From the NCBI GenBank assembly GCA_012523405.1, contig JAAYIN010000072.1:1-64000 (forward strand): DNA of 64,000 bases, read 5' to 3'. The DNA is from Clostridiales bacterium. GTDB lineage: Bacteria > Bacillota > Clostridia > Christensenellales > Aristaeellaceae. Positions 1 to 64,000 of the stretch are shown here, one piece after another. Made by a program: the position numbers and the translations under genes. The notes beneath the pieces were generated by a model. The model made no database searches and had not been told where the DNA came from. It was given only the letters and a program-made list of their open reading frames with translations. The stretch's first letter is position 1, and every line of letters begins with the position of its first letter.

Positions 1-113
1 GCAAAACGATCCTTGTTGCTACGCATGTGCAGGAGGATGTATCGGAGCTTTGCGACACCGTATGCTATCTCGAGTCTGGAAAGGCAACGTTTGCTTCTGC
101 GGCCATGGATTGA
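1..113 (+). CDS. ABC transporter ATP-binding protein, C-terminal end (partial)
   Basis: Only the last 36 residues are inside the window, in the frame that starts at base 3 and stops with TGA at 111-113. The peptide reads ILVATHVQEDVSELCDTV then YLESGK. This is the H-loop (ATH) and the closing segment typical of ABC-type ATPases of importers or drug/multidrug exporters. The substrate cannot be told from this piece. A strong hairpin follows at 185-240, so this is the last gene of its operon. The call as an ABC ATPase is firm; anything more specific would be a guess. Confidence 0.75.
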   Translation, partial: KTILVATHVQEDVSELCDTVCYLESGKATFASAAMD

Positions 114-184
114 CATGCTGCTGCTGCCAATGACCGCAGCAGCTGGCCGCTCTTATAAAAATGATTTCTCGCTATGCTCTGAAC

Positions 185-240
185 AAAGCACCCCAATGGC
201 TGCGCAGTATATACGACTGCTTAGCTCATTGGGGTGCTTT
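185..240. terminator. Bidirectional terminator
   Basis: A 14-bp inverted repeat (AAAGCACCCCAATG / CATTGGGGTGCTTT) encloses a smaller GCAGT/ACTGC stem. It sits between the convergent ends of the ABC ATPase and the PrpR-like regulator. A- and T-rich flanks on both sides fit termination in both directions. Confidence 0.8.
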
Positions 241-281
241 ATTGAAAAAACATATCCAAGCAGGAAATGCCTGCCCAAGGG

Positions 282-2072
282 TTATTGCGTATCCATCCCG
301 TTTTTCTGCATCATGCGCCATAGGCTGGTGCGGCTGATCCCAAGCTTGGCGGCGGTTGTGGTGCGATTGCCGTTCTCTTGCGTAAGGACGTGCTGCATGA
401 CAATCAGCTCGACTTCTTCCAAGGATTTACCGCTCAATAGATTGACGAGCGAGAGGTCTTGAGCGGGGGGATAGAGTGTTTTTTCCCTGGTCAATATGCT
501 TTGCACATTGTCAGCCGTAATATAGGGCGTGTCGCTGGACAGCACCAATTCTTGCAGCACCCGTTTGAATTGATCGTAGTTGGCAGGCCATTGATAGCTC
601 TTGAGGAGCCCGACGGCTTCGGGCTCAATGCCCGCAACTTCCTTGGCGTTGTGCATGTTCAGGCTGCTGATGTATAGGGTTGCCAGATGCGCGATGTCCT
701 CGCTGTGGGAACGCAGCAGAGGAAGCTCGATGATGGCGCAATTAAACCAGCTGACCAATTTCTGTGCTCTGGAGGACAGACCGCTGCTGTCGGGTACGGA
801 GGTTGTGAAAATCAGCTGATTGCGGTGGTGGTAATGCGTGTCGTGCAGCAGCATGAAGAGCTGTAAAAACTGCTCATCTGTGAGGGTTTGGGTATGGCGA
901 AAGTGCAAGGTGATGCCTGTATCGGCTAGCGGCGAATCCTCGCTATCAATCAGATACTTCCATCCCTTTTGCTGCAATAATGCGCAGTCAATCAGATAGA
1001 TGGGCGCGTTTTGGAAGCGCCCCTTGCTGTAGATCATGCGTGCCATTTGATCCTTCCCCGTCCCTAGATCGCCGACAATCATAATCGCCTTGGCATTTTG
1101 CACATAGCTGTCATAAAGCTGTCCTGCAGAAGGCTGCGTGATGCCAAAGAAGCTGTTAAAGAAATGATCGGTCACTTCTTCCTTGTTTAAAATGCGAATC
1201 CCATATTTTTCAAGCGATGTTTTGTTGCTGTGCGGACGGATGGAGAAGATGACGTACTTCCTGTCATTGGCCGTGATCATCTGGCCGTTTAGTGCATAGC
1301 GCTGCCCCTGAACGGTGACGACGAAGCGCTGCGTGCCCAGCTCTAGCACGGTGGGGTATTTGAGCTGCATTCTTTTGGCGAGGATGGCGGGGAGGGCTGC
1401 GGTGATGGAGCTGTACACCTGATGCCCTTCCTCGTCAAGGATCACAAACGCATCGGTCTGTGCGCTCAGGGCGGTACTCAGCAGATGCGCGTGAGAGCGA
1501 AGCGGCTGGAACACGCGGTTGATGCTCACCGCTTGGCGGAGGGCTGCCTCGATGCTCTCGCTTCCTGAAACGATGAGCAATGCGGGAAGATCGAATTCAT
1601 GTGCGATGGAATTGGTAATCATATCGCAAAGCACCATCGGGCAGTTTTCACTGGCGAGTTGCTTCAATACTTGCCTTGCTTCCACTTCGTCGTGGATGGT
1701 ATATAGGTCGATGTTGTAGCGCAGCACATCACACAGGAAATAAGCGTTGCGGGTAATCGCGGGGAATCCGACAAGCGCGTATCGATTGTTCGTTGTTTGT
1801 GCCAAGCGAATCGAGCGAAGGATATCGTAAACGCTCAATTCGATATCGATGACAGGCAAACGGGTTTTCTGCCGAATGATTTCAGCCGTTCCGCCTCGCG
1901 AGAGGATTACGTCGAAATCATCGGTATCATACTTTTCTGCAATTGCTGCACCTGGTGCCAGATCGCCCACGAAGGCTGTTAACTCAACGTCTTCCATAGC
2001 GGACGCTAGCTGTATCATCAAGCTGCGCATACCTTCATAGGGAGCAATACCAAGAATACGTGTTGGCTGCAT
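282..2072 (-). CDS. PrpR-like regulator with degenerate sigma-54 activator domain
   Basis: About 596 residues. I chose the ATG at 2072 because AAAGGGG lies just upstream and the protein then begins MQPTRILGIAPYEGM. The N-terminal ~200 residues resemble the PrpR_N sensor domain (GDLAPGAA, SRGGTAEII, PVIDIELSVYDILR). A PAS-like stretch follows, then an AAA+ domain with Walker A GDLGTGKD, and a Fis-type helix-turn-helix at the C-terminus (TTTAAKLGISRTSLWRMM). The GAFTGA loop needed to engage sigma-54 is absent and Walker B is poor (ITLHFRH), so it probably does not open sigma-54 promoters. It is divergent from the sugar-acid cluster and is the obvious candidate for its control, possibly as a repressor or sigma-70-type regulator. 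Confidence 0.85.
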   Translation of the reverse strand: MQPTRILGIAPYEGMRSLMIQLASAMEDVELTAFVGDLAPGAAIAEKYDTDDFDVILSRGGTAEIIRQKTRLPVIDIELSVYDILRSIRLAQTTNNRYALVGFPAITRNAYFLCDVLRYNIDLYTIHDEVEARQVLKQLASENCPMVLCDMITNSIAHEFDLPALLIVSGSESIEAALRQAVSINRVFQPLRSHAHLLSTALSAQTDAFVILDEEGHQVYSSITAALPAILAKRMQLKYPTVLELGTQRFVVTVQGQRYALNGQMITANDRKYVIFSIRPHSNKTSLEKYGIRILNKEEVTDHFFNSFFGITQPSAGQLYDSYVQNAKAIMIVGDLGTGKDQMARMIYSKGRFQNAPIYLIDCALLQQKGWKYLIDSEDSPLADTGITLHFRHTQTLTDEQFLQLFMLLHDTHYHHRNQLIFTTSVPDSSGLSSRAQKLVSWFNCAIIELPLLRSHSEDIAHLATLYISSLNMHNAKEVAGIEPEAVGLLKSYQWPANYDQFKRVLQELVLSSDTPYITADNVQSILTREKTLYPPAQDLSLVNLLSGKSLEEVELIVMQHVLTQENGNRTTTAAKLGISRTSLWRMMQKNGMDTQ

Positions 2073-2165
2073 GGTATATCCCCTTTCATAGATAATGGGT
2101 GTTTCAAAAAGCATAACAGAGAGTGTGAAAAAAAGCAATAGTTGTCAAAGTGTTTCATAATAAAA

Positions 2166-2226
2166 CATCAATTGATGAAAAAGGTCGAATATATGGTTGA
2201 ATATACGCCAATTGATATGCTATCCT
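2166..2226 (+). promoter_or_regulatory. Promoter and candidate operator of the sugar-acid cluster
   Basis: The 12-bp perfect palindrome CATCAATTGATG (2166-2177) lies upstream of a sigma-70-like pair: TTGAAT (2197-2202), 18 bp, TATCCT (2221-2226). A second CAATTGAT occurs at 2209-2216 in the spacer. No GG-N10-GC sigma-54 element was seen here. The palindrome is a candidate site for the divergent PrpR-like regulator (inference). Confidence 0.5.
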
Positions 2227-2272
2227 AAGGTCATCGAACAGAAGAGTACATAAACAAGGAGAGATTGCTGTG

Positions 2273-3571
2273 ATGAAAACCATGGAAACGTTTCATAAAG
2301 AAACAGTTCATGGGCAAACTGCTAAACTTGTTGCAATCGCCGACGATATAACAGGAGCTTTTGATACAGGCGTACAATTTTCCAAACGAGGAGCATCCGT
2401 GAAAGTCGTGACGGGCGATCACATGGTTGATGCGATGATGCAGGCAGATGTGCTGGTGATTGATGCGGAAACGCGTCACCTAACACCCCAGGAGGCTTAC
2501 CAGAAAACACGAGAACTAGCCGCATGGGCATTGGAAAGAGGCGCAACGTATTTTTACGTTAAAACAGATTCGGGTCTGCGCGGGAACATCGGGGTTGCCA
2601 TCAAGGCTGTTTTGGATGCCACAGGCATTCTGCTAGCAGCTTTTGCACCGGCTTATCCGGATATGAACCGCATTACGCTAAACGGACAACAGTTCATCAA
2701 TGGCATACCGATTCAGGATAGTGTCTTTGGTCAGGATGAATTCGAGCCTGTCCTTGCCCCTACGATCAGCGGATTGATCAAGCCTTTTGGGCTTGATGTG
2801 ATGGAATGCCCGTTGGACATGGGGTATGATACAGTTGTCACCCGCCCAACGGTCGCCGTCTTTGATACCCGAACGAATGAAGATTTCTCCCGCATTGCAG
2901 CCCACTTGAAGGCGGAGAATCAGTTGACGGTTACCGCGGGCTGCGCGGCGTTCGCTGCGATGCTGGCAGGTCCGCTGGAATTGCCCGATTGCGTAAAGCC
3001 AGCACCTGTGGTGATCCCGCCCTTGCTGGTCATCTGCGGGAGTCTGAACCCGATCACGCGCAAGCAGATGGAATATTGCGAGAAGATGGGCGGTCATCGG
3101 GTGGTTTTGTCCAGTGACCAATTGCTGGACGATGGCTTTCTGGATAGCGCGAGCGGTCATAGCTGGATCGCAGGACTGTTGCCAGCGATGAGAAAGCACA
3201 AGACGCTCTTGCTGGATACAGGGCTGAGACCGCTTAAGACGGTGGGCGATATTGTGGAAGGGGAAGGGCTGAGAAAGCACGAAGCCTCCCTGCGCATAGC
3301 GCGGCAGATGGGACGGGTGCTGGAGAGGCTCCTTGAAATGAAGGAATCGGAGGCATATACGCCGATGATCATTGGCGGCGATACGCTCATGGGCTATCTC
3401 GCTTTGCAAGAAGCATTGGATCTTGAGCTGGAGGGCGAAGTGACAACGGGCGTGGTGGCCTTTAGGTTCAAAGGCAAAAGTCATCCAATACAAATGCTTT
3501 CAAAAAGCGGCGGATTCGGCAATGTAACGCTGCTGAGTGACGTACTATCCAAGGATAAGATGGTGAGGTGA
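2273..3571 (+). CDS. Four-carbon acid sugar kinase family protein (DUF1537, OtnK/DtnK-like)
   Basis: About 432 residues; AAGGAGAG precedes the ATG at 2273. Family marks are AIADDITGAFDTGVQF at the N-terminus, KTDSGLRGN around residue 100, and GGDTLMGYL and KSGGFGN near the C-terminus. Members of this family phosphorylate sugar acids such as D-threonate, D-erythronate or 3-oxo-tetronate at C4. Two genes downstream lies a PdxA homologue, the usual partner that oxidises the 4-phosphate at C3, leading to decarboxylation and dihydroxyacetone phosphate. It is the first gene of a forward operon with short gaps. The kinase family call is firm; the actual acid is not known because the extra dehydrogenase and DapA homologue are not part of the classical threonate route. 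Confidence 0.88.
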   Translation: MKTMETFHKETVHGQTAKLVAIADDITGAFDTGVQFSKRGASVKVVTGDHMVDAMMQADVLVIDAETRHLTPQEAYQKTRELAAWALERGATYFYVKTDSGLRGNIGVAIKAVLDATGILLAAFAPAYPDMNRITLNGQQFINGIPIQDSVFGQDEFEPVLAPTISGLIKPFGLDVMECPLDMGYDTVVTRPTVAVFDTRTNEDFSRIAAHLKAENQLTVTAGCAAFAAMLAGPLELPDCVKPAPVVIPPLLVICGSLNPITRKQMEYCEKMGGHRVVLSSDQLLDDGFLDSASGHSWIAGLLPAMRKHKTLLLDTGLRPLKTVGDIVEGEGLRKHEASLRIARQMGRVLERLLEMKESEAYTPMIIGGDTLMGYLALQEALDLELEGEVTTGVVAFRFKGKSHPIQMLSKSGGFGNVTLLSDVLSKDKMVR

Positions 3572-3577
3572 AAATAT

Positions 3578-4720
3578 ATGTTCACATGCAGAATGCCCGC
3601 GACGGTCTGTTATGGCGAAAACGCAATGGATCAACTCCCAAAGCTTTGCAAGGGCGCAAAAACAGTCGCGGTATTTTCCGATAGGGGAATAGAAGCTTCG
3701 GGCATACTACGGAAACCACTGGAGATTTTGGCTAACGCGGGGATCGCTTACCAACTCCTCCTTGACCTCCCTGCCGAGCCGACCTGCGACCAAGCCCAGC
3801 AAACGGCGGAGGCATTTAGAAAACTTGAGGCAGAGGCGATTGTAGCCATTGGCGGGGGAAGCGTGATGGACATTGCAAAGCTGTGCGCCATTACCGCGGA
3901 TGGACTATGCACAGTGCGGGAGCTCATCGATAACCCTGCACTTGGGCATAAATCGATGATTACGGTGATGATTCCAACCACGGCGGGCACAGGTGCAGAA
4001 GCCACGCCAAACGCCATTGTTGCAGTGCCTGAGAAGGAACTGAAGGTCGGCATTGTATCGGAAGAGATGATTCCCGACAGCGTCATACTGGATGGCGAAA
4101 TGATTCGCAACTTGCCTAGCAAGATCGCGGCTGCCACGGGCGTGGATGCCTTGTGCCATGCGATTGAATGCTACACATCCAAAGCGGCTACGCCCTTTAG
4201 TGACATGTACGCCTTGGAAGCGCTCAAGCTTATTTTTCCCAATATCCAGAGCGCATGCATGGACCCTGACGCGCTCCAAAGCAAGAACGCCATGCTGCTC
4301 GCAGCGTTCTACGGCGGTGTAGCGATTGCGTGCTCAGGCACAACTGCCGTCCATGCCCTGTCTTATCCGCTGGGCGGCAAGTATCATATCCCTCATGGGG
4401 CGGCCAATGCCATGATGCTCATGCCTGTGATGCGCTTTAACCTTCCCGCGTGCAGCGAAGCATTTGCCAGAGTATATGATGCACTGGGAGAGACAGGCGC
4501 AGCGAATGAAGAAGAAAAAGCCATGCGGCTGCTGGACCGAATGGAAGAGATCGTGCACAACCTTGAAATCCCTGTGGATTTGAAGTCCTACGGCGTGACC
4601 AACGATGACTTGGAAGACTTGGTAACCGCGGGTATGCAGGTGCAGCGATTGCTCAAGAACAACCTTCGTCCAGTCACGGCGGATGATGCCCGCAGCTTAT
4701 ATATGCAACGATTACCCTGA
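3578..4720 (+). CDS. Iron-containing alcohol dehydrogenase
   Basis: 380 residues, normal for group III metal-dependent alcohol dehydrogenases. The NAD(P)-binding GGGSVMDIAK motif is at about residue 90, PTTAGTGAEAT follows, and the metal ligands are in place: Asp and His in GVDALCHAIE, and two His in HALSYPLGGKYHIPHG. It should oxidise a hydroxyl on, or reduce an aldehyde from, a small polyol or sugar acid. It starts 7 bases after the kinase and is followed by the DapA homologue 13 bases later, so it is cotranscribed. Relatives include lactaldehyde/1,3-propanediol-type dehydrogenases; the substrate here is likely a pathway intermediate (inference). Confidence 0.88.
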   Translation: MFTCRMPATVCYGENAMDQLPKLCKGAKTVAVFSDRGIEASGILRKPLEILANAGIAYQLLLDLPAEPTCDQAQQTAEAFRKLEAEAIVAIGGGSVMDIAKLCAITADGLCTVRELIDNPALGHKSMITVMIPTTAGTGAEATPNAIVAVPEKELKVGIVSEEMIPDSVILDGEMIRNLPSKIAAATGVDALCHAIECYTSKAATPFSDMYALEALKLIFPNIQSACMDPDALQSKNAMLLAAFYGGVAIACSGTTAVHALSYPLGGKYHIPHGAANAMMLMPVMRFNLPACSEAFARVYDALGETGAANEEEKAMRLLDRMEEIVHNLEIPVDLKSYGVTNDDLEDLVTAGMQVQRLLKNNLRPVTADDARSLYMQRLP

Positions 4721-4733
4721 GGAGGTTGAGGAT

Positions 4734-5627
4734 ATGAAAGAAATTGGCGGCATTATTGCACCGATTCTAACACCGATGTATGAAAATGAAACCATTAATG
4801 AAATGGAACTACGCAGTCAGATTGATCGTTTAATAGATGCGGGGATCAATGGCATTTTCCCCTTTGGCACCAATGGCGAGGGGTATATCCTTTCCGAAAA
4901 GGAAAAGGAAGAGATACTGGCGGTATGTGTGGATCAAGTCAATGGCAGGGTTCCCGTATACGCAGGCACGGGCTGCATATCAACCCGCGATACCATCAGG
5001 CTGTCGCGCAGTGCGCAGGAGATGGGCGCGGATGTGCTTTCAATCATCACACCATCCTTCGCAGCTGCATCGCAGGACGAGCTCTATGAGCATTACCTCG
5101 CCATTGCCAAAAGCGTGGACATGCCGATCCTGCTGTACAATATCCCTGCAAGAACGGGCAACGCCCTAGCGCCCGCTACAGTCCAGCGCCTAAGCGAAAT
5201 CAAGAACATCGTAGGTGTCAAGGATTCCAGCGGCAATTTTGACAACATCCTTCAGTATATCGAGCGCACGCGCAAGCGGGATTTCATCGTGCTGTCAGGT
5301 AACGATTCGCTGATACTCTGGACATTGCTGGCAGGCGGGCATGGCGGTATCGCAGGATGCGCCAATGTATTCCCAAAGAACATGGCTGCCATCTATCAAC
5401 GCTTTATGAAGGGTAATATGGTCGGTGCACGCGAGGCACAGGACGCGATTCGCCCCTTTAGGGACTGCTTTAAGTATGGGAATCCCAACACCATCGTCAA
5501 GGCTGCTGCGGCAATGCAAGGCCATGCGGTGGGCAAGTGCAGAGCGCCGTTTAACCGACTGTCTCAAGAGGGAATAGACGCAGTTCAAAAGGCACTTGAT
5601 GAACTGAGTGCAAAGGGGGTTTGTTAA
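4734..5627 (+). CDS. DapA-family class I aldolase/lyase (dihydrodipicolinate synthase-like)
   Basis: About 297 residues, the usual family length. I chose ATG 4734 because GGAGG precedes it and the sequence then begins with the canonical IGGIIAPILTPM. The Schiff-base lysine is in VGVKDSSGN, the catalytic tyrosine in LLYNIPARTG, and GTNGEGY is the pyruvate-carboxylate loop (normally G-T-T/N-G-E). The family includes dihydrodipicolinate synthase, N-acetylneuraminate lyase and 2-keto-3-deoxy sugar-acid aldolases or dehydratases. In this operon a catabolic role on a keto-deoxy acid is more likely than lysine synthesis. A sialate-lyase role is conceivable given the sialidase-fold gene downstream, but NagA/NagB/NanE/NanK are not present. 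Confidence 0.85.
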   Translation: MKEIGGIIAPILTPMYENETINEMELRSQIDRLIDAGINGIFPFGTNGEGYILSEKEKEEILAVCVDQVNGRVPVYAGTGCISTRDTIRLSRSAQEMGADVLSIITPSFAAASQDELYEHYLAIAKSVDMPILLYNIPARTGNALAPATVQRLSEIKNIVGVKDSSGNFDNILQYIERTRKRDFIVLSGNDSLILWTLLAGGHGGIAGCANVFPKNMAAIYQRFMKGNMVGAREAQDAIRPFRDCFKYGNPNTIVKAAAAMQGHAVGKCRAPFNRLSQEGIDAVQKALDELSAKGVC

Positions 5628-6668
5628 TTGAAACCGATTATTGGGATCACAATGGGTGATCCATCGTCCATCGGTCCTGAGCTATGCATTCGTGCTTTGG
5701 CAGATGGCGAGGTATACGAGCAGTGCAGACCGCTTGTCGTTGGCGATTGCAGCATATTGCAGCGCGCCATGGACATCCCGGGCATGCCGCAGCTCACCAT
5801 TCGCCCCATCCATCAGGTAGCGGAAGCGCTGTTTGTAAACGGCACCATCGATGTGCTGGATATAGGGCAATGCACACCAGACGATATCCCGATTGGCGAG
5901 GTGAGCGCTGCTGGCGGCGACGCAGCATTCCAATATGTTCGAAAGGTGATTGATCTGGGGATGGCGGGCGAGGTAGATGCCACCGTGACCAATGCCCTCA
6001 ACAAAGAGGCGCTTAATCTGGCGGGACATCACTTTTCAGGGCATACGGAGATTTACGCCCATTTCACCCAAACAGATCACTACACCATGCTGCTTGCCCA
6101 TGAGGATATGCGCATTGTGCATGTATCCACCCATGTATCGCTCCGCGAGGCATGCGACAGAGTAAAGAGGGAGCGGGTGCTCGAAGTGATCCGCATTGCG
6201 CACAGGGCATGTCTGGACATGGGGATCGCGTCCCCTCGCATCGGCGTTGCAGGGCTTAACCCCCATTGCGGCGAGGGCGGGCTGTTTGGCAGGGAGGAGA
6301 TCGAGGAGATCCAGCCAGCCATCCAGCAGGCATGCGGGGAAGGGATGAATGCCATCGGTCCTGTACCGCCTGACACCATCTTTTCCAAGGCAAAGGGCGG
6401 TTGGTATGACATTGTGGTGGCAATGTACCACGATCAGGGGCATATCCCCCTCAAACTACTCGGATTCATCTTTGACCGCGAGACCCAAAAATGGCAGGCG
6501 GTCAGCGGTGTTAATATCACATTGGGACTCCCGATCATCCGCACATCGGTGGATCATGGCACTGCGTTTGATCAAGCAGGTAAAGGAACAGCCAGTGCGG
6601 CTAGCCTGCTCAATGCCATTTCGTATGCGATCAGCTTTGCGAAGTCATCCGCAGAGGCTGTTGTATAA
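5628..6668 (+). CDS. PdxA-family 4-phospho-sugar-acid 3-dehydrogenase
   Basis: 346 residues. The start is TTG at 5628, right after the stop of the DapA gene, with AAAGGGGG ahead of it. The N-terminus IGITMGDPSSIGPEL and the three divalent-metal histidines (GHTEIYAHF, GLNPHCGEGG, AMYHDQGHIPLK) are conserved. Classical PdxA oxidises 4-phosphohydroxy-L-threonine for vitamin B6. PdxA2 paralogues next to DUF1537 kinases instead oxidise 4-phospho-D-threonate or erythronate, followed by decarboxylation to dihydroxyacetone phosphate. The neighbouring DUF1537 kinase makes the second role much more likely. It is cotranscribed with genes on both sides. Confidence 0.88.
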   Translation: MKPIIGITMGDPSSIGPELCIRALADGEVYEQCRPLVVGDCSILQRAMDIPGMPQLTIRPIHQVAEALFVNGTIDVLDIGQCTPDDIPIGEVSAAGGDAAFQYVRKVIDLGMAGEVDATVTNALNKEALNLAGHHFSGHTEIYAHFTQTDHYTMLLAHEDMRIVHVSTHVSLREACDRVKRERVLEVIRIAHRACLDMGIASPRIGVAGLNPHCGEGGLFGREEIEEIQPAIQQACGEGMNAIGPVPPDTIFSKAKGGWYDIVVAMYHDQGHIPLKLLGFIFDRETQKWQAVSGVNITLGLPIIRTSVDHGTAFDQAGKGTASAASLLNAISYAISFAKSSAEAVV

Positions 6669-6687
6669 TTATAAGGAGGTATTTCTA

Positions 6688-8250
6688 ATGAAAAAACTAG
6701 TCTCCCTATTGCTTATGGTCACAATTATGACGACGCTGCTAGGTGGCGTAGTTGCTGTGGCGGAGGAAAACACCAACGGTACCTATACCATGTACATGCG
6801 TTCGACCTATATTGACTGGATCAAGGAACTCAAGTGGTATGACGAAGCGGAAGTCCGCACAGGCATCAACGTGGAATACGTGTACGGACCTGAAGAGTTT
6901 GCAGATTGCTACTCTGAAATCGACCAACGCATCATCAGCAACACATTGCCTGATGCAGTGATGACCAAGCTGAGCCAGACCAACGTATATGGCCCAGAAG
7001 GCGTCTTTGTTGACCTAGCACCCTACATCGCGCAGTATGCCCCTAACCTGCAGGCTTACATCGATGCAAACCCCGCATACAAAGGTCTTGTAACCAGTGC
7101 AGACGGCGCAATCTACGGACTGTGCAAAGAAACCCCCATCTTCGCTGACTTGATCGGCTATCGCGTGGATCATTTTGCAGCTGCCGGCGTTGATGCTGAA
7201 GCCATCGTAACGATGGAGGATTTCACCAACGCAATGCGCGCCCTCAAGGCATTCCACGGCGCAGAGAACAAGAACTATTATCCCCTCTCAGGCCGTGACT
7301 CGGCGATGAGATTTGCAGCATGGTTTGGCTGCCCCTCCAACATCTCCCTCACAGAATCCAATGGCGTATATGTAAGCGGACATTCCAAGGATGGCTCTTT
7401 TGACATCATGAATGACGGCGCATATACCATGGCTGAGACCATGAAGGTTTGGTATGACGAAGGCCTCATCAACCCAGAGTGGGTTGCAGGCACTTTCGGC
7501 GAAGCTGATTGGGAATCCGCAATGCTAAGCGGCAACGGCTCCATCTTCTATGACTACTACAACCGTGCACAGTGGTTCATGCAAAACGGCGGCCCTGATA
7601 ACGATCCTAACTACCAGATGGGCGTTATGAACTTCATCAAAGCTGATGACGGCAGCGTACTGCCAGTAACCACCAGCATGAAGTATAATGACGAGTGCGT
7701 TACCGCTGTGAACGCGAACTGCTCTGAGGAAACGATCAAAACCATCCTTGCATTCCATGACTTCTTCTACTCTGAGGAAGGCATCGTGCTAGCCAACTAC
7801 GGCGTTGAAGGCGAAAGCTACCAAGTAAATGCTGATGGCGAAAAAGAATTCATCGTAGACTTTAACGCAGAAGAAGCAACCGCCGCCGGTGAAAAGCGCT
7901 GGAGCTTCCTATCTGACCGCCTGACCGTTTGCAAGCCTGTGGATGATGAAGCATTCTTCAAATGGAATGACGTGCTGATCGCAGAAGCAACAGGCCGCCT
8001 GTTCACCGAAGAAAACCTACTGCCCGCCTATGTTCTCAAGTTCACCGATGAGCAATCGATGGAAATTGCGAACTTGGTAGCTACCGTGTTTGACGCTCAG
8101 CTTTCGGGCTTGACATCCTTTGTCAACGGCACAACCGAGCTGACCGCGGATAGCTGGAAGGCTTTCCAAGACCAGATGAACACCATGGGACTCAGCCGCA
8201 TTGAAGAAATTCAGTTGGCTGCTTACCAGGCAACCTACGGCGAGAACTAA
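6688..8250 (+). CDS. Extracellular solute-binding protein (LplA-like, CUT1 sugar ABC importer)
   Basis: About 520 residues, preceded by a consensus AAGGAGGT site. The N-terminus is a signal peptide: MKKLV, then a hydrophobic run ending around GVVAVAEE. There is no clear lipobox cysteine, so it may be released by signal peptidase I or stay anchored by an unprocessed helix. The length and the paired LplB/YtcP-type permeases place it in the large oligosaccharide-binding group of Firmicutes. It captures the cluster's substrate outside the cell. No ATPase gene is present, which is usual for this group: a shared MsmX-type ATPase elsewhere is expected. Confidence 0.85.
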   Translation: MKKLVSLLLMVTIMTTLLGGVVAVAEENTNGTYTMYMRSTYIDWIKELKWYDEAEVRTGINVEYVYGPEEFADCYSEIDQRIISNTLPDAVMTKLSQTNVYGPEGVFVDLAPYIAQYAPNLQAYIDANPAYKGLVTSADGAIYGLCKETPIFADLIGYRVDHFAAAGVDAEAIVTMEDFTNAMRALKAFHGAENKNYYPLSGRDSAMRFAAWFGCPSNISLTESNGVYVSGHSKDGSFDIMNDGAYTMAETMKVWYDEGLINPEWVAGTFGEADWESAMLSGNGSIFYDYYNRAQWFMQNGGPDNDPNYQMGVMNFIKADDGSVLPVTTSMKYNDECVTAVNANCSEETIKTILAFHDFFYSEEGIVLANYGVEGESYQVNADGEKEFIVDFNAEEATAAGEKRWSFLSDRLTVCKPVDDEAFFKWNDVLIAEATGRLFTEENLLPAYVLKFTDEQSMEIANLVATVFDAQLSGLTSFVNGTTELTADSWKAFQDQMNTMGLSRIEEIQLAAYQATYGEN

Positions 8251-8285
8251 CCAACTTCAATTGCCTTATCTGAGGCATCTATGCT

Positions 8286-8317
8286 TCCTCCTCCGCGGCG
8301 GAAACCGCGGAGGAGGA
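8286..8317 (+). other. Intercistronic GC-rich hairpin
   Basis: A perfect stem of at least 12 bp (CCTCCTCCGCGG / CCGCGGAGGAGG) with a 6-base loop lies between the binding-protein and permease genes. It has no T-run, so it is not a typical terminator. Such elements commonly stabilise the upstream binding-protein mRNA, raising its level above the permeases. Confidence 0.75.
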
Positions 8318-8340
8318 GGATTCCGAAAGGGGCATTACCT

Positions 8341-9312
8341 ATGCAGAAGCGTCAAATGAAGCCTGTCGCTGCGACACTAGACCCTCAACCAACCCTATGG
8401 CAACGCATCAAGAAGGATGTTATGCGTAACTGGCTGCTGTATGTATTGATACTGCCGGGCTTCTTGATTTTGTTCCTTTTTAAGATCGGGCCTGTTGGCG
8501 CTATGGCTATTGCTTTTCAAAAATTCAGCGCAGCAAGAGGATTGTTTGGCAGTAAGTGGGTAGGCTTTGCTAATTTTACCAGACTTTTCAGTGATCCCTA
8601 CATCCTGACCGTTACCAGAAACACCATCGTATTGGCGGTGCTCTCGGTCGTGGTGGTATTCCCCATCCCCATTGTTTTTGCCATGTTTCTCAACGAAGTG
8701 AAACAAAAGAAGCTGCATTCCTTTGTGCAGTCCATGAGCTTCCTGCCCTATTTTATTTCGGCGGCAGTCATGGTTTCCATTCTGAGCACAGTGCTCTCGC
8801 CATCCTCCGGTTTGGTGAACAACTTGATTACCGCAGCAGGCGGGAAACCCATTAACTTTATGTCCAGTCCCGGCTGGTTTAGACCGCTGTATGTCATCCT
8901 TGAAATCTGGCAGACATTTGGCTATTCCGCCATCATCTATATCGCCGCCATGACCGCCATTGATCCTGCGCTGTATGAGGCTGCGGATATGGATGGAGCG
9001 AATCGGTGGCAGATGATGAGGCATATTACCTTGCCGTCCATTGCTACCTCCGTGATCGTCATGCTGATCATCTCGATTGGCAATATCTTCACTGTCAATT
9101 TGGATCGTATCCTACTCATGTACAACCCAAGCACCTACGCTACGGCGGATGTCATTCAGACCTATGTATACCGCATTGCGTTTCAATCGACGGGATTTCC
9201 GGACTACAGCTATGGTACCGCTGTGAACGTAGTAAAATCGCTGATTGCTTTTGTGCTGGTCACGGGTGTGAATCGTATTGCTGATAAAGTCGCCGATGCG
9301 CGGCTATTCTGA
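8341..9312 (+). CDS. Sugar ABC transporter permease (LplB-like)
   Basis: About 323 residues starting at ATG 8341, with GAAAGGGG ahead. Six hydrophobic spans begin with NWLLYVLILPGFLILFLF. The EAA loop that docks the ATPase is YEAADMDGANRWQMMRHITLP, with the usual EAA---G pattern. It forms the channel together with the next permease. The family is CUT1, and LplB/YtcQ-associated members transport oligosaccharides or uronic-acid-containing sugars. It is cotranscribed with the binding protein and the second permease. Confidence 0.9.
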   Translation: MQKRQMKPVAATLDPQPTLWQRIKKDVMRNWLLYVLILPGFLILFLFKIGPVGAMAIAFQKFSAARGLFGSKWVGFANFTRLFSDPYILTVTRNTIVLAVLSVVVVFPIPIVFAMFLNEVKQKKLHSFVQSMSFLPYFISAAVMVSILSTVLSPSSGLVNNLITAAGGKPINFMSSPGWFRPLYVILEIWQTFGYSAIIYIAAMTAIDPALYEAADMDGANRWQMMRHITLPSIATSVIVMLIISIGNIFTVNLDRILLMYNPSTYATADVIQTYVYRIAFQSTGFPDYSYGTAVNVVKSLIAFVLVTGVNRIADKVADARLF

Positions 9313-9328
9313 GAAAGGAGGACTGAAC

Positions 9329-10216
9329 ATGAAAATAAGAAAAAAGCGGAAATTTCAATTGTTCGATTGCGTCAACAATACGATACTTGTATTGGTTTCG
9401 CTGGTCTGTGTCTATCCTTTCCTATATGTGTTCTTTGTGGCATGCTCCGACGGCGCGCCTCTGGCACTTGGGCAGGTGACCTTCCTGCCCAAAGGGTTTC
9501 AGTTACGCTCCTTTGAGTATATTTTTCAAAACCCGCGCTTCAATGTAGGGTCGGGATTGCTCAACTCGTTTTTGTATACAATAGTCGGCACGGTGGCGGC
9601 GCTGTTGGTGACCTATGTCACGGCGTTTGTGCTCAGCCGCAAGCGTTTCGTCCACCGTCATTGGATGATGAAGCTGTTCATCATTACATGGGTCTTTGAT
9701 GCGGGCATTATCCCGCAGTACATCATTTACAATATGTTTGGCTTTGTGGATAATCCTTGGGTCATGATCATCCCGGGCGCGATTAATACGCAGTTCCTGA
9801 TTATCGCCCGTACCTTTTTGCTGGGCATTCCGGATGAGCTGGAGGAGGCGGCGTTCATTGACGGCGCGAACGACTTGCAGCTGCTATGGCGAATTTATTT
9901 ACCGCTGTCAACCACGATCCTGGCAACCATCGGCACCTTCTATGCGGTAGCGACATGGAACCAGTATTTGATCCCACAGATTTACCTCAAGAGCAATGAC
10001 CTCAAAACGATCCAACAGGTGCTCAAAAATGTCGTAATCACCAGCGGTTCATCGGATACCACATTTAGAAACGTGGTGGTGGATGGGGTCACCTTAAATC
10101 AGCACAACCTAAAATCCGCTGCCATTTTCATCACGATACTGCCCATCGTTTGCGTCTATCCTTTTGTTCAAAAATACTTTAAGAAAGGCATTCTTCTTGG
10201 GTCTGTGAAGGGCTGA
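9329..10216 (+). CDS. Sugar ABC transporter permease (YtcP/LplC-like)
   Basis: About 295 residues from ATG 9329, preceded by AAAGGAGG. It starts with a short basic stretch followed by a hydrophobic span (TILVLVSLVCVYPFLYVFF). The EAA loop is LEEAAFIDGANDLQLLWRIYLP. It pairs with the upstream permease to make the membrane part of the importer. The C-terminus ends GILLGSVKG, the ending typical of YtcP-type permeases. Confidence 0.9.
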   Translation: MKIRKKRKFQLFDCVNNTILVLVSLVCVYPFLYVFFVACSDGAPLALGQVTFLPKGFQLRSFEYIFQNPRFNVGSGLLNSFLYTIVGTVAALLVTYVTAFVLSRKRFVHRHWMMKLFIITWVFDAGIIPQYIIYNMFGFVDNPWVMIIPGAINTQFLIIARTFLLGIPDELEEAAFIDGANDLQLLWRIYLPLSTTILATIGTFYAVATWNQYLIPQIYLKSNDLKTIQQVLKNVVITSGSSDTTFRNVVVDGVTLNQHNLKSAAIFITILPIVCVYPFVQKYFKKGILLGSVKG

Positions 10217-10236
10217 GGAGAGAAGGGGGAAGAATC

Positions 10237-11415
10237 ATGGCAAGAGAATTCATCGAATTACCAACGCTTGGTACTGATGGCAGACTATATCACGATCAGC
10301 GCCTTGACACGGTGGAGGCATTGATTCCCAACGTTCCTTTCAACAGCTGCCACGCGGCAGATTTGCTTGAGCTGTCAAACGGAGATTTGCTATGCGTCTG
10401 GTTTGCAGGGTCGAGCGAAGGCTATGCGGACATCTCCATCGTTGGCAGCCGCCTCAAAGCGGGGGAAAGCCAATGGAGCAATCCCGAAAAGATATCGGAT
10501 GACGCAGTACGCTCAGAGCAAAACCCAAGCCTCTTTCAGCATCCCAATGGGGATATATGGCTGATGTATACCGCGCAAGTCGCGCGCACGAAAGATACCC
10601 CCGCGCTGTACAGCTTGCAGTTCACAGCTGAAATCCGCTGCAAAATCTCCTCTGACCAAGGGTATACATGGGGAGAAACGACCACCATGTTTGATTACCC
10701 AGGCTCTTTTTGCAGGCAGAAGATACAGGTGCTCTCAAACGGCCGATGGATATTTGGCAATTGGCGCTGCTTTGAGGATAAAACGCGCAATGGCAGCGAC
10801 ATCACCCTCCTTCAGCTGAGCGATGATGAGGGCAAGACTTGGCGCGCGGTTGAAATGCCCGGAAGCGCTGGGCGGGTTCATGCCAATGTGATCGAGCTTG
10901 AAGGCGGGAATCTGATCGCGCTGCTGCGCAGCCGTTTCTCCGATCGCATCTACATTTCTACCTCGAGCGATTTTGGCGATGAATGGACGATCCCCTACCG
11001 CACAGAGCTGCGCAACAACAACTCCTCCATATCCGCTGTGAAGCTTCAAAGCGGCGGTATCGCGATGATCTATAACGACGTTTCCTTTAGCGAAGAACCC
11101 AGCGGCAAAGTGGCCATCTGGCCTGATCAACGCTGCCCTGTGACGCTGGCGATTTCGGATGACGGAGGCAAAACATGGCCTTATCGCCGCATTGTCGAAA
11201 TCGGAGAGGGCTTTACAGGTCCATGGAATGATGTGAACAATCGCCGCTATGAATACCCTGTGGTGATGCAGGGCGCCGATGGCAAGGTCCATGCTGCATA
11301 TAGCTGGGGCGGCCGCAAGCAGGTGAAATACGTTGCGGTAAGCGAAGAATGGATTCGCGGAGATCGGACGATCAAGGGTGCAGAGGATGATCCGCTGTAT
11401 CCGTGCAACCGCTGA
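10237..11415 (+). CDS. Cytoplasmic sialidase-fold glycoside hydrolase (BNR repeats)
   Basis: 392 residues with no signal peptide. At least four Asp-box motifs mark a six-bladed propeller: SSDQGYTW, SDDEGKTW, SSDFGDEW and SDDGGKTW. The N-terminal NSCHAADLLELSNGDLLCVWFAGS and AVRSEQNPSLFQHPNGDIW match the BNR_2 sialidase-like family. True sialidases are usually secreted; a cytoplasmic member behind an importer should act on the internalised substrate. Many members of this branch are not sialidases, so the bond cleaved is open. A terminator-like hairpin follows directly. Confidence 0.78.
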   Translation: MAREFIELPTLGTDGRLYHDQRLDTVEALIPNVPFNSCHAADLLELSNGDLLCVWFAGSSEGYADISIVGSRLKAGESQWSNPEKISDDAVRSEQNPSLFQHPNGDIWLMYTAQVARTKDTPALYSLQFTAEIRCKISSDQGYTWGETTTMFDYPGSFCRQKIQVLSNGRWIFGNWRCFEDKTRNGSDITLLQLSDDEGKTWRAVEMPGSAGRVHANVIELEGGNLIALLRSRFSDRIYISTSSDFGDEWTIPYRTELRNNNSSISAVKLQSGGIAMIYNDVSFSEEPSGKVAIWPDQRCPVTLAISDDGGKTWPYRRIVEIGEGFTGPWNDVNNRRYEYPVVMQGADGKVHAAYSWGGRKQVKYVAVSEEWIRGDRTIKGAEDDPLYPCNR

Positions 11416-11420
11416 TATGC

Positions 11421-11456
11421 AATGCCGCAAAGGAATGATCTTTTGCGGCATTTTTT
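11421..11456 (+). terminator. Internal terminator after the sialidase-fold gene
   Basis: AATGCCGCAAA pairs with TTTGCGGCATT over a short loop and is followed by TTTTTT. It should stop most transcription before the last two genes of the cluster, which then either rely on read-through or have their own promoter. Confidence 0.8.
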
Positions 11457-11508
11457 CCGCGTCCATTCATGGGGCGCGGCAGATAGGGAGATAAGGAGTG
11501 AGCTTTGC

Positions 11509-12444
11509 ATGAGGAAAACATGGGCGGATATAGCGATTCCCGAAACGGGCATTGCGCAGGGCGATATGCCGGGTGATCAGATTCAAATAGGGGGGACGCA
11601 TATTCAAAAGGCGGGCTTGCTCATGCCGATGCTGCTGGAAAAACTACCCCCAATATTTGAAAAGACATCGCATGAGCGTGCGGTGATATCGGTGTACGGC
11701 GGCTCAGGCGTTGGAAAATCGGAAATAGCCTCTTTGATCACCTATTACCTTGGGCATGAGGGGATCGGCAGCTATACGCTGTCAGGGGATAATTACCCCT
11801 TGCGCATCCCAAAGGATAATGACGCGGAGCGCCTTCGCGTGTTCCAAAGGGGCGGGATGAGGGGTCTTTTGGCAAGCGGGCAATATACAGACGATAGGGG
11901 ACAGCAGCTGCGGCAATGGCAGGAGGACGGGCAGGACGCAGAGCCTGCGCTGTGCAGGGATGCCGATTGGCTATCGACCTATCAAGAGCAGGGACGCATG
12001 GCGCTCAAGGCGTATTTGGGTACGCCCAATGAGATTGATTTTAGCGAAGTGTCCCAGATCATATCAGCGTTCAAAAACGGAGCGGAGCGCATCATGCTAA
12101 AGCGTATGGGCAGAGCCGTCACCGACCTATGGTATGACAGCGTTGACTTTAGCGGGGTGAAGGTCCTTGTGATAGAGTGGACGCATGGCAACAGCGATTA
12201 CCTTCAAGGCGTTGATTATCGAATCTTCCTAAACAGCACGCCCCAGGAAACGCTCGTGCACCGTATGTCGCGTCAGCGCGACGGCAATGCGGACGGCGCA
12301 TTTACCACCATGGTGCTTGGCATTGAGCAAAAGCTCTTGGATACCCAATCGGGCAGGGCTGACGTGATCGTATCCAAAAACGGCGGCATGCTCTCGCGCC
12401 AAGAGTATCGTGCGCTGATGCTAAGGGAGGGAGCGGGACAATGA
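11509..12444 (+). CDS. P-loop nucleoside/sugar kinase-like protein
   Basis: About 311 residues from ATG 11509, with AAGGAGTG upstream. Walker A is YGGSGVGKSE at about residue 65, followed by LSGDNYPLRIP, which recalls the substrate-binding loop of the uridine kinase/phosphoribulokinase group. A late IEWTHGNSDYLQGVDYRIFL resembles the adenosine-contacting end of that group. Such proteins transfer phosphate from ATP to a small hydroxyl compound. The stop overlaps the start of the GH13 gene (ATGA), so the two are translationally coupled and likely work in sequence. The substrate is not known. Confidence 0.65.
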   Translation: MRKTWADIAIPETGIAQGDMPGDQIQIGGTHIQKAGLLMPMLLEKLPPIFEKTSHERAVISVYGGSGVGKSEIASLITYYLGHEGIGSYTLSGDNYPLRIPKDNDAERLRVFQRGGMRGLLASGQYTDDRGQQLRQWQEDGQDAEPALCRDADWLSTYQEQGRMALKAYLGTPNEIDFSEVSQIISAFKNGAERIMLKRMGRAVTDLWYDSVDFSGVKVLVIEWTHGNSDYLQGVDYRIFLNSTPQETLVHRMSRQRDGNADGAFTTMVLGIEQKLLDTQSGRADVIVSKNGGMLSRQEYRALMLREGAGQ

Positions 12445-14135
12445 ACGCAAACCAAATGGCTTCCCCCATGCTCAACCTCTATCCGGACAGCTTGGGCGGC
12501 ACGCTAAAGGATGTGACGCGGTTTTTGCAGAGTGAAGCGGTACGCGGTGCATTTGGGTCGCTCTATATTCTGCCAAGCCTCTATCATACGGATTTGGATC
12601 GCGGATTCTCGGTGATCAGCTACGATCTAAACCGTGACCTCGCAACCCCCGCGGACATGGAGGCGCTCGGGGCGCTTCATATCGATCTGAAACTGGACTT
12701 CATCCTCAACCATGCCTCCGTGCTATGCGATAGGTTTCAAGATATTCTAGCCAAGGGCAATGAATCGGTTTACAAGGATTTTTTCATTGATTGGAACCGA
12801 TTCTGGGAAGGCTATGGGAAGATGACCGCAGAGGGCTACATACAGCCTGATGAGAAATACCTGAAGGACATGTTTTTCCGCAAGCCCGGTTTGCCCATCC
12901 TGATGGTTCGTTTTCCGGATGGACACAGCACGCCCTACTGGAACACCTTCTATCAGGAAGTGCGCTATCCGCGCGTGGATGAGCAGGACCTCATGCGCAT
13001 AAGCGCCATGCAGTTTGGCGGCGCAAAGCGGCTGGCAGCACATATCAACGACTCGCTGGATCATGGGATGACCCCCAGTCACATTGATTTTGGCGAGTTT
13101 GAAGATGCGAAGGCAAGCGTTTTGGCGTTCTTGGATTCAAACAGGAAATACCTCGGGCAGATGGACCTCAACATTGAATCCCCCTTGGTGTGGGAATACT
13201 ACGATCAAACTCTCAAGCAGCTATCGGGCTACGGCGCAAGGATTGTGCGGCTGGATGCATTTGCCTATGCGCCCAAAACGCCCGGCAAGCGCAACTTCCT
13301 CAACGAACCGGACACATGGGATTTGCTTGGGCGCGTTGGGGCATTGGCGGATCAATATGACCTCACATTGCAGCCTGAAATCCACGCAAGCTACGCCGAA
13401 AAAACCCATGAAAAGTTGTCCCAAGCAGGCTATATGACCTATGATTTCTTTCTGCCGGGGCTCTTGATTGATGCGCTTGAGTGCGGAAACGGACAAGCGC
13501 TATCTGGCTGGGCAAGAGAAATCCAAGAAAAAGGGATGCGCACGGTGAATATGCTTGGCTGCCACGATGGCATTCCACTGCTTGATTTGAAGGGGCTGCT
13601 GCCCGAGCCAAGGATTCAGCAGCTGATTGACACGGTGGTTGCGCGCGGCGGCATGGTCAAGGATTTGCATGGACAGAAGAACGTCTACTATCAGGTGAAT
13701 GCGACCTATTTCAGCGCGCTTGGCGAAAACGTTGACAAAATGCTGCTGGCGCGTGCAATTCAACTGTTCATGCCTGGGAAACCACAGGTGTGGTACTTGG
13801 ATTTGTTCGCGGGCAAGAACGATATCGCAGCCGCTACAGATGGCGGTGCGGGAGGGCATAAGGAAATCAACCGAACGAACTTATCCAATCAAGCAATCGC
13901 ACAGGGGCTTGAGCAAAATATTGTGACGGAGCAGCTCAAAATGCTTCGCTTCCGCAATACGTTCGGCGCATTTGGCTTTGATAGTCATCTGGACATTGTG
14001 AGCGATGGGGCATCTCTCCATTTCATATGGGAGAGGGATGGCTGCAAGGCGGAGCTTATCGCTGACCTGAAAACCTACGCCTTCACCATCCGTGCAACCG
14101 CTGCGACAGGCGATGCTTGGGTGATCCATCCCTAG
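12441..14135 (+). CDS. GH13_18 sucrose/glucosylglycerate phosphorylase-like enzyme
   Basis: 564 residues, near the ~490-590 of the subfamily. The order of motifs follows sucrose phosphorylase: GGTLKDVTRFL near the start, DFILNHASV, FQDILAKGNESVYKDFF, VRLDAFAY (nucleophile Asp), LQPEIHASY (acid/base Glu), GCHDGIPLLDLKGLLP (transition-state Asp after His) and YQVNATYFSALG. All three catalytic carboxylates are present. The subfamily includes sucrose, sucrose-6-phosphate, glucosylglycerol and glucosylglycerate phosphorylases. Linked to sugar-acid genes, a glucoside of a small acid or polyol is a reasonable substrate, giving glucose-1-phosphate plus the free acceptor (inference). It overlaps the kinase by 4 bases. 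Confidence 0.82.
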   Translation: MNANQMASPMLNLYPDSLGGTLKDVTRFLQSEAVRGAFGSLYILPSLYHTDLDRGFSVISYDLNRDLATPADMEALGALHIDLKLDFILNHASVLCDRFQDILAKGNESVYKDFFIDWNRFWEGYGKMTAEGYIQPDEKYLKDMFFRKPGLPILMVRFPDGHSTPYWNTFYQEVRYPRVDEQDLMRISAMQFGGAKRLAAHINDSLDHGMTPSHIDFGEFEDAKASVLAFLDSNRKYLGQMDLNIESPLVWEYYDQTLKQLSGYGARIVRLDAFAYAPKTPGKRNFLNEPDTWDLLGRVGALADQYDLTLQPEIHASYAEKTHEKLSQAGYMTYDFFLPGLLIDALECGNGQALSGWAREIQEKGMRTVNMLGCHDGIPLLDLKGLLPEPRIQQLIDTVVARGGMVKDLHGQKNVYYQVNATYFSALGENVDKMLLARAIQLFMPGKPQVWYLDLFAGKNDIAAATDGGAGGHKEINRTNLSNQAIAQGLEQNIVTEQLKMLRFRNTFGAFGFDSHLDIVSDGASLHFIWERDGCKAELIADLKTYAFTIRATAATGDAWVIHP

Positions 14136-14291
14136 CGGCGAGACACAAGTATTTTCCCCGCGAACAATCTGCCTCTTATAGGCGAATCGTTTGTATGTTC
14201 TGATCAGGTACAAGGGATTCTGCTATTGAGTATAAAGAGGAAAGGTAGGACCTCTTGCTGCCTAGTTGCAAGCCAAGGAGAAAGAGAGGTC

Positions 14292-14700
14292 TTACCATTT
14301 CTGTGCGAAAAAGTTCATGGGCAGCTTGCGAAAATGCTCGGCGATGCGCAGCCTTGTGGCGTTTGATTCCTGATAGGACGCAATATAGGTCTTGCGGGAG
14401 TCGTTCTTCGCAGCCAAGAATGCGAGGAAAGCCGCAACGATGCCAGTTCCCCAGAGCATCCAAAGATGGCTCTATTGAACGCCCGCGCCGCTGCCAAAGC
14501 CCATGAACTGTGCACCGAATGCGAGGCTGATACCGACCAGCGAGGCAAGCCCATAGCGCCAATCCACAGCGAATAGAATGATCGGCATCACGATAGGCGC
14601 AGTGACAGATGCTACAAAATCTGGGAACTGATACGCGATAAAGCCTTCAACGCTTTTGCAAAGGAAGTCATCGTGTACAATAGCAAGAAGATTGCGGATT
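14292..14700 (-). pseudogene. Rearranged remnants of an ABC exporter membrane domain
   Basis: On the reverse strand, one frame encodes SVEGFIAYQFPDFVAS, then PIILFAVDWRYGLASLVG, ending at a TAG at 14472-14474. Directly after it, in the same frame, MLWGTGIVAAFLAFLAAK begins at 14459 and runs through RLRIAEHFRKLPMNFFAQ to a stop at 14292. Both are recognisable as ABC exporter transmembrane-domain parts. In an intact protein the RKLPMNFF part comes before the FIAYQFPDF part, so the pieces are in the wrong order and without an ATPase. This is decayed DNA between the GH13 gene and the suf operon. Confidence 0.65.
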
Positions 14701-14729
14701 GCGCATTCATCAGCACCCTAATGTTCTTT

Positions 14730-14761
14730 GATGGCTTATTGTGCCTGCATAATAAGCCATC
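14730..14761. other. Hairpin, 11-bp stem
   Basis: GATGGCTTATT and AATAAGCCATC form a perfect stem around a 10-base loop. It lies between the exporter remnant and the suf terminator. Its role is unclear; it may be the end of the lost exporter gene's transcript. Confidence 0.6.
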
Positions 14762-14770
14762 AGGCTAAAC

Positions 14771-14831
14771 AAAAACGACTGTATGAAGTCCAAGCATTCT
14801 TTTTTGATGCTTGGCTCATGCAGTCGTTTTT
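14771..14831. terminator. Terminator of the marR-sufC-sufB operon
   Basis: A long inverted repeat, AAAAACGACTG on one side and CAGTCGTTTTT on the other, encloses a second stem CAAGCAT/ATGCTTG. On the reverse strand the outer stem ends in a T-run, placing it about 50 bases after the sufB stop. Confidence 0.8.
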
Positions 14832-14883
14832 GCGTCTTTAAGTGGCTGAAACCAGTATGCCGTATCGCGGCAGCAGCCGTGGG

Positions 14884-15801
14884 TTATTTCAGGAATCCAT
14901 TGACGATCTCCTGCTCCGCTTCTTCCTCATCCATGCCAAGGCTGCGAAGCTTCATGATCTGCTCTCCCGCGATTTTTCCGATGGCCGCTTCGTGAATCAA
15001 TGCGGCATCCACGTGGTTTGCAGTCACGTCGGGAACCGCCTTAACCATGGCCTGATCCATGATAATCGCATCGCATTCGGAATGCCCCGAGCACATATTA
15101 TTGCCATTGATGACAGAATAGAAATACTGCTTTGAGTGCCCGCGTGCCACAGAGCGGGAAATCAGATTGGCGCTGGAATTTTTTCCATCCAAATTCACTT
15201 CGAATTGGGTGGTGGCGCTCTGGTTGCCTCCCGTCATCAGCTTTTCCTTGATGATGAGGCTGGCATCATCGGCGATGTCCGCTTTTGTGACTCGCTCGGT
15301 GCTGTCCACGCCATCAATTTGCACGGTTTCCATCTCTAGGGTTGCGCCCTTTTCCAAATGGATAATGGTCACGGGATTGAGCACATTGCTCCCCTCGCCG
15401 CTGCCTTCTCCATAATGCTTTTCCGTATATTGAACTCTGGCATTTTTCCCTACGTGGAATGTGTGAATGCCATCATGCTGGGTCAGATGCATACCGTCGT
15501 TGTGGATGCCGCAGCCCGCGATGATTTCGATATTGGCATTTTCACCAATATGAAAGTCGTTATAAACCAAATCCGTTACGCCGCTGCTGTCGATGACAAC
15601 AGGAATATGCAGCCTCTCATTTTGAGTGCCTGGGCTTACGTATACATCGATGCCGCTGCCATCAGGCTTGCCAGTGATGCGGATGTTCTTGGTGCTCACC
15701 ATGCGGTAGCCCTTTCCGTTGATTCGGATATTATACGCACCCCCAAGCTTTTCGGTGATGCCTGAGACGATCTTCAGTAAATTTGCAGCAATCGCATTCA
15801 T
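14884..15801 (-). CDS. sufB: SufB/SufD-type Fe-S cluster scaffold protein
   Basis: About 305 residues from ATG 15801, with GGGAGG seven bases ahead. It is much shorter than enterobacterial SufB (~490) and matches the compact SufB of archaea and clostridia that works with SufC alone (SmsCB-type minimal SUF system). Marks are the beta-helix core with VVIDSSGVTDLVYNDFHIGE, GCGIHNDGMHLTQHDGIHTF and the C-terminal helices AAIGKIAGEQIMKLRSLG typical of SufB/D. It assembles iron-sulfur clusters in the cytoplasm together with SufC. No sufS or sufU is nearby, so the sulfur donor is encoded elsewhere. Confidence 0.88.
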   Translation of the reverse strand: MNAIAANLLKIVSGITEKLGGAYNIRINGKGYRMVSTKNIRITGKPDGSGIDVYVSPGTQNERLHIPVVIDSSGVTDLVYNDFHIGENANIEIIAGCGIHNDGMHLTQHDGIHTFHVGKNARVQYTEKHYGEGSGEGSNVLNPVTIIHLEKGATLEMETVQIDGVDSTERVTKADIADDASLIIKEKLMTGGNQSATTQFEVNLDGKNSSANLISRSVARGHSKQYFYSVINGNNMCSGHSECDAIIMDQAMVKAVPDVTANHVDAALIHEAAIGKIAGEQIMKLRSLGMDEEEAEQEIVNGFLK

Positions 15802-15805
15802 GCGC

Positions 15806-16534
15806 TCAAGCCTCCCTTTTGTAGAACTTACAGGTGTCCGGATTGCCCAGCAAGGAGGGCAGAATGTCCTCCCGCCTGCCTTGGGCGCTGATGACGCCAT
15901 CGGCAATGACAACGATTTTATCCGCTATTTCAAGGATTCTTTCCTGATGGGAAATGATGATGATCGAGCCGTTGGTTTCCCGCCTCAGCTTTTGAAACAC
16001 CTCAATGAGGTTGTGGAAGCTCCATAGGTCGATGCCTGCCTCAGGCTCATCAAAAATGGACAGCTTGACATTCCGTGCGATCAAAATAGCGATTTCAATC
16101 CGCTTCATTTCGCCCCCTGACAGGCTGGCGTTGAGCTCTCGGTTGATGTAGTCCATGGCGCAAAGACCCACCTGCGATAGGTATTCGCATGCCTCCGCTG
16201 TGGTGAGGCTTCTGCCCGCCGCATATTGCAGCAGCGCCTTTACATCAAGACCCTTGAACCTGACAGGCTGCTGAAACGCAAAGCCGATCCCTCGTCTGGC
16301 TCGTTGGGTGATATCAAGACCTGTGATGTTCTCTCCGTCAAAGATGAGGTCTCCGCTGTCGGACGGTTCCAGCCCCATGATGATTTTGGACAGGGTGGAT
16401 TTACCGCCTCCGTTTGGACCGGTGATCACCACAAAGCTCCCTGTGTCCACCGTCAGGCTCACATTTTTTAAGATGTCCTTTTGATGATTGTTCTCATCAA
16501 CGGCACTAAAACAAATATTCTTCAGTGTCAGCAT
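15806..16534 (-). CDS. sufC: Fe-S cluster assembly ATPase SufC
   Basis: 242 residues from ATG 16534 (MLTLKNICFS). Walker A is GPNGGGKST, the signature LSGGEMKRIEIA, Walker B LSIFDEPEAGIDL, and the H-loop IISHQER. DEPEAGIDLWSF with GGEMKR is characteristic of SufC rather than of transport ATPases. It powers the conformational change of SufB during cluster assembly. It is the middle gene of the marR-sufC-sufB operon, with a 4-base gap to sufB and a structured ~134-base leader after the marR gene. Confidence 0.92.
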   Translation of the reverse strand: MLTLKNICFSAVDENNHQKDILKNVSLTVDTGSFVVITGPNGGGKSTLSKIIMGLEPSDSGDLIFDGENITGLDITQRARRGIGFAFQQPVRFKGLDVKALLQYAAGRSLTTAEACEYLSQVGLCAMDYINRELNASLSGGEMKRIEIAILIARNVKLSIFDEPEAGIDLWSFHNLIEVFQKLRRETNGSIIIISHQERILEIADKIVVIADGVISAQGRREDILPSLLGNPDTCKFYKREA

Positions 16535-16559
16535 GTATATGCTCCTTATCGTATCGATT

Positions 16560-16625
16560 TGCGGTATTTTGGCAAGATACCGCATGAAAACTCGTGGTTG
16601 GTTTTGCCGCCTGAGAATGAGGCGG
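16560..16625 (-). other. Two hairpins in the marR-sufC intergenic leader
   Basis: TGCGGTAT/ATACCGCA (16560-16584) and CCGCCT/AGGCGG (16607-16625) form consecutive stems in the 134 bases between marR and sufC. Neither is followed by a T-run on the reverse strand. They may mark an mRNA processing or stability site that lets sufCB be expressed differently from the regulator (inference). Confidence 0.45.
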
Positions 16626-16668
16626 AGTCCTTTAATATGGCGAAGCTTGCGCCGCTTAAATGGCCCTG

Positions 16669-17148
16669 CTATAGGGACGAGCCGGTGCAGTTGCAATCAC
16701 CGCAGCATTCAAACTCGCTGATGGGGAGCATGGAGATTTGATCAAGAAAGTCCATGATCAGCGTGGCATCGCTTTCTTCAAGGGTGCTTAGATAGCTGCA
16801 TATACGCTGATTCGCCTCTTTGTGATATTGCTCATGACCCCGCCTAACCTCGTCCCCAAGCTCCGTCAGCCGATAATACTTTTCCTTTTTATTGCCGCTT
16901 TTTAGGTATCTTGCAATGAAACCCTTCTCTTCCAGCTGGTTTCCGATTTGGGTGACTGCGCCTCTGGTAACCCCCATCATGCGGGATAGGGTGATGGCGT
17001 TGCATTCCGGATGCTTGTGGACGCAGTCTATCAGGTTGATTTCTGAATGGTATAGGAGGTGACTCGTGCCATAATTCCTTGGCTTCTTTTCCTCCTCCAT
17101 CAGGGCGCTTAACGTGGTGAAATAGCGATGGATGATTCTGCACTGCAT
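16669..17148 (-). CDS. MarR-family regulator with C-terminal Cys cluster, suf operon regulator
   Basis: About 159 residues from ATG 17148; a GTG seven codons upstream lacks a ribosome site. The winged helix is clear: SEINLIDCVHKHPECNAITLSRMMGVTRGAVTQIGNQLEEKGFIARY, then a wing with NKKEKYYRLTELG. The C-terminus carries ECCGDCNC, four cysteines within seven residues, close to the end. MarR proteins normally have no such tail. Next to sufCB it is a plausible iron-sulfur or iron/redox sensor, by analogy with the Cys-ligated cluster of unrelated regulators IscR and SufR. A perfect operator overlaps its own -35 box, so autorepression is likely. Confidence 0.85.
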   Translation of the reverse strand: MQCRIIHRYFTTLSALMEEEKKPRNYGTSHLLYHSEINLIDCVHKHPECNAITLSRMMGVTRGAVTQIGNQLEEKGFIARYLKSGNKKEKYYRLTELGDEVRRGHEQYHKEANQRICSYLSTLEESDATLIMDFLDQISMLPISEFECCGDCNCTGSSL

Positions 17149-17205
17149 CGGAATGATCAGTCCTTTCACTGCACTCAGGCATAAAATATGGTCTCCTGCA
17201 TAGAA

Positions 17206-17259
17206 AGTATACCATTCCCATGCCCGAATGTCAATATTGTTTAGCTACTAAACAATATT
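17206..17259 (-). promoter_or_regulatory. marR-sufCB promoter with overlapping MarR operator
   Basis: On the reverse strand TTGACA (17229-17234), a 17-bp spacer and TATACT (17206-17211) form a near-consensus promoter. A perfect 12-bp inverted repeat, AATATTGTTTAG-CTA-CTAAACAATATT (17233-17259), overlaps the first bases of the -35 box. The size and symmetry suit a MarR dimer, and binding there would block RNA polymerase. Confidence 0.85.
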
Positions 17260-17291
17260 CTTGCGCTATGGATCAAAACAGAAAATGATGA

Positions 17292-17297
17292 TATAAT
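17292..17297 (+). promoter_or_regulatory. Extended -10 promoter of the YcxB-like gene
   Basis: TGATATAAT gives an extended -10 element with a perfect TATAAT at 17292-17297. No good -35 box is visible. It is about 33 bases from the MarR operator, so the same regulator could influence it. Confidence 0.5.
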
Positions 17298-17365
17298 CGT
17301 GGGCATATATGACCTTGGAAAGAATACGCCGATAGCGCGGCGATGATGATAGGTGGTTTGCATTG

Positions 17366-17875
17366 ATGGACACAGTAGAATTGGTGTTTGAGTACACGCA
17401 GGCAGAATATATCAAAGCAGAAAGACAGTATTTATTCGCAAGCAAGACGATCACGAAAACAAGCATTGTAGTGATAGCGCTGTATCTGCCGTTTTCGATA
17501 TACTATCTGCTTAGCTCATCTTGTAGTGTGCTGAGCATCATTGCTTTAGCCGTTGCGTTGCTTGGGCTGCTGATGGGGTGGGGCATCTACTTTTGGCTGC
17601 CTGCATATAAGTTTCAGCAGACAGCAAAATACCACGAGGAATATCATGTAACCTTTTCACAGGATCGAATCATATTTCAAACACCAACGATTGATTCAGA
17701 TCTAAAGTGGGATATTTATTCCGAAATTTGGTCAAGCGATGATTTCTATTTCTTGATTCAAGCTCCGCGAATTTATTCCCTTATGCCCAAGCGGGCGTTT
17801 GCGAGTCCTGCCGTAAGGCAAGCCTTTGAAGAAATGGCGATATCAAATTTGAAATGCTCGATTCGTGTGCTTTAA
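17366..17875 (+). CDS. YcxB-like membrane protein
   Basis: About 169 residues from ATG 17366, with AGGTGG ahead. Two hydrophobic spans (SIVVIALYLPFSIYYLL and IIALAVALLGLLMGWGIYFWL) form a hairpin, followed by a soluble domain with YHVTFSQDRIIFQTPTIDSDLKWDIYSEIW. That layout, with the W-x-x-I/Y motif and a late FYFLI, fits the YcxB-like family of Firmicutes. Function is unknown. It stands alone between the suf operator and a bidirectional terminator. Confidence 0.65.
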   Translation: MDTVELVFEYTQAEYIKAERQYLFASKTITKTSIVVIALYLPFSIYYLLSSSCSVLSIIALAVALLGLLMGWGIYFWLPAYKFQQTAKYHEEYHVTFSQDRIIFQTPTIDSDLKWDIYSEIWSSDDFYFLIQAPRIYSLMPKRAFASPAVRQAFEEMAISNLKCSIRVL

Positions 17876-17890
17876 ACGATGATACAATGC

Positions 17891-17932
17891 AAAAACACCG
17901 AGTACCGCTGAAAATTGCGGTGCTCGGTGTTT
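17891..17932. terminator. Bidirectional terminator
   Basis: AAACACCGAGTACCGC and GCGGTGCTCGGTGTTT form a 16-bp stem (one mismatch) with A-rich and T-rich flanks. It separates the convergent YcxB-like and DUF134/NifX genes. Confidence 0.85.
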
Positions 17933-17950
17933 ATCATTTGCGTTGCCAGA

Positions 17951-18703
17951 TTAGCAGTGGTCGTGATGGTGATCTGCACATGATGAGCCATCTGCATGGC
18001 TATGGTGATTGCACATCACGTTTGCATTGTAATCCAAAGTGCCTGCCAAGAATGCCTGCACCAATGGGTCTGTATCTCCCTGCGTGCCGCCATAGACATC
18101 AATGCCCGCTTTGGCTAGCGCGTCCTTTGCGCCTTGACCGATGCCGCCGCAGATAAGGGCTGTGACTTCCCATGACCGCAGCATCCCCGCCAGCTCGCCA
18201 TGACCCTTTCCATTTGAGGATAAAACTACGCTGGAAGCGATTTTGCCATCCTCAATGGCATATACCTTGAACTGCTCTGTTTTGCCGAAATGTTGAAATA
18301 CTTTTCCGTTTTCATAAGTGACTGCGATTTTCATTGGACCATTCCTCCTGATTTTGATTTCCTGTGCATGGCATTTGCCCGCGCAGCGATTTAAGCCATG
18401 ACAGTATTGTCGATGCTCGCAAAGTCGGTATTCCCCGCCGCCAATCGAAAGTGTCAGCCCCTCCACAATGCACTGTGCGATTTTCCGCCGTGCACTGGCG
18501 TAGGTGGCTTGAGCGGTTGTTCTGGCCACTTCCATTTGATCGGCGCATTTCTCCTGCGTATAGCCCTCAAGGTCAATCAGGCGAATGGTCTCATATTCGT
18601 CAATTGTCATGGGCATGACACCCTGTCGGCATCCGTTTTCAGGACCAAATTCGTTGCACGTTGGCATGGTGCAAACCCTGCGCCATTTTCTTGGACGTGG
18701 CAT
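17951..18703 (-). CDS. DUF134 DNA-binding protein fused to a NifX/NifB-like cofactor-binding domain
   Basis: About 250 residues from ATG 18703 with AAGGAGGT ahead. The N-terminal MPRPRKWRRVC is the DUF134 start, followed by a sigma-region-4-like helix-turn-helix (MTIDEYETIRLIDLEGYTQEKCADQMEVARTTAQ). The second half (KIAVTYENGKVFQHFGKTEQFKVY ... ICGGIGQGAKDAL) is the dinitrogenase iron-molybdenum cofactor-binding fold. The tail CNHHSHADGSSCADHHHDHC is rich in His and Cys and should bind metal. Such fusions occur in anaerobes next to Mrp-type Fe-S proteins; here the gene is alone. It may regulate itself through the palindromes upstream. Confidence 0.85.
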   Translation of the reverse strand: MPRPRKWRRVCTMPTCNEFGPENGCRQGVMPMTIDEYETIRLIDLEGYTQEKCADQMEVARTTAQATYASARRKIAQCIVEGLTLSIGGGEYRLCEHRQYCHGLNRCAGKCHAQEIKIRRNGPMKIAVTYENGKVFQHFGKTEQFKVYAIEDGKIASSVVLSSNGKGHGELAGMLRSWEVTALICGGIGQGAKDALAKAGIDVYGGTQGDTDPLVQAFLAGTLDYNANVMCNHHSHADGSSCADHHHDHC

Positions 18704-18725
18704 GGCAGTACCTCCTTCGCGGTTA

Positions 18726-18768
18726 TTGACATATGTCAATTATAAAACTGTATCTGGCATATGTCAAT
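18726..18768 (-). promoter_or_regulatory. Consensus promoter with two palindromic operator sites
   Basis: On the reverse strand TTGACA (18762-18767), 17 bp and TATAAT (18739-18744) match the sigma-A consensus exactly. The perfect palindrome TTGACATATGTCAA (18726-18739) spans the start point, and a near copy (TTGACATATGCC, 18756-18767) covers the -35 box. Their centres are about three helical turns apart, so a dimer pair or tetramer could bind and repress. Confidence 0.8.
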
Positions 18769-18973
18769 AACTTAAATTGCATCATTTGAAATGAATGAGC
18801 AAGTCTTTACTTTCCGCCCGCGCTGCGCTAGGGCTTGAACGGAAATCTGGTCATAGTCCATTTTTCAGATCATGGCGGTAAAGGCACTGCGGATGGCGGC
18901 TAGTGCGTCATCGGTTTAGCAGGAGTTATGATGATTCTATGGTGAAACCCAAGAGAAGAGAGGGAATTATTAG

Positions 18974-19002
18974 TTGAATTGTGTAATGTTATGTAATATA
19001 AT
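18974..19002 (+). promoter_or_regulatory. Retron RNA promoter
   Basis: TTGAAT (18974-18979), 17 bp, TATAAT (18997-19002). Transcription should begin near 19009, immediately at the 5' arm of the retron RNA's end-pairing repeat. Confidence 0.75.
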
Positions 19003-19003
19003 C

Positions 19004-19143
19004 AGAGGTAAGCGTGTGGCAAGATTTTGTACTTGTGTTTCGCAAGTGTTGATAAAAATGGTTGGGGGAATTGCCTAAATCAAATGCCGCTGACGATCAA
19101 ACAAAACTAAATGCTTCGGCATAATGAGTTGCCACACGCCTCT
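19004..19143 (+). ncRNA. Candidate retron msr/msd RNA
   Basis: The end repeats are CGTGTGGCAA (19013-19022) and TTGCCACACG (19129-19138), as expected for the a1/a2 stem that frames a retron RNA. AGAGG and CCTCT extend it across a 4-base bulge. Inside, ACTTGTG-TTT-CGCAAGT (19031-19047) is a 7-bp msr-like hairpin. In the second half ATGCCG (19084-19089) can pair with CGGCAT (19117-19122), a candidate msd stem. The RNA ends about 20 bases before the reverse transcriptase start. The branching guanosine and the exact msd limits cannot be fixed from sequence alone. Confidence 0.75.
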
Positions 19144-19162
19144 TTCTTTTTGAGGTGACATC

Positions 19163-20872
19163 ATGGGAAATTTCAAGGACATAGCAACGCGGAATGAACT
19201 AGCGGATTTTTTGGGGTTTCCAAGGCGAAAACTCAGTTATATTTTATATGTTAAAAGCACAGATGCATATTATCAATCATTTACAATACCAAAGAAAAGT
19301 GGTGGTGAGCGCTGTATCAACGCTCCTACCGGTGATTTGAAGGATATTCAGAAGAAGTTGGCAATGGCTTTATGGAAGCATCAATTGGATATTCGGACAA
19401 GCAGAAATATTCGTACAAACATATCTCATGCATTTGAAAAAGGCAAGGGAATTATTTCGAATGCGCAAATTCATAGAAACAAAAGATATGTACTGAATCT
19501 TGACCTGAAGAATTTTTTTAGCAGCTTTCATTTTGGCAGAGTGAAGGGTTATTTTGAGAAAAACAGAGACTTTGAGCTGCCAAACCAGGTGGCTACTGTG
19601 ATTGCACAGTTGACTTGTTTCCAAGGATGCTTGCCTCAAGGTGCACCCACTTCGCCAATCATCACCAATATGATATGCCAAATACTGGACATGAAGCTCT
19701 TGCGGATAGCCAAAAGGTATAAGCTTGATTATTCCAGATACGCGGATGATTTAACTTTTTCTACTAACAACAGGGCATTCTTAGGCATGCAATCCGAATT
19801 TTATGAAGACGTAGCAAAGGAAGTTACGAGTGCAGGATTTACTATCAATGAGAAGAAAACAAGATTGCAATATAAGGATTCCAAGCAGGTTGTGACAGGA
19901 TTGATCGTTAATAAAAAACTGAATGTTGATCGTATATATGCTCGAAAAACAAAGGCAATGGCGCATACCCTTTACACAAACGGTGAGTATACAATAGATG
20001 GAAAAATCGGAACGCTGAAACAGCTGGAGGGTCGGTTCGCATTTATCAATCAGCTTGACAAATATAACAATAAGCGGGATGGAAAAGGAGAACATAAAGG
20101 GTGGAATCTTAACAGCAGGGAAAAACAATATCAGAAGTTTTTGTTCTATAAATATTTCTTTTCCAATAGCAAACCGATTATAGTAACGGAAGGAAAAACA
20201 GACGTAGTCTATATGAAAGCAGCGCTCAGGAAGCTCCATGCCGAATATCCTTGTCTGATTGAAAGAAAACCTGATGGTACATTTGAGTATCATGTATCAT
20301 TTTTAAAAAGGTCAAAAAGATTGTCTTATTTCCTTCATATTTCTCAAGATGGTGCAGATACAATGAAGAATCTTTTCAACTTTTTTTCCCCGACGAGTGA
20401 CAATAAGAGAGTATATCCGGATTACTTGACGTATTTTATGAAGGCTGGCAATTGCTCTGCCCAAAATCCTGTTATTCTTGTTTTTGATAATGAGCTTTCA
20501 AGCAAGAATAAACCTATTAAAAAATTCTCTGATCATGTAAAGCTTGATGATGTGAGGAGAGAAACTCTGAAGCGAATACTGCATTTGAAGCTCATTGACA
20601 AAGGAAATCTATATCTTTTGACAAACCCGTTGGTTGACGGGAAAGACGAATGCGAAATAGAGGATTTGTTCGATGAGAACACTCTGTCACAAGTGATAGA
20701 TGGCAGAACGTTTTCGCGTGATATAAAAAAAGGCGATACTCAGCATTATGGGAAAGAAACATTCTCCATGTTCGTTTCTCGTAATCACATGAATATAGAT
20801 TTCAGCAGGTTTAGAGAAATGCTGAATATACTCAATGAGATCATCGGGCTTTATCACAAACCAGAGGTTTAA
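19163..20872 (+). CDS. Retron reverse transcriptase fused to a TOPRIM domain
   Basis: 569 residues, ATG preceded by GAGGTGA. Retron-specific marks are present: region X NAQIH (residues 100-104, NAxxH), catalytic YADD (193-196) and VTG (244-246) before the thumb. LPQGAPTSPIITN is motif 4. From about residue 335 a second domain begins with KPIIVTEGKTD (Glu343), followed by VILVFDNE (442-444), the TOPRIM glutamate and acidic pair, here D-N-E rather than D-x-D. A fused C-terminal TOPRIM domain and this length match retron Ec67 (Eco2), where it acts as the toxic effector against phage. The gene is AT-rich compared with its neighbours, which suggests recent gain. No phage or integrase genes flank it. 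Confidence 0.93.
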   Translation: MGNFKDIATRNELADFLGFPRRKLSYILYVKSTDAYYQSFTIPKKSGGERCINAPTGDLKDIQKKLAMALWKHQLDIRTSRNIRTNISHAFEKGKGIISNAQIHRNKRYVLNLDLKNFFSSFHFGRVKGYFEKNRDFELPNQVATVIAQLTCFQGCLPQGAPTSPIITNMICQILDMKLLRIAKRYKLDYSRYADDLTFSTNNRAFLGMQSEFYEDVAKEVTSAGFTINEKKTRLQYKDSKQVVTGLIVNKKLNVDRIYARKTKAMAHTLYTNGEYTIDGKIGTLKQLEGRFAFINQLDKYNNKRDGKGEHKGWNLNSREKQYQKFLFYKYFFSNSKPIIVTEGKTDVVYMKAALRKLHAEYPCLIERKPDGTFEYHVSFLKRSKRLSYFLHISQDGADTMKNLFNFFSPTSDNKRVYPDYLTYFMKAGNCSAQNPVILVFDNELSSKNKPIKKFSDHVKLDDVRRETLKRILHLKLIDKGNLYLLTNPLVDGKDECEIEDLFDENTLSQVIDGRTFSRDIKKGDTQHYGKETFSMFVSRNHMNIDFSRFREMLNILNEIIGLYHKPEV

Positions 20873-20987
20873 TTCAAAAGCGAAGTAGTTGCTTGATGGC
20901 ATTGATGGAGCAACAGCTTGAGCTCAAGATTGATATGTTTTGCATGGTTGGATTTTCATTTGCCTATCGTTTCCGCTAAAATATCGC

Positions 20988-21026
20988 TTGACAAACTGGA
21001 TTCAATTGCGTACAATCTAATTGTAC
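20988..21026 (+). promoter_or_regulatory. Promoter and OhrR-type operator of the peroxidase operon
   Basis: TTGACA (20988-20993), 17 bp, TACAAT (21011-21016). The inverted repeat GTACAAT-CTA-ATTGTAC (21010-21026) covers the -10 box and resembles known OhrR sites (TACAATT/AATTGTA). The last gene of the operon encodes an OhrR homologue. Confidence 0.82.
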
Positions 21027-21055
21027 AAAATCAAACGACTGTGGAGGATAATAAT

Positions 21056-21529
21056 ATGAAGATTTATGATTACGTGGTCAAGGACAATAAGGGCGCAGAT
21101 GTGTCGATGGCGGACTACCGCGATAAGGTGCTGCTGGTTGTAAACACTGCAACGGGCTGCGGCTTTACCCCGCAGTACGAGGGTCTTGAAGCATTGCAGG
21201 AGAAGTATCAGGCGCAGGGGTTTGAGATTTTAGACTTCCCATGCAACCAATTTGGGCATCAAGCACCTGGTACGAGCGACGAGATTTCCAGCTTTTGCAG
21301 CCTGAATTATCACACGACATTCAAGCAGTTTGCAAAAATCGATGTGAATGGCAAGGACGAAGAGCCGCTGTTCACCTACCTCAAGTCGCAAAAGGGCGGC
21401 GCAATTGGCAGCAATATTAAATGGAATTTCACCAAGTTCCTTGTGGATCGAAGCGGCGCGGTCATCGACCGTTTTGCGCCCACCACCACACCTGAAAAGA
21501 TGGACGAAGCGATCGCTAAAGTGCTATAA
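21056..21529 (+). CDS. Glutathione peroxidase-family thiol peroxidase
   Basis: 157 residues from ATG 21056 (GGAGG ahead). The family order is clear: NTATGCGFTPQYEGLEALQEKY with the peroxidatic Cys in the selenocysteine position, DFPCNQFGHQAPG with the second Cys, and a late KWNFTKFLVDR. The Cys form probably takes electrons from thioredoxin rather than glutathione. It reduces hydrogen and organic peroxides in the cytoplasm. It is first in an operon with a flavodoxin and an OhrR regulator, under an OhrR-type operator, so it should be induced by organic peroxides. Confidence 0.93.
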   Translation: MKIYDYVVKDNKGADVSMADYRDKVLLVVNTATGCGFTPQYEGLEALQEKYQAQGFEILDFPCNQFGHQAPGTSDEISSFCSLNYHTTFKQFAKIDVNGKDEEPLFTYLKSQKGGAIGSNIKWNFTKFLVDRSGAVIDRFAPTTTPEKMDEAIAKVL

Positions 21530-21565
21530 TCAACCTGGAAGATACAAAAAGATGGAGGAATCGCA

Positions 21566-21973
21566 ATGAAAATTGCTATCAGATATTATTCAAAAGGCGG
21601 AAACACGCAAAAGCTTGCAAACGCACTGTCAAGTGAGCTAGGCGTTCCCGCACTCACGGTGGATCAAGGCCTCAAGGAGGATGTGGACATCCTGTTTTTG
21701 GGCAGTGCGGTCTACGCATTTGACGCAGACCCGCAGGTGAAGGAATTCGTTAAGAATCTGGATGTGAAGGTCGGCAAAATCGTGAACTTCAGCACCACTG
21801 CGATGGTGAAGTCCACATATGAGCAGGTCAAAAAGCTCGCTGACCAGAAAAATATCCCCATGAGCGAGCAGGAGTTTTACTGCAAGGGCGCGTTTGGCAT
21901 TTTCCATAAGGGCAAGCCCAACGATGAGGATCTCAAGCGGGTCAAAGCATTCGCCAGAAGCGTTGTCAAATAA
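21566..21973 (+). CDS. Flavodoxin-like protein
   Basis: 135 residues; GGAGG ahead. The FMN phosphate loop is YYSKGGNTQKLA at the N-terminus. DVDILFLGSAVYAFDADPQVKEFV follows, then VNFSTTAMVKST. It is a short-chain flavodoxin and carries electrons by a bound flavin. Placed between the peroxidase and ohrR, it may support peroxide reduction or repair. Confidence 0.87.
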   Translation: MKIAIRYYSKGGNTQKLANALSSELGVPALTVDQGLKEDVDILFLGSAVYAFDADPQVKEFVKNLDVKVGKIVNFSTTAMVKSTYEQVKKLADQKNIPMSEQEFYCKGAFGIFHKGKPNDEDLKRVKAFARSVVK

Positions 21974-22017
21974 TCAGGCACGCGCTCATTAGCAAACAAA
22001 GGAATGGTTTGTAAACG

Positions 22018-22455
22018 ATGAATGATCTATACGACGTGCTCAAAATCGAAAATCAGGTCTGCTTCCCGCTGTACGCCGCTGCTAAAGAGGTGGTCAAGCA
22101 ATACCAGCCCTACCTTGACCCATTGGATTTGACCTATACGCAGTACATCACGATGATGGTCTTGTGGGAGCGCAAAGAAGTGACGATGAAGGATTTGGGC
22201 AGCATACTGTATCTGGATTCAGGCACGCTCACCCCGCTTCTCAAAAAGATGGAAGCGAAGGGCTTTGTGCAGCGCAAGCGTTCCAAGGCGGATGAGCGCA
22301 CCCTCAACGTCGTGCTCACGGAGGCGGGTGAAGCGCTCAAGGAGCGCGCTGTTTCCATCCCCATGCAGATTGGCAAATGCGTGAACCTCACGCAGGAGGA
22401 AGGCATCCAGCTATACGGGCTTTTGCATAAGGTGCTGGCGGGGATGAGGAAGTAA
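22018..22455 (+). CDS. ohrR: OhrR-family organic peroxide sensor repressor
   Basis: 145 residues. The N-terminus LKIENQVCFPLYAAAKEV contains the redox-sensing Cys15 exactly as in Bacillus OhrR, and LYLDSGTLTPLLKKMEAKGFVQRKRSKADERTLNVVLTEAG is the winged helix. A second cysteine, Cys121, lies near the C-terminus as in two-Cys OhrR proteins, so oxidation may give an intersubunit disulfide. It closes the peroxidase-flavodoxin operon and should repress it by binding at 21010-21026. A terminator follows at once. Confidence 0.9.
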   Translation: MNDLYDVLKIENQVCFPLYAAAKEVVKQYQPYLDPLDLTYTQYITMMVLWERKEVTMKDLGSILYLDSGTLTPLLKKMEAKGFVQRKRSKADERTLNVVLTEAGEALKERAVSIPMQIGKCVNLTQEEGIQLYGLLHKVLAGMRK

Positions 22456-22461
22456 TGATAG

Positions 22462-22493
22462 GCAGGTTGATCATGTGTCAGCCTGCTTTTTTG
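22462..22493 (+). terminator. Terminator of the ohrR operon
   Basis: GCAGGTTGA pairs with TCAGCCTGC (one G-T pair) and is followed by TTTTTT. Confidence 0.85.
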
Positions 22494-22602
22494 TTGTTAC
22501 ATTTTCCCATTGATTTACGCCCCTTAAAGCCCTAGTCAATGATAATAATGTATGGTATATTGATTTATGGATCACCAAAAATAGGGCATGGGGGTAAATA
22601 CT

Positions 22603-23283
22603 ATGAAGAATATGAAGGCTTATATTGCGGAACTCATCGGGACTGCGATCTTGGTATTCATGGGCTGCGGAAGTGCAATGGTGCTTGGATGCGACGTGTC
22701 AGGCGGGCATTTGGCGGTTGCACTGGCGTTCGGTTTATCCATTGTAGCGACGGCATATGTGATTGGCGGCATTTCAGGATGCCATATCAATCCGGCGGTG
22801 TCATTTGCTATGTTCCTCTCCAAGAAACTCAGCGCGATGGATTTTGGCGGTTATGTGATCGCTCAGGTCGTTGGCGGGATTGTGGGTGCAGGCTTGCTGC
22901 GGATGCTCACAGGCTTTGGCGTAGCTGACCTGACGGGCGCGCTGGGCTCCAATGGCGTAGCCAATGCAGGCGGTATTGGCGGCGCATTGTTTGTGGAGAT
23001 CATACTGACATTCATCTTTGTGCTGACCATTTTGGGCGTCACATCGGATGACTCCAAGGGCGCGCAGGCAGGGCTTGTGATCGGTCTGACGCTGGCATTC
23101 GTTCATATCGTGGGCATTCCGCTGACAGGCACATCCGTGAACCCAGCTCGCAGCATTGGTCCTGCTTTGTTTGCAGGCGGCAGCGCACTGGCGGAGGTAT
23201 GGGTGTTCATCGCGGGTCCGCTGGTTGGCGCAGCGCTTGCGGCACTGCTCTTCTCCTATCTCAAATCAAAGAAGAATGCCTGA
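22603..23283 (+). CDS. aqpZ: Aquaporin Z-like water channel
   Basis: 226 residues from ATG 22603, with GGGGGT ahead. Six membrane spans and both NPA boxes are present (GCHINPAVSFAMF and GTSVNPARSIGPALF). HIVGIPLTGTSVNPARS carries the His and Arg of the AqpZ selectivity filter, which argues for water rather than glycerol. It is a single-gene unit with its own terminator. Its role would be osmotic adjustment. Confidence 0.9.
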   Translation: MKNMKAYIAELIGTAILVFMGCGSAMVLGCDVSGGHLAVALAFGLSIVATAYVIGGISGCHINPAVSFAMFLSKKLSAMDFGGYVIAQVVGGIVGAGLLRMLTGFGVADLTGALGSNGVANAGGIGGALFVEIILTFIFVLTILGVTSDDSKGAQAGLVIGLTLAFVHIVGIPLTGTSVNPARSIGPALFAGGSALAEVWVFIAGPLVGAALAALLFSYLKSKKNA

Positions 23284-23303
23284 TAAAATATAAGCATTCA
23301 CTG

Positions 23304-23341
23304 AAAGCAGCAGGCTGACATTCATCAACCTGCTGCTTTTG
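23304..23341 (+). terminator. Terminator of the aquaporin gene
   Basis: AAAGCAGCAGG and CCTGCTGCTTT form an 11-bp stem followed by Ts. Confidence 0.85.
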
Positions 23342-23390
23342 ATTGTCCCGAAAAACGGGATTTCTTGGACTTTTACATGTAATATTTGCA

Positions 23391-23445
23391 TAAACCGTTG
23401 ATTTTCAATGGTTTATTTGCGAAGTTCTCAAGAACATGCTACAAT
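23391..23445 (+). promoter_or_regulatory. Promoter with inverted repeats upstream of the 23635 gene
   Basis: TTGCGA (23417-23422), 17 bp, TACAAT (23440-23445). GTTCT-CA-AGAAC lies inside the spacer, and TAAACCGTTGA/TCAATGGTTTA (23391-23415) forms an 11-bp imperfect hairpin just upstream. These could be regulator sites. The ~190 bases between this promoter and the gene show no other gene. Confidence 0.5.
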
Positions 23446-23634
23446 TAGTATATCAAATCATTCCATGACCGATGTGATGCGCTAAAAGCACAGCTGTATG
23501 ATGACGCAAATCAGCAACGATGACGGAGATTGATCTCAATGTATAAGGCATCATTGAACCGAATGATGACCTTGCGTTGCATAATACGTATCTACGACAA
23601 AGGTGAGAAATGCAGATGAAGATAAGGAGTATAT

Positions 23635-24693
23635 GTGAAGATGGATTTAAAAAATCAGCTAGTAACGCATAAGGCATTTGGTGAAGGTAAAGTTGTGACG
23701 CATCGTGAGAATTATCTCACGATTTCTTTTAAAGTAGGAAAAAAGGAGTTTGTGTTTCCGGACGCTTTCAAGAGTTTTTTGAAAGTAAGTGATACACAGC
23801 TCGCTTCCCAGATCGATGTGATGATCAAGGAAGAGGACGAAAAAGCACGCGTTCAGCTGGAACTGCAGCGCAGACGCAAGTTTGAAGAGCTGGAAAACAG
23901 CATCATCGAAGCGAAGGCGAAGAAGGACCGTGCGAGGGTGAAGGTATTGCCGCGCGCGAATATTGCCTTCAAATGCAACTTATGCGATGGCGATAAATCC
24001 GATCAGCGCGTTGGGTTTGCAGGCGTATGCAGCGATGCTACGATCAAAACCAACATTGAGTCGGAAAAACGAGTCTGGTGCAGCGTGGAAGAAAACCCAT
24101 GCGCACAGTATTTGGATGAAAAAATCACGCGCGAGGAGCTGGATGCCAAGCATCAGGCGGGCGAGTTTATTTGCTATGAAAGCAATATGCTCAATGACTG
24201 GTGCGCGTATGCAGGGATTGCCAGCCGCGGAATCAACAAGGGCAAGCCGATGAAGCTGGATCAAGCGCGTATGGACAGCCTTTGCGTGCTCACCACCCGC
24301 GAGCGCAAGACCAAGGAAGAGACCCGTTATATCTTCGCTGTATTTCTCGTTGGCGAGTACCACGAGGGCGATGGACAGGCGGAGGGCTTTGTGAAGGCGC
24401 AGGAAAACTACCGAATTGAGCTGACGCCGGATCAGGCGAAAGCCATGCCCTTCTGGAAATACCATGCCAATAAAAATGGCTCTGATAAAGCGGTTTGGAG
24501 CTCCGGCTTGCATCGCTACTTTGGAGATGAGCAGGCGGCGCAAATCCTGCGCGATATCGCAGCCATCATGAAGGGCACAGACAAAGAGCAGCAGGCGATT
24601 GAGCTTTACGAGCATTTCTGCAAGATCAACCGCGTGTCCCTGATCAAGCTCACCGAGCCCAAGGGCGCATTGATGCTCAGGGAGCAAAAATAA
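23635..24693 (+). CDS. Uncharacterised protein with N-terminal Tudor-like fold and Cys pair
   Basis: 352 residues. GTG 23635 is favoured because AAGGAG lies 5 bases ahead; ATG 23641 is the alternative. The first ~55 residues (LVTHKAFGEGKVVTHRENYLTISFKVGKKEFVFPDAF) resemble the small beta-barrel found at the end of UvrD-type helicases and in many Firmicute proteins. A charged helix follows (about residues 65-100), then a domain with CNLC, CYESNMLNDW and LTTRERKTKEETRYIFAVFLVGEY. I do not recognise the second domain. The gene is monocistronic. A DNA- or RNA-related role is possible but not shown. Confidence 0.6.
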   Translation: MKMDLKNQLVTHKAFGEGKVVTHRENYLTISFKVGKKEFVFPDAFKSFLKVSDTQLASQIDVMIKEEDEKARVQLELQRRRKFEELENSIIEAKAKKDRARVKVLPRANIAFKCNLCDGDKSDQRVGFAGVCSDATIKTNIESEKRVWCSVEENPCAQYLDEKITREELDAKHQAGEFICYESNMLNDWCAYAGIASRGINKGKPMKLDQARMDSLCVLTTRERKTKEETRYIFAVFLVGEYHEGDGQAEGFVKAQENYRIELTPDQAKAMPFWKYHANKNGSDKAVWSSGLHRYFGDEQAAQILRDIAAIMKGTDKEQQAIELYEHFCKINRVSLIKLTEPKGALMLREQK

Positions 24694-24779
24694 AGAGGCG
24701 TATGCTCGCATTATTGTGCATGAAATGCGAGGACAGCTTAGCCATCATTTGATACACTTTTGCTCAAGGCGCTGATGGA

Positions 24780-25625
24780 ATGGACTGGATTACGCGACTT
24801 AACACAACGATTCACTATATCGAAGAACATCTGGCAGAGGATATCGACTACGCGGCGCTTGGCAAAATCGCCTGCTGCTCGTCGTATCACTACCAGCGGA
24901 TGTTTGCATATATGGCGGGGGTGCCGCTGTCGGAGTACATTCGCCGCAGACGCATGACGCTGGCCGCCGCAGACCTGCAAAACGGCGATAAGATCATTGA
25001 TGTGGCGCTGAAATACGGCTACGCTTCACCAACGGCATTTAATCGTGCGTTTCAGGTGGTGCATGGCGTTGCGCCGTCACTTGCCAAAAATAGTGGTGTC
25101 TCCCTCAAATCCTTCTCTCCTATCGGCTTCAAAATCACCATCAAAGGAGCAGAAGAAATGGAATATCGCATGGAGAAAAAGGATGCATTTCGCATCGTTG
25201 GCATTTCTCAGCCATTGTGTAAAGAGGTGGAGGAGAGCTTCAAGGTCGTTCCGCAAATGTGGTACAAGGCGGGAATGGATGGCACGATCGGCAAGTTTGC
25301 CCCTCTGATGAACGCCGAGCCAATGGGCATACTGGGCGTGAGTGCATGCGCGGACGATGATGAGTGGCGCTACTATATCGCCGTTTCCACAACCGTCCCC
25401 TGCGGCGAGTTTGAGGAATACACCGTCCCCGCGGCAACGTGGGCGATCTTTTACGGCGAGGGCACAAACCTATCCATTCAAGAATTGGAAAAGCGAATCG
25501 TGACCGAATGGTTGCCCTCCTCAGGCTACGAGTACACGAACGCCCCCGAAATCGAAGTCTACTTAAACCCAGATCCCCAGAACGCAAAGTTTGAGGTATG
25601 GGTACCTGTCGCTAAGAAGGCGTAA
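24780..25625 (+). CDS. AraC-family regulator with GyrI-like effector domain
   Basis: 281 residues. The N-terminal ~100 residues are two AraC helix-turn-helix motifs (DIDYAALGKIACCSSYHYQRMF and IDVALKYGYASPTAFNRAF). From about residue 120 a GyrI-like (SOUL/Rob-type) small-molecule domain follows (YRMEKKDAFRIVGIS ... ATWAIFYGEG ... EWLPSSGYEY), ending as usual in EVWVPV. Such proteins bind hydrophobic or cationic compounds and switch on efflux or stress genes. No target is evident next to it. A terminator follows. Confidence 0.9.
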   Translation: MDWITRLNTTIHYIEEHLAEDIDYAALGKIACCSSYHYQRMFAYMAGVPLSEYIRRRRMTLAAADLQNGDKIIDVALKYGYASPTAFNRAFQVVHGVAPSLAKNSGVSLKSFSPIGFKITIKGAEEMEYRMEKKDAFRIVGISQPLCKEVEESFKVVPQMWYKAGMDGTIGKFAPLMNAEPMGILGVSACADDDEWRYYIAVSTTVPCGEFEEYTVPAATWAIFYGEGTNLSIQELEKRIVTEWLPSSGYEYTNAPEIEVYLNPDPQNAKFEVWVPVAKKA

Positions 25626-25651
25626 GCGGATCATATATAATGGATGATAAT

Positions 25652-25688
25652 CCTCACTGAGAAAATGCTCTCGGTGGGGTTTTTATTT
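25652..25688 (+). terminator. Terminator of the AraC-family gene
   Basis: CCTCACTGAGA pairs with TCTCGGTGGGG (G-T pairs) and is followed by TTTTTATTTT. Confidence 0.8.
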
Positions 25689-25786
25689 TGCAGCAATGCA
25701 AAGAACGCCTAGAGCGTTTGATATAGCGCCCCATTTGCCATGCCTAAAAACTAATGCTATACTAATAAAAAAACGGAGGTATTCTC

Positions 25787-26578
25787 ATGCCGTCCATGAA
25801 TCAAACCAAAGATGTGCAAAACCAATATGCTGATGATAAAAACCTAGCGATCAGAATCAAGTTCCATGAGATGTATAGCGTGGATAAGCGAGGGATTGTG
25901 GGCTGGATGTTTGAGCAATATCACTTCGCGCCAGGTGACCGCATGCTGGAGCTTGGCTGCGGGAACGGCAACCAGTGGAATGGACGAATCCAAGACCTTC
26001 CGAAGGGCTGCACGCTGCATTTGTCTGATTTTTCGGAGGGCATGGTGGGTACGGTCAAGGAAAAATACGCTGCGTTTGAAAATGTCAGCTATGAGCAGAT
26101 CGATATCCAAAACATCCCCTATGAGGATGACAGCTTTGACGTGATCATTGCAAACCATATGCTCTACCATGTCCCAGACCTTGATGGGGCACTGGCTGAG
26201 GTGCGGCGGGTGCTGAAAACAGGGGGAAGGTTCTATGCATCCACGAATAGCGAAAACGGCTTATGGTCGTACCTATGCAATGCGCTGCATCATATTGATG
26301 AGAATGTGGAGTGCTTTGCGAAGACGTACTCGTTCACACTCCAAAACGGATATGGGATACTGAGGGGTCATTTCGAGGATGTCAAGCGGCTGGATTATGT
26401 GGATGCGCTTGATATCACAAACACGCAGGACTTGATTGACTGGATTTGCTCGACGATATCGCTGGCGCCATTTTCCCCAGAGCAGCTAGTGCAGATATAC
26501 AATTATTTTGAAGCCATCAGGCTCAAGGAAGGGGTCATCCATATCCCCAAAGAAGCAGGAATGTTTGTTTCAACATGA
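25787..26578 (+). CDS. SAM-dependent methyltransferase
   Basis: 263 residues; GGAGG ahead of the ATG. The class I motifs are RMLELGCGNGNQW (SAM loop), DVIIANHMLYHV (motif 4 to 5) and LKTGGRFYAST. The type 11 methyltransferase domain fills residues 45-160. The C-terminal part, with ITNTQDLIDWICSTISL, is found in a clade of small-molecule methyltransferases. The substrate is unknown. Confidence 0.85.
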   Translation: MPSMNQTKDVQNQYADDKNLAIRIKFHEMYSVDKRGIVGWMFEQYHFAPGDRMLELGCGNGNQWNGRIQDLPKGCTLHLSDFSEGMVGTVKEKYAAFENVSYEQIDIQNIPYEDDSFDVIIANHMLYHVPDLDGALAEVRRVLKTGGRFYASTNSENGLWSYLCNALHHIDENVECFAKTYSFTLQNGYGILRGHFEDVKRLDYVDALDITNTQDLIDWICSTISLAPFSPEQLVQIYNYFEAIRLKEGVIHIPKEAGMFVST

Positions 26579-26583
26579 AGCTC

Positions 26584-26743
26584 TTTTAATGCACTTCGCC
26601 CTTGTTTGCGGCACTCATGGTCAGGGCTGCGTGTAGGGAATCCATGCTACGCAAGGTTCCCAAACCACCGGGGCTTTGCCCTTCTATTGTCGCTGGTTTC
26701 GGATGATTGATCGGAGGGGCTTCGCCCATTTCTTTTCGTCCCC
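26584..26743 (+). repeat. Dispersed intergenic repeat, copy A
   Basis: This block carries the phrase gtagggaatccatgctacg followed by caaggttcccaaaccaccgg and a CTTCGCCC end. Very similar blocks occur at 56722-56875 in the same orientation and at 34335-34450 inverted. It contains no credible gene. Confidence 0.75.
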
Positions 26744-27060
26744 CGTCCCCCCTATAGCCTGCAAGCCGCAGGCTTTTTTGAATTGTTTTATTGCTAATCT
26801 ATTAGGACAACCAAGATGCTTCTTGTTACCCTCCCTCCCCAGTTCGTGCAAAGCGCGAACAAATAAAGGGTCAAGGGGAGCTTCGCTCATTTAATTTGCC
26901 CTTGTGGGGTGCATCGTCCTAGCCCCGCATCGCCCCCGTCCCCCCTATAGCCTGCAAGCCGCAGGCTTTTTTGAATTGATTTATTGTTAATCTATTGCGA
27001 CAACCAAGATGCTTCTGGTGTCGCCCTCCCCCCCTCCCCAGTTCGTGCAAAGCGCGAAGC
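26744..27060 (+). repeat. Two tandem copies of a GC-rich intergenic repeat
   Basis: Copies begin near 26744 and 26937. Each has CCTGC-AAGCC-GCAGG followed by TTTTTT (a terminator-like hairpin at about 26759 and 26952), then a conserved stretch through acaaccaagatgcttct and a CCCTCCC-rich end with tcgtgcaaagcgcga. The two differ at scattered bases. A related tail is found at 51125-51235. I see no gene in 26580-27136. Confidence 0.75.
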
Positions 27061-27136
27061 CCTTGCGGGGTGCGGGGCAGAGCCCTGCTCGTTCTCCTTC
27101 GTCCCCCCTGTTCTCCCCGTCCCCTTCCCCGAAACC

Positions 27137-27170
27137 TGACATACCCATGTCACATTTTATCTGTTATACT
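27137..27170 (+). promoter_or_regulatory. Promoter and operator of the WYL regulator gene
   Basis: TGACAT-ACCC-ATGTCA (27137-27152) is a perfect 6-bp inverted repeat over the -35 region. TGTTATACT gives an extended -10 with TATACT at 27165-27170. The same element at the same distance precedes the ridA-like gene. Confidence 0.8.
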
Positions 27171-27189
27171 GTGAGGAGAGGTGAGCGAT

Positions 27190-28092
27190 ATGCAGATCAA
27201 TCGGCTTTTTGAGATTGTATATATACTGATGAACAAGAGCACGGTGACGGCGAAGGAGCTTGCGGAGCGGTTTGAGGTGTCGCAAAGGACGATCTACCGC
27301 GATGTGGACGCGCTTTCGCTGGCGGGAATTCCCGTGTACACGAGCAAGGGGCGGGGCGGCGGAATCAGCCTAGTGGAGGATTTCGTGCTGAATAAATCGA
27401 TATTGAGCGATCAAGAGCAAAGCGAGATATTGTCAGCACTTGAGGGGCTTGCGGCGGTGAGGACGGAGGACACGGCGGAGGTGCTGGAGAAATTAAGCTC
27501 GTTTTTCAATAAACCGATGACAAGCTGGGTTGAGGTGGATTTTTCGGATTGGAGCTACCAAAACGGGCAGATTTTTACGGAGCTGAAAAGGGCGATTTTG
27601 GAGCGTCTGGTTGTGGAGATGACGTATTTCAGTACGTATGGGGAAAGGACAAAGAGAAGTATCGAACCGATGCAGCTGTGGTTTAAGTCAAAGACTTGGT
27701 ATGTAAAGGCGTATTGTTTGAGTAAGCAGTGTGTGCGCACGTTTAAGCTGACGCGGATTGCGGAATTGCTGGTGACGGGGGAGCATTTTGCGCAGAGGGA
27801 TTTGCTGAAATCCATTGCACAAAATGAACCGATTACGGAAAAAGAAGCGGACACGACGCTGACGCTCAGGATTGCACCTGGTCAGGCGTATCGCGTATAT
27901 GACGATTTTGGGCAGACGGAAGTGGAACGCCTTGAGGACGGTAGCTTTTTGGTGGTGGTGAGATGGCCTGAGGGTGAGTGGGTATATGGGATGATGCTGT
28001 CGTATGGGACGAATATCGAGGTGCTAGCACCTGCGCATATCCGCGAGATCCTTTTGCAAAAAGCAAAGAAAATTGTAGAAATCTATTCGTAA
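27190..28092 (+). CDS. YafY-type HTH regulator with WYL domain
   Basis: 300 residues from ATG 27190. The N-terminal helix-turn-helix is of DeoR type (VTAKELAERFEVSQRTIYRDVDALSLAGIPVYTSKGRGGGISL). A WYL-like domain follows around residues 140-220 (LVVEMTYFSTYGERTKRSIEPMQLWFKSKTWYVKAYC) and a WCX-like C-terminal domain from about 225. The classical W-Y-L triad is partly preserved as TWYVKAYC. It likely represses itself and the following ridA-like gene through the shared TGACAT-N4-ATGTCA sites, released by an unknown ligand. Confidence 0.88.
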   Translation: MQINRLFEIVYILMNKSTVTAKELAERFEVSQRTIYRDVDALSLAGIPVYTSKGRGGGISLVEDFVLNKSILSDQEQSEILSALEGLAAVRTEDTAEVLEKLSSFFNKPMTSWVEVDFSDWSYQNGQIFTELKRAILERLVVEMTYFSTYGERTKRSIEPMQLWFKSKTWYVKAYCLSKQCVRTFKLTRIAELLVTGEHFAQRDLLKSIAQNEPITEKEADTTLTLRIAPGQAYRVYDDFGQTEVERLEDGSFLVVVRWPEGEWVYGMMLSYGTNIEVLAPAHIREILLQKAKKIVEIYS

Positions 28093-28094
28093 TA

Positions 28095-28128
28095 TGACAT
28101 ACTGATGTCGACTTTCAGCTGCTATGAT
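28095..28128 (+). promoter_or_regulatory. Promoter and operator of the ridA-like gene
   Basis: TGACAT-ACTG-ATGTCG (28095-28110) and extended -10 TGCTATGAT (TATGAT 28123-28128). The distance from operator start to -10 is 28 bases, identical to the copy at 27137. Confidence 0.78.
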
Positions 28129-28154
28129 AAGAGCAAAGGAAAGGGGACGAGATC

Positions 28155-28523
28155 GTGATTCAAAGATTACCAACGCATTGCGGGGACGAGAGCTGTCCAT
28201 CGTGTACGGTGGCGGGTGACTATATTTTTCTGGCGCACCACGCAGGCGGGCATGATGTGAAGGAGATCGGGCACCAGATGCGGGCGGCGTTTGAGGGCAT
28301 GAAGCGCACGCTGAGCGGCGCAGGCGCGACGCTTGGGGACATGGTGCAGATTCAGCTGTTTCTGAGAAATTTGGAGGACTTTGGGGCGGCGCGTGATGTG
28401 TTTTATGAGTATTTTGAGGATGGTTTTCCTGCACGCATGATGTCAACGAGTAAATTTCTCAACGAAAACGCCCTTTGCCAAATGACGGGGATTGCGTACA
28501 AGCCACAAGACAAAAGAGAATGA
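28155..28523 (+). CDS. RidA/YjgF family protein
   Basis: 122 residues with a GTG start at 28155 and AAAGGGG ahead. The family core is DYIFLAHHAGGH, the helix MRAAFEGMKRTLSGAGATLGDMVQIQLFLRNLEDF, and FPARMMSTSKFL, where the Arg corresponds to the carboxylate-binding arginine of RidA. RidA proteins remove reactive enamine/imine intermediates from pyridoxal enzymes; other branches have different ligands. Its pairing with a WYL regulator under the same operator suggests response to a metabolite rather than housekeeping use. Confidence 0.87.
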   Translation: MIQRLPTHCGDESCPSCTVAGDYIFLAHHAGGHDVKEIGHQMRAAFEGMKRTLSGAGATLGDMVQIQLFLRNLEDFGAARDVFYEYFEDGFPARMMSTSKFLNENALCQMTGIAYKPQDKRE

Positions 28524-28525
28524 AA

Positions 28526-28774
28526 ATGGAAAACATGATCTTTTGCCAGAGCTGAGGGATGCCAATGGAAAAGCAAGAGGATTTTGCGAAGAATAGCGAT
28601 GGAACGCAAAATAGTGACTAATGCCTGTGCTGCCATAAAGACGGTAAGTTCGCATCGGAACAAACAATGGAAGAAATGATCGAAAGCTGTATCCCGCATT
28701 GCAAGGGCGGCAATGATGACGTTTTTTCCGAGTCTCAAGCGTTGGGCAAAGTAAGAATCGGCGCAATAAAATAA
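28526..28774 (+). pseudogene. Putative zinc-ribbon protein gene with two nonsense codons
   Basis: The 83-codon frame encodes FCQS-stop-GMPMEKQEDFAKNS, then NSD-stop-CLCCHKDGKF and TMEEMIESC. This is the small zinc-ribbon family with the pattern CQSCGMPM ... SDYCxxCYxDGxF. TGA replaces a metal-binding Cys codon and TAA replaces the Tyr codon before the next Cys. The rest of the frame is intact, so decay is recent. Because two different stop codons are involved, recoding is unlikely. Confidence 0.8.
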
Positions 28775-28804
28775 GCGCCTTGACTTTTAAAAGGCGCTTA
28801 TTTA
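28768..28804. terminator. Bidirectional terminator-like hairpin
   Basis: AAATAAGCGCCTT and AAGGCGCTTATTT form a 13-bp perfect stem with A/T-rich flanks, at the end of the dead zinc-ribbon gene. Confidence 0.8.
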
Positions 28805-28827
28805 TAATCAAATACATAGGTTGTGAC

Positions 28828-28868
28828 CAACTGTTTTTGCAAGGGGAGCCTGCGAAAACAGTTGTTTT
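28828..28868. terminator. Terminator of tspO side
   Basis: CAACTGTTTTTGCA pairs with TGCGAAAACAGTTG around a 9-base loop, with T-rich sequence after it. It lies 30 bases from the tspO stop codon and could end transcription from either side. Confidence 0.65.
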
Positions 28869-28897
28869 CTATAGGAAAAAGATTGCATGGTACAATA

Positions 28898-29368
28898 TTA
28901 GTTCAGCAGCGAAATCGATAGATTCAAATACCCCGCAAAGGTTACCCAGAGCAGATAGGGCACCATCAAATAAGCGGCTGTTTTTGATATGCGATAGAAC
29001 TTTATCGTGGTGAAAATGATCAGCGCCCACAAAAGCAAAAGCCAGAAAAACGAGAATAGATACCATTTGAAGGAGAAAAAGAAGATCGACCAGAAGAAAT
29101 TGACACCCAGCTGAACGGCATATACGATGAGCGCGCGGGTGCGCACAGCAAGCTTTTCATCTGCGGCATAGACCAGATAGGACGCGATGCCCATCATAAT
29201 GAATAATATCGTCCACACGATGGGGAAGAGCCAGCCGGGCGGCGATAGCGGCGGCTTGTTGAGTTTCTCAAAGGTATCCATACCACCGCTAGTGATGAGT
29301 GCAGAGAGCCCGCCCACTGCCAGTGGAATCGCAATGGAAACAATAATCGCCTTCGTTTTTGATTTCAA
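28898..29368 (-). CDS. tspO: TspO/MBR family membrane protein
   Basis: 156 residues with five hydrophobic spans, the family layout. Conserved marks are LNKPPLSPPGWLFPIVWTILFIMMGIASYLVY and QLGVNFFWSIFFF; the end YLNLSISLLN is typical. TspO binds porphyrins, haem and cholesterol-like ligands and is linked to stress and tetrapyrrole handling. It is a single-gene unit on the reverse strand. Confidence 0.93.
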   Translation of the reverse strand: MKSKTKAIIVSIAIPLAVGGLSALITSGGMDTFEKLNKPPLSPPGWLFPIVWTILFIMMGIASYLVYAADEKLAVRTRALIVYAVQLGVNFFWSIFFFSFKWYLFSFFWLLLLWALIIFTTIKFYRISKTAAYLMVPYLLWVTFAGYLNLSISLLN

Positions 29369-29469
29369 TCAAAACACCCCCAAACCAGTATATGAGCGAG
29401 AGCTGCGCGATATGCATTCGCATGGCGCAAAACCTCCTGATAAAAAATGACAAGGAAGTGACGAGTCCC

Positions 29470-29922
29470 ATGATCCAAATCATCAAGGCGACAGCAGAGC
29501 AATTCGCGCTTGCGATGAGCAGCAGGCTGGACACCCTCAGGGCGGTCAACCATATGGAGCAGGAGGATGGATTCAGCGAGGAGCTGATGAGCCGCACTGC
29601 TAAGTACCTAAGGACTGGTGACCAGACCACCGTGCTTGCGATGGATGGGGATGTGATCGGCTGCGCAACGATTTGCTATATCGATGTCATGCCAACGCCC
29701 GGTCATCCCAGCGGCAAGCGCGCACATGTGATGAATGTGCATGTGCGGGAGGAGTACCAGCGGCAGGGCATTGCGAGGCGTATGATGGAGATGCTGATTG
29801 CGGAGGCGAAGGAGCGCGGCGTGACGGAGATCACGCTTGACGCAACGGACGAAGGCAGACCATTGTATGAAAAATGCGGATTTGCGGCAAGCGATGAATG
29901 CATGTTTTTGGATGTGAAATAA
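29470..29922 (+). CDS. GNAT-family N-acetyltransferase
   Basis: About 150 residues if translation starts at ATG 29470 (MIQIIKATAEQF), a usual GNAT beginning, with AAGGAAG 12 bases ahead. The acetyl-CoA loop is VREEYQRQGIARRMMEMLI, and EITLDATDEGRPLYEKCGFAA closes the fold. The residues upstream of this ATG overlap the tspO start region and are not family-like. The substrate is unknown; amino groups of small molecules or protein termini are typical. Confidence 0.85.
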   Translation: MIQIIKATAEQFALAMSSRLDTLRAVNHMEQEDGFSEELMSRTAKYLRTGDQTTVLAMDGDVIGCATICYIDVMPTPGHPSGKRAHVMNVHVREEYQRQGIARRMMEMLIAEAKERGVTEITLDATDEGRPLYEKCGFAASDECMFLDVK

Positions 29923-29939
29923 AGCCATATCATTTTGTG

Positions 29940-29972
29940 GGCAGTAGAGGTAAGCATTTCTACTGCCTTTTT
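29940..29972 (+). terminator. Terminator of the GNAT gene
   Basis: GGCAGTAGA and TCTACTGCC form a 9-bp perfect stem followed by TTTTT. Confidence 0.88.
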
Positions 29973-30016
29973 GCTGCTTTGGGATAAATAGTCAGAGATG
30001 AATTTCAAATTCCCTA

Positions 30017-30067
30017 TTGACAATTATATCGGCTGCCGTTATACTAACTATATCGGAGGACGATATA
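30017..30067 (+). promoter_or_regulatory. padR promoter and operator
   Basis: TTGACA (30017-30022), 17 bp, TATACT (30040-30045). TATATCG-GAGGA-CGATATA (30049-30067) is a perfect 7-bp inverted repeat right after the -10 box, and another TATATCG half site lies in the spacer. The position suits autorepression by the PadR protein encoded next. Confidence 0.8.
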
Positions 30068-30102
30068 ACGACCGCCGAAGCAAAAGAGAGGAGTTTGAGA
30101 TT

Positions 30103-30420
30103 TTGGCAAATCAAGCATTAACAGAAGCTGTTTATTATATCCTGCTGTCGCTCACGCAGCAACTGCATGGCTATGGCATTATGCAAAATGTGGAGCAACT
30201 ATCAGGTGGACGCGTAAAGCTTGCGGCGGGGACGCTGTACGGAGCGATCAATACGCTGGTGGAAAAAGGCTGGATCAAGGCATTGGCTGAGGATAAAGAC
30301 AGCCGAAAAAAGGAATACGTCATCACAGATCAGGGCAAAGATGTGCTAGGCGCAGAGCTTGAGCGGCTAACAGAACTGATTGAAAACGGGAACCGCATTT
30401 TAGGAGGCGTAGATATATGA
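30103..30420 (+). CDS. PadR-family transcriptional regulator
   Basis: About 105 residues from TTG 30103, which is preceded by GAGAGGAG; the protein then begins LANQALTEAVYYILLSL, the usual PadR start. The winged helix has HGYGIMQNVEQLSGGRVKLAAGTLYGAINTLVEKGWIK and the wing SRKKEYVITDQGK. The stop overlaps the start of the DUF2812 gene (ATGA), the standard PadR-DUF2812 pair of Firmicutes. It should repress this operon. Confidence 0.9.
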   Translation: MANQALTEAVYYILLSLTQQLHGYGIMQNVEQLSGGRVKLAAGTLYGAINTLVEKGWIKALAEDKDSRKKEYVITDQGKDVLGAELERLTELIENGNRILGGVDI

Positions 30421-30953
30421 TTAAAATTTGTTATAAATGGTTTTGGGCATGGGATTTTGAAAGGGAAGAAAAGTGGCTCAATGAGATGGCAGCTAAAGGG
30501 CTAAGCCTTCGCTCCGTTGGCTTTTGCAGGTATGAGTTTGAACCATGTGAGCCGGGCGAGTACCAGTTTCGTCTGGAACTTCTCGAGCATACGACTACGC
30601 ATATCGAAAGTGAGCAGTATATCTCGTTCTTGGAGGACACAGGCGTAAAGCATGTGGGCACGTTTGGTCGCTGGATTTTCCTCAGGAAGAAAACAGATGG
30701 CGGCACATTCGATCTGTTCTCTGATTATCAATCGCGCATTACTCATCTCAACCGCATATTGCTGATGATCGGCATTGTTGCGGGCTTCAATCTATTCGCT
30801 GGAATTAACAACCTAGCATTTTATTTTGGGGGACAGGACAGAAATGCCATTGGCTTTGTCAATCTGCTATTGGCAGGTATGATCCTCTATGGTTTTGTGA
30901 AGACCTATGCCATCAAACATAGACTCCAAAAGGAACAGCAGCTGTTTGAATAA
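30417..30953 (+). CDS. DUF2812 membrane protein
   Basis: 178 residues. The N-terminal soluble part (WFWAWDFEREEKWLNEMAAKGLSL, and SEQYISFLEDTGVKHVGTFGRWIFLRKK) is the DUF2812 domain, about residues 8-105. Two membrane spans follow (ILLMIGIVAGFNLFAGI and FVNLLLAGMILYGFV). The function is unknown. These proteins are almost always paired with a PadR regulator and are thought to act in envelope stress. Translationally coupled to padR. Confidence 0.88.
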   Translation: MIKICYKWFWAWDFEREEKWLNEMAAKGLSLRSVGFCRYEFEPCEPGEYQFRLELLEHTTTHIESEQYISFLEDTGVKHVGTFGRWIFLRKKTDGGTFDLFSDYQSRITHLNRILLMIGIVAGFNLFAGINNLAFYFGGQDRNAIGFVNLLLAGMILYGFVKTYAIKHRLQKEQQLFE

Positions 30954-31036
30954 AGAGAACCCTCCATTTCGCTAAAAAAGAATGACTTTGACGGTTGTCT
31001 GTGATAAAATAATAACCACACCAGCGTCAAGAATGC

Positions 31037-31074
31037 GAAAATATGCCCGCTTCATTTTGGAGCAGGCATATTTC
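31037..31074 (+). other. Leader hairpin before the DUF3795 gene
   Basis: AAATATGCC-CGCT and AGCA-GGCATATTT form a long stem 25 bases before the ATG. The T-run after it is weak, so it may be a leader structure rather than a terminator. Confidence 0.5.
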
Positions 31075-31097
31075 TGGATTGAAATGGAGGACAAAAG

Positions 31098-31775
31098 ATG
31101 ACGATGATCGATACATACTGCGGGCTTTCCTGCGCAGATTGTGGTTTCAAGGAATCCCATGGCTGCGGGGGGTGCATCGCTACGGAGGGCAAGCCCTTTC
31201 ATGGCGGATGCGAGGTAGCGGAATGTGCCAAAAAGAAGGGCAAGCGGTTTTGCGGCGAATGCGAGAGCTTCCCATGCGAAATCCTGAACCGTTATTCATT
31301 TGATCCTGTGCATGGCGACGATGGCGCACGGATCGAAAACTGTAAGGCACAAAAAGCCGCGCTGGTGAAGCAAGCTCGCGAGGGGCTAAGCCCTGTGTCT
31401 ATATGCGGTCATCACTGCGATTATTGCTTCCTTGGCCAGTGGTGCGGAGGTTGTAGAAGCGACTATAATGTCTGCTCGTTTGCGACGATCACCGAGGGCA
31501 GCATTTGCCCCAATGTGAAATGCGCGAAGGAAAAGAAGCTGGAAGGCTGCTATGAATGCAGCGAAGTGAAGGATTGCCAGATTGGCTACTACGGACGGGC
31601 GGACGAGTATGTCTGCAAAGCCACCGCCCTGTTCATAGGGAAATATGGCGAGGAAAGATATAGCAAAACGCTTTCGCGCGCCGTTGATGCGGGCGAGAGG
31701 TATGCCAAGGATTTTGACGCGACAGGCAGCGTGGAGAAAGCGCTGGAATTGCTGGAAAAATATTTAGATCGGTGA
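31098..31775 (+). CDS. DUF3795 cysteine-rich protein (two domains)
   Basis: 225 residues; GGAGG before the ATG. It carries two copies of the Cys-rich DUF3795 pattern: YCGLSCADCGF...CGGC...CAKKKGKRFCGECESFPCE and ICGHHCDYCFLGQWCGGCRS...CAKEKKLEGCYEC. The arrangement suggests metal binding, perhaps zinc or an iron-sulfur cluster. The function is not known. The next gene starts 10 bases later and is cotranscribed. Confidence 0.82.
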   Translation: MTMIDTYCGLSCADCGFKESHGCGGCIATEGKPFHGGCEVAECAKKKGKRFCGECESFPCEILNRYSFDPVHGDDGARIENCKAQKAALVKQAREGLSPVSICGHHCDYCFLGQWCGGCRSDYNVCSFATITEGSICPNVKCAKEKKLEGCYECSEVKDCQIGYYGRADEYVCKATALFIGKYGEERYSKTLSRAVDAGERYAKDFDATGSVEKALELLEKYLDR

Positions 31776-31785
31776 GGAAAACACA

Positions 31786-32346
31786 TTGAAGCTTGTCATC
31801 ATCACAGGCCCCCATGCAGTGGGCAAAATGACGGTTGGGCAGGAGCTTTGCAAAATCACGGGACTTCGTTTGTTTCACAATCACATGACGATCGATGTGG
31901 TGGCGGGGCTGTTTGATAATTTGCCAAAGGAGCGGGAAAGGCTGACCAATCTGTTTCGGCATGAGATTTTTGATGCCTACTCCAAAAGCGATGAATACGG
32001 CATGGTTTTTACCTATATGTGGGCATTTGATAGCCAAAATGACTGGGATTACATGGGCGAAGTGGAGGCGCTGTTCACCTCCCGAGGTGCGCAGGTGTAT
32101 TTTGTGGAGCTTGCGGCAGATTATGATCTTCGCATAGAGCGCAATAAGACAGAAAACAGACTGCTTCATAAATCAACCAAGCGCGATCTGGATACCTCAG
32201 AGATGCTGTTTCGTAAATTGGAGGAAAAGTATCGGCTGAATTCGCTGGATGGTGAAGTGACCAAGGAGCACTATTTGAAAATTCATAATGATGAAATGGC
32301 ACCTGAGGCCGCTGCGGCGATGATCAAAGAAGCCTTTGATTTATAA
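31786..32346 (+). CDS. P-loop kinase-like protein (shikimate kinase-like fold)
   Basis: 186 residues from a TTG start at 31786. Walker A is IITGPHAVGKMTVG at the very N-terminus. TRHEIFDAYSK-like helices and YFVELAADYDLRIERNKTENR form the lid region seen in AAA_33/shikimate-kinase-like small kinases. The ligand is unknown; relatives include nucleoside or antibiotic-modifying kinases. It follows the DUF3795 gene by 10 bases. Confidence 0.75.
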   Translation: MKLVIITGPHAVGKMTVGQELCKITGLRLFHNHMTIDVVAGLFDNLPKERERLTNLFRHEIFDAYSKSDEYGMVFTYMWAFDSQNDWDYMGEVEALFTSRGAQVYFVELAADYDLRIERNKTENRLLHKSTKRDLDTSEMLFRKLEEKYRLNSLDGEVTKEHYLKIHNDEMAPEAAAAMIKEAFDL

Positions 32347-32474
32347 GCGCTTAACCTGCTAACGAGCGGCGCAACTCTGGGTTGCGCGTGCCTGCAAAAG
32401 AGCAAAGAGAAGTTGGTGTATTCAAGCGCGTTGATTCGGTATGATCGATGTATCAAATGCAGGAGGTATAAGCC

Positions 32475-33170
32475 ATGAGCTTTGGACAAAATGTACAGTT
32501 CTTGCGCAAGATGCACCGAGGGATGACCCAAGAGGAATTAGCCGAGCAGATGAATGTGTCGAGGCAGACGGTATCCAAGTGGGAGCTGGATGCAGCGTTT
32601 CCCGAGATGGAGAAGGCGATTGCGCTGGCGAAGCTGTTTTCATGCTCGATTGACGAGCTGTTGCAGGGCGATTTGAACTCTGGCAATGAAGCGTATATTA
32701 ACATCAGGCAGGAAGTGGTGGAGGGCTTCACGTATGCATGCTATGTGGTGATCAGCTGCGATCCCGAGGGCGATTCGCAGGAGCATATCACCAAGTGGGC
32801 AAAGCGGCATGGCATCGATGATCCCCAGATGATCGGCTGGGATTTCCCCTTCCTCTCGCAGGAACAGATCAACGTGTACCACATGCACGGCTATGCGGCG
32901 GCATGCATATTGCCCGAGGGCTTTGATACCAAATGTGAGGACATGCGCATCGTCTCCCAGCCCAGCCATGCCTATGCCGCGATCACGATCAAAGACCCCT
33001 TTGCCGCGCCCTTTGTGCTGATTCCAAATGCCTATAAAACCCTGATGCGCTACATGGACGTGAACGCGATGAAGCATAAGGAATCAAAGGAAATCGCGTC
33101 TTGCTTTGAGAAGGTTTATGAGACGGATGGCGTGACGTACATGGATGTATATATCGCGATGGAGGCGTAA
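32475..33170 (+). CDS. XRE-family regulator with GyrI-like ligand domain
   Basis: 231 residues; AGGAGG ahead. The first 65 residues are a Cro/CI helix-turn-helix (MTQEELAEQMNVSRQTVSKWELDAAFPEMEKAIALAKLF). The remainder (residues 75-230) has the effector-binding (GyrI/AraC_E_bind) pattern with YVVISCDPEGDSQEHITKWAKRHGIDDP and SHAYAAITIKDPF. It probably senses a small molecule. It lies just before a minisatellite and a methyltransferase gene. Confidence 0.85.
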   Translation: MSFGQNVQFLRKMHRGMTQEELAEQMNVSRQTVSKWELDAAFPEMEKAIALAKLFSCSIDELLQGDLNSGNEAYINIRQEVVEGFTYACYVVISCDPEGDSQEHITKWAKRHGIDDPQMIGWDFPFLSQEQINVYHMHGYAAACILPEGFDTKCEDMRIVSQPSHAYAAITIKDPFAAPFVLIPNAYKTLMRYMDVNAMKHKESKEIASCFEKVYETDGVTYMDVYIAMEA

Positions 33171-33182
33171 ATAGTTTATGAT

Positions 33183-33468
33183 GAAGCAATCAAACGGCGA
33201 AGCCGCGAAGCAATTAAACGGCGACCGCGAAGCAAACAAACGGCGAAGCCGCGAAGCAATCAAACGGCGAAGCCGCGAAGCAAACAAACGGCGAAGCTGC
33301 GAAGCAATCAAACGGCGAAGCCGCGAAGCAATCAAACGGCGAAGCCGCGAAGCAATCAAACGGCGAAGCCGCGAAGCAAACAAACGGCGAAGCCGCGAAG
33401 CAATTAAACGGCGAAGCCGCGAAGCAATCAAACGGCGAAGCCGCGAAGCAATCAAACGGCGAAGCCGC
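33183..33468. repeat. 24-bp tandem repeat (minisatellite), 12 units
   Basis: Twelve head-to-tail units begin GAAGCAATCAAACGGCG and end AAGCCGC. Variation is limited to ATC/AAC/ATT in positions 8-10 and one CTGC; unit 2 lacks two bases. Because 24 is a multiple of 3, frames stay open on both strands. The forward frame from 33178 would give a basic 8-residue repeat, REAIKRRS. There is no ribosome site, so I do not call a protein. It may instead be a hypervariable spacer. Confidence 0.95.
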
Positions 33469-33475
33469 AGTTGGA

Positions 33476-34231
33476 ATGAATGAAAATAAGCTTAAAGAGC
33501 TGTGGAAAAAAGAAGAGGCATTTGCGTTTCAGGGTTGGGATTTTTCGCATATCAAGGATCGGTGGGCGTGCGAGGAACTGCGGTGGAGCTATGGCGATAT
33601 CCTGCGCAAGTACCTGAAACAAACGGATTGCCTGCTTGATATGGGCACGGGCGGGGGCGAATTTCTGCTCACGCTAGGGCATCCCCATCCCCTCACCTCC
33701 GTGACCGAGGCGTATCCGCCGAATGTATCGCTCTGCCAAAGGACACTCAGTCCGCTTGGCATCACGGTTAAGCAGACGTATGATGATGATCAGATCCCAT
33801 ACGAGGATGCGAGATTTGATCTGGTGATTAATCGCCATGAATCCTTTGATGTGAGTGAGGTCAATCGCGTGCTTAGAAGCGGCGGGCATTTCATCACCCA
33901 GCAGGTGGGGCAACACAATAATGCGGAGCTCTCCAAAAGGCTCATCGATGGCTTTGTGCCGAAGTTTCCCAGCCATAGGCTCGGACGGTATCTGGATGAG
34001 CTAAGTGGTCTGGGCTATGATCTGATCAAGCAAGACGAGATGTTCCCAAGCATCAAGTTTTTTGATGTAGGCGCATTGGTTTTCTTCGCGAAGATCATCG
34101 AGTGGGAGTTCCCAAACTTCAGCGTAGATAGCTGTTTTGATCAGCTGCTGGATTGCCAGAGGGAGCTGGAGGAACATGGCTTCGTCCAGAGCAGTGAGCA
34201 CCGATTCTTGATCGTGGCAAGAAAACCATAA
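33476..34231 (+). CDS. SAM-dependent methyltransferase
   Basis: 251 residues. The SAM loop is CLLDMGTGGGEFL, followed by VTEAYPPN, FDLVINRHESFDVSEVNRVLRSGGHFITQQVG and a C-terminal VDSCFDQLLDCQRELEEHGFV. This is a class I methyltransferase of the type 11/25 group. The ATG at 33476 lies 8 bases after the 24-bp repeat array and lacks a clear Shine-Dalgarno site, so expression may depend on read-through or coupling from the open frame over the repeats, which overlaps this start. The substrate is unknown. Confidence 0.82.
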   Translation: MNENKLKELWKKEEAFAFQGWDFSHIKDRWACEELRWSYGDILRKYLKQTDCLLDMGTGGGEFLLTLGHPHPLTSVTEAYPPNVSLCQRTLSPLGITVKQTYDDDQIPYEDARFDLVINRHESFDVSEVNRVLRSGGHFITQQVGQHNNAELSKRLIDGFVPKFPSHRLGRYLDELSGLGYDLIKQDEMFPSIKFFDVGALVFFAKIIEWEFPNFSVDSCFDQLLDCQRELEEHGFVQSSEHRFLIVARKP

Positions 34232-34334
34232 TAACAAAAAGCTGTTTGGCGATAAACCAATCAGCTCTGGCTGTCAAAGAACCTCAAGGAGGTATCGGAT
34301 GGGGCGTACCCCTTCGATTACAATCCGAAAGCAG

Positions 34335-34450
34335 CGACATGTGCGGTGCTTTGGGGACCTTGCGTAGCAAGGGTTCCCTACACGTAGTCCAGGCCCTGAG
34401 CGTTAGCGAACAGGGACGCAGTGCATTAAAAGAGCGAAGCTCCGGCTAAA
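34335..34450 (-). repeat. Dispersed intergenic repeat, copy B (inverted)
   Basis: The reverse complement matches the blocks at 26584 and 56722, including cttttaatgcac and gtagggaacccttgctacg. The block ends in a short terminator-like hairpin (34449-34475). No gene is seen in 34232-34700. Confidence 0.75.
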
Positions 34451-34483
34451 AAGATCGCGTTAGCGAGCTTTTTTGACGCTCTG

Positions 34484-34510
34484 AGCTGATTGGCGATAAA
34501 CCAATCAGCT
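34484..34510. terminator. Hairpin with 10-bp stem
   Basis: AGCTGATTGG-CGATAAA-CCAATCAGCT is a perfect stem-loop. A degenerate copy occurs at about 34240-34266 after the methyltransferase stop. It is terminator-like but with only a weak T-run. Confidence 0.55.
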
Positions 34511-34731
34511 TGTTTCCTGTGTTTATCAGGCGAAAGCGTAGGAGCACAAAAAGAGGGAGCGTTTTTTTGATGGTTTCATCCAGAGCTGTGCAATCATGAC
34601 GTGACACGCATGGATATTGGGTGTACACTATAGGGAATCAAGCAAAGAACATATCCATATATTGGGGAATGATTTGCTTTGAGAGCATCGGTAAAAATGA
34701 CTAATGGTGGATGGAAAGGCGGATGGATTCT

Positions 34732-35169
34732 ATGTTTGAGAATATCGGGGGTAAGATCAAAAAGCTTGCGATCATTGGTTTGGTGAGCAGCGTGATTGTC
34801 AGCGTGATTGCCGCCGTCATAATATTTAAGACGGCGGCTCAAAACTCGACTTTCACGGGTATCATGGTGATTGTGGCTGGCTTCTTGGTGGGGTATATCG
34901 AGGCACTCGTCATTTATGCATTTGGAACGCTTGTGGAAAACTCGCAGATCCTAGTGAATGCATCGCGTGAGCAGGCAGCAGCGCAATATGCCCAACCTCA
35001 GGAAAGAAGATTCCCCCGAGCGGAAGCTCCTCGAACGGAAACGTCCCGAACGGAATCCCCCAAAACGGAAGCTCCTCGAGGCGAAGTGCCCAGAAAAGAT
35101 TGTCCGCATTGCGGTACATCAAACAATGGGAAAAACACAATCTGCTTTGGGTGCAAGAAATCAATTTAA
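34732..35169 (+). CDS. Membrane protein with C-terminal zinc ribbon
   Basis: About 145 residues; I prefer ATG 34732 (MFENIGGKIKK), with AAGGCGG ahead. Two membrane spans (LAIIGLVSSVIVSVIAAVIIF and GIMVIVAGFLVGYIEALVIYAF) are followed by a linker with repeated PRTE/PKTE-like units and a zinc-ribbon CPHCGTSNNGKNTICFGCKK. The topology puts the ribbon in the cytoplasm or outside; the sequence does not settle it. Function unknown. Confidence 0.7.
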   Translation: MFENIGGKIKKLAIIGLVSSVIVSVIAAVIIFKTAAQNSTFTGIMVIVAGFLVGYIEALVIYAFGTLVENSQILVNASREQAAAQYAQPQERRFPRAEAPRTETSRTESPKTEAPRGEVPRKDCPHCGTSNNGKNTICFGCKKSI

Positions 35170-35199
35170 ATATAGATCACTACGATTTGTCATCATATG

Positions 35200-35236
35200 C
35201 GCCCCTTCTTTGCACAAAAAGAGGGGGCGTTTTTTT
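35200..35236 (+). terminator. Terminator of the zinc-ribbon membrane protein gene
   Basis: CGCCCCTTCTTT pairs with AAAGAGGGGGCG and is followed by TTTTTTT. Confidence 0.88.
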
Positions 35237-35327
35237 GATGGCAGGAGCTGTTCATTCTACCAAATCTATGCATGAATTTAGAGGAGAGATACGTTTCCAT
35301 TAGTAGAGAGAATAGGGGAGGACACGC

Positions 35328-36890
35328 ATGATGAAGGGGATTAGATTGCTGTTGGTACTGGCGGGCTTGATGCTCGCGCTATCGCTTGGCATGGCCCAAG
35401 CGGAAGGGACGGCCGCATTGCCGCCAAGCGCAAAGGCACTGTTGGAGCAGGTCTACCCAAACCAGCAAATCACGATGACAAGCGGCAGTGGGGACGATGA
35501 GCAAGGCATATTTGCAGTGGTGCTGCCCTATGGGGAGGAAGAACTAGATCAATATATCGTCACCGTGCTTGAAAAATCCAAGGACGATGAAGCATATAGG
35601 CAAAGCGGCACAAGCCTGCCCATGTGGCAAGCGCCGCTTGCTGTTTCGGTCACAGCAAAAGAACTTGCGCTCACATGCAGCGCCAGCTTAGGCGAGCAAG
35701 ATATAAAGGACTATTTGTTCACCAAATCCATGGCGGGCAAATGGACGCTGGCTGAAGGCAGATATGTAGATATGCAGACTGTTGAGCCGAAAATCACAGG
35801 TAGTTATCAGTTAACCGTTCACGATTATTTTCTGGAGTATGCGAGGACTGATGAGGGGATGCAGATCCAATACCCGCATCTGCTGTATGGCGAAGGCTTC
35901 CAATCGTCTTTGGAGCTGGAATGCTTTGACGGCAGATTTGCGCTGACACCATGGGATTTTAGCAATGGTGACTATAGCCAAGTGATCAATACGCCGCTTG
36001 CGGAAGAAGGCGAAACGCTCAAGCAATTAGCCCTTTTGCAAAAGGAAATAGTGCTTATTGTGAAGCTTTCCGATGGTACATATCAGATCAAAATCTACCC
36101 ATGGGATAACGATACGCAGACCTATGACGAGCCGCAGAAGACCAAACCGTCTGTGGCCAAATTGTCGCTGGATACGTTTCATGCAGGAGATAACGAGCTG
36201 CAACTTAACAAAGGCGATGGGTGCTACGGCTTTGATCGCATGAAAGACGGCAAATGGTATCTGTCGTGGATTCAAGATGATATACTCGTTGATCTGGGTA
36301 TTAACTACGCTGTAGATTACAGCAATCCCACGATCCGCCCGGGTGATAAAGACGGTCATTTCTATGGCACGCACCCATTCACGGATATCCAGCTGATGGA
36401 TTTGGATCATATGCCTCAAACGGTGGATGATGTCATGTCCCAGATTGATACAAGCAACTATGCCTATGTCAATAACCCCAATCCCGAGGATCGCCTGAAC
36501 ATCCGAAAGGGGCCCAAAAGCGATGCGGCGACGCTAGGCAAGCTGTATAACCGAACACCGCTGTACGTCAAGGAAATCCTTGGCGATTGGGTGCATGTGT
36601 GGGTTGGGACTGCGGATGGTCTGGACGGCTATGTGATGAAGAAATTCCTCGCCATGGGCGAAGGAAAAGAACAGGTGAAGGGGGCATTTCCTCGCTTGAG
36701 TCTGACAGAGGATGCCCAAAACCAACCCATTTACGCAGAGCCAAGCGAGAAAGCTGATATTCTTACACGGACGGGGTCGATGGCGTATGATATCGTTGGG
36801 GTATATGGGGATGAGTGGTTTATTATCATGATGGATGATGGCACGGTCGGTTATGCGCCGCAGGCCAGCTATTGGGCGGGCAACGGCTGA
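35328..36890 (+). CDS. Secreted SH3-domain protein, paralogue 1
   Basis: 520 residues. It has a signal peptide (LLLVLAGLMLALSLGMAQAEG), a beta-rich body of about 370 residues, then a bacterial SH3 domain (DRLNIRKGPKSDAATLGKLYNRTPLYVKEILGDWVHVWVG...DGYVMKKFLA) and a second SH3-like tail ending GTVGYAPQASYWAGNG. Such domains bind peptidoglycan or pack against wall enzymes. The body is conserved with the next gene but I know no named family for it. It opens a tandem array of three genes and one remnant. Confidence 0.78.
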   Translation: MMKGIRLLLVLAGLMLALSLGMAQAEGTAALPPSAKALLEQVYPNQQITMTSGSGDDEQGIFAVVLPYGEEELDQYIVTVLEKSKDDEAYRQSGTSLPMWQAPLAVSVTAKELALTCSASLGEQDIKDYLFTKSMAGKWTLAEGRYVDMQTVEPKITGSYQLTVHDYFLEYARTDEGMQIQYPHLLYGEGFQSSLELECFDGRFALTPWDFSNGDYSQVINTPLAEEGETLKQLALLQKEIVLIVKLSDGTYQIKIYPWDNDTQTYDEPQKTKPSVAKLSLDTFHAGDNELQLNKGDGCYGFDRMKDGKWYLSWIQDDILVDLGINYAVDYSNPTIRPGDKDGHFYGTHPFTDIQLMDLDHMPQTVDDVMSQIDTSNYAYVNNPNPEDRLNIRKGPKSDAATLGKLYNRTPLYVKEILGDWVHVWVGTADGLDGYVMKKFLAMGEGKEQVKGAFPRLSLTEDAQNQPIYAEPSEKADILTRTGSMAYDIVGVYGDEWFIIMMDDGTVGYAPQASYWAGNG

Positions 36891-36931
36891 TGCTAAAGGA
36901 TAGAATGAAAGAAAGAAAGGCGTATATTCTT

Positions 36932-38536
36932 ATGAAAAAACGGAGATTGCTTTTGACCTCCATGCTGCTGATCGCAATCGCGGTATGCACCATGGGCGCA
37001 GCGAGCGCGAGCGAAATGGCGGTGGATTTGCCGCAAGGGGTCAAAACGCTGATCGAGCAGACGTACCCTACGCATCTGCTGGAGGGCACTTGGGGACATG
37101 GCGACGAACAGGAGGGTACGTTTGTGCTGTCGCTGTCTTTGAGAGTGGAAGAGTGGAAAGAGTTTATCCTCTGTATTGTGAATAAATCGCAGGGCGATAG
37201 TGCCTACGCCTTCACCATTGATGGCGGCTCTACCATGCAAATAGAAAGAGCTCCGACTGAGGTCGAGCTATCCCAGAGTGAACTGGTGATCACCATTCGC
37301 ACTGATTATAACGATGACATGCCGGTCACGGACCGCTATGTGTTGCACAAAAATGCGCATGGCGCATGGACGCTTATTTCTGGCACAAATACGGAAGTGC
37401 TCATTTATGATGTGGATGGAACCCAAGTGCGTGAGCAGATTGTGATGGAGCTCTCCATCAAAGACGGAATGCTTGCATATGTCAGAACCATCGAGGGTGA
37501 GCAAAGGCACTACGCGCCTGTACCGTTTGGGGAATCCTTCGAGCGGTATTTTTTGCTGAGCAACTTTGACGGTGCGTTCCCGCTAACGCCATTTGCATTT
37601 GATAATAGCAAAATGAGTAAACTGATTGATACGCCGCTTGTGGCGGAGGGCGAAGAGCTCAAACAGGCAGACCTTCAAGTGGACGAACTCATCCTTGTGG
37701 TGAAGCTTGCGGACGGTTTGGAGCAGATCAGGTTTTGCACTTGGGACGAGGCTGCAAAGACCTTCCATGTGGAAAACTGCAAGCCGACAGCCATTGATAT
37801 AACCTTTGATACATTGCATTTTTATGACGGAGACCTTGGACTTCATCAGTATACAGAAATCAATGGGGAATCATATCATTGTTTTGTCAGAACGCCGCAG
37901 GGCAAATGGAGACTCAGCGAGATACAAGGGCTTGAGAAGGATATTTCGCTTGGATCAAACTATGCTGCTGAGATATACGGCGTGTATTGGTGGCGCAATG
38001 ACAGATATTGGTATGGAGAGCATCCTTGGCAGGATATTCTGCTCATGGATTTTGATGCGCTGCCGACCTCGGCGGATATTACCGCGCAGCTGGATCAGAG
38101 CAACTACGCGCTTGTCAGCAACCCGACGCCCGATACGCGCCTCAATATTCGAACGGATCCAACCAGTGAAGCAATGTCGCTTGGCAAGCTATACAGCCGT
38201 ACCCCTGTTTATGTCAAGGAAATCATGGGCGACTGGGTGCATGTTTCGGTTGGCAGTGCGGAGGGAATGGACGGCTATGTAATGAAGAAATTCCTTGCCT
38301 TTGGGGATGATAAGGAAGCGGTGAAATGCGCCTTTCCCGGTAAGATCCTAAAGACTCAAATCAAGGAACATGCGATCTTTGCCGAGCCAAATGGGGATGC
38401 GGACATTGTAGGCTGGACGAGTGCTTACGAGCATTTCATTATCGGCGTATATGGCGATGACTGGTACATCGTGCTGACGAGGGATGGCGTGGTCGGTTAT
38501 ATGCCGCGGGACTGGTACTGCGAAGGTAACGGCTGA
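36932..38536 (+). CDS. Secreted SH3-domain protein, paralogue 2
   Basis: About 534 residues from ATG 36932, which has AAAGAAAGG ahead. The signal peptide is MKKRRLLLTSMLLIAIAVCTMGAASASE. The body and SH3 region (DTRLNIRTDPTSEAMSLGKLYSRTPVYVKEIMGDWVHVSVG) are clearly homologous to the previous gene. The start of the body (VKTLIEQTYPTHLL) matches the first paralogue (AKALLEQVYPNQ). It arose by tandem duplication and is 41 bases downstream of it. Confidence 0.78.
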   Translation: MKKRRLLLTSMLLIAIAVCTMGAASASEMAVDLPQGVKTLIEQTYPTHLLEGTWGHGDEQEGTFVLSLSLRVEEWKEFILCIVNKSQGDSAYAFTIDGGSTMQIERAPTEVELSQSELVITIRTDYNDDMPVTDRYVLHKNAHGAWTLISGTNTEVLIYDVDGTQVREQIVMELSIKDGMLAYVRTIEGEQRHYAPVPFGESFERYFLLSNFDGAFPLTPFAFDNSKMSKLIDTPLVAEGEELKQADLQVDELILVVKLADGLEQIRFCTWDEAAKTFHVENCKPTAIDITFDTLHFYDGDLGLHQYTEINGESYHCFVRTPQGKWRLSEIQGLEKDISLGSNYAAEIYGVYWWRNDRYWYGEHPWQDILLMDFDALPTSADITAQLDQSNYALVSNPTPDTRLNIRTDPTSEAMSLGKLYSRTPVYVKEIMGDWVHVSVGSAEGMDGYVMKKFLAFGDDKEAVKCAFPGKILKTQIKEHAIFAEPNGDADIVGWTSAYEHFIIGVYGDDWYIVLTRDGVVGYMPRDWYCEGNG

Positions 38537-38573
38537 TGCTATTGGCGTGCAAAAAGAAAGGCGGAAATGAAAC

Positions 38574-39605
38574 ATGAAGAAAGTACGATTGTTTTTGACC
38601 TCCATGCTGCTGGCGGCAATTGTCATATGCAGTGCGGGCGCGGCAAACACAGGTCAAGCCCTGTTTGACACGTTTGCGCTGGGGGGCGAAACGCTGGATC
38701 AAGCGGTTACATTCGCGGAGGATGCGGTGCTGATCGTACGTCTTGCTGACGGCACAGAGCAGCTGGTGCTTTGCACATGGGACGCACAAACGCAGACCTA
38801 TGATGTGCAAAGAGGCATTGCCACCACGGCAGATTTATCGCTGGAGGAGAAGCGGTCAGAAGATCCTTCGGTTACGCTTATGTCATCCGCTAAGGGCGCG
38901 GATCACAAATACACCTTTGAAAAGCATGCGGATGGGAAATGGCGATTGTCCTTTATGTGCTTTTGCGAGCTTTGGGAGATTGGTAAAAATCATGGGGAAC
39001 AAGCGACGGTGGGCGAAAACTACATCAATGACTGCACAGATGCATTCAGAGGCGGTTATCATAATAACGGCTATGTCTATGGATCGTATCTATGGGCAGG
39101 TATGCTGCTGTATGATATGGATTTATTGCCGCAGACCTATGAGGAGCTGCGTGCGCAGATGGACACGAACGATTACGCTTATATACAGAGTCCAATCCTT
39201 GATACTTGCGTGGATATCTACCCCGAACCAAGCACCGAGGCAACGGCAATCGCCGCGCTCTATGACCGTGCTCCCCTCTATGTCAAGGAATACCTTGGCG
39301 GATGGGTGCATGTAGCGATTGGGAGTGAAAACGGCATGGAGGGTTATGTGCAGGCAAAATCCCTAGCTATTGGCGATGAGAAGGATCATGTTGTATGTAA
39401 CTTTCCCACGCTTGACCTTAGGAGGGACATTCAGGAGCAACCCATTTATGCCCAGCCAAATGGCAGCGCGCAGGTGCTAGCCCTCGCTACACCAACGTGC
39501 CATAAGCTCATTGGCGTATGCGGTGAAGAGTGGTATCTGGTGCTCACGGATGACGGCGTAGTTGGGTATACCACGCAAGCAAGCTATTACGAAGGCAATG
39601 GTTAA
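38574..39605 (+). CDS. Secreted SH3-domain protein, paralogue 3 (internally shortened)
   Basis: 343 residues. The signal peptide (KKVRLFLTSMLLAAIVICSAGAA) is nearly the same as that of paralogue 2. Right after it the protein resumes at the region GGETLDQAVTFAEDAVLIVRLADG, equal to about residue 235 of paralogue 2, so roughly 200 residues of the body are missing. SH3 parts remain (YIQSPILDTCVDIYPEPSTEATAIAALYDRAPLYVKEYLGGWVHVAIG) but are more diverged (CVDIYPEP for LNIRTDP). The gene is intact as a frame and may be functional. Confidence 0.72.
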   Translation: MKKVRLFLTSMLLAAIVICSAGAANTGQALFDTFALGGETLDQAVTFAEDAVLIVRLADGTEQLVLCTWDAQTQTYDVQRGIATTADLSLEEKRSEDPSVTLMSSAKGADHKYTFEKHADGKWRLSFMCFCELWEIGKNHGEQATVGENYINDCTDAFRGGYHNNGYVYGSYLWAGMLLYDMDLLPQTYEELRAQMDTNDYAYIQSPILDTCVDIYPEPSTEATAIAALYDRAPLYVKEYLGGWVHVAIGSENGMEGYVQAKSLAIGDEKDHVVCNFPTLDLRRDIQEQPIYAQPNGSAQVLALATPTCHKLIGVCGEEWYLVLTDDGVVGYTTQASYYEGNG

Positions 39606-39634
39606 GAAAAACAAGTATAAATTGGAAATGTAAA

Positions 39635-39870
39635 ATGAAGAAAAAGTTGAACAGTTTGCTATTGCTATTCGTCTTATATACAGGCGCAGCCGTGATGGTC
39701 GCGCGACTAAAGATAAAATCCCAGCGGTGTGGAGCGAACAAAGCGGTCTTTGTATCTGCGTGTTCCGCCTGATGAATCGAAGCTGGACTACCTATCGTGA
39801 TCACCACCGACGGCATGGCAAGATACACCAAACTGGCTCACTATTGGCCTAGTAACGGCCGATGGTTCAT
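39635..39870 (+). pseudogene. Remnant of a fourth SH3-domain paralogue
   Basis: A signal-peptide-like start (MKKKLNSLLLLFVLYTGAA) is followed by a broken frame, and near 39797 the piece VITTDGMARYTKLAHYWPSNG corresponds to the C-terminal end of paralogue 3 (VLTDDGVVGYTTQASYYEGNG). Only the two ends of the gene survive, so most of the coding sequence has been lost. Confidence 0.65.
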
Positions 39871-39983
39871 ATACCCCTTGGCATCAATTCACACCCTTCC
39901 TGCATGATTGGAAATGAGCTTTTATCTCATACTACCCATCATAGCAACGCGAGGTTGCGAGTTGATGTCAGGGGGAGTCGAAA

Positions 39984-41270
39984 ATGATTTGGGATATCAA
40001 AACAAACCAGCTTCCATCGCAGGATTGTGGCCTTTTCTGTGATGTTCTGGTGATCGGCGGAGGTGTGGCAGGGATACTATGCGCCAAGATGCTGGACACA
40101 GCGGGACTTAAGACCGTTCTTGTAGAAGGCAAAAGGGTTGGCATGGGCATCACTCGCCACACCACCGCCGTGATCACCGCACAGCACGATACGCTGTACA
40201 GTGAAATGGTAAAGGATGTAGGCTATGAACGCACCAAGGCATACCTTGATGCAAACCTCTGGGCAGTGGAGGAATATCGAAAACTCGCCGCTGATATTCA
40301 TTGTGATTTTGAGGACAGACCGTCCTATATTTATTCCGCCGATGATAGGCAGCTCATGCTAGATGAGGTGCAAACATTGCACCAGCTAGGCTTTGATGCT
40401 GAATTTACAGACCAAATCGAGCTGCCAATAGAGATAGCCGGCGCGGTGAAATTTTCCAATATGGCGCAGTTTCAACCGCTCAAGTTCATATCGTCCATCG
40501 CCAAAGACCTTACCATTTATGAAAACACCTTTGTCCGTGCCATCGATGGCAACCACGCCATCACCAATCATGGCACAATCGGGGCGAAGCATATCATCGT
40601 CGCAACGCATTACCCGTTCATCAACAGGACGGGTCTTTTTCCTGCCAAGCTATACCAGAAGCGATCCTACGTCATAGCCATTCGCGGTGCGCAAAAGCTT
40701 GGCGGCACTTACGTTCAGGACGGCGAGGGCGGCTTGTACTTTCGCGACTATGGCGACTTGCTCCTGATTGGCGGCAGCGACCACCGTACAGGCACCAAGG
40801 GCACAGCCTTTGAGCCCATGCGCGCCTTTGCCAAGCGGCATTATCCCAAGGCGGAGGAGGTCTACGCCTTCACAAACCAAGATTGCGTGTCCCTTGACGG
40901 CATTTCATACATTGGTAAATACGGGCATTCACTGCCTAATGCCTATGTTGCCACGGGCTTTAATCTCTGGGGCATGACCAACGCCATGGTTTCAGCGCGA
41001 ATCCTCACCGAGCTGATCACAGGGCAAGAATCCGAATTTGCATGGGCGTTTGATCCCGCCCGCCCCATGCTCCTCATGCCGCTCCTCACCAACATTGGCA
41101 CCACCACTGCGAATCTTCTCTACCCCACCACCAAGCGCTGTTCACATCTTAGCTGTGCGCTCCACTACAACAAGCTCGAGCATTCATGGGACTGCGCATG
41201 CCACGGCTCGCGCTTCAGTGAGGAAGGCAAATGCCTGAACAACCCCGCCATGAAGGACGGGCATGTGTGA
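39984..41270 (+). CDS. FAD-dependent oxidoreductase with C-terminal Rieske [2Fe-2S] domain
   Basis: 428 residues. DVLVIGGGVAGILCAKMLDTAGLKTVLVE is the FAD-binding Rossmann motif of DAO-type oxidases, with GITRHTTAVITAQHD close behind. The C-terminal ~75 residues hold a Rieske centre: CSHLSCAL and WDCACHGSRF give two Cys-His pairs. DAO-Rieske fusions occur in many Firmicutes; substrate and electron partner are not established. No partner gene is nearby. The Rieske end is short (the protein stops soon after the second pair) but ligands are complete. Confidence 0.85.
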   Translation: MIWDIKTNQLPSQDCGLFCDVLVIGGGVAGILCAKMLDTAGLKTVLVEGKRVGMGITRHTTAVITAQHDTLYSEMVKDVGYERTKAYLDANLWAVEEYRKLAADIHCDFEDRPSYIYSADDRQLMLDEVQTLHQLGFDAEFTDQIELPIEIAGAVKFSNMAQFQPLKFISSIAKDLTIYENTFVRAIDGNHAITNHGTIGAKHIIVATHYPFINRTGLFPAKLYQKRSYVIAIRGAQKLGGTYVQDGEGGLYFRDYGDLLLIGGSDHRTGTKGTAFEPMRAFAKRHYPKAEEVYAFTNQDCVSLDGISYIGKYGHSLPNAYVATGFNLWGMTNAMVSARILTELITGQESEFAWAFDPARPMLLMPLLTNIGTTTANLLYPTTKRCSHLSCALHYNKLEHSWDCACHGSRFSEEGKCLNNPAMKDGHV

Positions 41271-41358
41271 CAAACGACAGCCCTTATGCTATACTACTCA
41301 CATCATATTTGAGAGGTGTTTTCATTGCTACTCGTCATTGTATTCGCTCCATGCAAAG

Positions 41359-41516
41359 CCTAACCCACCTATCGGTGCACCTGTCGGTGATTTCATTTAC
41401 CCCCCCCTTTGCATGGAGATCCTTCGCACCTGTCGCACCTGTCGGTGTTTTATTTTGTTTTCCTTGTTGCATCTATCGCACCTGTCGCACCTATCGCACC
41501 TGTCGCACCTATCGGT
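41359..41516 (+). repeat. Short tandem repeat of 9-bp CACCTRTCG units
   Basis: Repeats with alternating CACCTGTCG and CACCTATCG form a run of five at about 41469-41513, with scattered copies at 41368-41445. Units end in CACCTATCGGTG, a small palindrome. The region 41271-41640 has no credible gene; both open frames through the repeats are low-complexity. Confidence 0.8.
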
Positions 41517-41642
41517 GTTTTGTTTTAATGCCGCTTTATGCAGGCGACAAGGAAAATCAGTCCTCTCCACCGCGCATCTTGTAGGTCAGTTAGGCTTTGC
41601 TATTTAAATTCAACATCATACAGAATTTAAAGGAGCAAAGTT

Positions 41643-42944
41643 ATGAAAAAATCAAATATATTCTATCAACTCAAGGATTTTCTAATCCTCTGGGGTACTC
41701 AAGCCATGTCTTCGCTAGGAACGGCGATGACTAATTTCGCGTTGATTATTTGGGTCTATCAGCAAAAGGGCACGGCTTCCAGCCTAACGATGCTATCGGT
41801 TTGCTCGATGCTGCCCTCTATTTTCTTCTGCTTTATTGCAGGCACAATTGCAGATCGCTGGAATAAAAAGCATATCATGCTCGTTGCAGACCTGCTGGCG
41901 GCGCTTGGTACAGCCACCGTGCTGGTGCTCTACCTCACTTCATCTTTGGAAATTTGGCATCTATACATCATCAATTTCCTGCTCAGCTTCATGAATGCAT
42001 TTCAAAACCCTGCATCCTATGTCGCTACCAGCCTGCTCGTCCCCAAGCAATACTATGTGAAGGTCAGCGGACTTCAGGCATTTTCGGGCTCCGTGGTCAC
42101 CATCCTTGCACCTGCGCTGGGCAGTGCGATACTCGCCTTTGGCGGGCTTAAAACCGTGCTGCTGATCGACCTTAGCACGTTCTTGGTTGCCTTCCTCATT
42201 CTTCTCTTCTATATCAAGATTCCGGATGTCCCACAGGAAGTTCGCGAAAAAGCAGAAACCTTCTGGGAGAGCTGCATGGCGGGCATCAATTTCCTACGCG
42301 CAAATGTGCCCATGCTTCGGATCATCCTCTTCTTCGCGTTCATCAACTTCCTGTCCAAGATGGGCGGCTACGGCATGCTCGCGCCGCTGGTGCTTGGCAA
42401 AATGGGCGGCGATCAGATCGCCCTTGGCGTTGTGGAAGCAGCAGTCGGCATCGGTACGCTGGTTGGCAGTGTGATGGTCATGCTGAGCAAACCCGCCAAA
42501 AGCCGCGTGTTCATCATCTTCTTTAGCTGCGCCATTTCGTTCCTGCTGGGCGATGTGTGGCAGAGCCTGAGCCATTCGCTACCGCCTCTTGCGATAGGTG
42601 CGTTCGCCTCCAATCTCCCGCTCGCGTTCCTCAATGCGAACCTCACTGCGATCATGCGCATTCATGTGCCCACGACCATGCAAGGGCGCGTGTTCTCAGC
42701 GCGAGATACCATCCAGTTCAGCACCATGCCTGTGGGTCTTTTCCTTGGAGGTTTGCTCGCGGACTATGTGTTTGAGCCCCTGATGATGGGATCATCTCCG
42801 CTTCAGCAGGTTCTCTCCGTCGTCTTTGGCTCGGGCAAGGGTGCAGGCATCGCCGTGATGTTCTTCATCGTGGGCATCACTGGATTTGTGACCTGCATGA
42901 TCAGCCTCCAAAACCCCATCTACAAGCCCCTTGACAGTGAATAA
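41643..42944 (+). CDS. Major facilitator superfamily exporter (DHA3-like)
   Basis: 433 residues with about 12 hydrophobic spans; GGAGC ahead of the ATG. FLILWGTQAMSSLGTAMTNFALIIW and CFIAGTIADRWNKKHIML (the loop 2-3 motif GxxADRxxR/K-like) match the macrolide efflux/EntS group. It should export a small lipophilic compound such as a drug or siderophore using the proton gradient. It is a monocistronic unit followed by a terminator. Confidence 0.87.
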   Translation: MKKSNIFYQLKDFLILWGTQAMSSLGTAMTNFALIIWVYQQKGTASSLTMLSVCSMLPSIFFCFIAGTIADRWNKKHIMLVADLLAALGTATVLVLYLTSSLEIWHLYIINFLLSFMNAFQNPASYVATSLLVPKQYYVKVSGLQAFSGSVVTILAPALGSAILAFGGLKTVLLIDLSTFLVAFLILLFYIKIPDVPQEVREKAETFWESCMAGINFLRANVPMLRIILFFAFINFLSKMGGYGMLAPLVLGKMGGDQIALGVVEAAVGIGTLVGSVMVMLSKPAKSRVFIIFFSCAISFLLGDVWQSLSHSLPPLAIGAFASNLPLAFLNANLTAIMRIHVPTTMQGRVFSARDTIQFSTMPVGLFLGGLLADYVFEPLMMGSSPLQQVLSVVFGSGKGAGIAVMFFIVGITGFVTCMISLQNPIYKPLDSE

Positions 42945-42983
42945 CCCAAGGGAGGGTTAATAGAAAAGCTCTTTAGTAAAAAC

Positions 42984-43023
42984 AAAGATCGACTGCGAAT
43001 ATTTACCCGCGGTCGATCTTTTT
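42984..43023. terminator. Terminator between MFS gene and 43055 gene
   Basis: AAAGATCGAC and GTCGATCTTT form a 10-bp stem with T-run, with an inner CTGCG/CGCGG pairing. It serves the MFS gene and, on the other strand, the convergent gene. Confidence 0.82.
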
Positions 43024-43054
43024 ATAATGAAAAAGCGCTAGCTTAAACCTACCC

Positions 43055-43537
43055 TCACCTATCCTCAAGCATCATCATTTTGATGCGATTATCAATCTCG
43101 CGGATGTAGGTTTCCTTGTCGATTGCCTGTTCCAGATATTGCTTGTTGACGAAATAGAAGGCCATTTCCTCACTGACATCGTAATCGGTCAGGGGTGTTT
43201 GAGGCGTGACGTAGAAATAAGGCGATGCAATCTCTCTGTATTTCATGATCTGCTCCGCGGTTACCTGCATCTTTTGTCCGTCGAGCTGCGCAAGTTCACG
43301 CATCAAATCCTCAAGATTATACTCAATCGCCGCTCTTTCCTCGGGCGCAGCAGCGGATAGCAATGCCTCCGTCTTTTGGATGCTGGCTGTCAGCTGCGCC
43401 GCCTTCGTGTCATAATCCGCATTGATCCCCTCGTATGTTATGCCGCCAGTGCTGAGTACCCGCGCGTCCTTAATCTGGGCGTTCCAATAGCGAATCTCGC
43501 AGCGGTCGTTGATGAGGTCATAGACGAGATAAATTAT
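43055..43537 (-). CDS. Uncharacterised helical protein, start codon missing or unusual
   Basis: The frame is open from 43549 down to the stop at 43055. It encodes IIYLVYDLINDRCEIRYWN, then coiled-coil-like helices (TKAAQLTASIQKTEALLSAAAPEERAAIEY) and a conserved-looking end with YFYVTPQTPLTDYDVSEEMAFYFVNKQYL. A strong AAGGAGG (43538-43544) lies directly before the in-frame codons ATA and ATT, and no ATG, GTG or TTG occurs in frame until TTG 43363. Either the start is a rare codon or the original ATG has mutated. The function is unknown. Confidence 0.5.
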   Translation of the reverse strand: MIYLVYDLINDRCEIRYWNAQIKDARVLSTGGITYEGINADYDTKAAQLTASIQKTEALLSAAAPEERAAIEYNLEDLMRELAQLDGQKMQVTAEQIMKYREIASPYFYVTPQTPLTDYDVSEEMAFYFVNKQYLEQAIDKETYIREIDNRIKMMMLEDR

Positions 43538-43723
43538 CCTCCTTAGATATCAACTGATGATGCGTGTAAAGTCGGTATATCTAAACAACGCATATGGTTT
43601 GGAAATAATTCCCGTTTGGTTTTGCATTGCCTGTAACAAAGTGAAGCAATCTATTGTAAATATCTCGAGTCGGCGCTTTGTGATTGAATCTCAGGTCAAT
43701 TCGTGCTATAATATTTGGTATAA

Positions 43724-45277
<1,554 letters not shown>

Positions 45278-45282
45278 CAATC

Positions 45283-45331
45283 ACTGCCATGAACGGCCTG
45301 CAATGATGCGGCTGTTCATGGCAGTATTTTT
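45283..45331 (+). terminator. Terminator of the arabinofuranosidase gene
   Basis: ACTGCCATGAAC and GTTCATGGCAGT form a 12-bp perfect stem followed by ATTTTT. Confidence 0.88.
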
Positions 45332-45384
45332 GAAGCAATAGGAGAATTGCCCATAACCTATGAAATGACCCTTCAAAGGGGCAA

Positions 45385-45677
45385 TTGACAAGCCGCATAC
45401 CGCCATGGTATATTAATAGCAGTATGAGGTAACGCTTATGCTATCAATAAGATTTGTTGGAACGGAGCTGTGACGATGCGCAAATAATTCTGCCATTACC
45501 CAAAGAATATGAGTGGGTAAGGTATTAAGCTATTCATTCACCCGATGCTTTTTTGCAGGGGGATAGCTTTGCCGTGGCAGAACAGCGCAGCCGATAGGCT
45601 CTGTTTTTTGTTGCGTTTTTTTACCTTGCTCCCAATGACTCTCTGCTTACATCGCAGAGCCAAAGGAGGCATATTTT
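45385..45677 (+). promoter_or_regulatory. Promoter and attenuator-like leader of the ABC-F gene
   Basis: TTGACA (45385-45390), 18 bp, TATATT (45409-45414) start a leader of about 250 bases. It contains two tiny frames: MLSIRFVGTEL (45438-45473, GAGGT ahead) and MRK (45476-45487, GGAG ahead). Then follow paired segments TCTGCCA/TGGCAGA (45489-45495 with 45575-45581), TTACCC/GGGTAA and AAGCTAT/ATAGCTT inside it, and a terminator hairpin (about 45582-45610) with T-run. This is the layout of drug-induced ribosome-stalling attenuation known for ABC-F resistance genes. Confidence 0.72.
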
Positions 45678-47159
45678 ATGCAGATTTCGATTCGTAATGT
45701 ATCATTTACCTATGACGGGAGCTACACGCCCGTATTCACAAACGCCAGTGTACAGCTGGATACGAGCTGGAAGCTTGGGCTGGTTGGGCGCAACGGTCGA
45801 GGCAAAACCACGCTTCTTCGCCTGATGCTTGGGCAGCACGCCTATCAGGGCGTGATTGACCTGCCGCTCCCCGCGGCGTATTTCCCCTATGAGGTGGAGG
45901 ACGTAGAGCAGCTTGCTCTTTTTGTGATGCAGGAAGCCGCGCCGGACGCGCAGGAGTGGCAGCTTCGGAGGGAACTTTCGCTGCTGCAAGTCGATGACGA
46001 CATTCTCTACCGTCCGTTTTCTACCCTCAGCAAGGGCGAGCAAACCAAGGTACTCCTCAGCGCGCTCTTTGCCCGCGAGGACGTGTACCCCCTCATCGAT
46101 GAACCTACCAATCACCTCGACGTTCACGGCCGTGAGCTCGTCGCAGATTACCTCAAGAAGAAAGACGGCTTCTTGCTCGTCAGCCATGACCGCGCATTTC
46201 TTGATCGCTGCATCGACCATGTGGTGTCGATCAATCGCGATAATATCACGGTTATACAGGGCGACTACGAAACATGGGAGCGCGAATTCAACCGCCAAAA
46301 TGAATACGAGCAAGCCAGAAACCAAGACCTCAGGCGCGAAATCGGTCGCTTGGAGGAGAGTGCCAGAAAAACCGCCGAGTGGAGCGCGAAGGTTGAAAAA
46401 GGCAAATTCCACGTGCCCAAAAGCGACGTTGCCTTTTTGGATCGCGGATATGTTGGTGCACGTGCAGCTGCCATGATGAAGCGCTCCATGAGCACGATGA
46501 ACCGCCAAGACCGTGCCATCGAAGAAAAAAGCAATTTGCTCAAAAACGTGGAGCATGTTGGTCAGCTCAAACTGACCGTGCTAAAGCACCCCAAAACCGT
46601 GCTCATCAGCGTGAATGATGCCCATGTGCGCTATGATGACCGCATTGTCTGCGATCACATTACCTTTGAGTTGAGGCAAGGCGACCGCGTGGCGATCACA
46701 GGTGCAAACGGCGCAGGCAAGAGCAGCATCTTAAAGTCCCTCTGCGCTCAGTCAACTGCGCTCAAAGGTGATGTCAGCATTGCCACCAACCTCAAGATTT
46801 CTTATGTCCCTCAGGAAACAGACAGCCTATCGGGCGATATGCGCGACTACATCAAGCGAAGCGAGATCGACGAGACCCTCTTCAAGGCCATTCTGCGCAA
46901 CATGGATTTCTCGCGCGAGCAGTTCGAAAAAGACCTCGGCGAGCTAAGCCAAGGCCAGAAGAAGAAAATACTGCTCGCCGCCAGCCTCTGCACCCCCGCG
47001 CACCTCTACCTCTGGGATGAACCCCTCAACTACATCGATGTTCTGAGCCGTGTGCAGGTCGAGCAGCTTATCTGCGAATACGCGCCCACCATCCTCATCA
47101 TCGAGCACGACAAAACCTTCCTGCGAAACGTGTGTACAAGAGACGCAATTGTGCTGTAG
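45678..47159 (+). CDS. Lsa-like ABC-F ribosome protection protein
   Basis: 493 residues; AAAGGAGG ahead. Two ATPase domains without membrane spans: Walker A GRNGRGKTT and GANGAGKSS, signatures FSTLSKGEQTK and LGELSQGQKKK, Walker B LIDEPTNHLD and LWDEPLNYID. The linker between them (about residues 190-285) is long and charged, as in antibiotic-resistance ABC-F proteins, and the start (FTYDGSYTPVFTNASVQLDTSWKLGLVGRNGRGKTT) is close to Lsa proteins. Those displace lincosamides, streptogramin A and pleuromutilins from the ribosome. The structured leader upstream supports inducible resistance. The drug range is inferred from family only. Confidence 0.87.
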   Translation: MQISIRNVSFTYDGSYTPVFTNASVQLDTSWKLGLVGRNGRGKTTLLRLMLGQHAYQGVIDLPLPAAYFPYEVEDVEQLALFVMQEAAPDAQEWQLRRELSLLQVDDDILYRPFSTLSKGEQTKVLLSALFAREDVYPLIDEPTNHLDVHGRELVADYLKKKDGFLLVSHDRAFLDRCIDHVVSINRDNITVIQGDYETWEREFNRQNEYEQARNQDLRREIGRLEESARKTAEWSAKVEKGKFHVPKSDVAFLDRGYVGARAAAMMKRSMSTMNRQDRAIEEKSNLLKNVEHVGQLKLTVLKHPKTVLISVNDAHVRYDDRIVCDHITFELRQGDRVAITGANGAGKSSILKSLCAQSTALKGDVSIATNLKISYVPQETDSLSGDMRDYIKRSEIDETLFKAILRNMDFSREQFEKDLGELSQGQKKKILLAASLCTPAHLYLWDEPLNYIDVLSRVQVEQLICEYAPTILIIEHDKTFLRNVCTRDAIVL

Positions 47160-47202
47160 CAGGGGCTTTGCCCCTGCGCCCCACCAAAGGGATAGAATCC
47201 CT
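47160..47202 (+). repeat. Two small GC-rich hairpins
   Basis: CAGGGGC-TTT-GCCCCTG (47160-47176) and AAAGGGAT-AGA-ATCCCTTT (47184-47202) follow the ABC-F stop codon directly. They belong to the general class of GC-rich intergenic repeat seen at several borders here and may act as weak terminators. Confidence 0.6.
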
Positions 47203-47310
47203 TTGGAAACCCATGTCTGCGCTTTGTGCAGGTAGCGGGACGGCGGAGGCATGCTGGAATGCAACCTTAAGAAACGATTGAGTGAACAAACATCAATGTA
47301 AAAGTAACAA

Positions 47311-47350
47311 AAGATGAGGCGGAGATTTTGCTCCGCTTCATCTTTTTTTT
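47311..47350 (+). terminator. Terminator downstream of the ABC-F gene
   Basis: AAGATGAGGCGGAG and CTCCGCTTCATCTT form a 14-bp stem (one mismatch) followed by TTTTTTT. Confidence 0.88.
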
Positions 47351-47357
47351 CATTTAA

Positions 47358-47422
47358 TGGAAAGCTAGCTTGACATTTTATTCGAGAGTGATATACTGTG
47401 TTTGTGGAAAGCAAACTTTCCA
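47358..47422 (+). promoter_or_regulatory. Promoter and operators of the XRE-membrane protein operon
   Basis: TTGACA (47370-47375), 16 bp, TATACT (47392-47397). TGGAAAG-CAAA-CTTTCCA (47405-47422) is a perfect 7-bp inverted repeat at the start of the transcript. Another TGGAAAG (47358-47364), part of the palindrome AAGCTAGCTT, overlaps the -35 box. The XRE protein encoded next is the likely binder. Confidence 0.75.
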
Positions 47423-47438
47423 TAAAGGAGTGTTTACA

Positions 47439-47642
47439 TTGAAAAACCGATTGGAGGAAATCAGAAAAGCAAAGGGCATCAAGCAAGAAGAGCTTGCGGC
47501 TATGCTTGAGGTTTCAAGGCAGACGATTGGTTCTTTGGAAAATGGACGCTATAATCCTTCGATTATGCTCGCGTTCAAAATCGCCCGCTATTTCGGTATG
47601 AGCATTGAGGATGTTTTTATTTATGAGGAGGATGCACAATGA
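47439..47642 (+). CDS. Small XRE-family (YgzD-like) transcriptional regulator
   Basis: 67 residues from TTG 47439 with AAAGGAG 8 bases ahead. It is a single helix-turn-helix (LEEIRKAKGIKQEELAAMLEVSRQTIGSLENGRYNPSIMLAFKIARYF) with the short tail EDVFIYEED. The stop overlaps the next start (ATGA). This pairing with a small membrane protein is common in Firmicutes. It probably represses its own operon. Confidence 0.9.
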   Translation: MKNRLEEIRKAKGIKQEELAAMLEVSRQTIGSLENGRYNPSIMLAFKIARYFGMSIEDVFIYEEDAQ

Positions 47643-48070
47643 AGCGTAAAACCGTCAATGGCGTAATGGTTGCGTTGGGATTATTGTTACTACTGGCAGG
47701 TTTGTATCTAGTCAAAGCAGTTGCTGATCCGCAGGGAATTATGAAGTCACTCCCATATCTTTGCATCGGTATTGGATGCGGCGTTTTTGGTCATGGCATG
47801 GGCGAAATCATCAGCAGCAAAGCCATGAAAAATGACCCTGCGCGTGCAAAACAAATTCATATCGAGCAAAAGGATGAACGCAACCTCGCAATTGCATGTA
47901 AATCGAAGGCAAAAGCGTTTGATTTGATGATCTTTGTATTTGGTGCGTTGATGGTTTGCTTCGCACTCATGGGCGTTGATGTGATCGCGGTGCTCCTGTT
48001 GGTATTCGCCTATTTATTTGTAGTCGGGTACAGGGTTTACTTATCGATTCAATATAGCAAGGAAATGTAG
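47639..48070 (+). CDS. Small membrane protein coupled to the XRE regulator
   Basis: 143 residues with four hydrophobic spans: VMVALGLLLLLAGLYLV, LPYLCIGIGCGVFGHGMG, DLMIFVFGALMVCFALMG and VLLLVFAYLFVVGYRVY. A charged cytoplasmic segment between spans 2 and 3 contains KQIHIEQKDERNLAIACKSKAKAFD, a pattern recurring in XRE-linked membrane proteins of this kind. Function unknown. Translationally coupled to the regulator. Confidence 0.75.
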   Translation: MKRKTVNGVMVALGLLLLLAGLYLVKAVADPQGIMKSLPYLCIGIGCGVFGHGMGEIISSKAMKNDPARAKQIHIEQKDERNLAIACKSKAKAFDLMIFVFGALMVCFALMGVDVIAVLLLVFAYLFVVGYRVYLSIQYSKEM

Positions 48071-48129
48071 CAGCTAAAATCGCTAGCGGGCGTGCATTTC
48101 ATTTACATCAGAAAAGAGTGAAGATATCA

Positions 48130-48699
48130 ATGATGATGTTCCCCGTAGCTATCATGGCAATAGCGGACGAGAGTGACCGAATCTTTATGGAGCAGCTATA
48201 CTGCGATCATGAAAAGCTGCTTTACAAGAGAGCCTATCAAATTCTTAATAGCAAAGCAGATGCGGAAGATGCGGTAAACAATGCTTGCGTTGCTCTGATT
48301 AAAAAAATTCCTCTTTTGAGGACGCTTGAGTGTAACGTTTTGAGCAGCTATATTGTATCTACTATTGAGCGCGTCTCCATCAATCTGTTTAACAAGCGGA
48401 AACGAGACAATCTCTATACGTTTGGTGCTGAGGAAGACTTTATCAACGGCATGCCATCAGGCGACTTGGTCCCTGATGATCGGTTGATAAAGGATGGCGA
48501 TACTGAGGCGCTGTACCATGCTATTTTAAAACTGCCCCAGCGGGAGCGAAGCATGATGCAGATGAAGTATTACGATGGTCTGTCCAACGCTGAGATTGCA
48601 CAGGTATATGGCATCAAGCCTGATGGCGTGCGGGTCTATCTGTTTCGCGCCCGCGGGCACTTGAAAGAAATGTTGGGAGGAGAGAATGATGGCAAGTAA
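48130..48699 (+). CDS. ECF-type RNA polymerase sigma factor
   Basis: About 189 residues; ATG 48130 is preferred. Region 2 is the helix set FMEQLYCDHEKLLYKRAYQILNSKADAEDAVNNACVALIKKI, and region 4 is LPQRERSMMQMKYYDGLSNAEIAQVYGIKPDGVRVYLFRARGHLKEML. Region 2.3/2.4 (SYIVSTIERVSINLFNKRKR) is diverged from classical ECF factors. The start of the next gene overlaps its end. It should direct RNA polymerase to a small regulon controlled by the neighbouring membrane protein. Confidence 0.87.
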   Translation: MMMFPVAIMAIADESDRIFMEQLYCDHEKLLYKRAYQILNSKADAEDAVNNACVALIKKIPLLRTLECNVLSSYIVSTIERVSINLFNKRKRDNLYTFGAEEDFINGMPSGDLVPDDRLIKDGDTEALYHAILKLPQRERSMMQMKYYDGLSNAEIAQVYGIKPDGVRVYLFRARGHLKEMLGGENDGK

Positions 48700-49465
48700 G
48701 AACAATCATCAAGCCTTCAAAGCATCTGACGAGCTGCAACGGGACTATGAAGAACTTCTCTTGCGGATGGCATTTGCGCGGATTCAGGAGGAAAAAACCG
48801 CAAAGCTAGAGGACGAAATAGCCTTGCAGCAGGATACGCCAAGCGCAATGGACGATGAACTCGCGTCAATGCGCCCCAAAGTGCTGAGAACCATATCAAA
48901 CGCCATACTACAAGCTAATGTGAAGACGTTTGCTACCCGCACATTGCCCAAAGCCGCTAGACTTGCAGCGGCGTGCCTCCTGATATTCTTTATTGGTTTG
49001 ACAACCGCAATAGCCACGATTCCCTCTGTACGCGTGAAAGTGCTCGAACTGGTCTACAGCATGGAAAAGGAGTATACACAGATCACTTTGCAGGAAGCTA
49101 GTGAAGCCTTGTTTGACGTACCTGCGGAGTGGCAAGGGGCATACTATCCCTCCCAAATCCCAGAGATCTTTCTTCTTGAAAATATAGACACCGGCCCCGG
49201 GGTGTTTTCTGCTGAGTATAGAGATAGTACAAGGACGAAGGTGCTTGTGTTCTCCGAGCAGGGGGAGGACTCAGTTGCTCGCGTCGATACGGTGAATGCA
49301 GACGTAGAATACACCTTCATCCATGGATCGCTGGCTTTAGTCTCCCAGAAATCCGAGAAGACCACCATTGTCTGGCAAGAATTCGATCAGTACTTTATAC
49401 TTACTTATCCCGGCGAGAAATCCGATGCCATTGAAATGGCGGAGTCTGTTTATCGGGTGAAATAA
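48689..49465 (+). CDS. Membrane-anchored anti-sigma-like protein with DUF4367-type outer domain
   Basis: 258 residues from ATG 48689 (GGAGGAG ahead). The cytoplasmic part (residues 1-85) is helical. One membrane span follows (LAAACLLIFFIGLTTAIATI), then an outer domain with VPAEWQGAYYPSQIPEIFLLENI and YTFIHGSLALVSQKSEKTTIVWQEFDQYFILTYPG, as in DUF4367 proteins. The arrangement matches an anti-sigma factor holding the upstream ECF sigma at the membrane. It overlaps the sigma gene by 11 bases. Confidence 0.8.
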   Translation: MASKNNHQAFKASDELQRDYEELLLRMAFARIQEEKTAKLEDEIALQQDTPSAMDDELASMRPKVLRTISNAILQANVKTFATRTLPKAARLAAACLLIFFIGLTTAIATIPSVRVKVLELVYSMEKEYTQITLQEASEALFDVPAEWQGAYYPSQIPEIFLLENIDTGPGVFSAEYRDSTRTKVLVFSEQGEDSVARVDTVNADVEYTFIHGSLALVSQKSEKTTIVWQEFDQYFILTYPGEKSDAIEMAESVYRVK

Positions 49466-49494
49466 TGGGAAACAAAAAGGGTAGATGTGAATCA

Positions 49495-49535
49495 AAAACC
49501 GCCTGCGAATTGCTTGATTCGCAGACGGTTTTTGT
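49495..49535. terminator. Terminator between anti-sigma and SBP genes
   Basis: AAACCG-CCTGCGAAT and ATTCGCAG-ACGGTTT form a long stem with flanking A- and T-runs, serving convergent genes. Confidence 0.82.
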
Positions 49536-49564
49536 TTTGGAAAATAGCTTTTGCAATAGTCCGT

Positions 49565-50920
49565 TTACAGCCCGTCCTCCATTTCTACCATCCATGCCAG
49601 GCGATCCAGCTCCTTGACAAATTCCTGAGAGGATAGTGCGCCCGCCGCTAGTTGATCCTCTAGCAGCTGTACGTTCCAGCCTGCATCTGTCGCGATATAG
49701 AAAAGGCTCGGTGCGGGGAAATATAGCGTGTCCACATAGGACTGATATTGTGCTAGCTGCTCTGGCGATAAGGTATATACTCGTAATTTGGTTGACTCCA
49801 GCACCGTATGATAATTCATCAAATTGATGGTCAACTCTTCCCTAGTATCCGCGTCCAGTTCTTTTGATTTCAGTTTTTCCTCTGCCGCGGCTATCCTAGC
49901 AAGTGTGCTTGATAAACTCTCTTCATAGTTGGGGTTTAATACAGGGTCTGTCTCCTGATAAAACAAGGCTTTGGTTAAATCGGGCAGATTGGTTATGATA
50001 CGCTCGAGCAGATCAATGCTAAGCGCACTCTTGCTCGTGAGTGGGTTTATGGCATACATGCTCAAGTATGACTTGATCAAATGAGGCTGATTTTCATTGA
50101 TGCGCAATGATACGAGGGCTGAATCGGCGCTTATCCATCGATTAGAGGCAACAGACTCAAATAACTTCATGCTTCCTTTTGCAACGGGTTCAGTGCGATA
50201 GATTTCCGCACCAACTTCCTTGGCACGATCAAGAAGCGATATCAGCTCTTCGTTGTCAAATCGCAATGGTTCATCCGCATATTGGTGCTGCATGATGTAG
50301 TTTTCTACGAGAATGCTAATGAGCCAGCTGGTGTAGGAGTGCTTGTTATAGAGCTCTTTGACCCAACCGTTTTCGATGCTGATTTCGTGCTCGGGTTCGT
50401 CTTCGGTTCGCTGAGTCCAGTATGTCAAGAAATCTAAGAATTCAGGAAAGGAAGTTGGAATATCCGCTTCCGTCAAGCCCGCAGCATTCCAGCCTTCCTC
50501 ATCTATGGACCAAAATTCGTAGCTAATACCAAAGGGGATGGCATAGATTTTGCCATCCTGCATGACCTTGGAGACAATGGAGGGGTGCATCTTTTCAAGC
50601 TCGGTGCGAATGATTTCGTTTGCAGATAAATCAACGCAGTAGCCCTTGGACATGATCTGCTGGCAATCAAAGAATATACTGTTCATATTATAGACATCCG
50701 AGTTAAACTCGCCTGTCAGCAGTGCACCGCCCAATGCATAGGTGGTGTTATAATCCTCCTGGGTCCATGTACACTGCACATCAGGATGAGCCGCCTGAAA
50801 AGATTTGTACCCGTCGTTTTTATTGTTGAGACGATAGAATGTTAAAGTCTCAGCGAAGGCAGGCAAACCTAGTGAAAAGCATAAGAGGATGAGTAGAAGA
50901 AACGAAATTTTTTGTTTCAT
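49565..50920 (-). CDS. Orphan extracellular solute-binding protein
   Basis: About 451 residues from ATG 50920, with AAGGAAGG ahead. It has a signal peptide (MKQKISFLLLILLCFSLGLPAFAE) and no lipobox. The body shows the type 1 binding fold with FNSDVYNMNSIFFDCQQIMSKGYCVDLSANE, GKIYAIPFGISYEFWSIDEEGWNAAGL and, near the C-terminus, FPAPSLFYIATDAGW. There are no permease genes beside it, so it either serves a remote transporter or signals. The related pairs in this window (6688) are larger and belong to another subfamily. Confidence 0.82.
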   Translation of the reverse strand: MKQKISFLLLILLCFSLGLPAFAETLTFYRLNNKNDGYKSFQAAHPDVQCTWTQEDYNTTYALGGALLTGEFNSDVYNMNSIFFDCQQIMSKGYCVDLSANEIIRTELEKMHPSIVSKVMQDGKIYAIPFGISYEFWSIDEEGWNAAGLTEADIPTSFPEFLDFLTYWTQRTEDEPEHEISIENGWVKELYNKHSYTSWLISILVENYIMQHQYADEPLRFDNEELISLLDRAKEVGAEIYRTEPVAKGSMKLFESVASNRWISADSALVSLRINENQPHLIKSYLSMYAINPLTSKSALSIDLLERIITNLPDLTKALFYQETDPVLNPNYEESLSSTLARIAAAEEKLKSKELDADTREELTINLMNYHTVLESTKLRVYTLSPEQLAQYQSYVDTLYFPAPSLFYIATDAGWNVQLLEDQLAAGALSSQEFVKELDRLAWMVEMEDGL

Positions 50921-51095
50921 ATACGACAACCTTCCTTTTTGAATTTGTATTGCTTCATAGTAAGAGAGACAAAATAAAATCCAAAGCGTTACAGCTAAAA
51001 CAGATACATTGAAGTTGTTACAAATGAGGAGCGCGTATATAGGGGTCAAAGATAAAGCCAAGCATAGTAGCAAGAGGTACCTAAACCACACAAAA

Positions 51096-51122
51096 AAGGA
51101 ACGGACAAAATCCGTTCCTTCT
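51096..51122. terminator. Hairpin between SBP gene upstream region and PIN/TRAM gene
   Basis: AAGGAACGGA and TCCGTTCCTT form a perfect 10-bp stem with A/T flanks. It lies upstream of the SBP gene, so it is probably the terminator of something now lost, or insulates the promoter. Confidence 0.65.
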
Positions 51123-51124
51123 TA

Positions 51125-51235
51125 AATTCAAATCACTATCCGTGCAAAGCGCGGATCAATAAAGGGTTAAGGGCAATAAAACGAGCGAAGCTCCCCTTAT
51201 GGGGTGCGGGGGCTCCTCTCCGTCCCCTCCCTTAC
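51125..51235 (+). repeat. Dispersed intergenic repeat, related to 26835-26910
   Basis: It shares cgtgcaaagcgcg, aataaagggt, gagcttcgctc (inverted here) and ggggtgc elements with the block near 26835. It ends at the stop of the PIN/TRAM gene. Confidence 0.6.
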
Positions 51236-52416
51236 CCCGCCTTCTCGTCCATGGTCTTGAGCTTGGTGAAGATCATGCGGCCTGCGCTGGTTTGTAGGAC
51301 GGTGGTAACGACGACGGCGGCGCTTTCCCCGACGTAGCGGCGACCGTTTTCAACGACGATCATAGTGCCGTCATCGAGGTATGCAACGCCTTGTCCGGGC
51401 TCTTTGCCCTCGCGCACGATTTGCACGGTGAGCTCTTCACCTGCCATGAGCATGGGCTTGATGGCGTTGGCGAGATCGTTGATGTTCAGAACGCTGATGC
51501 CGGTAACGCCTGCGACCTTGTTGAGGTTGTAGTCGTTGGTGACAACGGTTGCGCCGAGGTCACGGCATAGACGGAGGAGCTTGACGTCGACTTCGTCGAT
51601 GTCGTGGTAGTCGGTTTCGTTGATGATAATGGGGTTTTTAAGCTCTTGCTGGAGCTTGGTGAGGACGTCAAGACCGCGGCGACCACGCGCGCGCCGGAGG
51701 GAATCCCCGCTGTCGGCGATATGACGCAGTTCTGCGAGAACGAACTCGGGTACGATGAGGTCGCCTTCGATAAAGCCTGTTTTGACGATGTCTAGGATGC
51801 GCCCGTCAATGATGACGGAGGTGTCAAGAAGCTTGCTTGGTGCACCTGCGGGCTTGAGGGTTGGATCATCGTCGGCCTCGTCATCGTCATCAAGGAGAAA
51901 GGAGCTGTCGTCGATGAGGGAGGATGCACCATGCTTTTGCAGACGCTTGCGAAGCTTGCTTAGGCGTTTGCTGCTGCTGTTGTAGCGGCGATAACCGATC
52001 TGCATGCCAATGTAGCCGATGACGACATAGGTCAGTGCGCTAAAGGTAACGGTTGCGAGGCTTGCACCAGCGGATAAAATAAGCTGGGTTAAAAGTGCGG
52101 CAACGGCAAGACCCATAATAAGCCCGAATGTAGTCAGCATGATTTGCTGGGTTGGCATGGAATCCCAGTGATGCTCAATGATGGAGATCAGCTTCATGGT
52201 GCGCTTGATGATGCCGGCGGATAGAAAGAAAAACACAATCGCTCCGGTAAAGCAAAGGGCGAGATAAATGAGGACGGGTGAGTGATTGGCGGCAATTTCA
52301 GGCTGCCATCGATAAATGGCGGACAAAATTAATGCGCCCAGCGCCGCGCCAAGACCCGCTCCCAGCACAGTAATTAAGAAACGCATCAATTTTTCGAGCG
52401 TCTTGTTTTTGATCAT
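51232..52416 (-). CDS. PIN/TRAM domain membrane protein (YacL-like)
   Basis: 394 residues. Four membrane spans (starting FLITVLGAGLGAALGALIL) are followed by an acidic linker (about residues 165-185) and a PIN ribonuclease domain (LLDTSVIIDGRILDI with conserved acidic residues, DVKLLRLCRDLGATVVTNDYNLNKVA). A TRAM RNA-binding domain closes the protein (EGKEPGQGVAYLDDGTMIVVENGRRYVGESAAVVVTTVLQTSAGRMIF). YacL-type proteins are conserved next to radA in Firmicutes, as here. They probably process or degrade RNA at the membrane. Confidence 0.93.
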   Translation of the reverse strand: MIKNKTLEKLMRFLITVLGAGLGAALGALILSAIYRWQPEIAANHSPVLIYLALCFTGAIVFFFLSAGIIKRTMKLISIIEHHWDSMPTQQIMLTTFGLIMGLAVAALLTQLILSAGASLATVTFSALTYVVIGYIGMQIGYRRYNSSSKRLSKLRKRLQKHGASSLIDDSSFLLDDDDEADDDPTLKPAGAPSKLLDTSVIIDGRILDIVKTGFIEGDLIVPEFVLAELRHIADSGDSLRRARGRRGLDVLTKLQQELKNPIIINETDYHDIDEVDVKLLRLCRDLGATVVTNDYNLNKVAGVTGISVLNINDLANAIKPMLMAGEELTVQIVREGKEPGQGVAYLDDGTMIVVENGRRYVGESAAVVVTTVLQTSAGRMIFTKLKTMDEKAG

Positions 52417-52457
52417 AGATATAACCTGCCTTCAAATTTGTGGGGAGAGGAAAGATC

Positions 52458-53834
52458 TTAATTAGAAACTACGGCGAGCGCCTGCATGAGGGTGTCAACG
52501 CCTGTCATTTGTACGCCATCGATGGGGCGAATGTTTTTGAGGTTTTGTTTGGGCAAAAGAATCTCGGTAAATCCGAGACGAACGCATTCAGCGACGCGGC
52601 GCTCGGCTTGTGCAACGGGGCGCACCTCACCGCAAAGGCCCACCTCGCCCATGACCGATAGTTTGCCCGATAGCGTGAAGCCAGCGAGGCTTGATGCAAC
52701 GGCGATGCATACGGCAAGGTCAGCGGCGGGGTCTGATAGAGCAAGACCGCCTGCTACGTTGATGTATACATCCTGATCAAAGAGCTTTTTGCCTGCACGC
52801 TTTTCCATGACGGCGAGCAGCAAAGCAATACGCCCTGAGTCCATGCCGCCGACGGTGCGCTTTGGCACGGAATAAAAGGAACGCGATGCGAGCGCTTGTA
52901 GGTCGCATAGGATTGGTCTGCTGCCCTGTAGGGTGCAGAAAACAACGCTGCCGCTCGCGCCGCGCGCACGCTGGCTGAGCAAGCTCTCGCTTGGGTTTGG
53001 AACGGGGATCATGCCTTCTGTGCGCATTTCAAACACGCCTAGTTCGTTGACGGAACCAAAGCGGTTTTTGACGGCGCGAAGAAGCCTGTATTCGTGTTGT
53101 CGGTCGCCTTCAAAGTATAAAACGGCATCCACCATATGTTCGAGAATTCGCGGTCCTGCGAGGCTGCCTTCCTTGGTCACATGGCCAACGATAAATACCG
53201 CTGTGCCTGTTTCCTTGGCGAAGCGAACGATCGCACCTGCGCTTTGGCGAACTTGGGATACGCTGCCGGGCGCGCTTGCGCTGTCCTGGGATACCATGGT
53301 CTGGATACTATCGATCACAAGGACGTCGGGCTTTAGGCGCTCGCATCGGGTGAGGATGCTTTCCACGTCGTTTTCAGCGAGGACGTATAGCTTGTCCTGC
53401 CTGATTTTGATACGCGAGGCACGCATCTTAAGCTGCCGAGTGCTTTCCTCGCCGCTGGCGTAGAGCACGCAGCAACGCTCGCTGAGCGCGCCCGCTACTT
53501 GCAGGAGGAGCGTACTCTTTCCGATGCCGGGATCGCCGCCGATGAGAATGGCACTGCCTGGAACCAGCCCGCCGCCAAGCACGCGATCCAGCTCCTCATT
53601 GCCTGTGGTGGAGCGTGGCTCTTGCTTTTCTTCGATCTGGTCGAGGGTGACGATTTCACTTTTTTGCGCGGTTTGATACTTTGCTGCTTTTTCAGCGGTT
53701 TTACTTGTTACGGTCTGTGTGTTCTTACGCTCCTCAAAGGTATTCCACTCGCCGCATTCAGGGCAGCAGCCCAGCCAGCGTAGGGTTTCATACCCACATG
53801 AGGCGCATACGTAGCAGGTTTTTTCCTTGGCCAA
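52458..53834 (-). CDS. radA: DNA repair protein RadA/Sms
   Basis: 458 residues with a TTG start at 53834 and AGGAGTG ahead. It has an N-terminal zinc finger (CYVCASCGYETLRWLGCCPECGEW), RecA-like ATPase with GGDPGIGKSTL, the RadA-specific KNRFG motif, and a C-terminal Lon-protease-like domain (DVYINVAGGLALSDPAADLAV). It drives branch migration of recombination intermediates. It is 41 bases upstream of the PIN/TRAM gene and cotranscribed with it. Confidence 0.97.
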   Translation of the reverse strand: MAKEKTCYVCASCGYETLRWLGCCPECGEWNTFEERKNTQTVTSKTAEKAAKYQTAQKSEIVTLDQIEEKQEPRSTTGNEELDRVLGGGLVPGSAILIGGDPGIGKSTLLLQVAGALSERCCVLYASGEESTRQLKMRASRIKIRQDKLYVLAENDVESILTRCERLKPDVLVIDSIQTMVSQDSASAPGSVSQVRQSAGAIVRFAKETGTAVFIVGHVTKEGSLAGPRILEHMVDAVLYFEGDRQHEYRLLRAVKNRFGSVNELGVFEMRTEGMIPVPNPSESLLSQRARGASGSVVFCTLQGSRPILCDLQALASRSFYSVPKRTVGGMDSGRIALLLAVMEKRAGKKLFDQDVYINVAGGLALSDPAADLAVCIAVASSLAGFTLSGKLSVMGEVGLCGEVRPVAQAERRVAECVRLGFTEILLPKQNLKNIRPIDGVQMTGVDTLMQALAVVSN

Positions 53835-54302
53835 GGGGTCACTCCTGTTCCGCCGCTAAGCGCGGCATACGGTTGCCGCGGATGAGCTTGTCCCAATCAT
53901 AAACCATTGAGAATCGCCATGCCATGACAACCTTGAGGGAATTGTGTCGAAGCGGGAGATAATCGTTCGCCGCATATCGACAGATAATTGCAATATGATA
54001 TACATAAACAGTATAACATAAATAAGGAGCCGATTCATCTGAAAATTGTTCTTATTTACAATGCGTTCATTTTGTTGCAGTTGCAACGAAAAAGCAAACA
54101 ATCGCAGCAAAATCTGCACTTGCATGAAGGCGGCAAACGACAATCCTCACTGCTAATTTTGCGGCAAAATGAGCAAACTAGGATTGGTCTGGTCAAATGC
54201 AGGGCAGAAGTGAAAAGTTTACGTTTGTAGACCCGAAAATCTGTTGACTTCACGCAGTGGCTACCCTATCATGAAAGGGTAGTATTTGAGGGGGTGACTG
54301 AA
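53835..54302. other. Divergent intergenic region between radA and the 54303 gene
   Basis: About 470 AT-rich bases without a credible gene. Visible structure is limited to an imperfect palindrome around 54072-54094 (TTTTGTTGCA / TGCAACGAAAA) and a small hairpin CTACCCT/AGGGTAG at 54261-54282, just before the ribosome site of the next gene. Promoters of both neighbours must be here, but I could not fix them with confidence. Confidence 0.5.
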
Positions 54303-55379
54303 ATGGCGAGGCGAAAAGAGTCCTATATCTTTACCTCTGAAAAGAAGAAAAGCGGCTTTTTCGGCAATTTTTTGATGGTGGTGCTGATGCTGCTTGCCGT
54401 TGCGATTACGTGTATTTTGCTCAATGTAGCGTCCAATAGCAAGGTGCTTTTGAATCAGGAAAAGGTATCCATTATGTCGCTTGATAAGACGTATGAAGGC
54501 TTTAGCGTGCTGCATATCAGCGACCTTCAAGCATCAAGCATGGGGCAGGACTATGATACGTGGAAGGGTTTGCTGAATGCAAAGACCTACCATGCGGTGG
54601 TGCTGAGCGGGGATATGGTCGGGCTGACGGGCGACTATGCGCCGCTTGTATCGCTGATCGGGATTTTGACGGAGCTGAATGCAAAGGCACCGATTTACTT
54701 TGTCGCAGGCGATGAAGACCCGGCGCCGATTGTGTCCACGGTCACAACAAGCGAGCTTGCGCCTTGGGTTCAGGAGGCACAGAAGGCGGGCGCAATCTAC
54801 CTTGATGCACCCATCAGCCAAGCGGTGGGTAAAAAGACGGTCTGGTTTGTGCCCGAGTATCTGTATAGCATTGACGCCAGCGGTATGGCGAGCGTGCTTG
54901 AGGTACAGAAAACGAACATGGAAGCGGACGGCAAGCAGTACGATATGCAGGGCGCAGAGGCGTATCAATCGCTGGGTCAGCGAATCGATACGATGAATAA
55001 AACAACTGAAGCGATCAAGACAATGCTGAGCACGGATATCCAAATCGCGGTGTCCCACGTACCGCTGGATAGCGACTATATTCGAACCTCGCTTGAATGG
55101 GCGGATACGGAAAAGGTGTTTAACTTTAGAAATATCAGCCTGCTGCTTGCGGGGCATTATTGCGGCGGCCAGTGGCGTGTGCCAAGACAAGGTCCGCTGT
55201 ACGTGCCCGAGTTTGGCTGGATGCCGGAGGATGACGGGATTGTGGGGATGCAGCGCGTCAATAGCATCAACCAGTATATTTCGGGCGGCATTGGGGCAAG
55301 CGATATCTATCCGATGAAGGGGCGTATGTTCAATACCCCAAGCATCACGATACTCAAGTTGACGGCGCGTATTGAGTAG
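54303..55379 (+). CDS. Membrane-anchored metallophosphoesterase-fold protein, degenerate active site
   Basis: 358 residues from ATG 54303, with GAGGGGGTG ahead. One N-terminal membrane span (FLMVVLMLLAVAITCILLNV) then a calcineurin-like fold: VLHISDLQAS, VVLSGDMVGL, FVAGDEDP, IAVSHVP and LAGHYCGGQW. In active YkuE-type enzymes these are SDLH, GDxxD, GNHD/E, HxP and GHTHGGQ. The Gln for His, Asp-Glu for Asn-His and Cys for His changes remove several metal ligands, so it may no longer be a phosphatase. The next gene begins 16 bases later. Confidence 0.8.
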   Translation: MARRKESYIFTSEKKKSGFFGNFLMVVLMLLAVAITCILLNVASNSKVLLNQEKVSIMSLDKTYEGFSVLHISDLQASSMGQDYDTWKGLLNAKTYHAVVLSGDMVGLTGDYAPLVSLIGILTELNAKAPIYFVAGDEDPAPIVSTVTTSELAPWVQEAQKAGAIYLDAPISQAVGKKTVWFVPEYLYSIDASGMASVLEVQKTNMEADGKQYDMQGAEAYQSLGQRIDTMNKTTEAIKTMLSTDIQIAVSHVPLDSDYIRTSLEWADTEKVFNFRNISLLLAGHYCGGQWRVPRQGPLYVPEFGWMPEDDGIVGMQRVNSINQYISGGIGASDIYPMKGRMFNTPSITILKLTARIE

Positions 55380-55395
55380 TAAAGGAGTCCTGATT

Positions 55396-55899
55396 TTGAA
55401 GAAATTTCACCCGATTCTCGTGTTGGTTTGTGCGGTTGCGATTGCAGCGGGCGGCATGTTGCTGCTGGGTAATTTGGGGCTGCCAAAGGAGGATTATAAT
55501 CCATCGTATACGCAGACAGGAGAGCTGCTGCGGTTTTTGAGGGATGGAGAAACCTTCCGTTTGAGCGACGCATTCACGCAGGAATGGGACTCGGTGCAAT
55601 TCGCAGCAGCTACGGAAAACTTGCAGCCCATGGAGCAGCAGGAGCTGTATCAGCATGACGCAGGCTTCACAGCAATAGGCGAAAATGATGCGCTGATGGT
55701 GCTGTGGCGTAAGGATCAGATCGCGCTAATGCTGCCGCTGCCTAGGCAAAGAGACGGGTATCCAAGATTTTTGGATGCAACGGGGAATGATACGTTTGAA
55801 ATCTCAAGGGAGAATGCACAATTCCTGTGCACGTTCGTGCCAAGCGAGGACGGCGGCAGCGGGTACTACGAATGCAGCGTGGCGGGCGAGCAGCTGTGA
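55396..55899 (+). CDS. Uncharacterised single-span protein
   Basis: About 167 residues from TTG 55396, with AAGGAG ahead. After the start, KKFHPILVLVCAVAIAAGGMLLLGNL is an N-terminal anchor or signal sequence; the Cys is not in a proper lipobox. The rest is soluble (TGELLRFLRDGETFRLSDAFTQEW ... FLCTFVPSEDGGSGYYEC), presumably outside the cell. I do not recognise it. It is cotranscribed with the degenerate phosphoesterase and probably acts with it. Confidence 0.65.
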   Translation: MKKFHPILVLVCAVAIAAGGMLLLGNLGLPKEDYNPSYTQTGELLRFLRDGETFRLSDAFTQEWDSVQFAAATENLQPMEQQELYQHDAGFTAIGENDALMVLWRKDQIALMLPLPRQRDGYPRFLDATGNDTFEISRENAQFLCTFVPSEDGGSGYYECSVAGEQL

Positions 55900-55941
55900 G
55901 GCTGCGGACCGCCTGAAAACATATAGTCGGAGGGTTATGTC

Positions 55942-56688
55942 ATGTATACCAAGGAGGACTTGCTCAATCACCTGTGCGCGCTCGGGATCGATCCAAAGGG
56001 CACGCTTTTTGTCCATTCGTCCTATAAAGCGATAGGTGAGGTGGAAGGGCGAGCGGATACGGTGCTGGATGCACTCATGCAGTATATGCACGAGGGTTTG
56101 CTGGCGGTGCCGACGCACACATGGGATAATGTCGGGAAACAAAACCCCGTGATGGATGTACTTCATACGCCGTCATGCATTGGCGTGCTGACGGAACTAT
56201 TTCGAAAAAGAGAAAAGGTGCATCGCTCGCTTCACCCGACCCATTCGGTGGCGGCTGCGGGGAAGGATGCGGAAGCTTTTGTTGCTGGGGAGGAGAAAAT
56301 CCAGACGCCCTGCGGCAAGGGCGGTGTATACGATAAACTTCGGGAGCGAGATGCTCAAATTCTGCTGATTGGCGTTAACTTCTCGCGCAATACCTTTGTG
56401 CATGGCATAGAGGAATGGGATGGCGCGGTTGGCTCGATCTCTAAGGAGAAAACTGACCTGTATGTGATCAATCATGAAGGCAGGCGGATGTACACGCCCC
56501 AATATCGCCACTGTGCGCCGCTGGGCTCGGAGACATTTCCCAAGCTGGAAGCGCTCGCACTGCAAACGGGTATATTGACAATGGGACGCTTTGGCGATGC
56601 AACAGGCCGCGTGATGAGAGCAGAGCCGCTGCGGGAGATGGTCGCCAAAATCCTCAAGGAGGATCCAAGCTACCTGCTTCGCTACTGA
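55942..56688 (+). CDS. AAC(3)-family aminoglycoside N-acetyltransferase-like protein
   Basis: 248 residues; GGAGG ahead. The family marks are FVHSSYKAIGEVEG, LLAVPTHTW, HRSLHPTHSVAAAGK and TPCGKGGVYDKL. The His and Glu of the catalytic centre appear to be in place (HPTHS, GIEEWDGA). Members acetylate the 3-amino group of aminoglycosides, or act on bacillithiol-related or other compounds (YokD-like). Resistance is therefore possible but not certain. It is followed by repeats and a terminator. Confidence 0.87.
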   Translation: MYTKEDLLNHLCALGIDPKGTLFVHSSYKAIGEVEGRADTVLDALMQYMHEGLLAVPTHTWDNVGKQNPVMDVLHTPSCIGVLTELFRKREKVHRSLHPTHSVAAAGKDAEAFVAGEEKIQTPCGKGGVYDKLRERDAQILLIGVNFSRNTFVHGIEEWDGAVGSISKEKTDLYVINHEGRRMYTPQYRHCAPLGSETFPKLEALALQTGILTMGRFGDATGRVMRAEPLREMVAKILKEDPSYLLRY

Positions 56689-56721
56689 GCGTCCTCACGG
56701 CGGAAAAGCTCGGGCTGTCGC

Positions 56722-56875
56722 CCTTTTAATGCACTAAATTCTTGTTCGCGATGCTTACGGTCAGGGATTTGCGTAGGGAACCCTTGCTACGCAAGGTCCC
56801 CAAAGCACCGGGGCTGTCGCCCTTCTATTGTCGCTGGTTTCGGATTGTTGATCAGAGGGGGCTTCGCCCATTTCA
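56722..56875 (+). repeat. Dispersed intergenic repeat, copy C
   Basis: It matches the block at 26584-26743 in the same orientation: cttttaatgcac, gtagggaacccttgctacg, accggggct, ttctattgtcgctggtttc and CTTCGCCC. It follows the acetyltransferase stop. Confidence 0.78.
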
Positions 56876-56911
56876 TCTCGCCTCTCCGATACCTCCTTGG
56901 AGTTTCACCTG

Positions 56912-56948
56912 AAGGGACTGTTGCTATTGTTTTGCAACAGTCCCTTTT
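56912..56948 (+). terminator. Strong terminator before the sigF operon
   Basis: AAGGGACTGTTGC and GCAACAGTCCCTT form a 13-bp perfect stem followed by TT. It insulates the sporulation operon. The following ~170 bases (56950-57119) hold another GC-rich repeat block with no gene. Confidence 0.88.
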
Positions 56949-57119
56949 ACGATGCATAATTATCTCCCCCCCACTCTTCCACCCCCTCCATCTCCACCCA
57001 TTGTCCAGCGAAGCAAGGACAATAATGGGTCAAGGGTCCAGACCCTTGCGGGGGTACAGGGGGCAGAGTCCCCTGTCGAATGAATGTGGCGGAAAGTGCA
57101 TAATCTCCTAAAATTCGGC

Positions 57120-57149
57120 AAAGGATAAGAGTGATAGGTATACGAAAAG
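57120..57149 (+). promoter_or_regulatory. Candidate sigma-H promoter of the spoIIA operon
   Basis: AAAGGATAA (57120-57128) fits the sigma-H -35 element RnAGGAwWW. After 12 bp, TACGAAAAG (57141-57149) is a weaker match to the -10 element RnnGAATww. The position fits the known sigma-H control of spoIIAA. Confidence 0.6.
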
Positions 57150-57181
57150 GATAGTTTAGTACAGGAAACGGAGGTTACGCC

Positions 57182-57508
57182 ATGCAAAGAGCAAAGCCGC
57201 TGCGGGATGCTGTGACGGTGGTGATTGCGGGAGAACTGGATCATTTCGCCGCACCGCAGATAAGACACGAACTGGATCAAATCGTAGGGGATCCAAACGT
57301 GATTCATTTGGTGCTGGATTTGGAGAACCTAACATTTATGGACTCATCGGGAATCGGTGTGCTGCTTGGTAGGCTGCGAGCGCTTCAGGCGCGCGGAGGA
57401 ACGCTGAGCGTAAAAAATATGCAGCCCCCGATTGAAAAGCTGTTTAGGCTTTCGGGACTGCAAAGGGTTATTGGTGTGGAAGAAAATAAAAAAGGAGGGC
57501 GGCTGTAA
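57182..57508 (+). CDS. spoIIAA: Anti-anti-sigma factor SpoIIAA
   Basis: 108 residues, GGAGG ahead. It is a STAS domain with VVIAGELDHFAAPQIRHELDQI and the phosphorylated serine in LTFMDSSGIGVLLGR. In the forespore, dephosphorylated SpoIIAA binds SpoIIAB and frees sigma-F. It overlaps the next start by one base (TAATG). Confidence 0.95.
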   Translation: MQRAKPLRDAVTVVIAGELDHFAAPQIRHELDQIVGDPNVIHLVLDLENLTFMDSSGIGVLLGRLRALQARGGTLSVKNMQPPIEKLFRLSGLQRVIGVEENKKGGRL

Positions 57509-57975
57509 TGCAGAATAGAATGGAACTTACCTTCACTGCGTGCCCGCAGAACGAAGCATTTGCACGCGTAGCAATTGCTGCCTTTGCGGTGCAACTCAAC
57601 CCCACATTGCCGGAAATGGCGGATATCAAGACGGCGGTGAGCGAGGCGGTGACCAATGCGATTGTGCATGGGTACCAGGGGGAAGATAATGGAACGGTGA
57701 AGATGAGCGCGGAGTATGGCGATAGACGGATGCTGATGGTGACGGTGGAGGACGACGGATGCGGAATCGCGGATATTGCGGCGGCGATGCAGCCGTTTTA
57801 CTCGACGGGTGATGGCTCTGAAAGAAGCGGCATGGGGTTTTGCGTGATGCAAACGTTCATGGACGCGGTGGATGTGGATAGCGTGATCGGCAAGGGAACG
57901 ACCGTGACTATGCGCAAATACATCACAGGTGAGGTGGGACTTCACCGTGAGCGAATGCTTGACGAAATTGGCTGA
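57508..57975 (+). CDS. spoIIAB: Anti-sigma-F factor SpoIIAB
   Basis: 155 residues. It is a GHKL-type kinase with N-box EAVTNAIVHGY, G1 box DDGCGIAD and G2 GMGFCVMQTFMDAV. It phosphorylates SpoIIAA and holds sigma-F inactive. It overlaps the sigF start by 29 bases, which is long but keeps expression balanced. Confidence 0.95.
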   Translation: MQNRMELTFTACPQNEAFARVAIAAFAVQLNPTLPEMADIKTAVSEAVTNAIVHGYQGEDNGTVKMSAEYGDRRMLMVTVEDDGCGIADIAAAMQPFYSTGDGSERSGMGFCVMQTFMDAVDVDSVIGKGTTVTMRKYITGEVGLHRERMLDEIG

Positions 57976-58618
57976 TACGGCACATGGCGAAAGGCAGCAT
58001 TACGGGCTGGCGGTGTATTGCGCGCGCCGCTTTTATGGCCGTGGGGTGCCGCGCGAAGAACTGATAGGCGAAGCGGAAGCAGCGCTGCTGTGGGCAGCGA
58101 GTCGGTTTGACGAAAGCCGCGGGACACGCTTTTCGACGTATGCGATCCCGTTTGTGCTGGGCGCGTTGCGTGAACTGTGCAGAAAAGCCGCGCCTATGCA
58201 TATTCCCAGAAATGACCTTCGGGTGCTGAGCGCGGCTGAACATGCGCGCGAAACACTGCGCCATCAGTCAGGGCGTGAGCCAACAATAGGCGAGCTTGGC
58301 GATGCGGTCGGGGTGGAGCCTGAACGCCTGAGCATGATGCTCGCAGCTCGCGAGCGCATGCAAAAAGTAGAAGGTGATGTGGATCCAAAGGATCTGAGCG
58401 CTGCAAGCGATAAAGAAGGCTTTGAGGACTTGGTGCTTCTCAAGGATGTGATCGGAAGCCTCGGCAGACCGTATGCACAGGTGTTATGGCTGCGCTTTGG
58501 CGTGGGCTTTTCGCAAATGGAGGTGGCGCAGAGGCTGGGCATTTCCCAGTCGCAGCTGTCCAGATGGGAAAAATGCGGACGCGATATGCTCAGGGAAAAG
58601 CTGCAAGCGAGCGGCTGA
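57947..58618 (+). CDS. sigF: Sporulation sigma factor SigF
   Basis: 223 residues from GTG 57947 (GAGGTGGG ahead); an earlier in-frame GTG at 57929 lacks a ribosome site. Region 2 (LAVYCARRFYGRGVPREELIGEAEAALLWAASRFDESRGTRFSTYAIPFVLGALRELCR), region 3 and region 4 (RPYAQVLWLRFGVGFSQMEVAQRLGISQSQLSRWEK) are all present. It is the first forespore-specific sigma. YxxPFVLGAL differs from the usual IxGEIRRFLR wording but retains spacing. The order spoIIAA-spoIIAB-sigF is the standard operon. Confidence 0.94.
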   Translation: MSECLTKLADTAHGERQHYGLAVYCARRFYGRGVPREELIGEAEAALLWAASRFDESRGTRFSTYAIPFVLGALRELCRKAAPMHIPRNDLRVLSAAEHARETLRHQSGREPTIGELGDAVGVEPERLSMMLAARERMQKVEGDVDPKDLSAASDKEGFEDLVLLKDVIGSLGRPYAQVLWLRFGVGFSQMEVAQRLGISQSQLSRWEKCGRDMLREKLQASG

Positions 58619-58620
58619 TG

Positions 58621-60309
58621 CTATCGTTTGCCTTTGCTCGCGGTGAGGCTCTTTCGGCGAACGCCGCGGCCAAAGCCGATCGCAGGCGCTGCTGAATCTC
58701 TTCTGCGCAGAGGCGCAGCAGTGTGCTGCGGCTTGGTATATACGGCGCTTGTGATGGGCATTTGCCCAAAGTGCTTGGTGGGGAACCCGTCTTTTGGATT
58801 GAGCCAAATGAAGGGCTGAAGGGTGCTTAGCCCATTTTTAACGATGTAGGCATAAGCCCCTTCGTTCTTTTGTTCGTTGGTCATGATATGATGCGGCGGT
58901 ACGCCGTAGCTGGCAACGGCGGTTAGCAAGCGGCGCATAGGTACAGCGCGGACGATGGGACGCATGCTCTCTTTGATTTTGCTCAGCTCCGCTTCGTCCA
59001 GCGGCTCGCCCATTAACTCGATATGCCCGTTTTGGGTGTTGACAATGAGTCTGGAAAGCCAATTCTGCGCCTTGTCGCCTGCCATCATAAGCACGCGGTC
59101 AATCGCAGGAATCGCCCATTTCTTTGAGATGAGACTGCTCAGGCTTTCCTCGCCCTTCTCCTCCGCTAGGCATTCGAGAAATGCCGTGGAGTAGAGTAGC
59201 AGGCTGGACATATCCACCATATGCGCATAATACGGCGCAAGCGTGTTGCGCACTGCGATATCAGCAGGGAGCGTGGACAGGTGATAGACGCTGTCTCGCA
59301 GCTCGTCTGTTGCGGCGTAGTTTAGGCACATGCCCAAATGCAGCAGCGCGCCCATCCGCGGCACGAGATCGTCGCTGTTGAGGATGTGGTAGAGCGGATA
59401 GGATGCAGGGTCGTATAGCAGCCTGCCCGTTGCCACAGTGGGGGAGGCAAAGCCATAGCCTACCATGTTTTGCGGCAAAACGCCCCAGTCGGTCATCAGC
59501 CTATGCGTATAGATCTGCATCACCGCGCTGCCTTGGCTATGCCCCGCCATCCAAAGGCGGAAACGGCTGCTCCCGCTTTTCATTTCTGATAAAATATCGC
59601 CTAGTGTGAGCTTTTCCAGCTCAAGTGCTGAGGCGGTTTTTGGGAAAATAATGCTCTGTGCACCCTCTTCGAAGTACATGCAAAGCTGATGAAAGCCCTT
59701 ATGGAAGCCTTCCTCTGTGGTGAAGCGGAAGTTTGAAATCCAGTCGTAAAAGCGTTTGCCTGTGCCCATAAAGCCAATCGCGAGCAGGAACTGCCCGCCT
59801 TCCAGCTCATGCATCATGCAAACAGCCTTGATCGTGTCGCTCTTCTCGCGTTGACGAAATGCGCTCATGATCTGCGCTACTGGGTTTACCTCGCGAAGCG
59901 CAACCCTTGCCCTCAGCAGCCCAAGCGAGCTGATGAGGCTTTGCATGCGTTCGCCGCTCGCGCTGGAGTTATGCACAATTCCGCTTTGCAGTGAGTCATC
60001 GATTTGTATGGAAAAATCGTTCCATCCAGCTTCCATCCACGGGTCCAGCTCCAGCGTATACGTCATGCTCGCCAGTTCCAGCGAGAGCTCCGCAGCTTCC
60101 TTGCTAAACGGCGGGCGAAGACGGTAAAAAGGATCGCGCTCAAATGGGCATACGAGGCTTGACAGCTCGCTTAGGTCGCAGCCCGTAATCGGACCAACTC
60201 CTACTGCCTTATGCGCTTGCTCCTCCGTCTGCTCTACTGCGTCCTTTGCGGAGGCATCCTGATCAGGCGCAGCATCGCGATTAAAGTTGAAAAAAGAAAA
60301 ACGCGGCAT
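58621..60309 (-). CDS. Lipase class 3-like alpha/beta hydrolase
   Basis: About 562 residues from ATG 60309, preceded by AAGGAGG. The nucleophile elbow is WMAGHSQGSAVMQIYTHRL (GHSQG), with a candidate Asp and His in ILNSDDLVPRMGALLHLG as in lipase-3 proteins. There is no signal peptide. The N-terminal ~110 residues and C-terminal ~200 residues are not recognised; the tail is basic and low-complexity. It ends 3 bases from the sigF stop, convergent to it, so it may be a sporulation-period gene, which is only an inference. Confidence 0.78.
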   Translation of the reverse strand: MPRFSFFNFNRDAAPDQDASAKDAVEQTEEQAHKAVGVGPITGCDLSELSSLVCPFERDPFYRLRPPFSKEAAELSLELASMTYTLELDPWMEAGWNDFSIQIDDSLQSGIVHNSSASGERMQSLISSLGLLRARVALREVNPVAQIMSAFRQREKSDTIKAVCMMHELEGGQFLLAIGFMGTGKRFYDWISNFRFTTEEGFHKGFHQLCMYFEEGAQSIIFPKTASALELEKLTLGDILSEMKSGSSRFRLWMAGHSQGSAVMQIYTHRLMTDWGVLPQNMVGYGFASPTVATGRLLYDPASYPLYHILNSDDLVPRMGALLHLGMCLNYAATDELRDSVYHLSTLPADIAVRNTLAPYYAHMVDMSSLLLYSTAFLECLAEEKGEESLSSLISKKWAIPAIDRVLMMAGDKAQNWLSRLIVNTQNGHIELMGEPLDEAELSKIKESMRPIVRAVPMRRLLTAVASYGVPPHHIMTNEQKNEGAYAYIVKNGLSTLQPFIWLNPKDGFPTKHFGQMPITSAVYTKPQHTAAPLRRRDSAAPAIGFGRGVRRKSLTASKGKR

Positions 60310-60377
60310 TAATATTCGCCTCCTTTTCATTAGATTTACCAAATACACCCCTATTATATCAGATCATGTTCTGAAAA

Positions 60378-60450
60378 AAAAGGCAGGGGCGCCGCCTCCT
60401 GCATCCCCGCAAGGGGGGGCTTCGCCCACTTGTTTGACCCTTGATCCATG
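60378..60450 (-). repeat. GC-rich intergenic repeat
   Basis: ggcaggggcgcc, ccgcaaggggg and gcttcgccc elements like those at 57000-57070 and 26900. No gene is present in 60310-60599. Confidence 0.55.
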
Positions 60451-60540
60451 ATATTGTTGTTATTATAAAATGCCATTGGCTTGGGTTTGCTATCAGCAAA
60501 TAGAAACTTCGCACACCCCAACTATCTTGCTCATGAGAGC

Positions 60541-60568
60541 AAAATTGTCCGCACATCGTGCGGACAAT
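60541..60568 (-). terminator. Terminator of the second ECF sigma operon
   Basis: ATTGTCCGCAC and GTGCGGACAAT form an 11-bp perfect stem around ATC. On the reverse strand it is followed by TTTT, 30 bases after the stop of the anti-sigma-like gene. Confidence 0.85.
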
Positions 60569-60599
60569 AGCTTGTATATAATTGGTTGTGCTATCTCGT

Positions 60600-61538
60600 T
60601 TACTGGACAGCCTCGCTAAATGCTTCAAAGAAATCAGGACAGCTCCATGTGCCGCATGCGCTTACTGCGTCATCTCCGACCATGAGCTGAAGTGTCAGTC
60701 CGTTTGTCAGACCGATTTGCATAGAGGTTGAGCCGCTAACGCTTGTGCCGATATAGTCTGCATTATCAAGCATTGTCTGCATCAGTTCCTGCACCGTGGC
60801 CGCGTCGTCAATGGTGCCTACGCCGCTAAGCGTAATCCACTTGACATCGCTTGCGCTGCACAGGGTATCCTCTAGCGTTTCGTTTCCAATGATTGCTGTG
60901 CCCGCGTAGCTTACGCGCTGGAACACACGAGTGCTTCCATCCACAGGAGCTGCAATCATGGAACTGCCAAGACCCGCGATGGCATAGATTTCTTCGCCGC
61001 GTGCAACCGTGTTGCTGATCACACCGCTTGAACCAAGGGCAGGCTCGACGTTGAACTCGCCTACGCTGCCAAGCTTATCCCCTAGCAGACCGTTTGAAAC
61101 GCTGCTGGGACTGGTGAGCATGCGGTATGTGGCGCCGTCAATGGTGACCAGCGGGAAGCTGCTTCCATTTGAATCGGCGTAGAGTGTTCCTGCGCTGCCG
61201 CTGTTTCGGCTGGACATCGAAATACTGCCCACAGGCACATCCGCACTAATATGCGGTACGGCGGTTGGGGTGCTATTTTCGCCGGCAGAGTAGCTGTCAA
61301 TCACATGAGGGTTAGCGTCGTCAATCGTGGGATGATCATCCACAACCCAGACTGCAGCCCCGACACAGAGCGCAAGCGCAGTGGATATTGCTAATGCTGT
61401 TTGCCAAGTTTTATTGCGCATTTTGGGTTTCTGGTAATCTGCTGCAGTAATCTTGGCCTTGGCCAAAATGTTTGGCGTAGCAACAAAGCCACCTAGCTGA
61501 CGCGAGGCGATTTCTGGTAATTCTTTCAGTTGAGTCAC
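60600..61538 (-). CDS. Membrane-anchored anti-sigma-like protein
   Basis: 312 residues. A cytoplasmic N-terminus (LKELPEIASRQLGGFVATPNILAKAKITAA) is followed by one span (WQTALAISTALALCVGAAVWVV) and a Ser/Gly-rich outer domain of about 245 residues. Its first codon overlaps the stop of the ECF sigma gene (ATGA). This places it as the sigma factor's anti-sigma partner. The outer domain is not a family I know; it may sense envelope conditions. Confidence 0.78.
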   Translation of the reverse strand: MTQLKELPEIASRQLGGFVATPNILAKAKITAADYQKPKMRNKTWQTALAISTALALCVGAAVWVVDDHPTIDDANPHVIDSYSAGENSTPTAVPHISADVPVGSISMSSRNSGSAGTLYADSNGSSFPLVTIDGATYRMLTSPSSVSNGLLGDKLGSVGEFNVEPALGSSGVISNTVARGEEIYAIAGLGSSMIAAPVDGSTRVFQRVSYAGTAIIGNETLEDTLCSASDVKWITLSGVGTIDDAATVQELMQTMLDNADYIGTSVSGSTSMQIGLTNGLTLQLMVGDDAVSACGTWSCPDFFEAFSEAVQ

Positions 61539-62023
61539 TGCGCAAAACCTCCTTCTTCTAATATCGATTCTAGTTTTTTTCGGGCTCTGGACAACCTGCT
61601 GGAGATCGTTCCTTCAGGTAAATCAAGCGTTTCAGCAATTTCGCTAATGCTAAATCCCTGGTAGTAATACAGCAGAATGGCCTCGCGAAATGCGGCTGGT
61701 AACTGATGGATGGCAATCATCATCGCCTCCTCATCCTCGCGCTTTTCGCTTTCGTCCGGTGCAGGAAGCAGTTCGAACGTCGGACTGCCCAGCACCACCC
61801 TTTTGACCCAAGCACCACGCCATAAGTCGCGGCATCTATTGAGCGCAACCTTTAGCAGCCATGCCTTTTCGCGTCCTTCTTGCAGCTCGGGTGCGTTTGT
61901 CATCAGGCGCACAAAAACATCCTGGCAGACATCTTCGGCCTTTTGCTTGTCACCCAAGTAGAAATAACTGACACGAAGTACATCAGTGGCGTACTTTTCA
62001 TAGAGTTCCTCAAAGTTCGTCAT
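61535..62023 (-). CDS. ECF RNA polymerase sigma factor (SigW/RpoE group)
   Basis: 162 residues. Region 2 is YEKYATDVLRVSYFYLGDKQKAEDVCQDVFVRLMTN with KAWLLKVALNRCRDLWRG; region 4 is LPAAFREAILLYYYQGFSISEIAETLDLPEGTISSRLSRARKKLESIL. It is a typical ECF factor. It is translationally coupled to the membrane protein that follows, forming a self-contained sensor module. It is the second such module in the window; the first (48130) is quite different in sequence. Confidence 0.94.
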   Translation of the reverse strand: MTNFEELYEKYATDVLRVSYFYLGDKQKAEDVCQDVFVRLMTNAPELQEGREKAWLLKVALNRCRDLWRGAWVKRVVLGSPTFELLPAPDESEKREDEEAMMIAIHQLPAAFREAILLYYYQGFSISEIAETLDLPEGTISSRLSRARKKLESILEEGGFAQ

Positions 62024-62611
62024 GCACGAGCCTCCATCTTGCCCGTGCGCATTTTGTCATCGGGCGTACTGTGCTCACTCATCAAACGAATCTGCACCCC
62101 TGCTTCTTGCATCTTTCCCAAAATATTTCTAAAAAATATAATGTTTACAAACTGAACCGTTTTGGGCGTGCATTTTCATGCTCAGTTTGCCAAGAGAGGA
62201 TCAATTACATACAGGATTCAGTCGATGTTTTTCATAAAAACAGTTTTCAATCTCTTTCTATTCAAAAAGAGAGCTCATTTCTATATTAGCATTCGATAGT
62301 GAGTGATGTCAATCCACTTGCCAATGTTTGTAATCAATGTAACTACTTTTTGGAAACGGCTTGCTGGATTTTTCAAGCAATAAGCGCATTGAAGGGCAGA
62401 GAGGGGAGGCCTCGGGTATTCAAACGCAGGATACATCCTATGGCGCAGCGCATGCAGCGTGCTTGCAATGATCAATCATCTCCGCTATAATTTGAAGAAA
62501 TACAGGCTGGCTTTGTGAATGATCACGCGCCGCCGCCTTTTCCTGTTTTCTGGCAAAAAGATGAATGCACGCAGGGCTTTCCTTGCACGAGCATCGGAGA
62601 GGATTTATCCA
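62024..62611. other. Intergenic region between the ECF sigma gene and the CotH gene
   Basis: About 590 bases. The reading frames in it are short and lack family likeness, so I call no gene. The 62110-62300 part is AT-rich and likely holds the divergent promoters. No clear repeat or RNA structure was seen. Confidence 0.5.
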
Positions 62612-64000
62612 TTGAAAAAGACGTTTTTAGCAGTCGTGTTGCTGATTGCCATTATGCTTTGCTCAAGTGCTGTTGCCGCGGAGGATATTCCTGCGGTGAT
62701 TTGGTCGCTGCAAACCGATGCGGGTACAGTTTGCGTGAAGTCAGAGACGCTGGATGGTCAGGCTTGGCTTTTTCTGCCGGCCTGCGCAGACCTTACAGCC
62801 CTGAGCCTGAGCACTGAAAACGATGGGGTCGACGGCGCGATATGGGTTTTTGGCAATGGAGAGACAACACCATTTGAGCCAAATGTACCCATAAACGGCG
62901 TGGCGCTTGCTACGAACCATCATGAAGATGTGTACAGCCTGGTGCTCGCAGCTGCGGACGGCAGTGAAATACTCACATTACATCTCATGAAGTCCCAGCA
63001 TCTATCCTCAATGCATATCAGCAGTACTGATCCGATCAACGAAGGCAGGGAATGGCTTGAGGACTGCCCGTTGCATGAAAAGACCACGTCGGCGCATCTT
63101 GTGATGCTGCGCGAGGATGGCAGCGTATCGGCTGGCATGCCCATCGATAAAATTCGCGGTCGCGGGAACACCACATGGACAACGACCTTGGACAAGAAAC
63201 CCTACCAGATCAATCTGGCATACAAGCAGAATCTTCTGGAAACAGGCGATCCTCTGGAAGCAAGAAAGAAATGGGTATTGCTCGCCAATGAGGCCTTATG
63301 GGACGAAGAGTCAGACCGCAGTATGCTGCGCAATAAAATTTCGCTCGATATATCTCGTGAGTTTGGTTTGGAGAACACCTCCAAATGCGAATATGTCGAT
63401 TTGTATTATGATGATTGCTATCGCGGGACATACCTGCTATGCGAAAAGGTAGAGGTGAACCCCGGGCGCGTTGATGTTGTGGATTTTGATGAAATCATCA
63501 AGGGCGGTGCAAAAGCGCTTGGCGTATATGATTTGGATAGACTGCCGATTGCTCAGGGTATCAATCGCTATGGCATGGAGATTCATTATCCGGAAAACCT
63601 GCCTGAACCTGATGACCCCTCAGTGGGCGGGTATTTAATCGAGATGGAAAAAAGCGGCGGCTCGGGTGAAGCAACATGGTTTCGTTTGGGGGATGGCAGG
63701 GCATATGCCTGCAAGAATCCAAGCTATGCAAGTGAGCGGATGGTCACCTATGTAAGCGAACTCATGCAGGAGGTATACCAGAGCTTTGAAAACTACGGGT
63801 TTGACCCCGAAACGGGCATGCCCATTGAAAACATCATGGACATTGATTCCTTTACCCGCTCCCTGCTCATTGCAGAATTGACAAAAAGCTTTGATATGTA
63901 TGTATTTACCTCCACGAACTTTGTTGTCAAAGCAGGTGAATACAAGCTATACGCAGGCCCTGTTTGGGATTTCGATTTGGCAACGGCAGAGGTGGAAACC
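62612..64000 (+). CDS. CotH-family secreted protein (partial, cut by window end)
   Basis: 463 codons are visible from the TTG at 62612 (GGAGAGGA ahead), open to the window edge. A signal peptide (KKTFLAVVLLIAIMLCSSAVAAE) is followed by a beta-rich domain and the CotH kinase-like domain: DKIRGRGNTTWTTTLDKKPYQINL, LLCEKVEVNPGRVDV, GGYLIEMEKSGG and AGPVWDFDLAT with its metal-binding Asp. Bacillus CotH is a spore-coat protein kinase; secreted CotH proteins in clostridia occur on the cell surface or with cellulosomes. RGRGNTTW and WDFD are strongly diagnostic. Confidence 0.88.
   Translation, partial: MKKTFLAVVLLIAIMLCSSAVAAEDIPAVIWSLQTDAGTVCVKSETLDGQAWLFLPACADLTALSLSTENDGVDGAIWVFGNGETTPFEPNVPINGVALATNHHEDVYSLVLAAADGSEILTLHLMKSQHLSSMHISSTDPINEGREWLEDCPLHEKTTSAHLVMLREDGSVSAGMPIDKIRGRGNTTWTTTLDKKPYQINLAYKQNLLETGDPLEARKKWVLLANEALWDEESDRSMLRNKISLDISREFGLENTSKCEYVDLYYDDCYRGTYLLCEKVEVNPGRVDVVDFDEIIKGGAKALGVYDLDRLPIAQGINRYGMEIHYPENLPEPDDPSVGGYLIEMEKSGGSGEATWFRLGDGRAYACKNPSYASERMVTYVSELMQEVYQSFENYGFDPETGMPIENIMDIDSFTRSLLIAELTKSFDMYVFTSTNFVVKAGEYKLYAGPVWDFDLATAEVET

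Follow-up and report, generated by a model that had tools for sequence, protein, structure and literature searches.

To our knowledge, the known regulators of suf and isc operons belong to families other than MarR: IscR is a member of the Rrf2 family, and SufR is another winged-helix protein. Within the MarR family, cysteine-based switches such as OhrR are common, and the metal site of AdcR is composed of His and Glu residues. A MarR-type Fe-S regulator would not be without precedent, since ChlR of cyanobacteria has been proposed as one; according to the accessible part of the source, this MarR-type protein controls a gene cluster, and an oxygen-sensitive [4Fe-4S] cluster was reported after chemical reconstitution (PMC4500134). 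ArnR, a cluster-binding regulator, is described in the accessible part of a second source as having a MarR/ArsR-like winged helix (PMC12343034). The accessible part of PMC12192291 names no regulator of the SMS system, and the word MarR is absent from the main text of that paper. We also found no MarR regulator of suf or sms genes in the open-access literature (titles and beginnings of abstracts of the matches listed), a collection that mostly excludes subscription journals and excludes all preprints. Control of cluster supply in anaerobes with the ancient minimal SMS or with clostridial SUF seems to be little known.

Here we analysed a 64-kb stretch of DNA (the window), on the minus strand of which a promoter is followed by marR, sufC and a short sufB (Table 1). 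An earlier sequence-only reading had proposed this gene order, which is confirmed by the open reading frames and by Pfam matches. It had also pointed to four cysteines within seven residues at the MarR C-terminus, and the translation bears this out: the frame (16669-17169, minus strand) ends in ...EFECCGDCNCTGSSL, with the tail FECCGDCNC. As the start of marR, ATG 17148 is more likely than the longer reading from GTG 17169, because relatives open with MxC at that place. A YcxB-like gene (PF14317; 17363-17875, plus strand) is divergent from marR, so that the palindrome described below sits between two genes.

Table 1. Positions of the genes, conserved cysteine codons and predicted control elements of the marR-smsC-smsB locus within the window
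Feature	Position	Strand	Remarks
marR	16669..17148	-	159 aa from ATG 17148, MQC start; MarR fold in the AlphaFold2 model
sufC, SmsC-type ATPase of cluster scaffold	15806..16534	-	family matches; best solved relative MJ0035
sufB, SmsB-type scaffold protein	14884..15801	-	305 aa; SUFBD_core 1.4e-21; best solved relative MJ0034
Cys3 codon	17140..17142	-	just before helix 1; kept in 11/11 type I proteins with intact N-terminus
Cys117 codon	16798..16800	-	close to where the long helix (96-121) ends; kept in 11/12
Tail C148-C-G-D-C-N-C154	16687..16707	-	outer two Cys invariant in 12/12 (alignment A5), inner two not conserved
Predicted operator AATATTGTTTAG-cta-CTAAACAATATT	17233..17259	.	perfect 12-bp arms (17233-17244 and 17248-17259, 100% match), 3-nt spacer
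Predicted sigma-70-type promoter of the marR-smsC-smsB unit	17206..17234	-	TTGACA-17-TATACT, 11/12 consensus positions, TG before -10

The regulator belongs to the MarR family by test: Pfam PF01047 matches the window protein with E 1.2e-10 and 41.5 bits (cut-off 24.6), and the same model is above its cut-off for the relatives L030 (28.7 bits) and L037 (30.4 bits; a type II protein, see below). AlphaFold2 models the monomer with a MarR fold (mean pLDDT 89; 88 for L030), and Foldseek matched it to FabT, ZitR, PcaV, YusO and SlyA (probability 1.00, TM about 0.5-0.65). The nearest solved folds include FabT, on top, as well as ZitR, PcaV, AdcR and PefR. None of the Pfam or NCBIfam matches shown for the protein belongs to the SufR or IscR families, both of which have models in these libraries. 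Its classification as an Fe-S sensor would be by analogy only.

The identity of the downstream pair is less straightforward than its gene order. The product of sufB scores far below the cut-offs of the SufB, SufD and SmsB models; for SmsB (NCBIfam NF052511) it reaches 52.7 bits with a cut-off of 650, the model being 445 positions long, whereas the MJ0034 chains have 316-321 aa. It has MJ0034 (9h7y, E 2e-16) as its closest solved relative, with 4dn7 (E 2.1e-16), a 429-aa protein annotated simply as an ABC protein, matching equally well; for the sufC product the closest is MJ0035 (9h78, E 3.3e-38). As we understand it, MJ0034 and MJ0035 make up the SMS pair described in PLoS Biology in 2025 (PMC12192291). 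The window pair resembles SMS both in these relatives and in consisting of SufC and short SufB homologues without SufD, as SMS requires, and its proteins are called SmsC and SmsB below. A difference concerns the C-terminal region of SmsC, which has one Cys and no C-X-X-C in the window protein, whereas C-X-X-C is found in about 75% of archaeal SmsC according to the accessible part of PMC12192291. The last 25 residues contain a Cys in the window SmsC and in the other marR-linked SmsC read (9/9).

The locus, earlier described as a minimal SUF operon, is a short SufC-SufB pair of the SMS (SmsCB) kind. Full sufCBDSU operons, too, are found behind members of this MarR group. That it is the only SUF system of its host turned out to be wrong. 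The host assembly (96% complete) encodes two SUFBD_core proteins, both short, and no full-length SufB or SufD was found in it. The second short SufB (G000:C123:77595-78506, locus L137), which rules out the window pair as the sole system, also belongs to an SmsCB pair, one with no adjoining marR and no exact operator core. In the SmsB tree this second copy stands with one protein from the same genus and one from the same family. The window pair is thus an extra SMS-like copy, probably acquired sideways to judge from this tree. By eye, the second pair lies about 165 bp behind a gene resembling an FAD oxidoreductase with a Rieske-like end.

We propose that the MarR protein is a dedicated local Fe-S regulator that carries a Cys-held cluster and acts as autoregulating repressor of marR-smsC-smsB, a reading in which we have moderate confidence. 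A MarR-type dimer would bind the 27-bp palindrome touching the -35 box of its own operon, and in this way would control marR, smsC and smsB together. C3, C148 and C154, helped perhaps by C117, would hold an Fe-S cluster in the dimerisation region. When clusters are plentiful, the cluster-bound protein would cover the edge of the -35 box and repress the operon; upon cluster loss or iron shortage, the apo-protein would release the DNA and the scaffold genes would be made. We infer cluster binding, the DNA-binding form, repression and autoregulation; the Fe-S reading draws support from the conserved, near-unique operator, from the linkage to suf/sms genes, and from the fact that the two machineries headed by this MarR, SMS and SUF, have the Fe-S cluster as their common product. 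Taken as a whole, the earlier interpretation of a sensing MarR on suf is partly supported. The proposed logic, in which an operon includes the gene for its own cluster-sensing regulator, is that of SufR and IscR.

The wider claim is put forward more tentatively, namely that these proteins represent an undescribed family of Fe-S-sensing MarR repressors whose ligands come from the two chain ends and whose operator is a single site, that they travel as a cassette between SMS and SUF as two different cluster-building machineries, and that they include the first known regulator of a bacterial SMS system. In this reading, the regulator may even draw its cluster directly from the scaffold under its control. 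Our data suggest that Cys-tailed MarR proteins may be a kind of Fe-S sensor perhaps not previously described in anaerobic bacteria. If true, another protein family would have evolved Fe-S feedback on cluster assembly. As a candidate it is well defined: the residues are named and the operator is one 27-bp site, so that four point changes and this site would allow a direct test of the hypothesis.

For the cysteines, we aligned 12 type I proteins sharing 36-54% identity with the window protein (alignment A5). L032 is truncated at its N-terminus, hence C3 could be counted in 11 proteins; C117 is missing in L002. In a second alignment (11 of the 12 proteins) C148 falls from invariant to 'at least 90%'. 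The spacing of the tail cysteines varies (Cx5C, Cx6C, CxCx2C, CxCxC, Cx2CxC and CxCx6C), so that the last Cys column depends on the placement of gaps. The sequence-only reading had taken the entire CCGDCNC tail as the sensing element, of which the outer C148 and C154 stand as conserved and the inner two do not, C149 and C152 being extras of the window protein itself; moreover, C3 and C117 outside the tail are conserved as well. All four tail cysteines acting as the sensor can be ruled out, since C149 and C152 are not conserved. Type II proteins (four compared) have another set, consisting of C22, C46, C106 and C152 plus a terminal RCEKCxRIY. With ChlR the window protein shares the MarR-type architecture and the proposed Fe-S cluster. 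The proposed ligands differ: in the accessible part of PMC4500134, those put forward for ChlR are N-terminal (Cys-x4-6-Cys-Pro, two per chain), whereas here one N-terminal, one long-helix and two tail cysteines would be involved. The window protein lacks the ChlR motif, having only C3 near its N-terminus. The targets differ too, ChlR activating tetrapyrrole genes, with no suf target named for it in the same part of that source.

How these residues could come together is suggested by the models. Residues 2 and 147 are bridge residues in both AlphaFold2 models (window protein and L030); when paired by elimination, C3 would stand beside C148, as read from the secondary structure. In the model, the long helix runs on for four residues after C117. 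Confidence in the tail is low (mean pLDDT 73 for residues 141-150 and 51 thereafter), and a meeting of the four cysteines in space is suggested at the level of the model.

The four conserved cysteines would also fit a zinc site or a thiol switch. In the latter case, the MarR would answer oxidants or reactive sulfur through disulfides, persulfides or mixed thiols formed by its cysteines instead of through a bound cluster, the operon being induced during cluster damage. OhrR illustrates how common Cys-based switches are in this family. SarZ is described as a further one in the accessible part of PMC4500134, and SMS is thought to use mineral sulfide (accessible part of PMC12192291); the possible contact of C3 with C148 in the models would suit a disulfide as well. 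We nevertheless regard a thiol switch as unlikely: four conserved cysteines per chain exceed the need of a one- or two-Cys switch, and the spacing of the tail shifts, yet at least two tail cysteines and C3 are kept, as would be expected for ligands of a cluster or metal rather than for one disulfide.

As a metal sensor in the manner of AdcR and ZitR, the protein would coordinate Zn(II), Fe(II) or some toxic metal through its cysteines, with or without His residues, and the operon would be metal-regulated. AdcR-family zinc MarRs are indeed among the nearest named families and are matched by 12/12 type I proteins; ZitR and AdcR share the MarR fold and are among the nearest solved folds, and several members carry His residues at YHxE and HxxxH. 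The AdcR family model (NCBIfam NF038251), however, gives the window protein 30.3 bits, far below its cut-off of 175, and the conserved residues are cysteines, not those of the His/Glu site of AdcR. Invariance within the group is seen for the cysteines but not for the His residues, and HxxxH also occurs in many Cys-less relatives. In addition, the genes directly downstream of marR in the suf/sms loci read are cluster-assembly genes. Metal sensing is distinctly unlikely in our view.

A comparison of 86 MarR relatives showed how closely the tail goes with the locus. They came from 125 loci, after removal of duplicates, loci without a tblastn match and proteins below 100 aa. Of the suf-adjacent MarRs, 17/17 carry two or more Cys among their final 30 residues, versus 1/69 of the others. 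The sole exception, L060, has its two Cys inside the last helices and ends without a tail. That L060 is a broken gene was considered and rejected: its open frame looks normal and ends before any tail, and the stops are taken to lie beyond the end. Types I and II form one clade each and are joined with 95/95 support on full sequences; without both ends and all cysteines the joint group appears in 17% of bootstrap trees. Because the Cys tail and the suf linkage are phylogenetically clustered, the 17/17 amounts to one or two events, and the clade structure rules out treating the contrast with 1/69 as independent data. The Cys tail accordingly has one or two origins and was retained afterwards.

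The sequence-only reading had also reported a perfect 12-bp inverted repeat overlapping the -35 box of a consensus promoter, and the repeat and the promoter were both recovered. Of the -35 box TTGACA, the first two bases are shared with the end of the repeat. A palindromic operator in its own promoter is what MarR family members have, and the site predicted here conforms to this. The promoter match alone is not significant, as three promoter-like sites were observed in the stretch and 3.5 were expected from shuffles. The inverted repeat is a different matter. Among perfect 12-bp repeats in the window, this is the only one with a 3-base spacer, and two others have spacers of 6 and 8 (spacers 0-8 tried). 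Across the 3.56 Mb of the host assembly, the exact core TTTAGnnnCTAAA is present at a single site, versus 10 matches per strand for the reversed control. For this reason, and because the same arrangement is found in diverged relatives, the repeat is beyond chance. In 16/16 marR-suf/sms promoters read, the core (9 or 10 of 10 positions) is followed after 5-7 nt by a -35-like hexamer and, 15-17 bases beyond the latter, by a -10-like one. Together with the 17/17 proteins having at least two tail Cys, these 16/16 promoters confirm that cysteines and operator are conserved together beside suf, as was to be checked from the outset.

A stricter pattern, TTTAGYWGCTAAA, was searched in eight genomes with its reversed version as control. 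In 5/8 of them (G000, G093, G101, G830 and G832) the marR promoter is the sole site of a match. Two genomes (G049 and G831) have no exact match, because their marR operators carry a one-base change in the core. Five exact cores (L098-L102) were found in the fragmented Gallicola MAG G833, none of them on its marR contig, where the sequence upstream of marR is cut off. As the reversed control gave 0-6 matches per genome, single matches are near the chance number, and the information lies solely in where they occur. That the core is exclusive to Cys-tailed MarRs is ruled out by the Cys-less sister MarRs L066, L226 and L231, which have TTTAGnnnCTAAA sites near their own genes. By eye, Cys-less sisters sharing the core (L065, L066, L225, L226 and L231) adjoin flavodoxin-like and metallo-beta-lactamase-like genes.

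The position of the operator bears on the direction of control. Nearly all of the palindrome is upstream of the -35 box, at near-constant spacing, as might suit a MarR that activates the operon from there as holo- or apo-protein, in the manner of ChlR, described as an activator in the accessible part of PMC4500134. Against this, the hexamers agree with the consensus at 9-12 of 12 positions across the 16 promoters, and near-consensus promoters as a rule need less activation. In 3/4 type II promoters (L036, L221 and L222), a further copy of the operator is located at or just after the -10 box, a repressor position, and repression is therefore favoured. Activation is about as unlikely in our view as metal sensing.

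The MarR was searched, as protein or alignment, in 60 relatives, 391 genomes of the class and 398 of the phylum, and in 58, 249 and 247 genomes of three further orders; a named genome collection, scanned once, yielded five loci. In 18 genomes whose neighbourhoods were read, marR is directly followed by sufC. Type I MarR precedes SMS-like pairs in ten genomes (G000, G049, G093, G831, G833, G974, G999, G1001, G1002 and G1150). In three more, a Clostridiaceae MAG and two R. cellobioparum records, it stands before full sufCBDSU. Type II MarR is present in five genomes (G101, G309, G753, G1057 and G1058), where 4/5 loci read as full sufCBDSU and the contig of G309 ends inside sufC. Since the suf/sms linkage recurs in 18 genomes with conserved cysteines and operator, it is very improbable that this is an ordinary drug- or fatty-acid-type MarR standing beside suf by chance with incidental cysteines, even if FabT is both the nearest named family by score (38 bits, cut-off 200) and the top fold match.

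The gene is patchily distributed among near relatives. In the 60 relatives, 18 genomes gave a match at E 0.001, with the window, L002 (G049) and L003 (G015) as the only strong ones; L003 shares 33% identity and has neither a Cys tail nor sufC alongside. The suf-linked gene is absent from the matches of all 16 other genomes of the genus. Short SufB was detected in 96/391 class genomes (97 matches), and 90 of the 97 loci were read, seven not having been fetched. All 90 have sufC upstream, and marR was present in 2/90. Nearer relatives contributed 18 loci, including two that had been counted before, and marR was present in 1/18. Most SmsCB pairs do without this regulator.

For the SmsB tree, 57 rows were chosen from the short-SufB loci read and the marR-linked loci. 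The marR-linked SmsB proteins form one clade (100/99), in which 10/10 rows have marR versus 0/47 other rows. The marR-linked rows of other orders were found via the MarR, so that marR-less relatives within the clade may have been missed and the clean clade may partly reflect sampling. As far as sampled, the regulator appears to go with one SmsCB lineage.

Other genes were seen just upstream of smsCB. In four loci of one genus (L131, L133, L142 and L156), a DtxR-like regulator with the tail C-xYDE-..-KCxxC directly precedes smsCB; in L133, the only one of the four scanned, PF01325 and PF02742 are over their cut-offs. By its sequence, this DtxR-like protein is a second, unrelated Cys-tailed regulator on an SMS system. 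By eye, heavy-metal P-type ATPase-like genes lie just upstream of smsCB in L117, L168, L169, L174, L199 and L200, and an ArsR-like regulator does so in L167.

A search of the 64-kb window with Rfam at gathering scores gave no match. Near the SMS locus, the minus strand encodes a DUF134 domain fused to a dinitrogenase Fe-Mo cofactor domain (17951-18739), the protein ending in a His-/Cys-rich tail (HHSHADGSSCADHHHDHC). Further along, on the plus strand (19163-20872), we identified a retron Ec67-type fusion (NCBIfam retron_Ec67_fus, 647 bits, cut-off 450). It is preceded, at 19012-19139, by an 11-nt perfect inverted pair (GCGTGTGGCAA/TTGCCACACGC), as expected of retron RNA ends.
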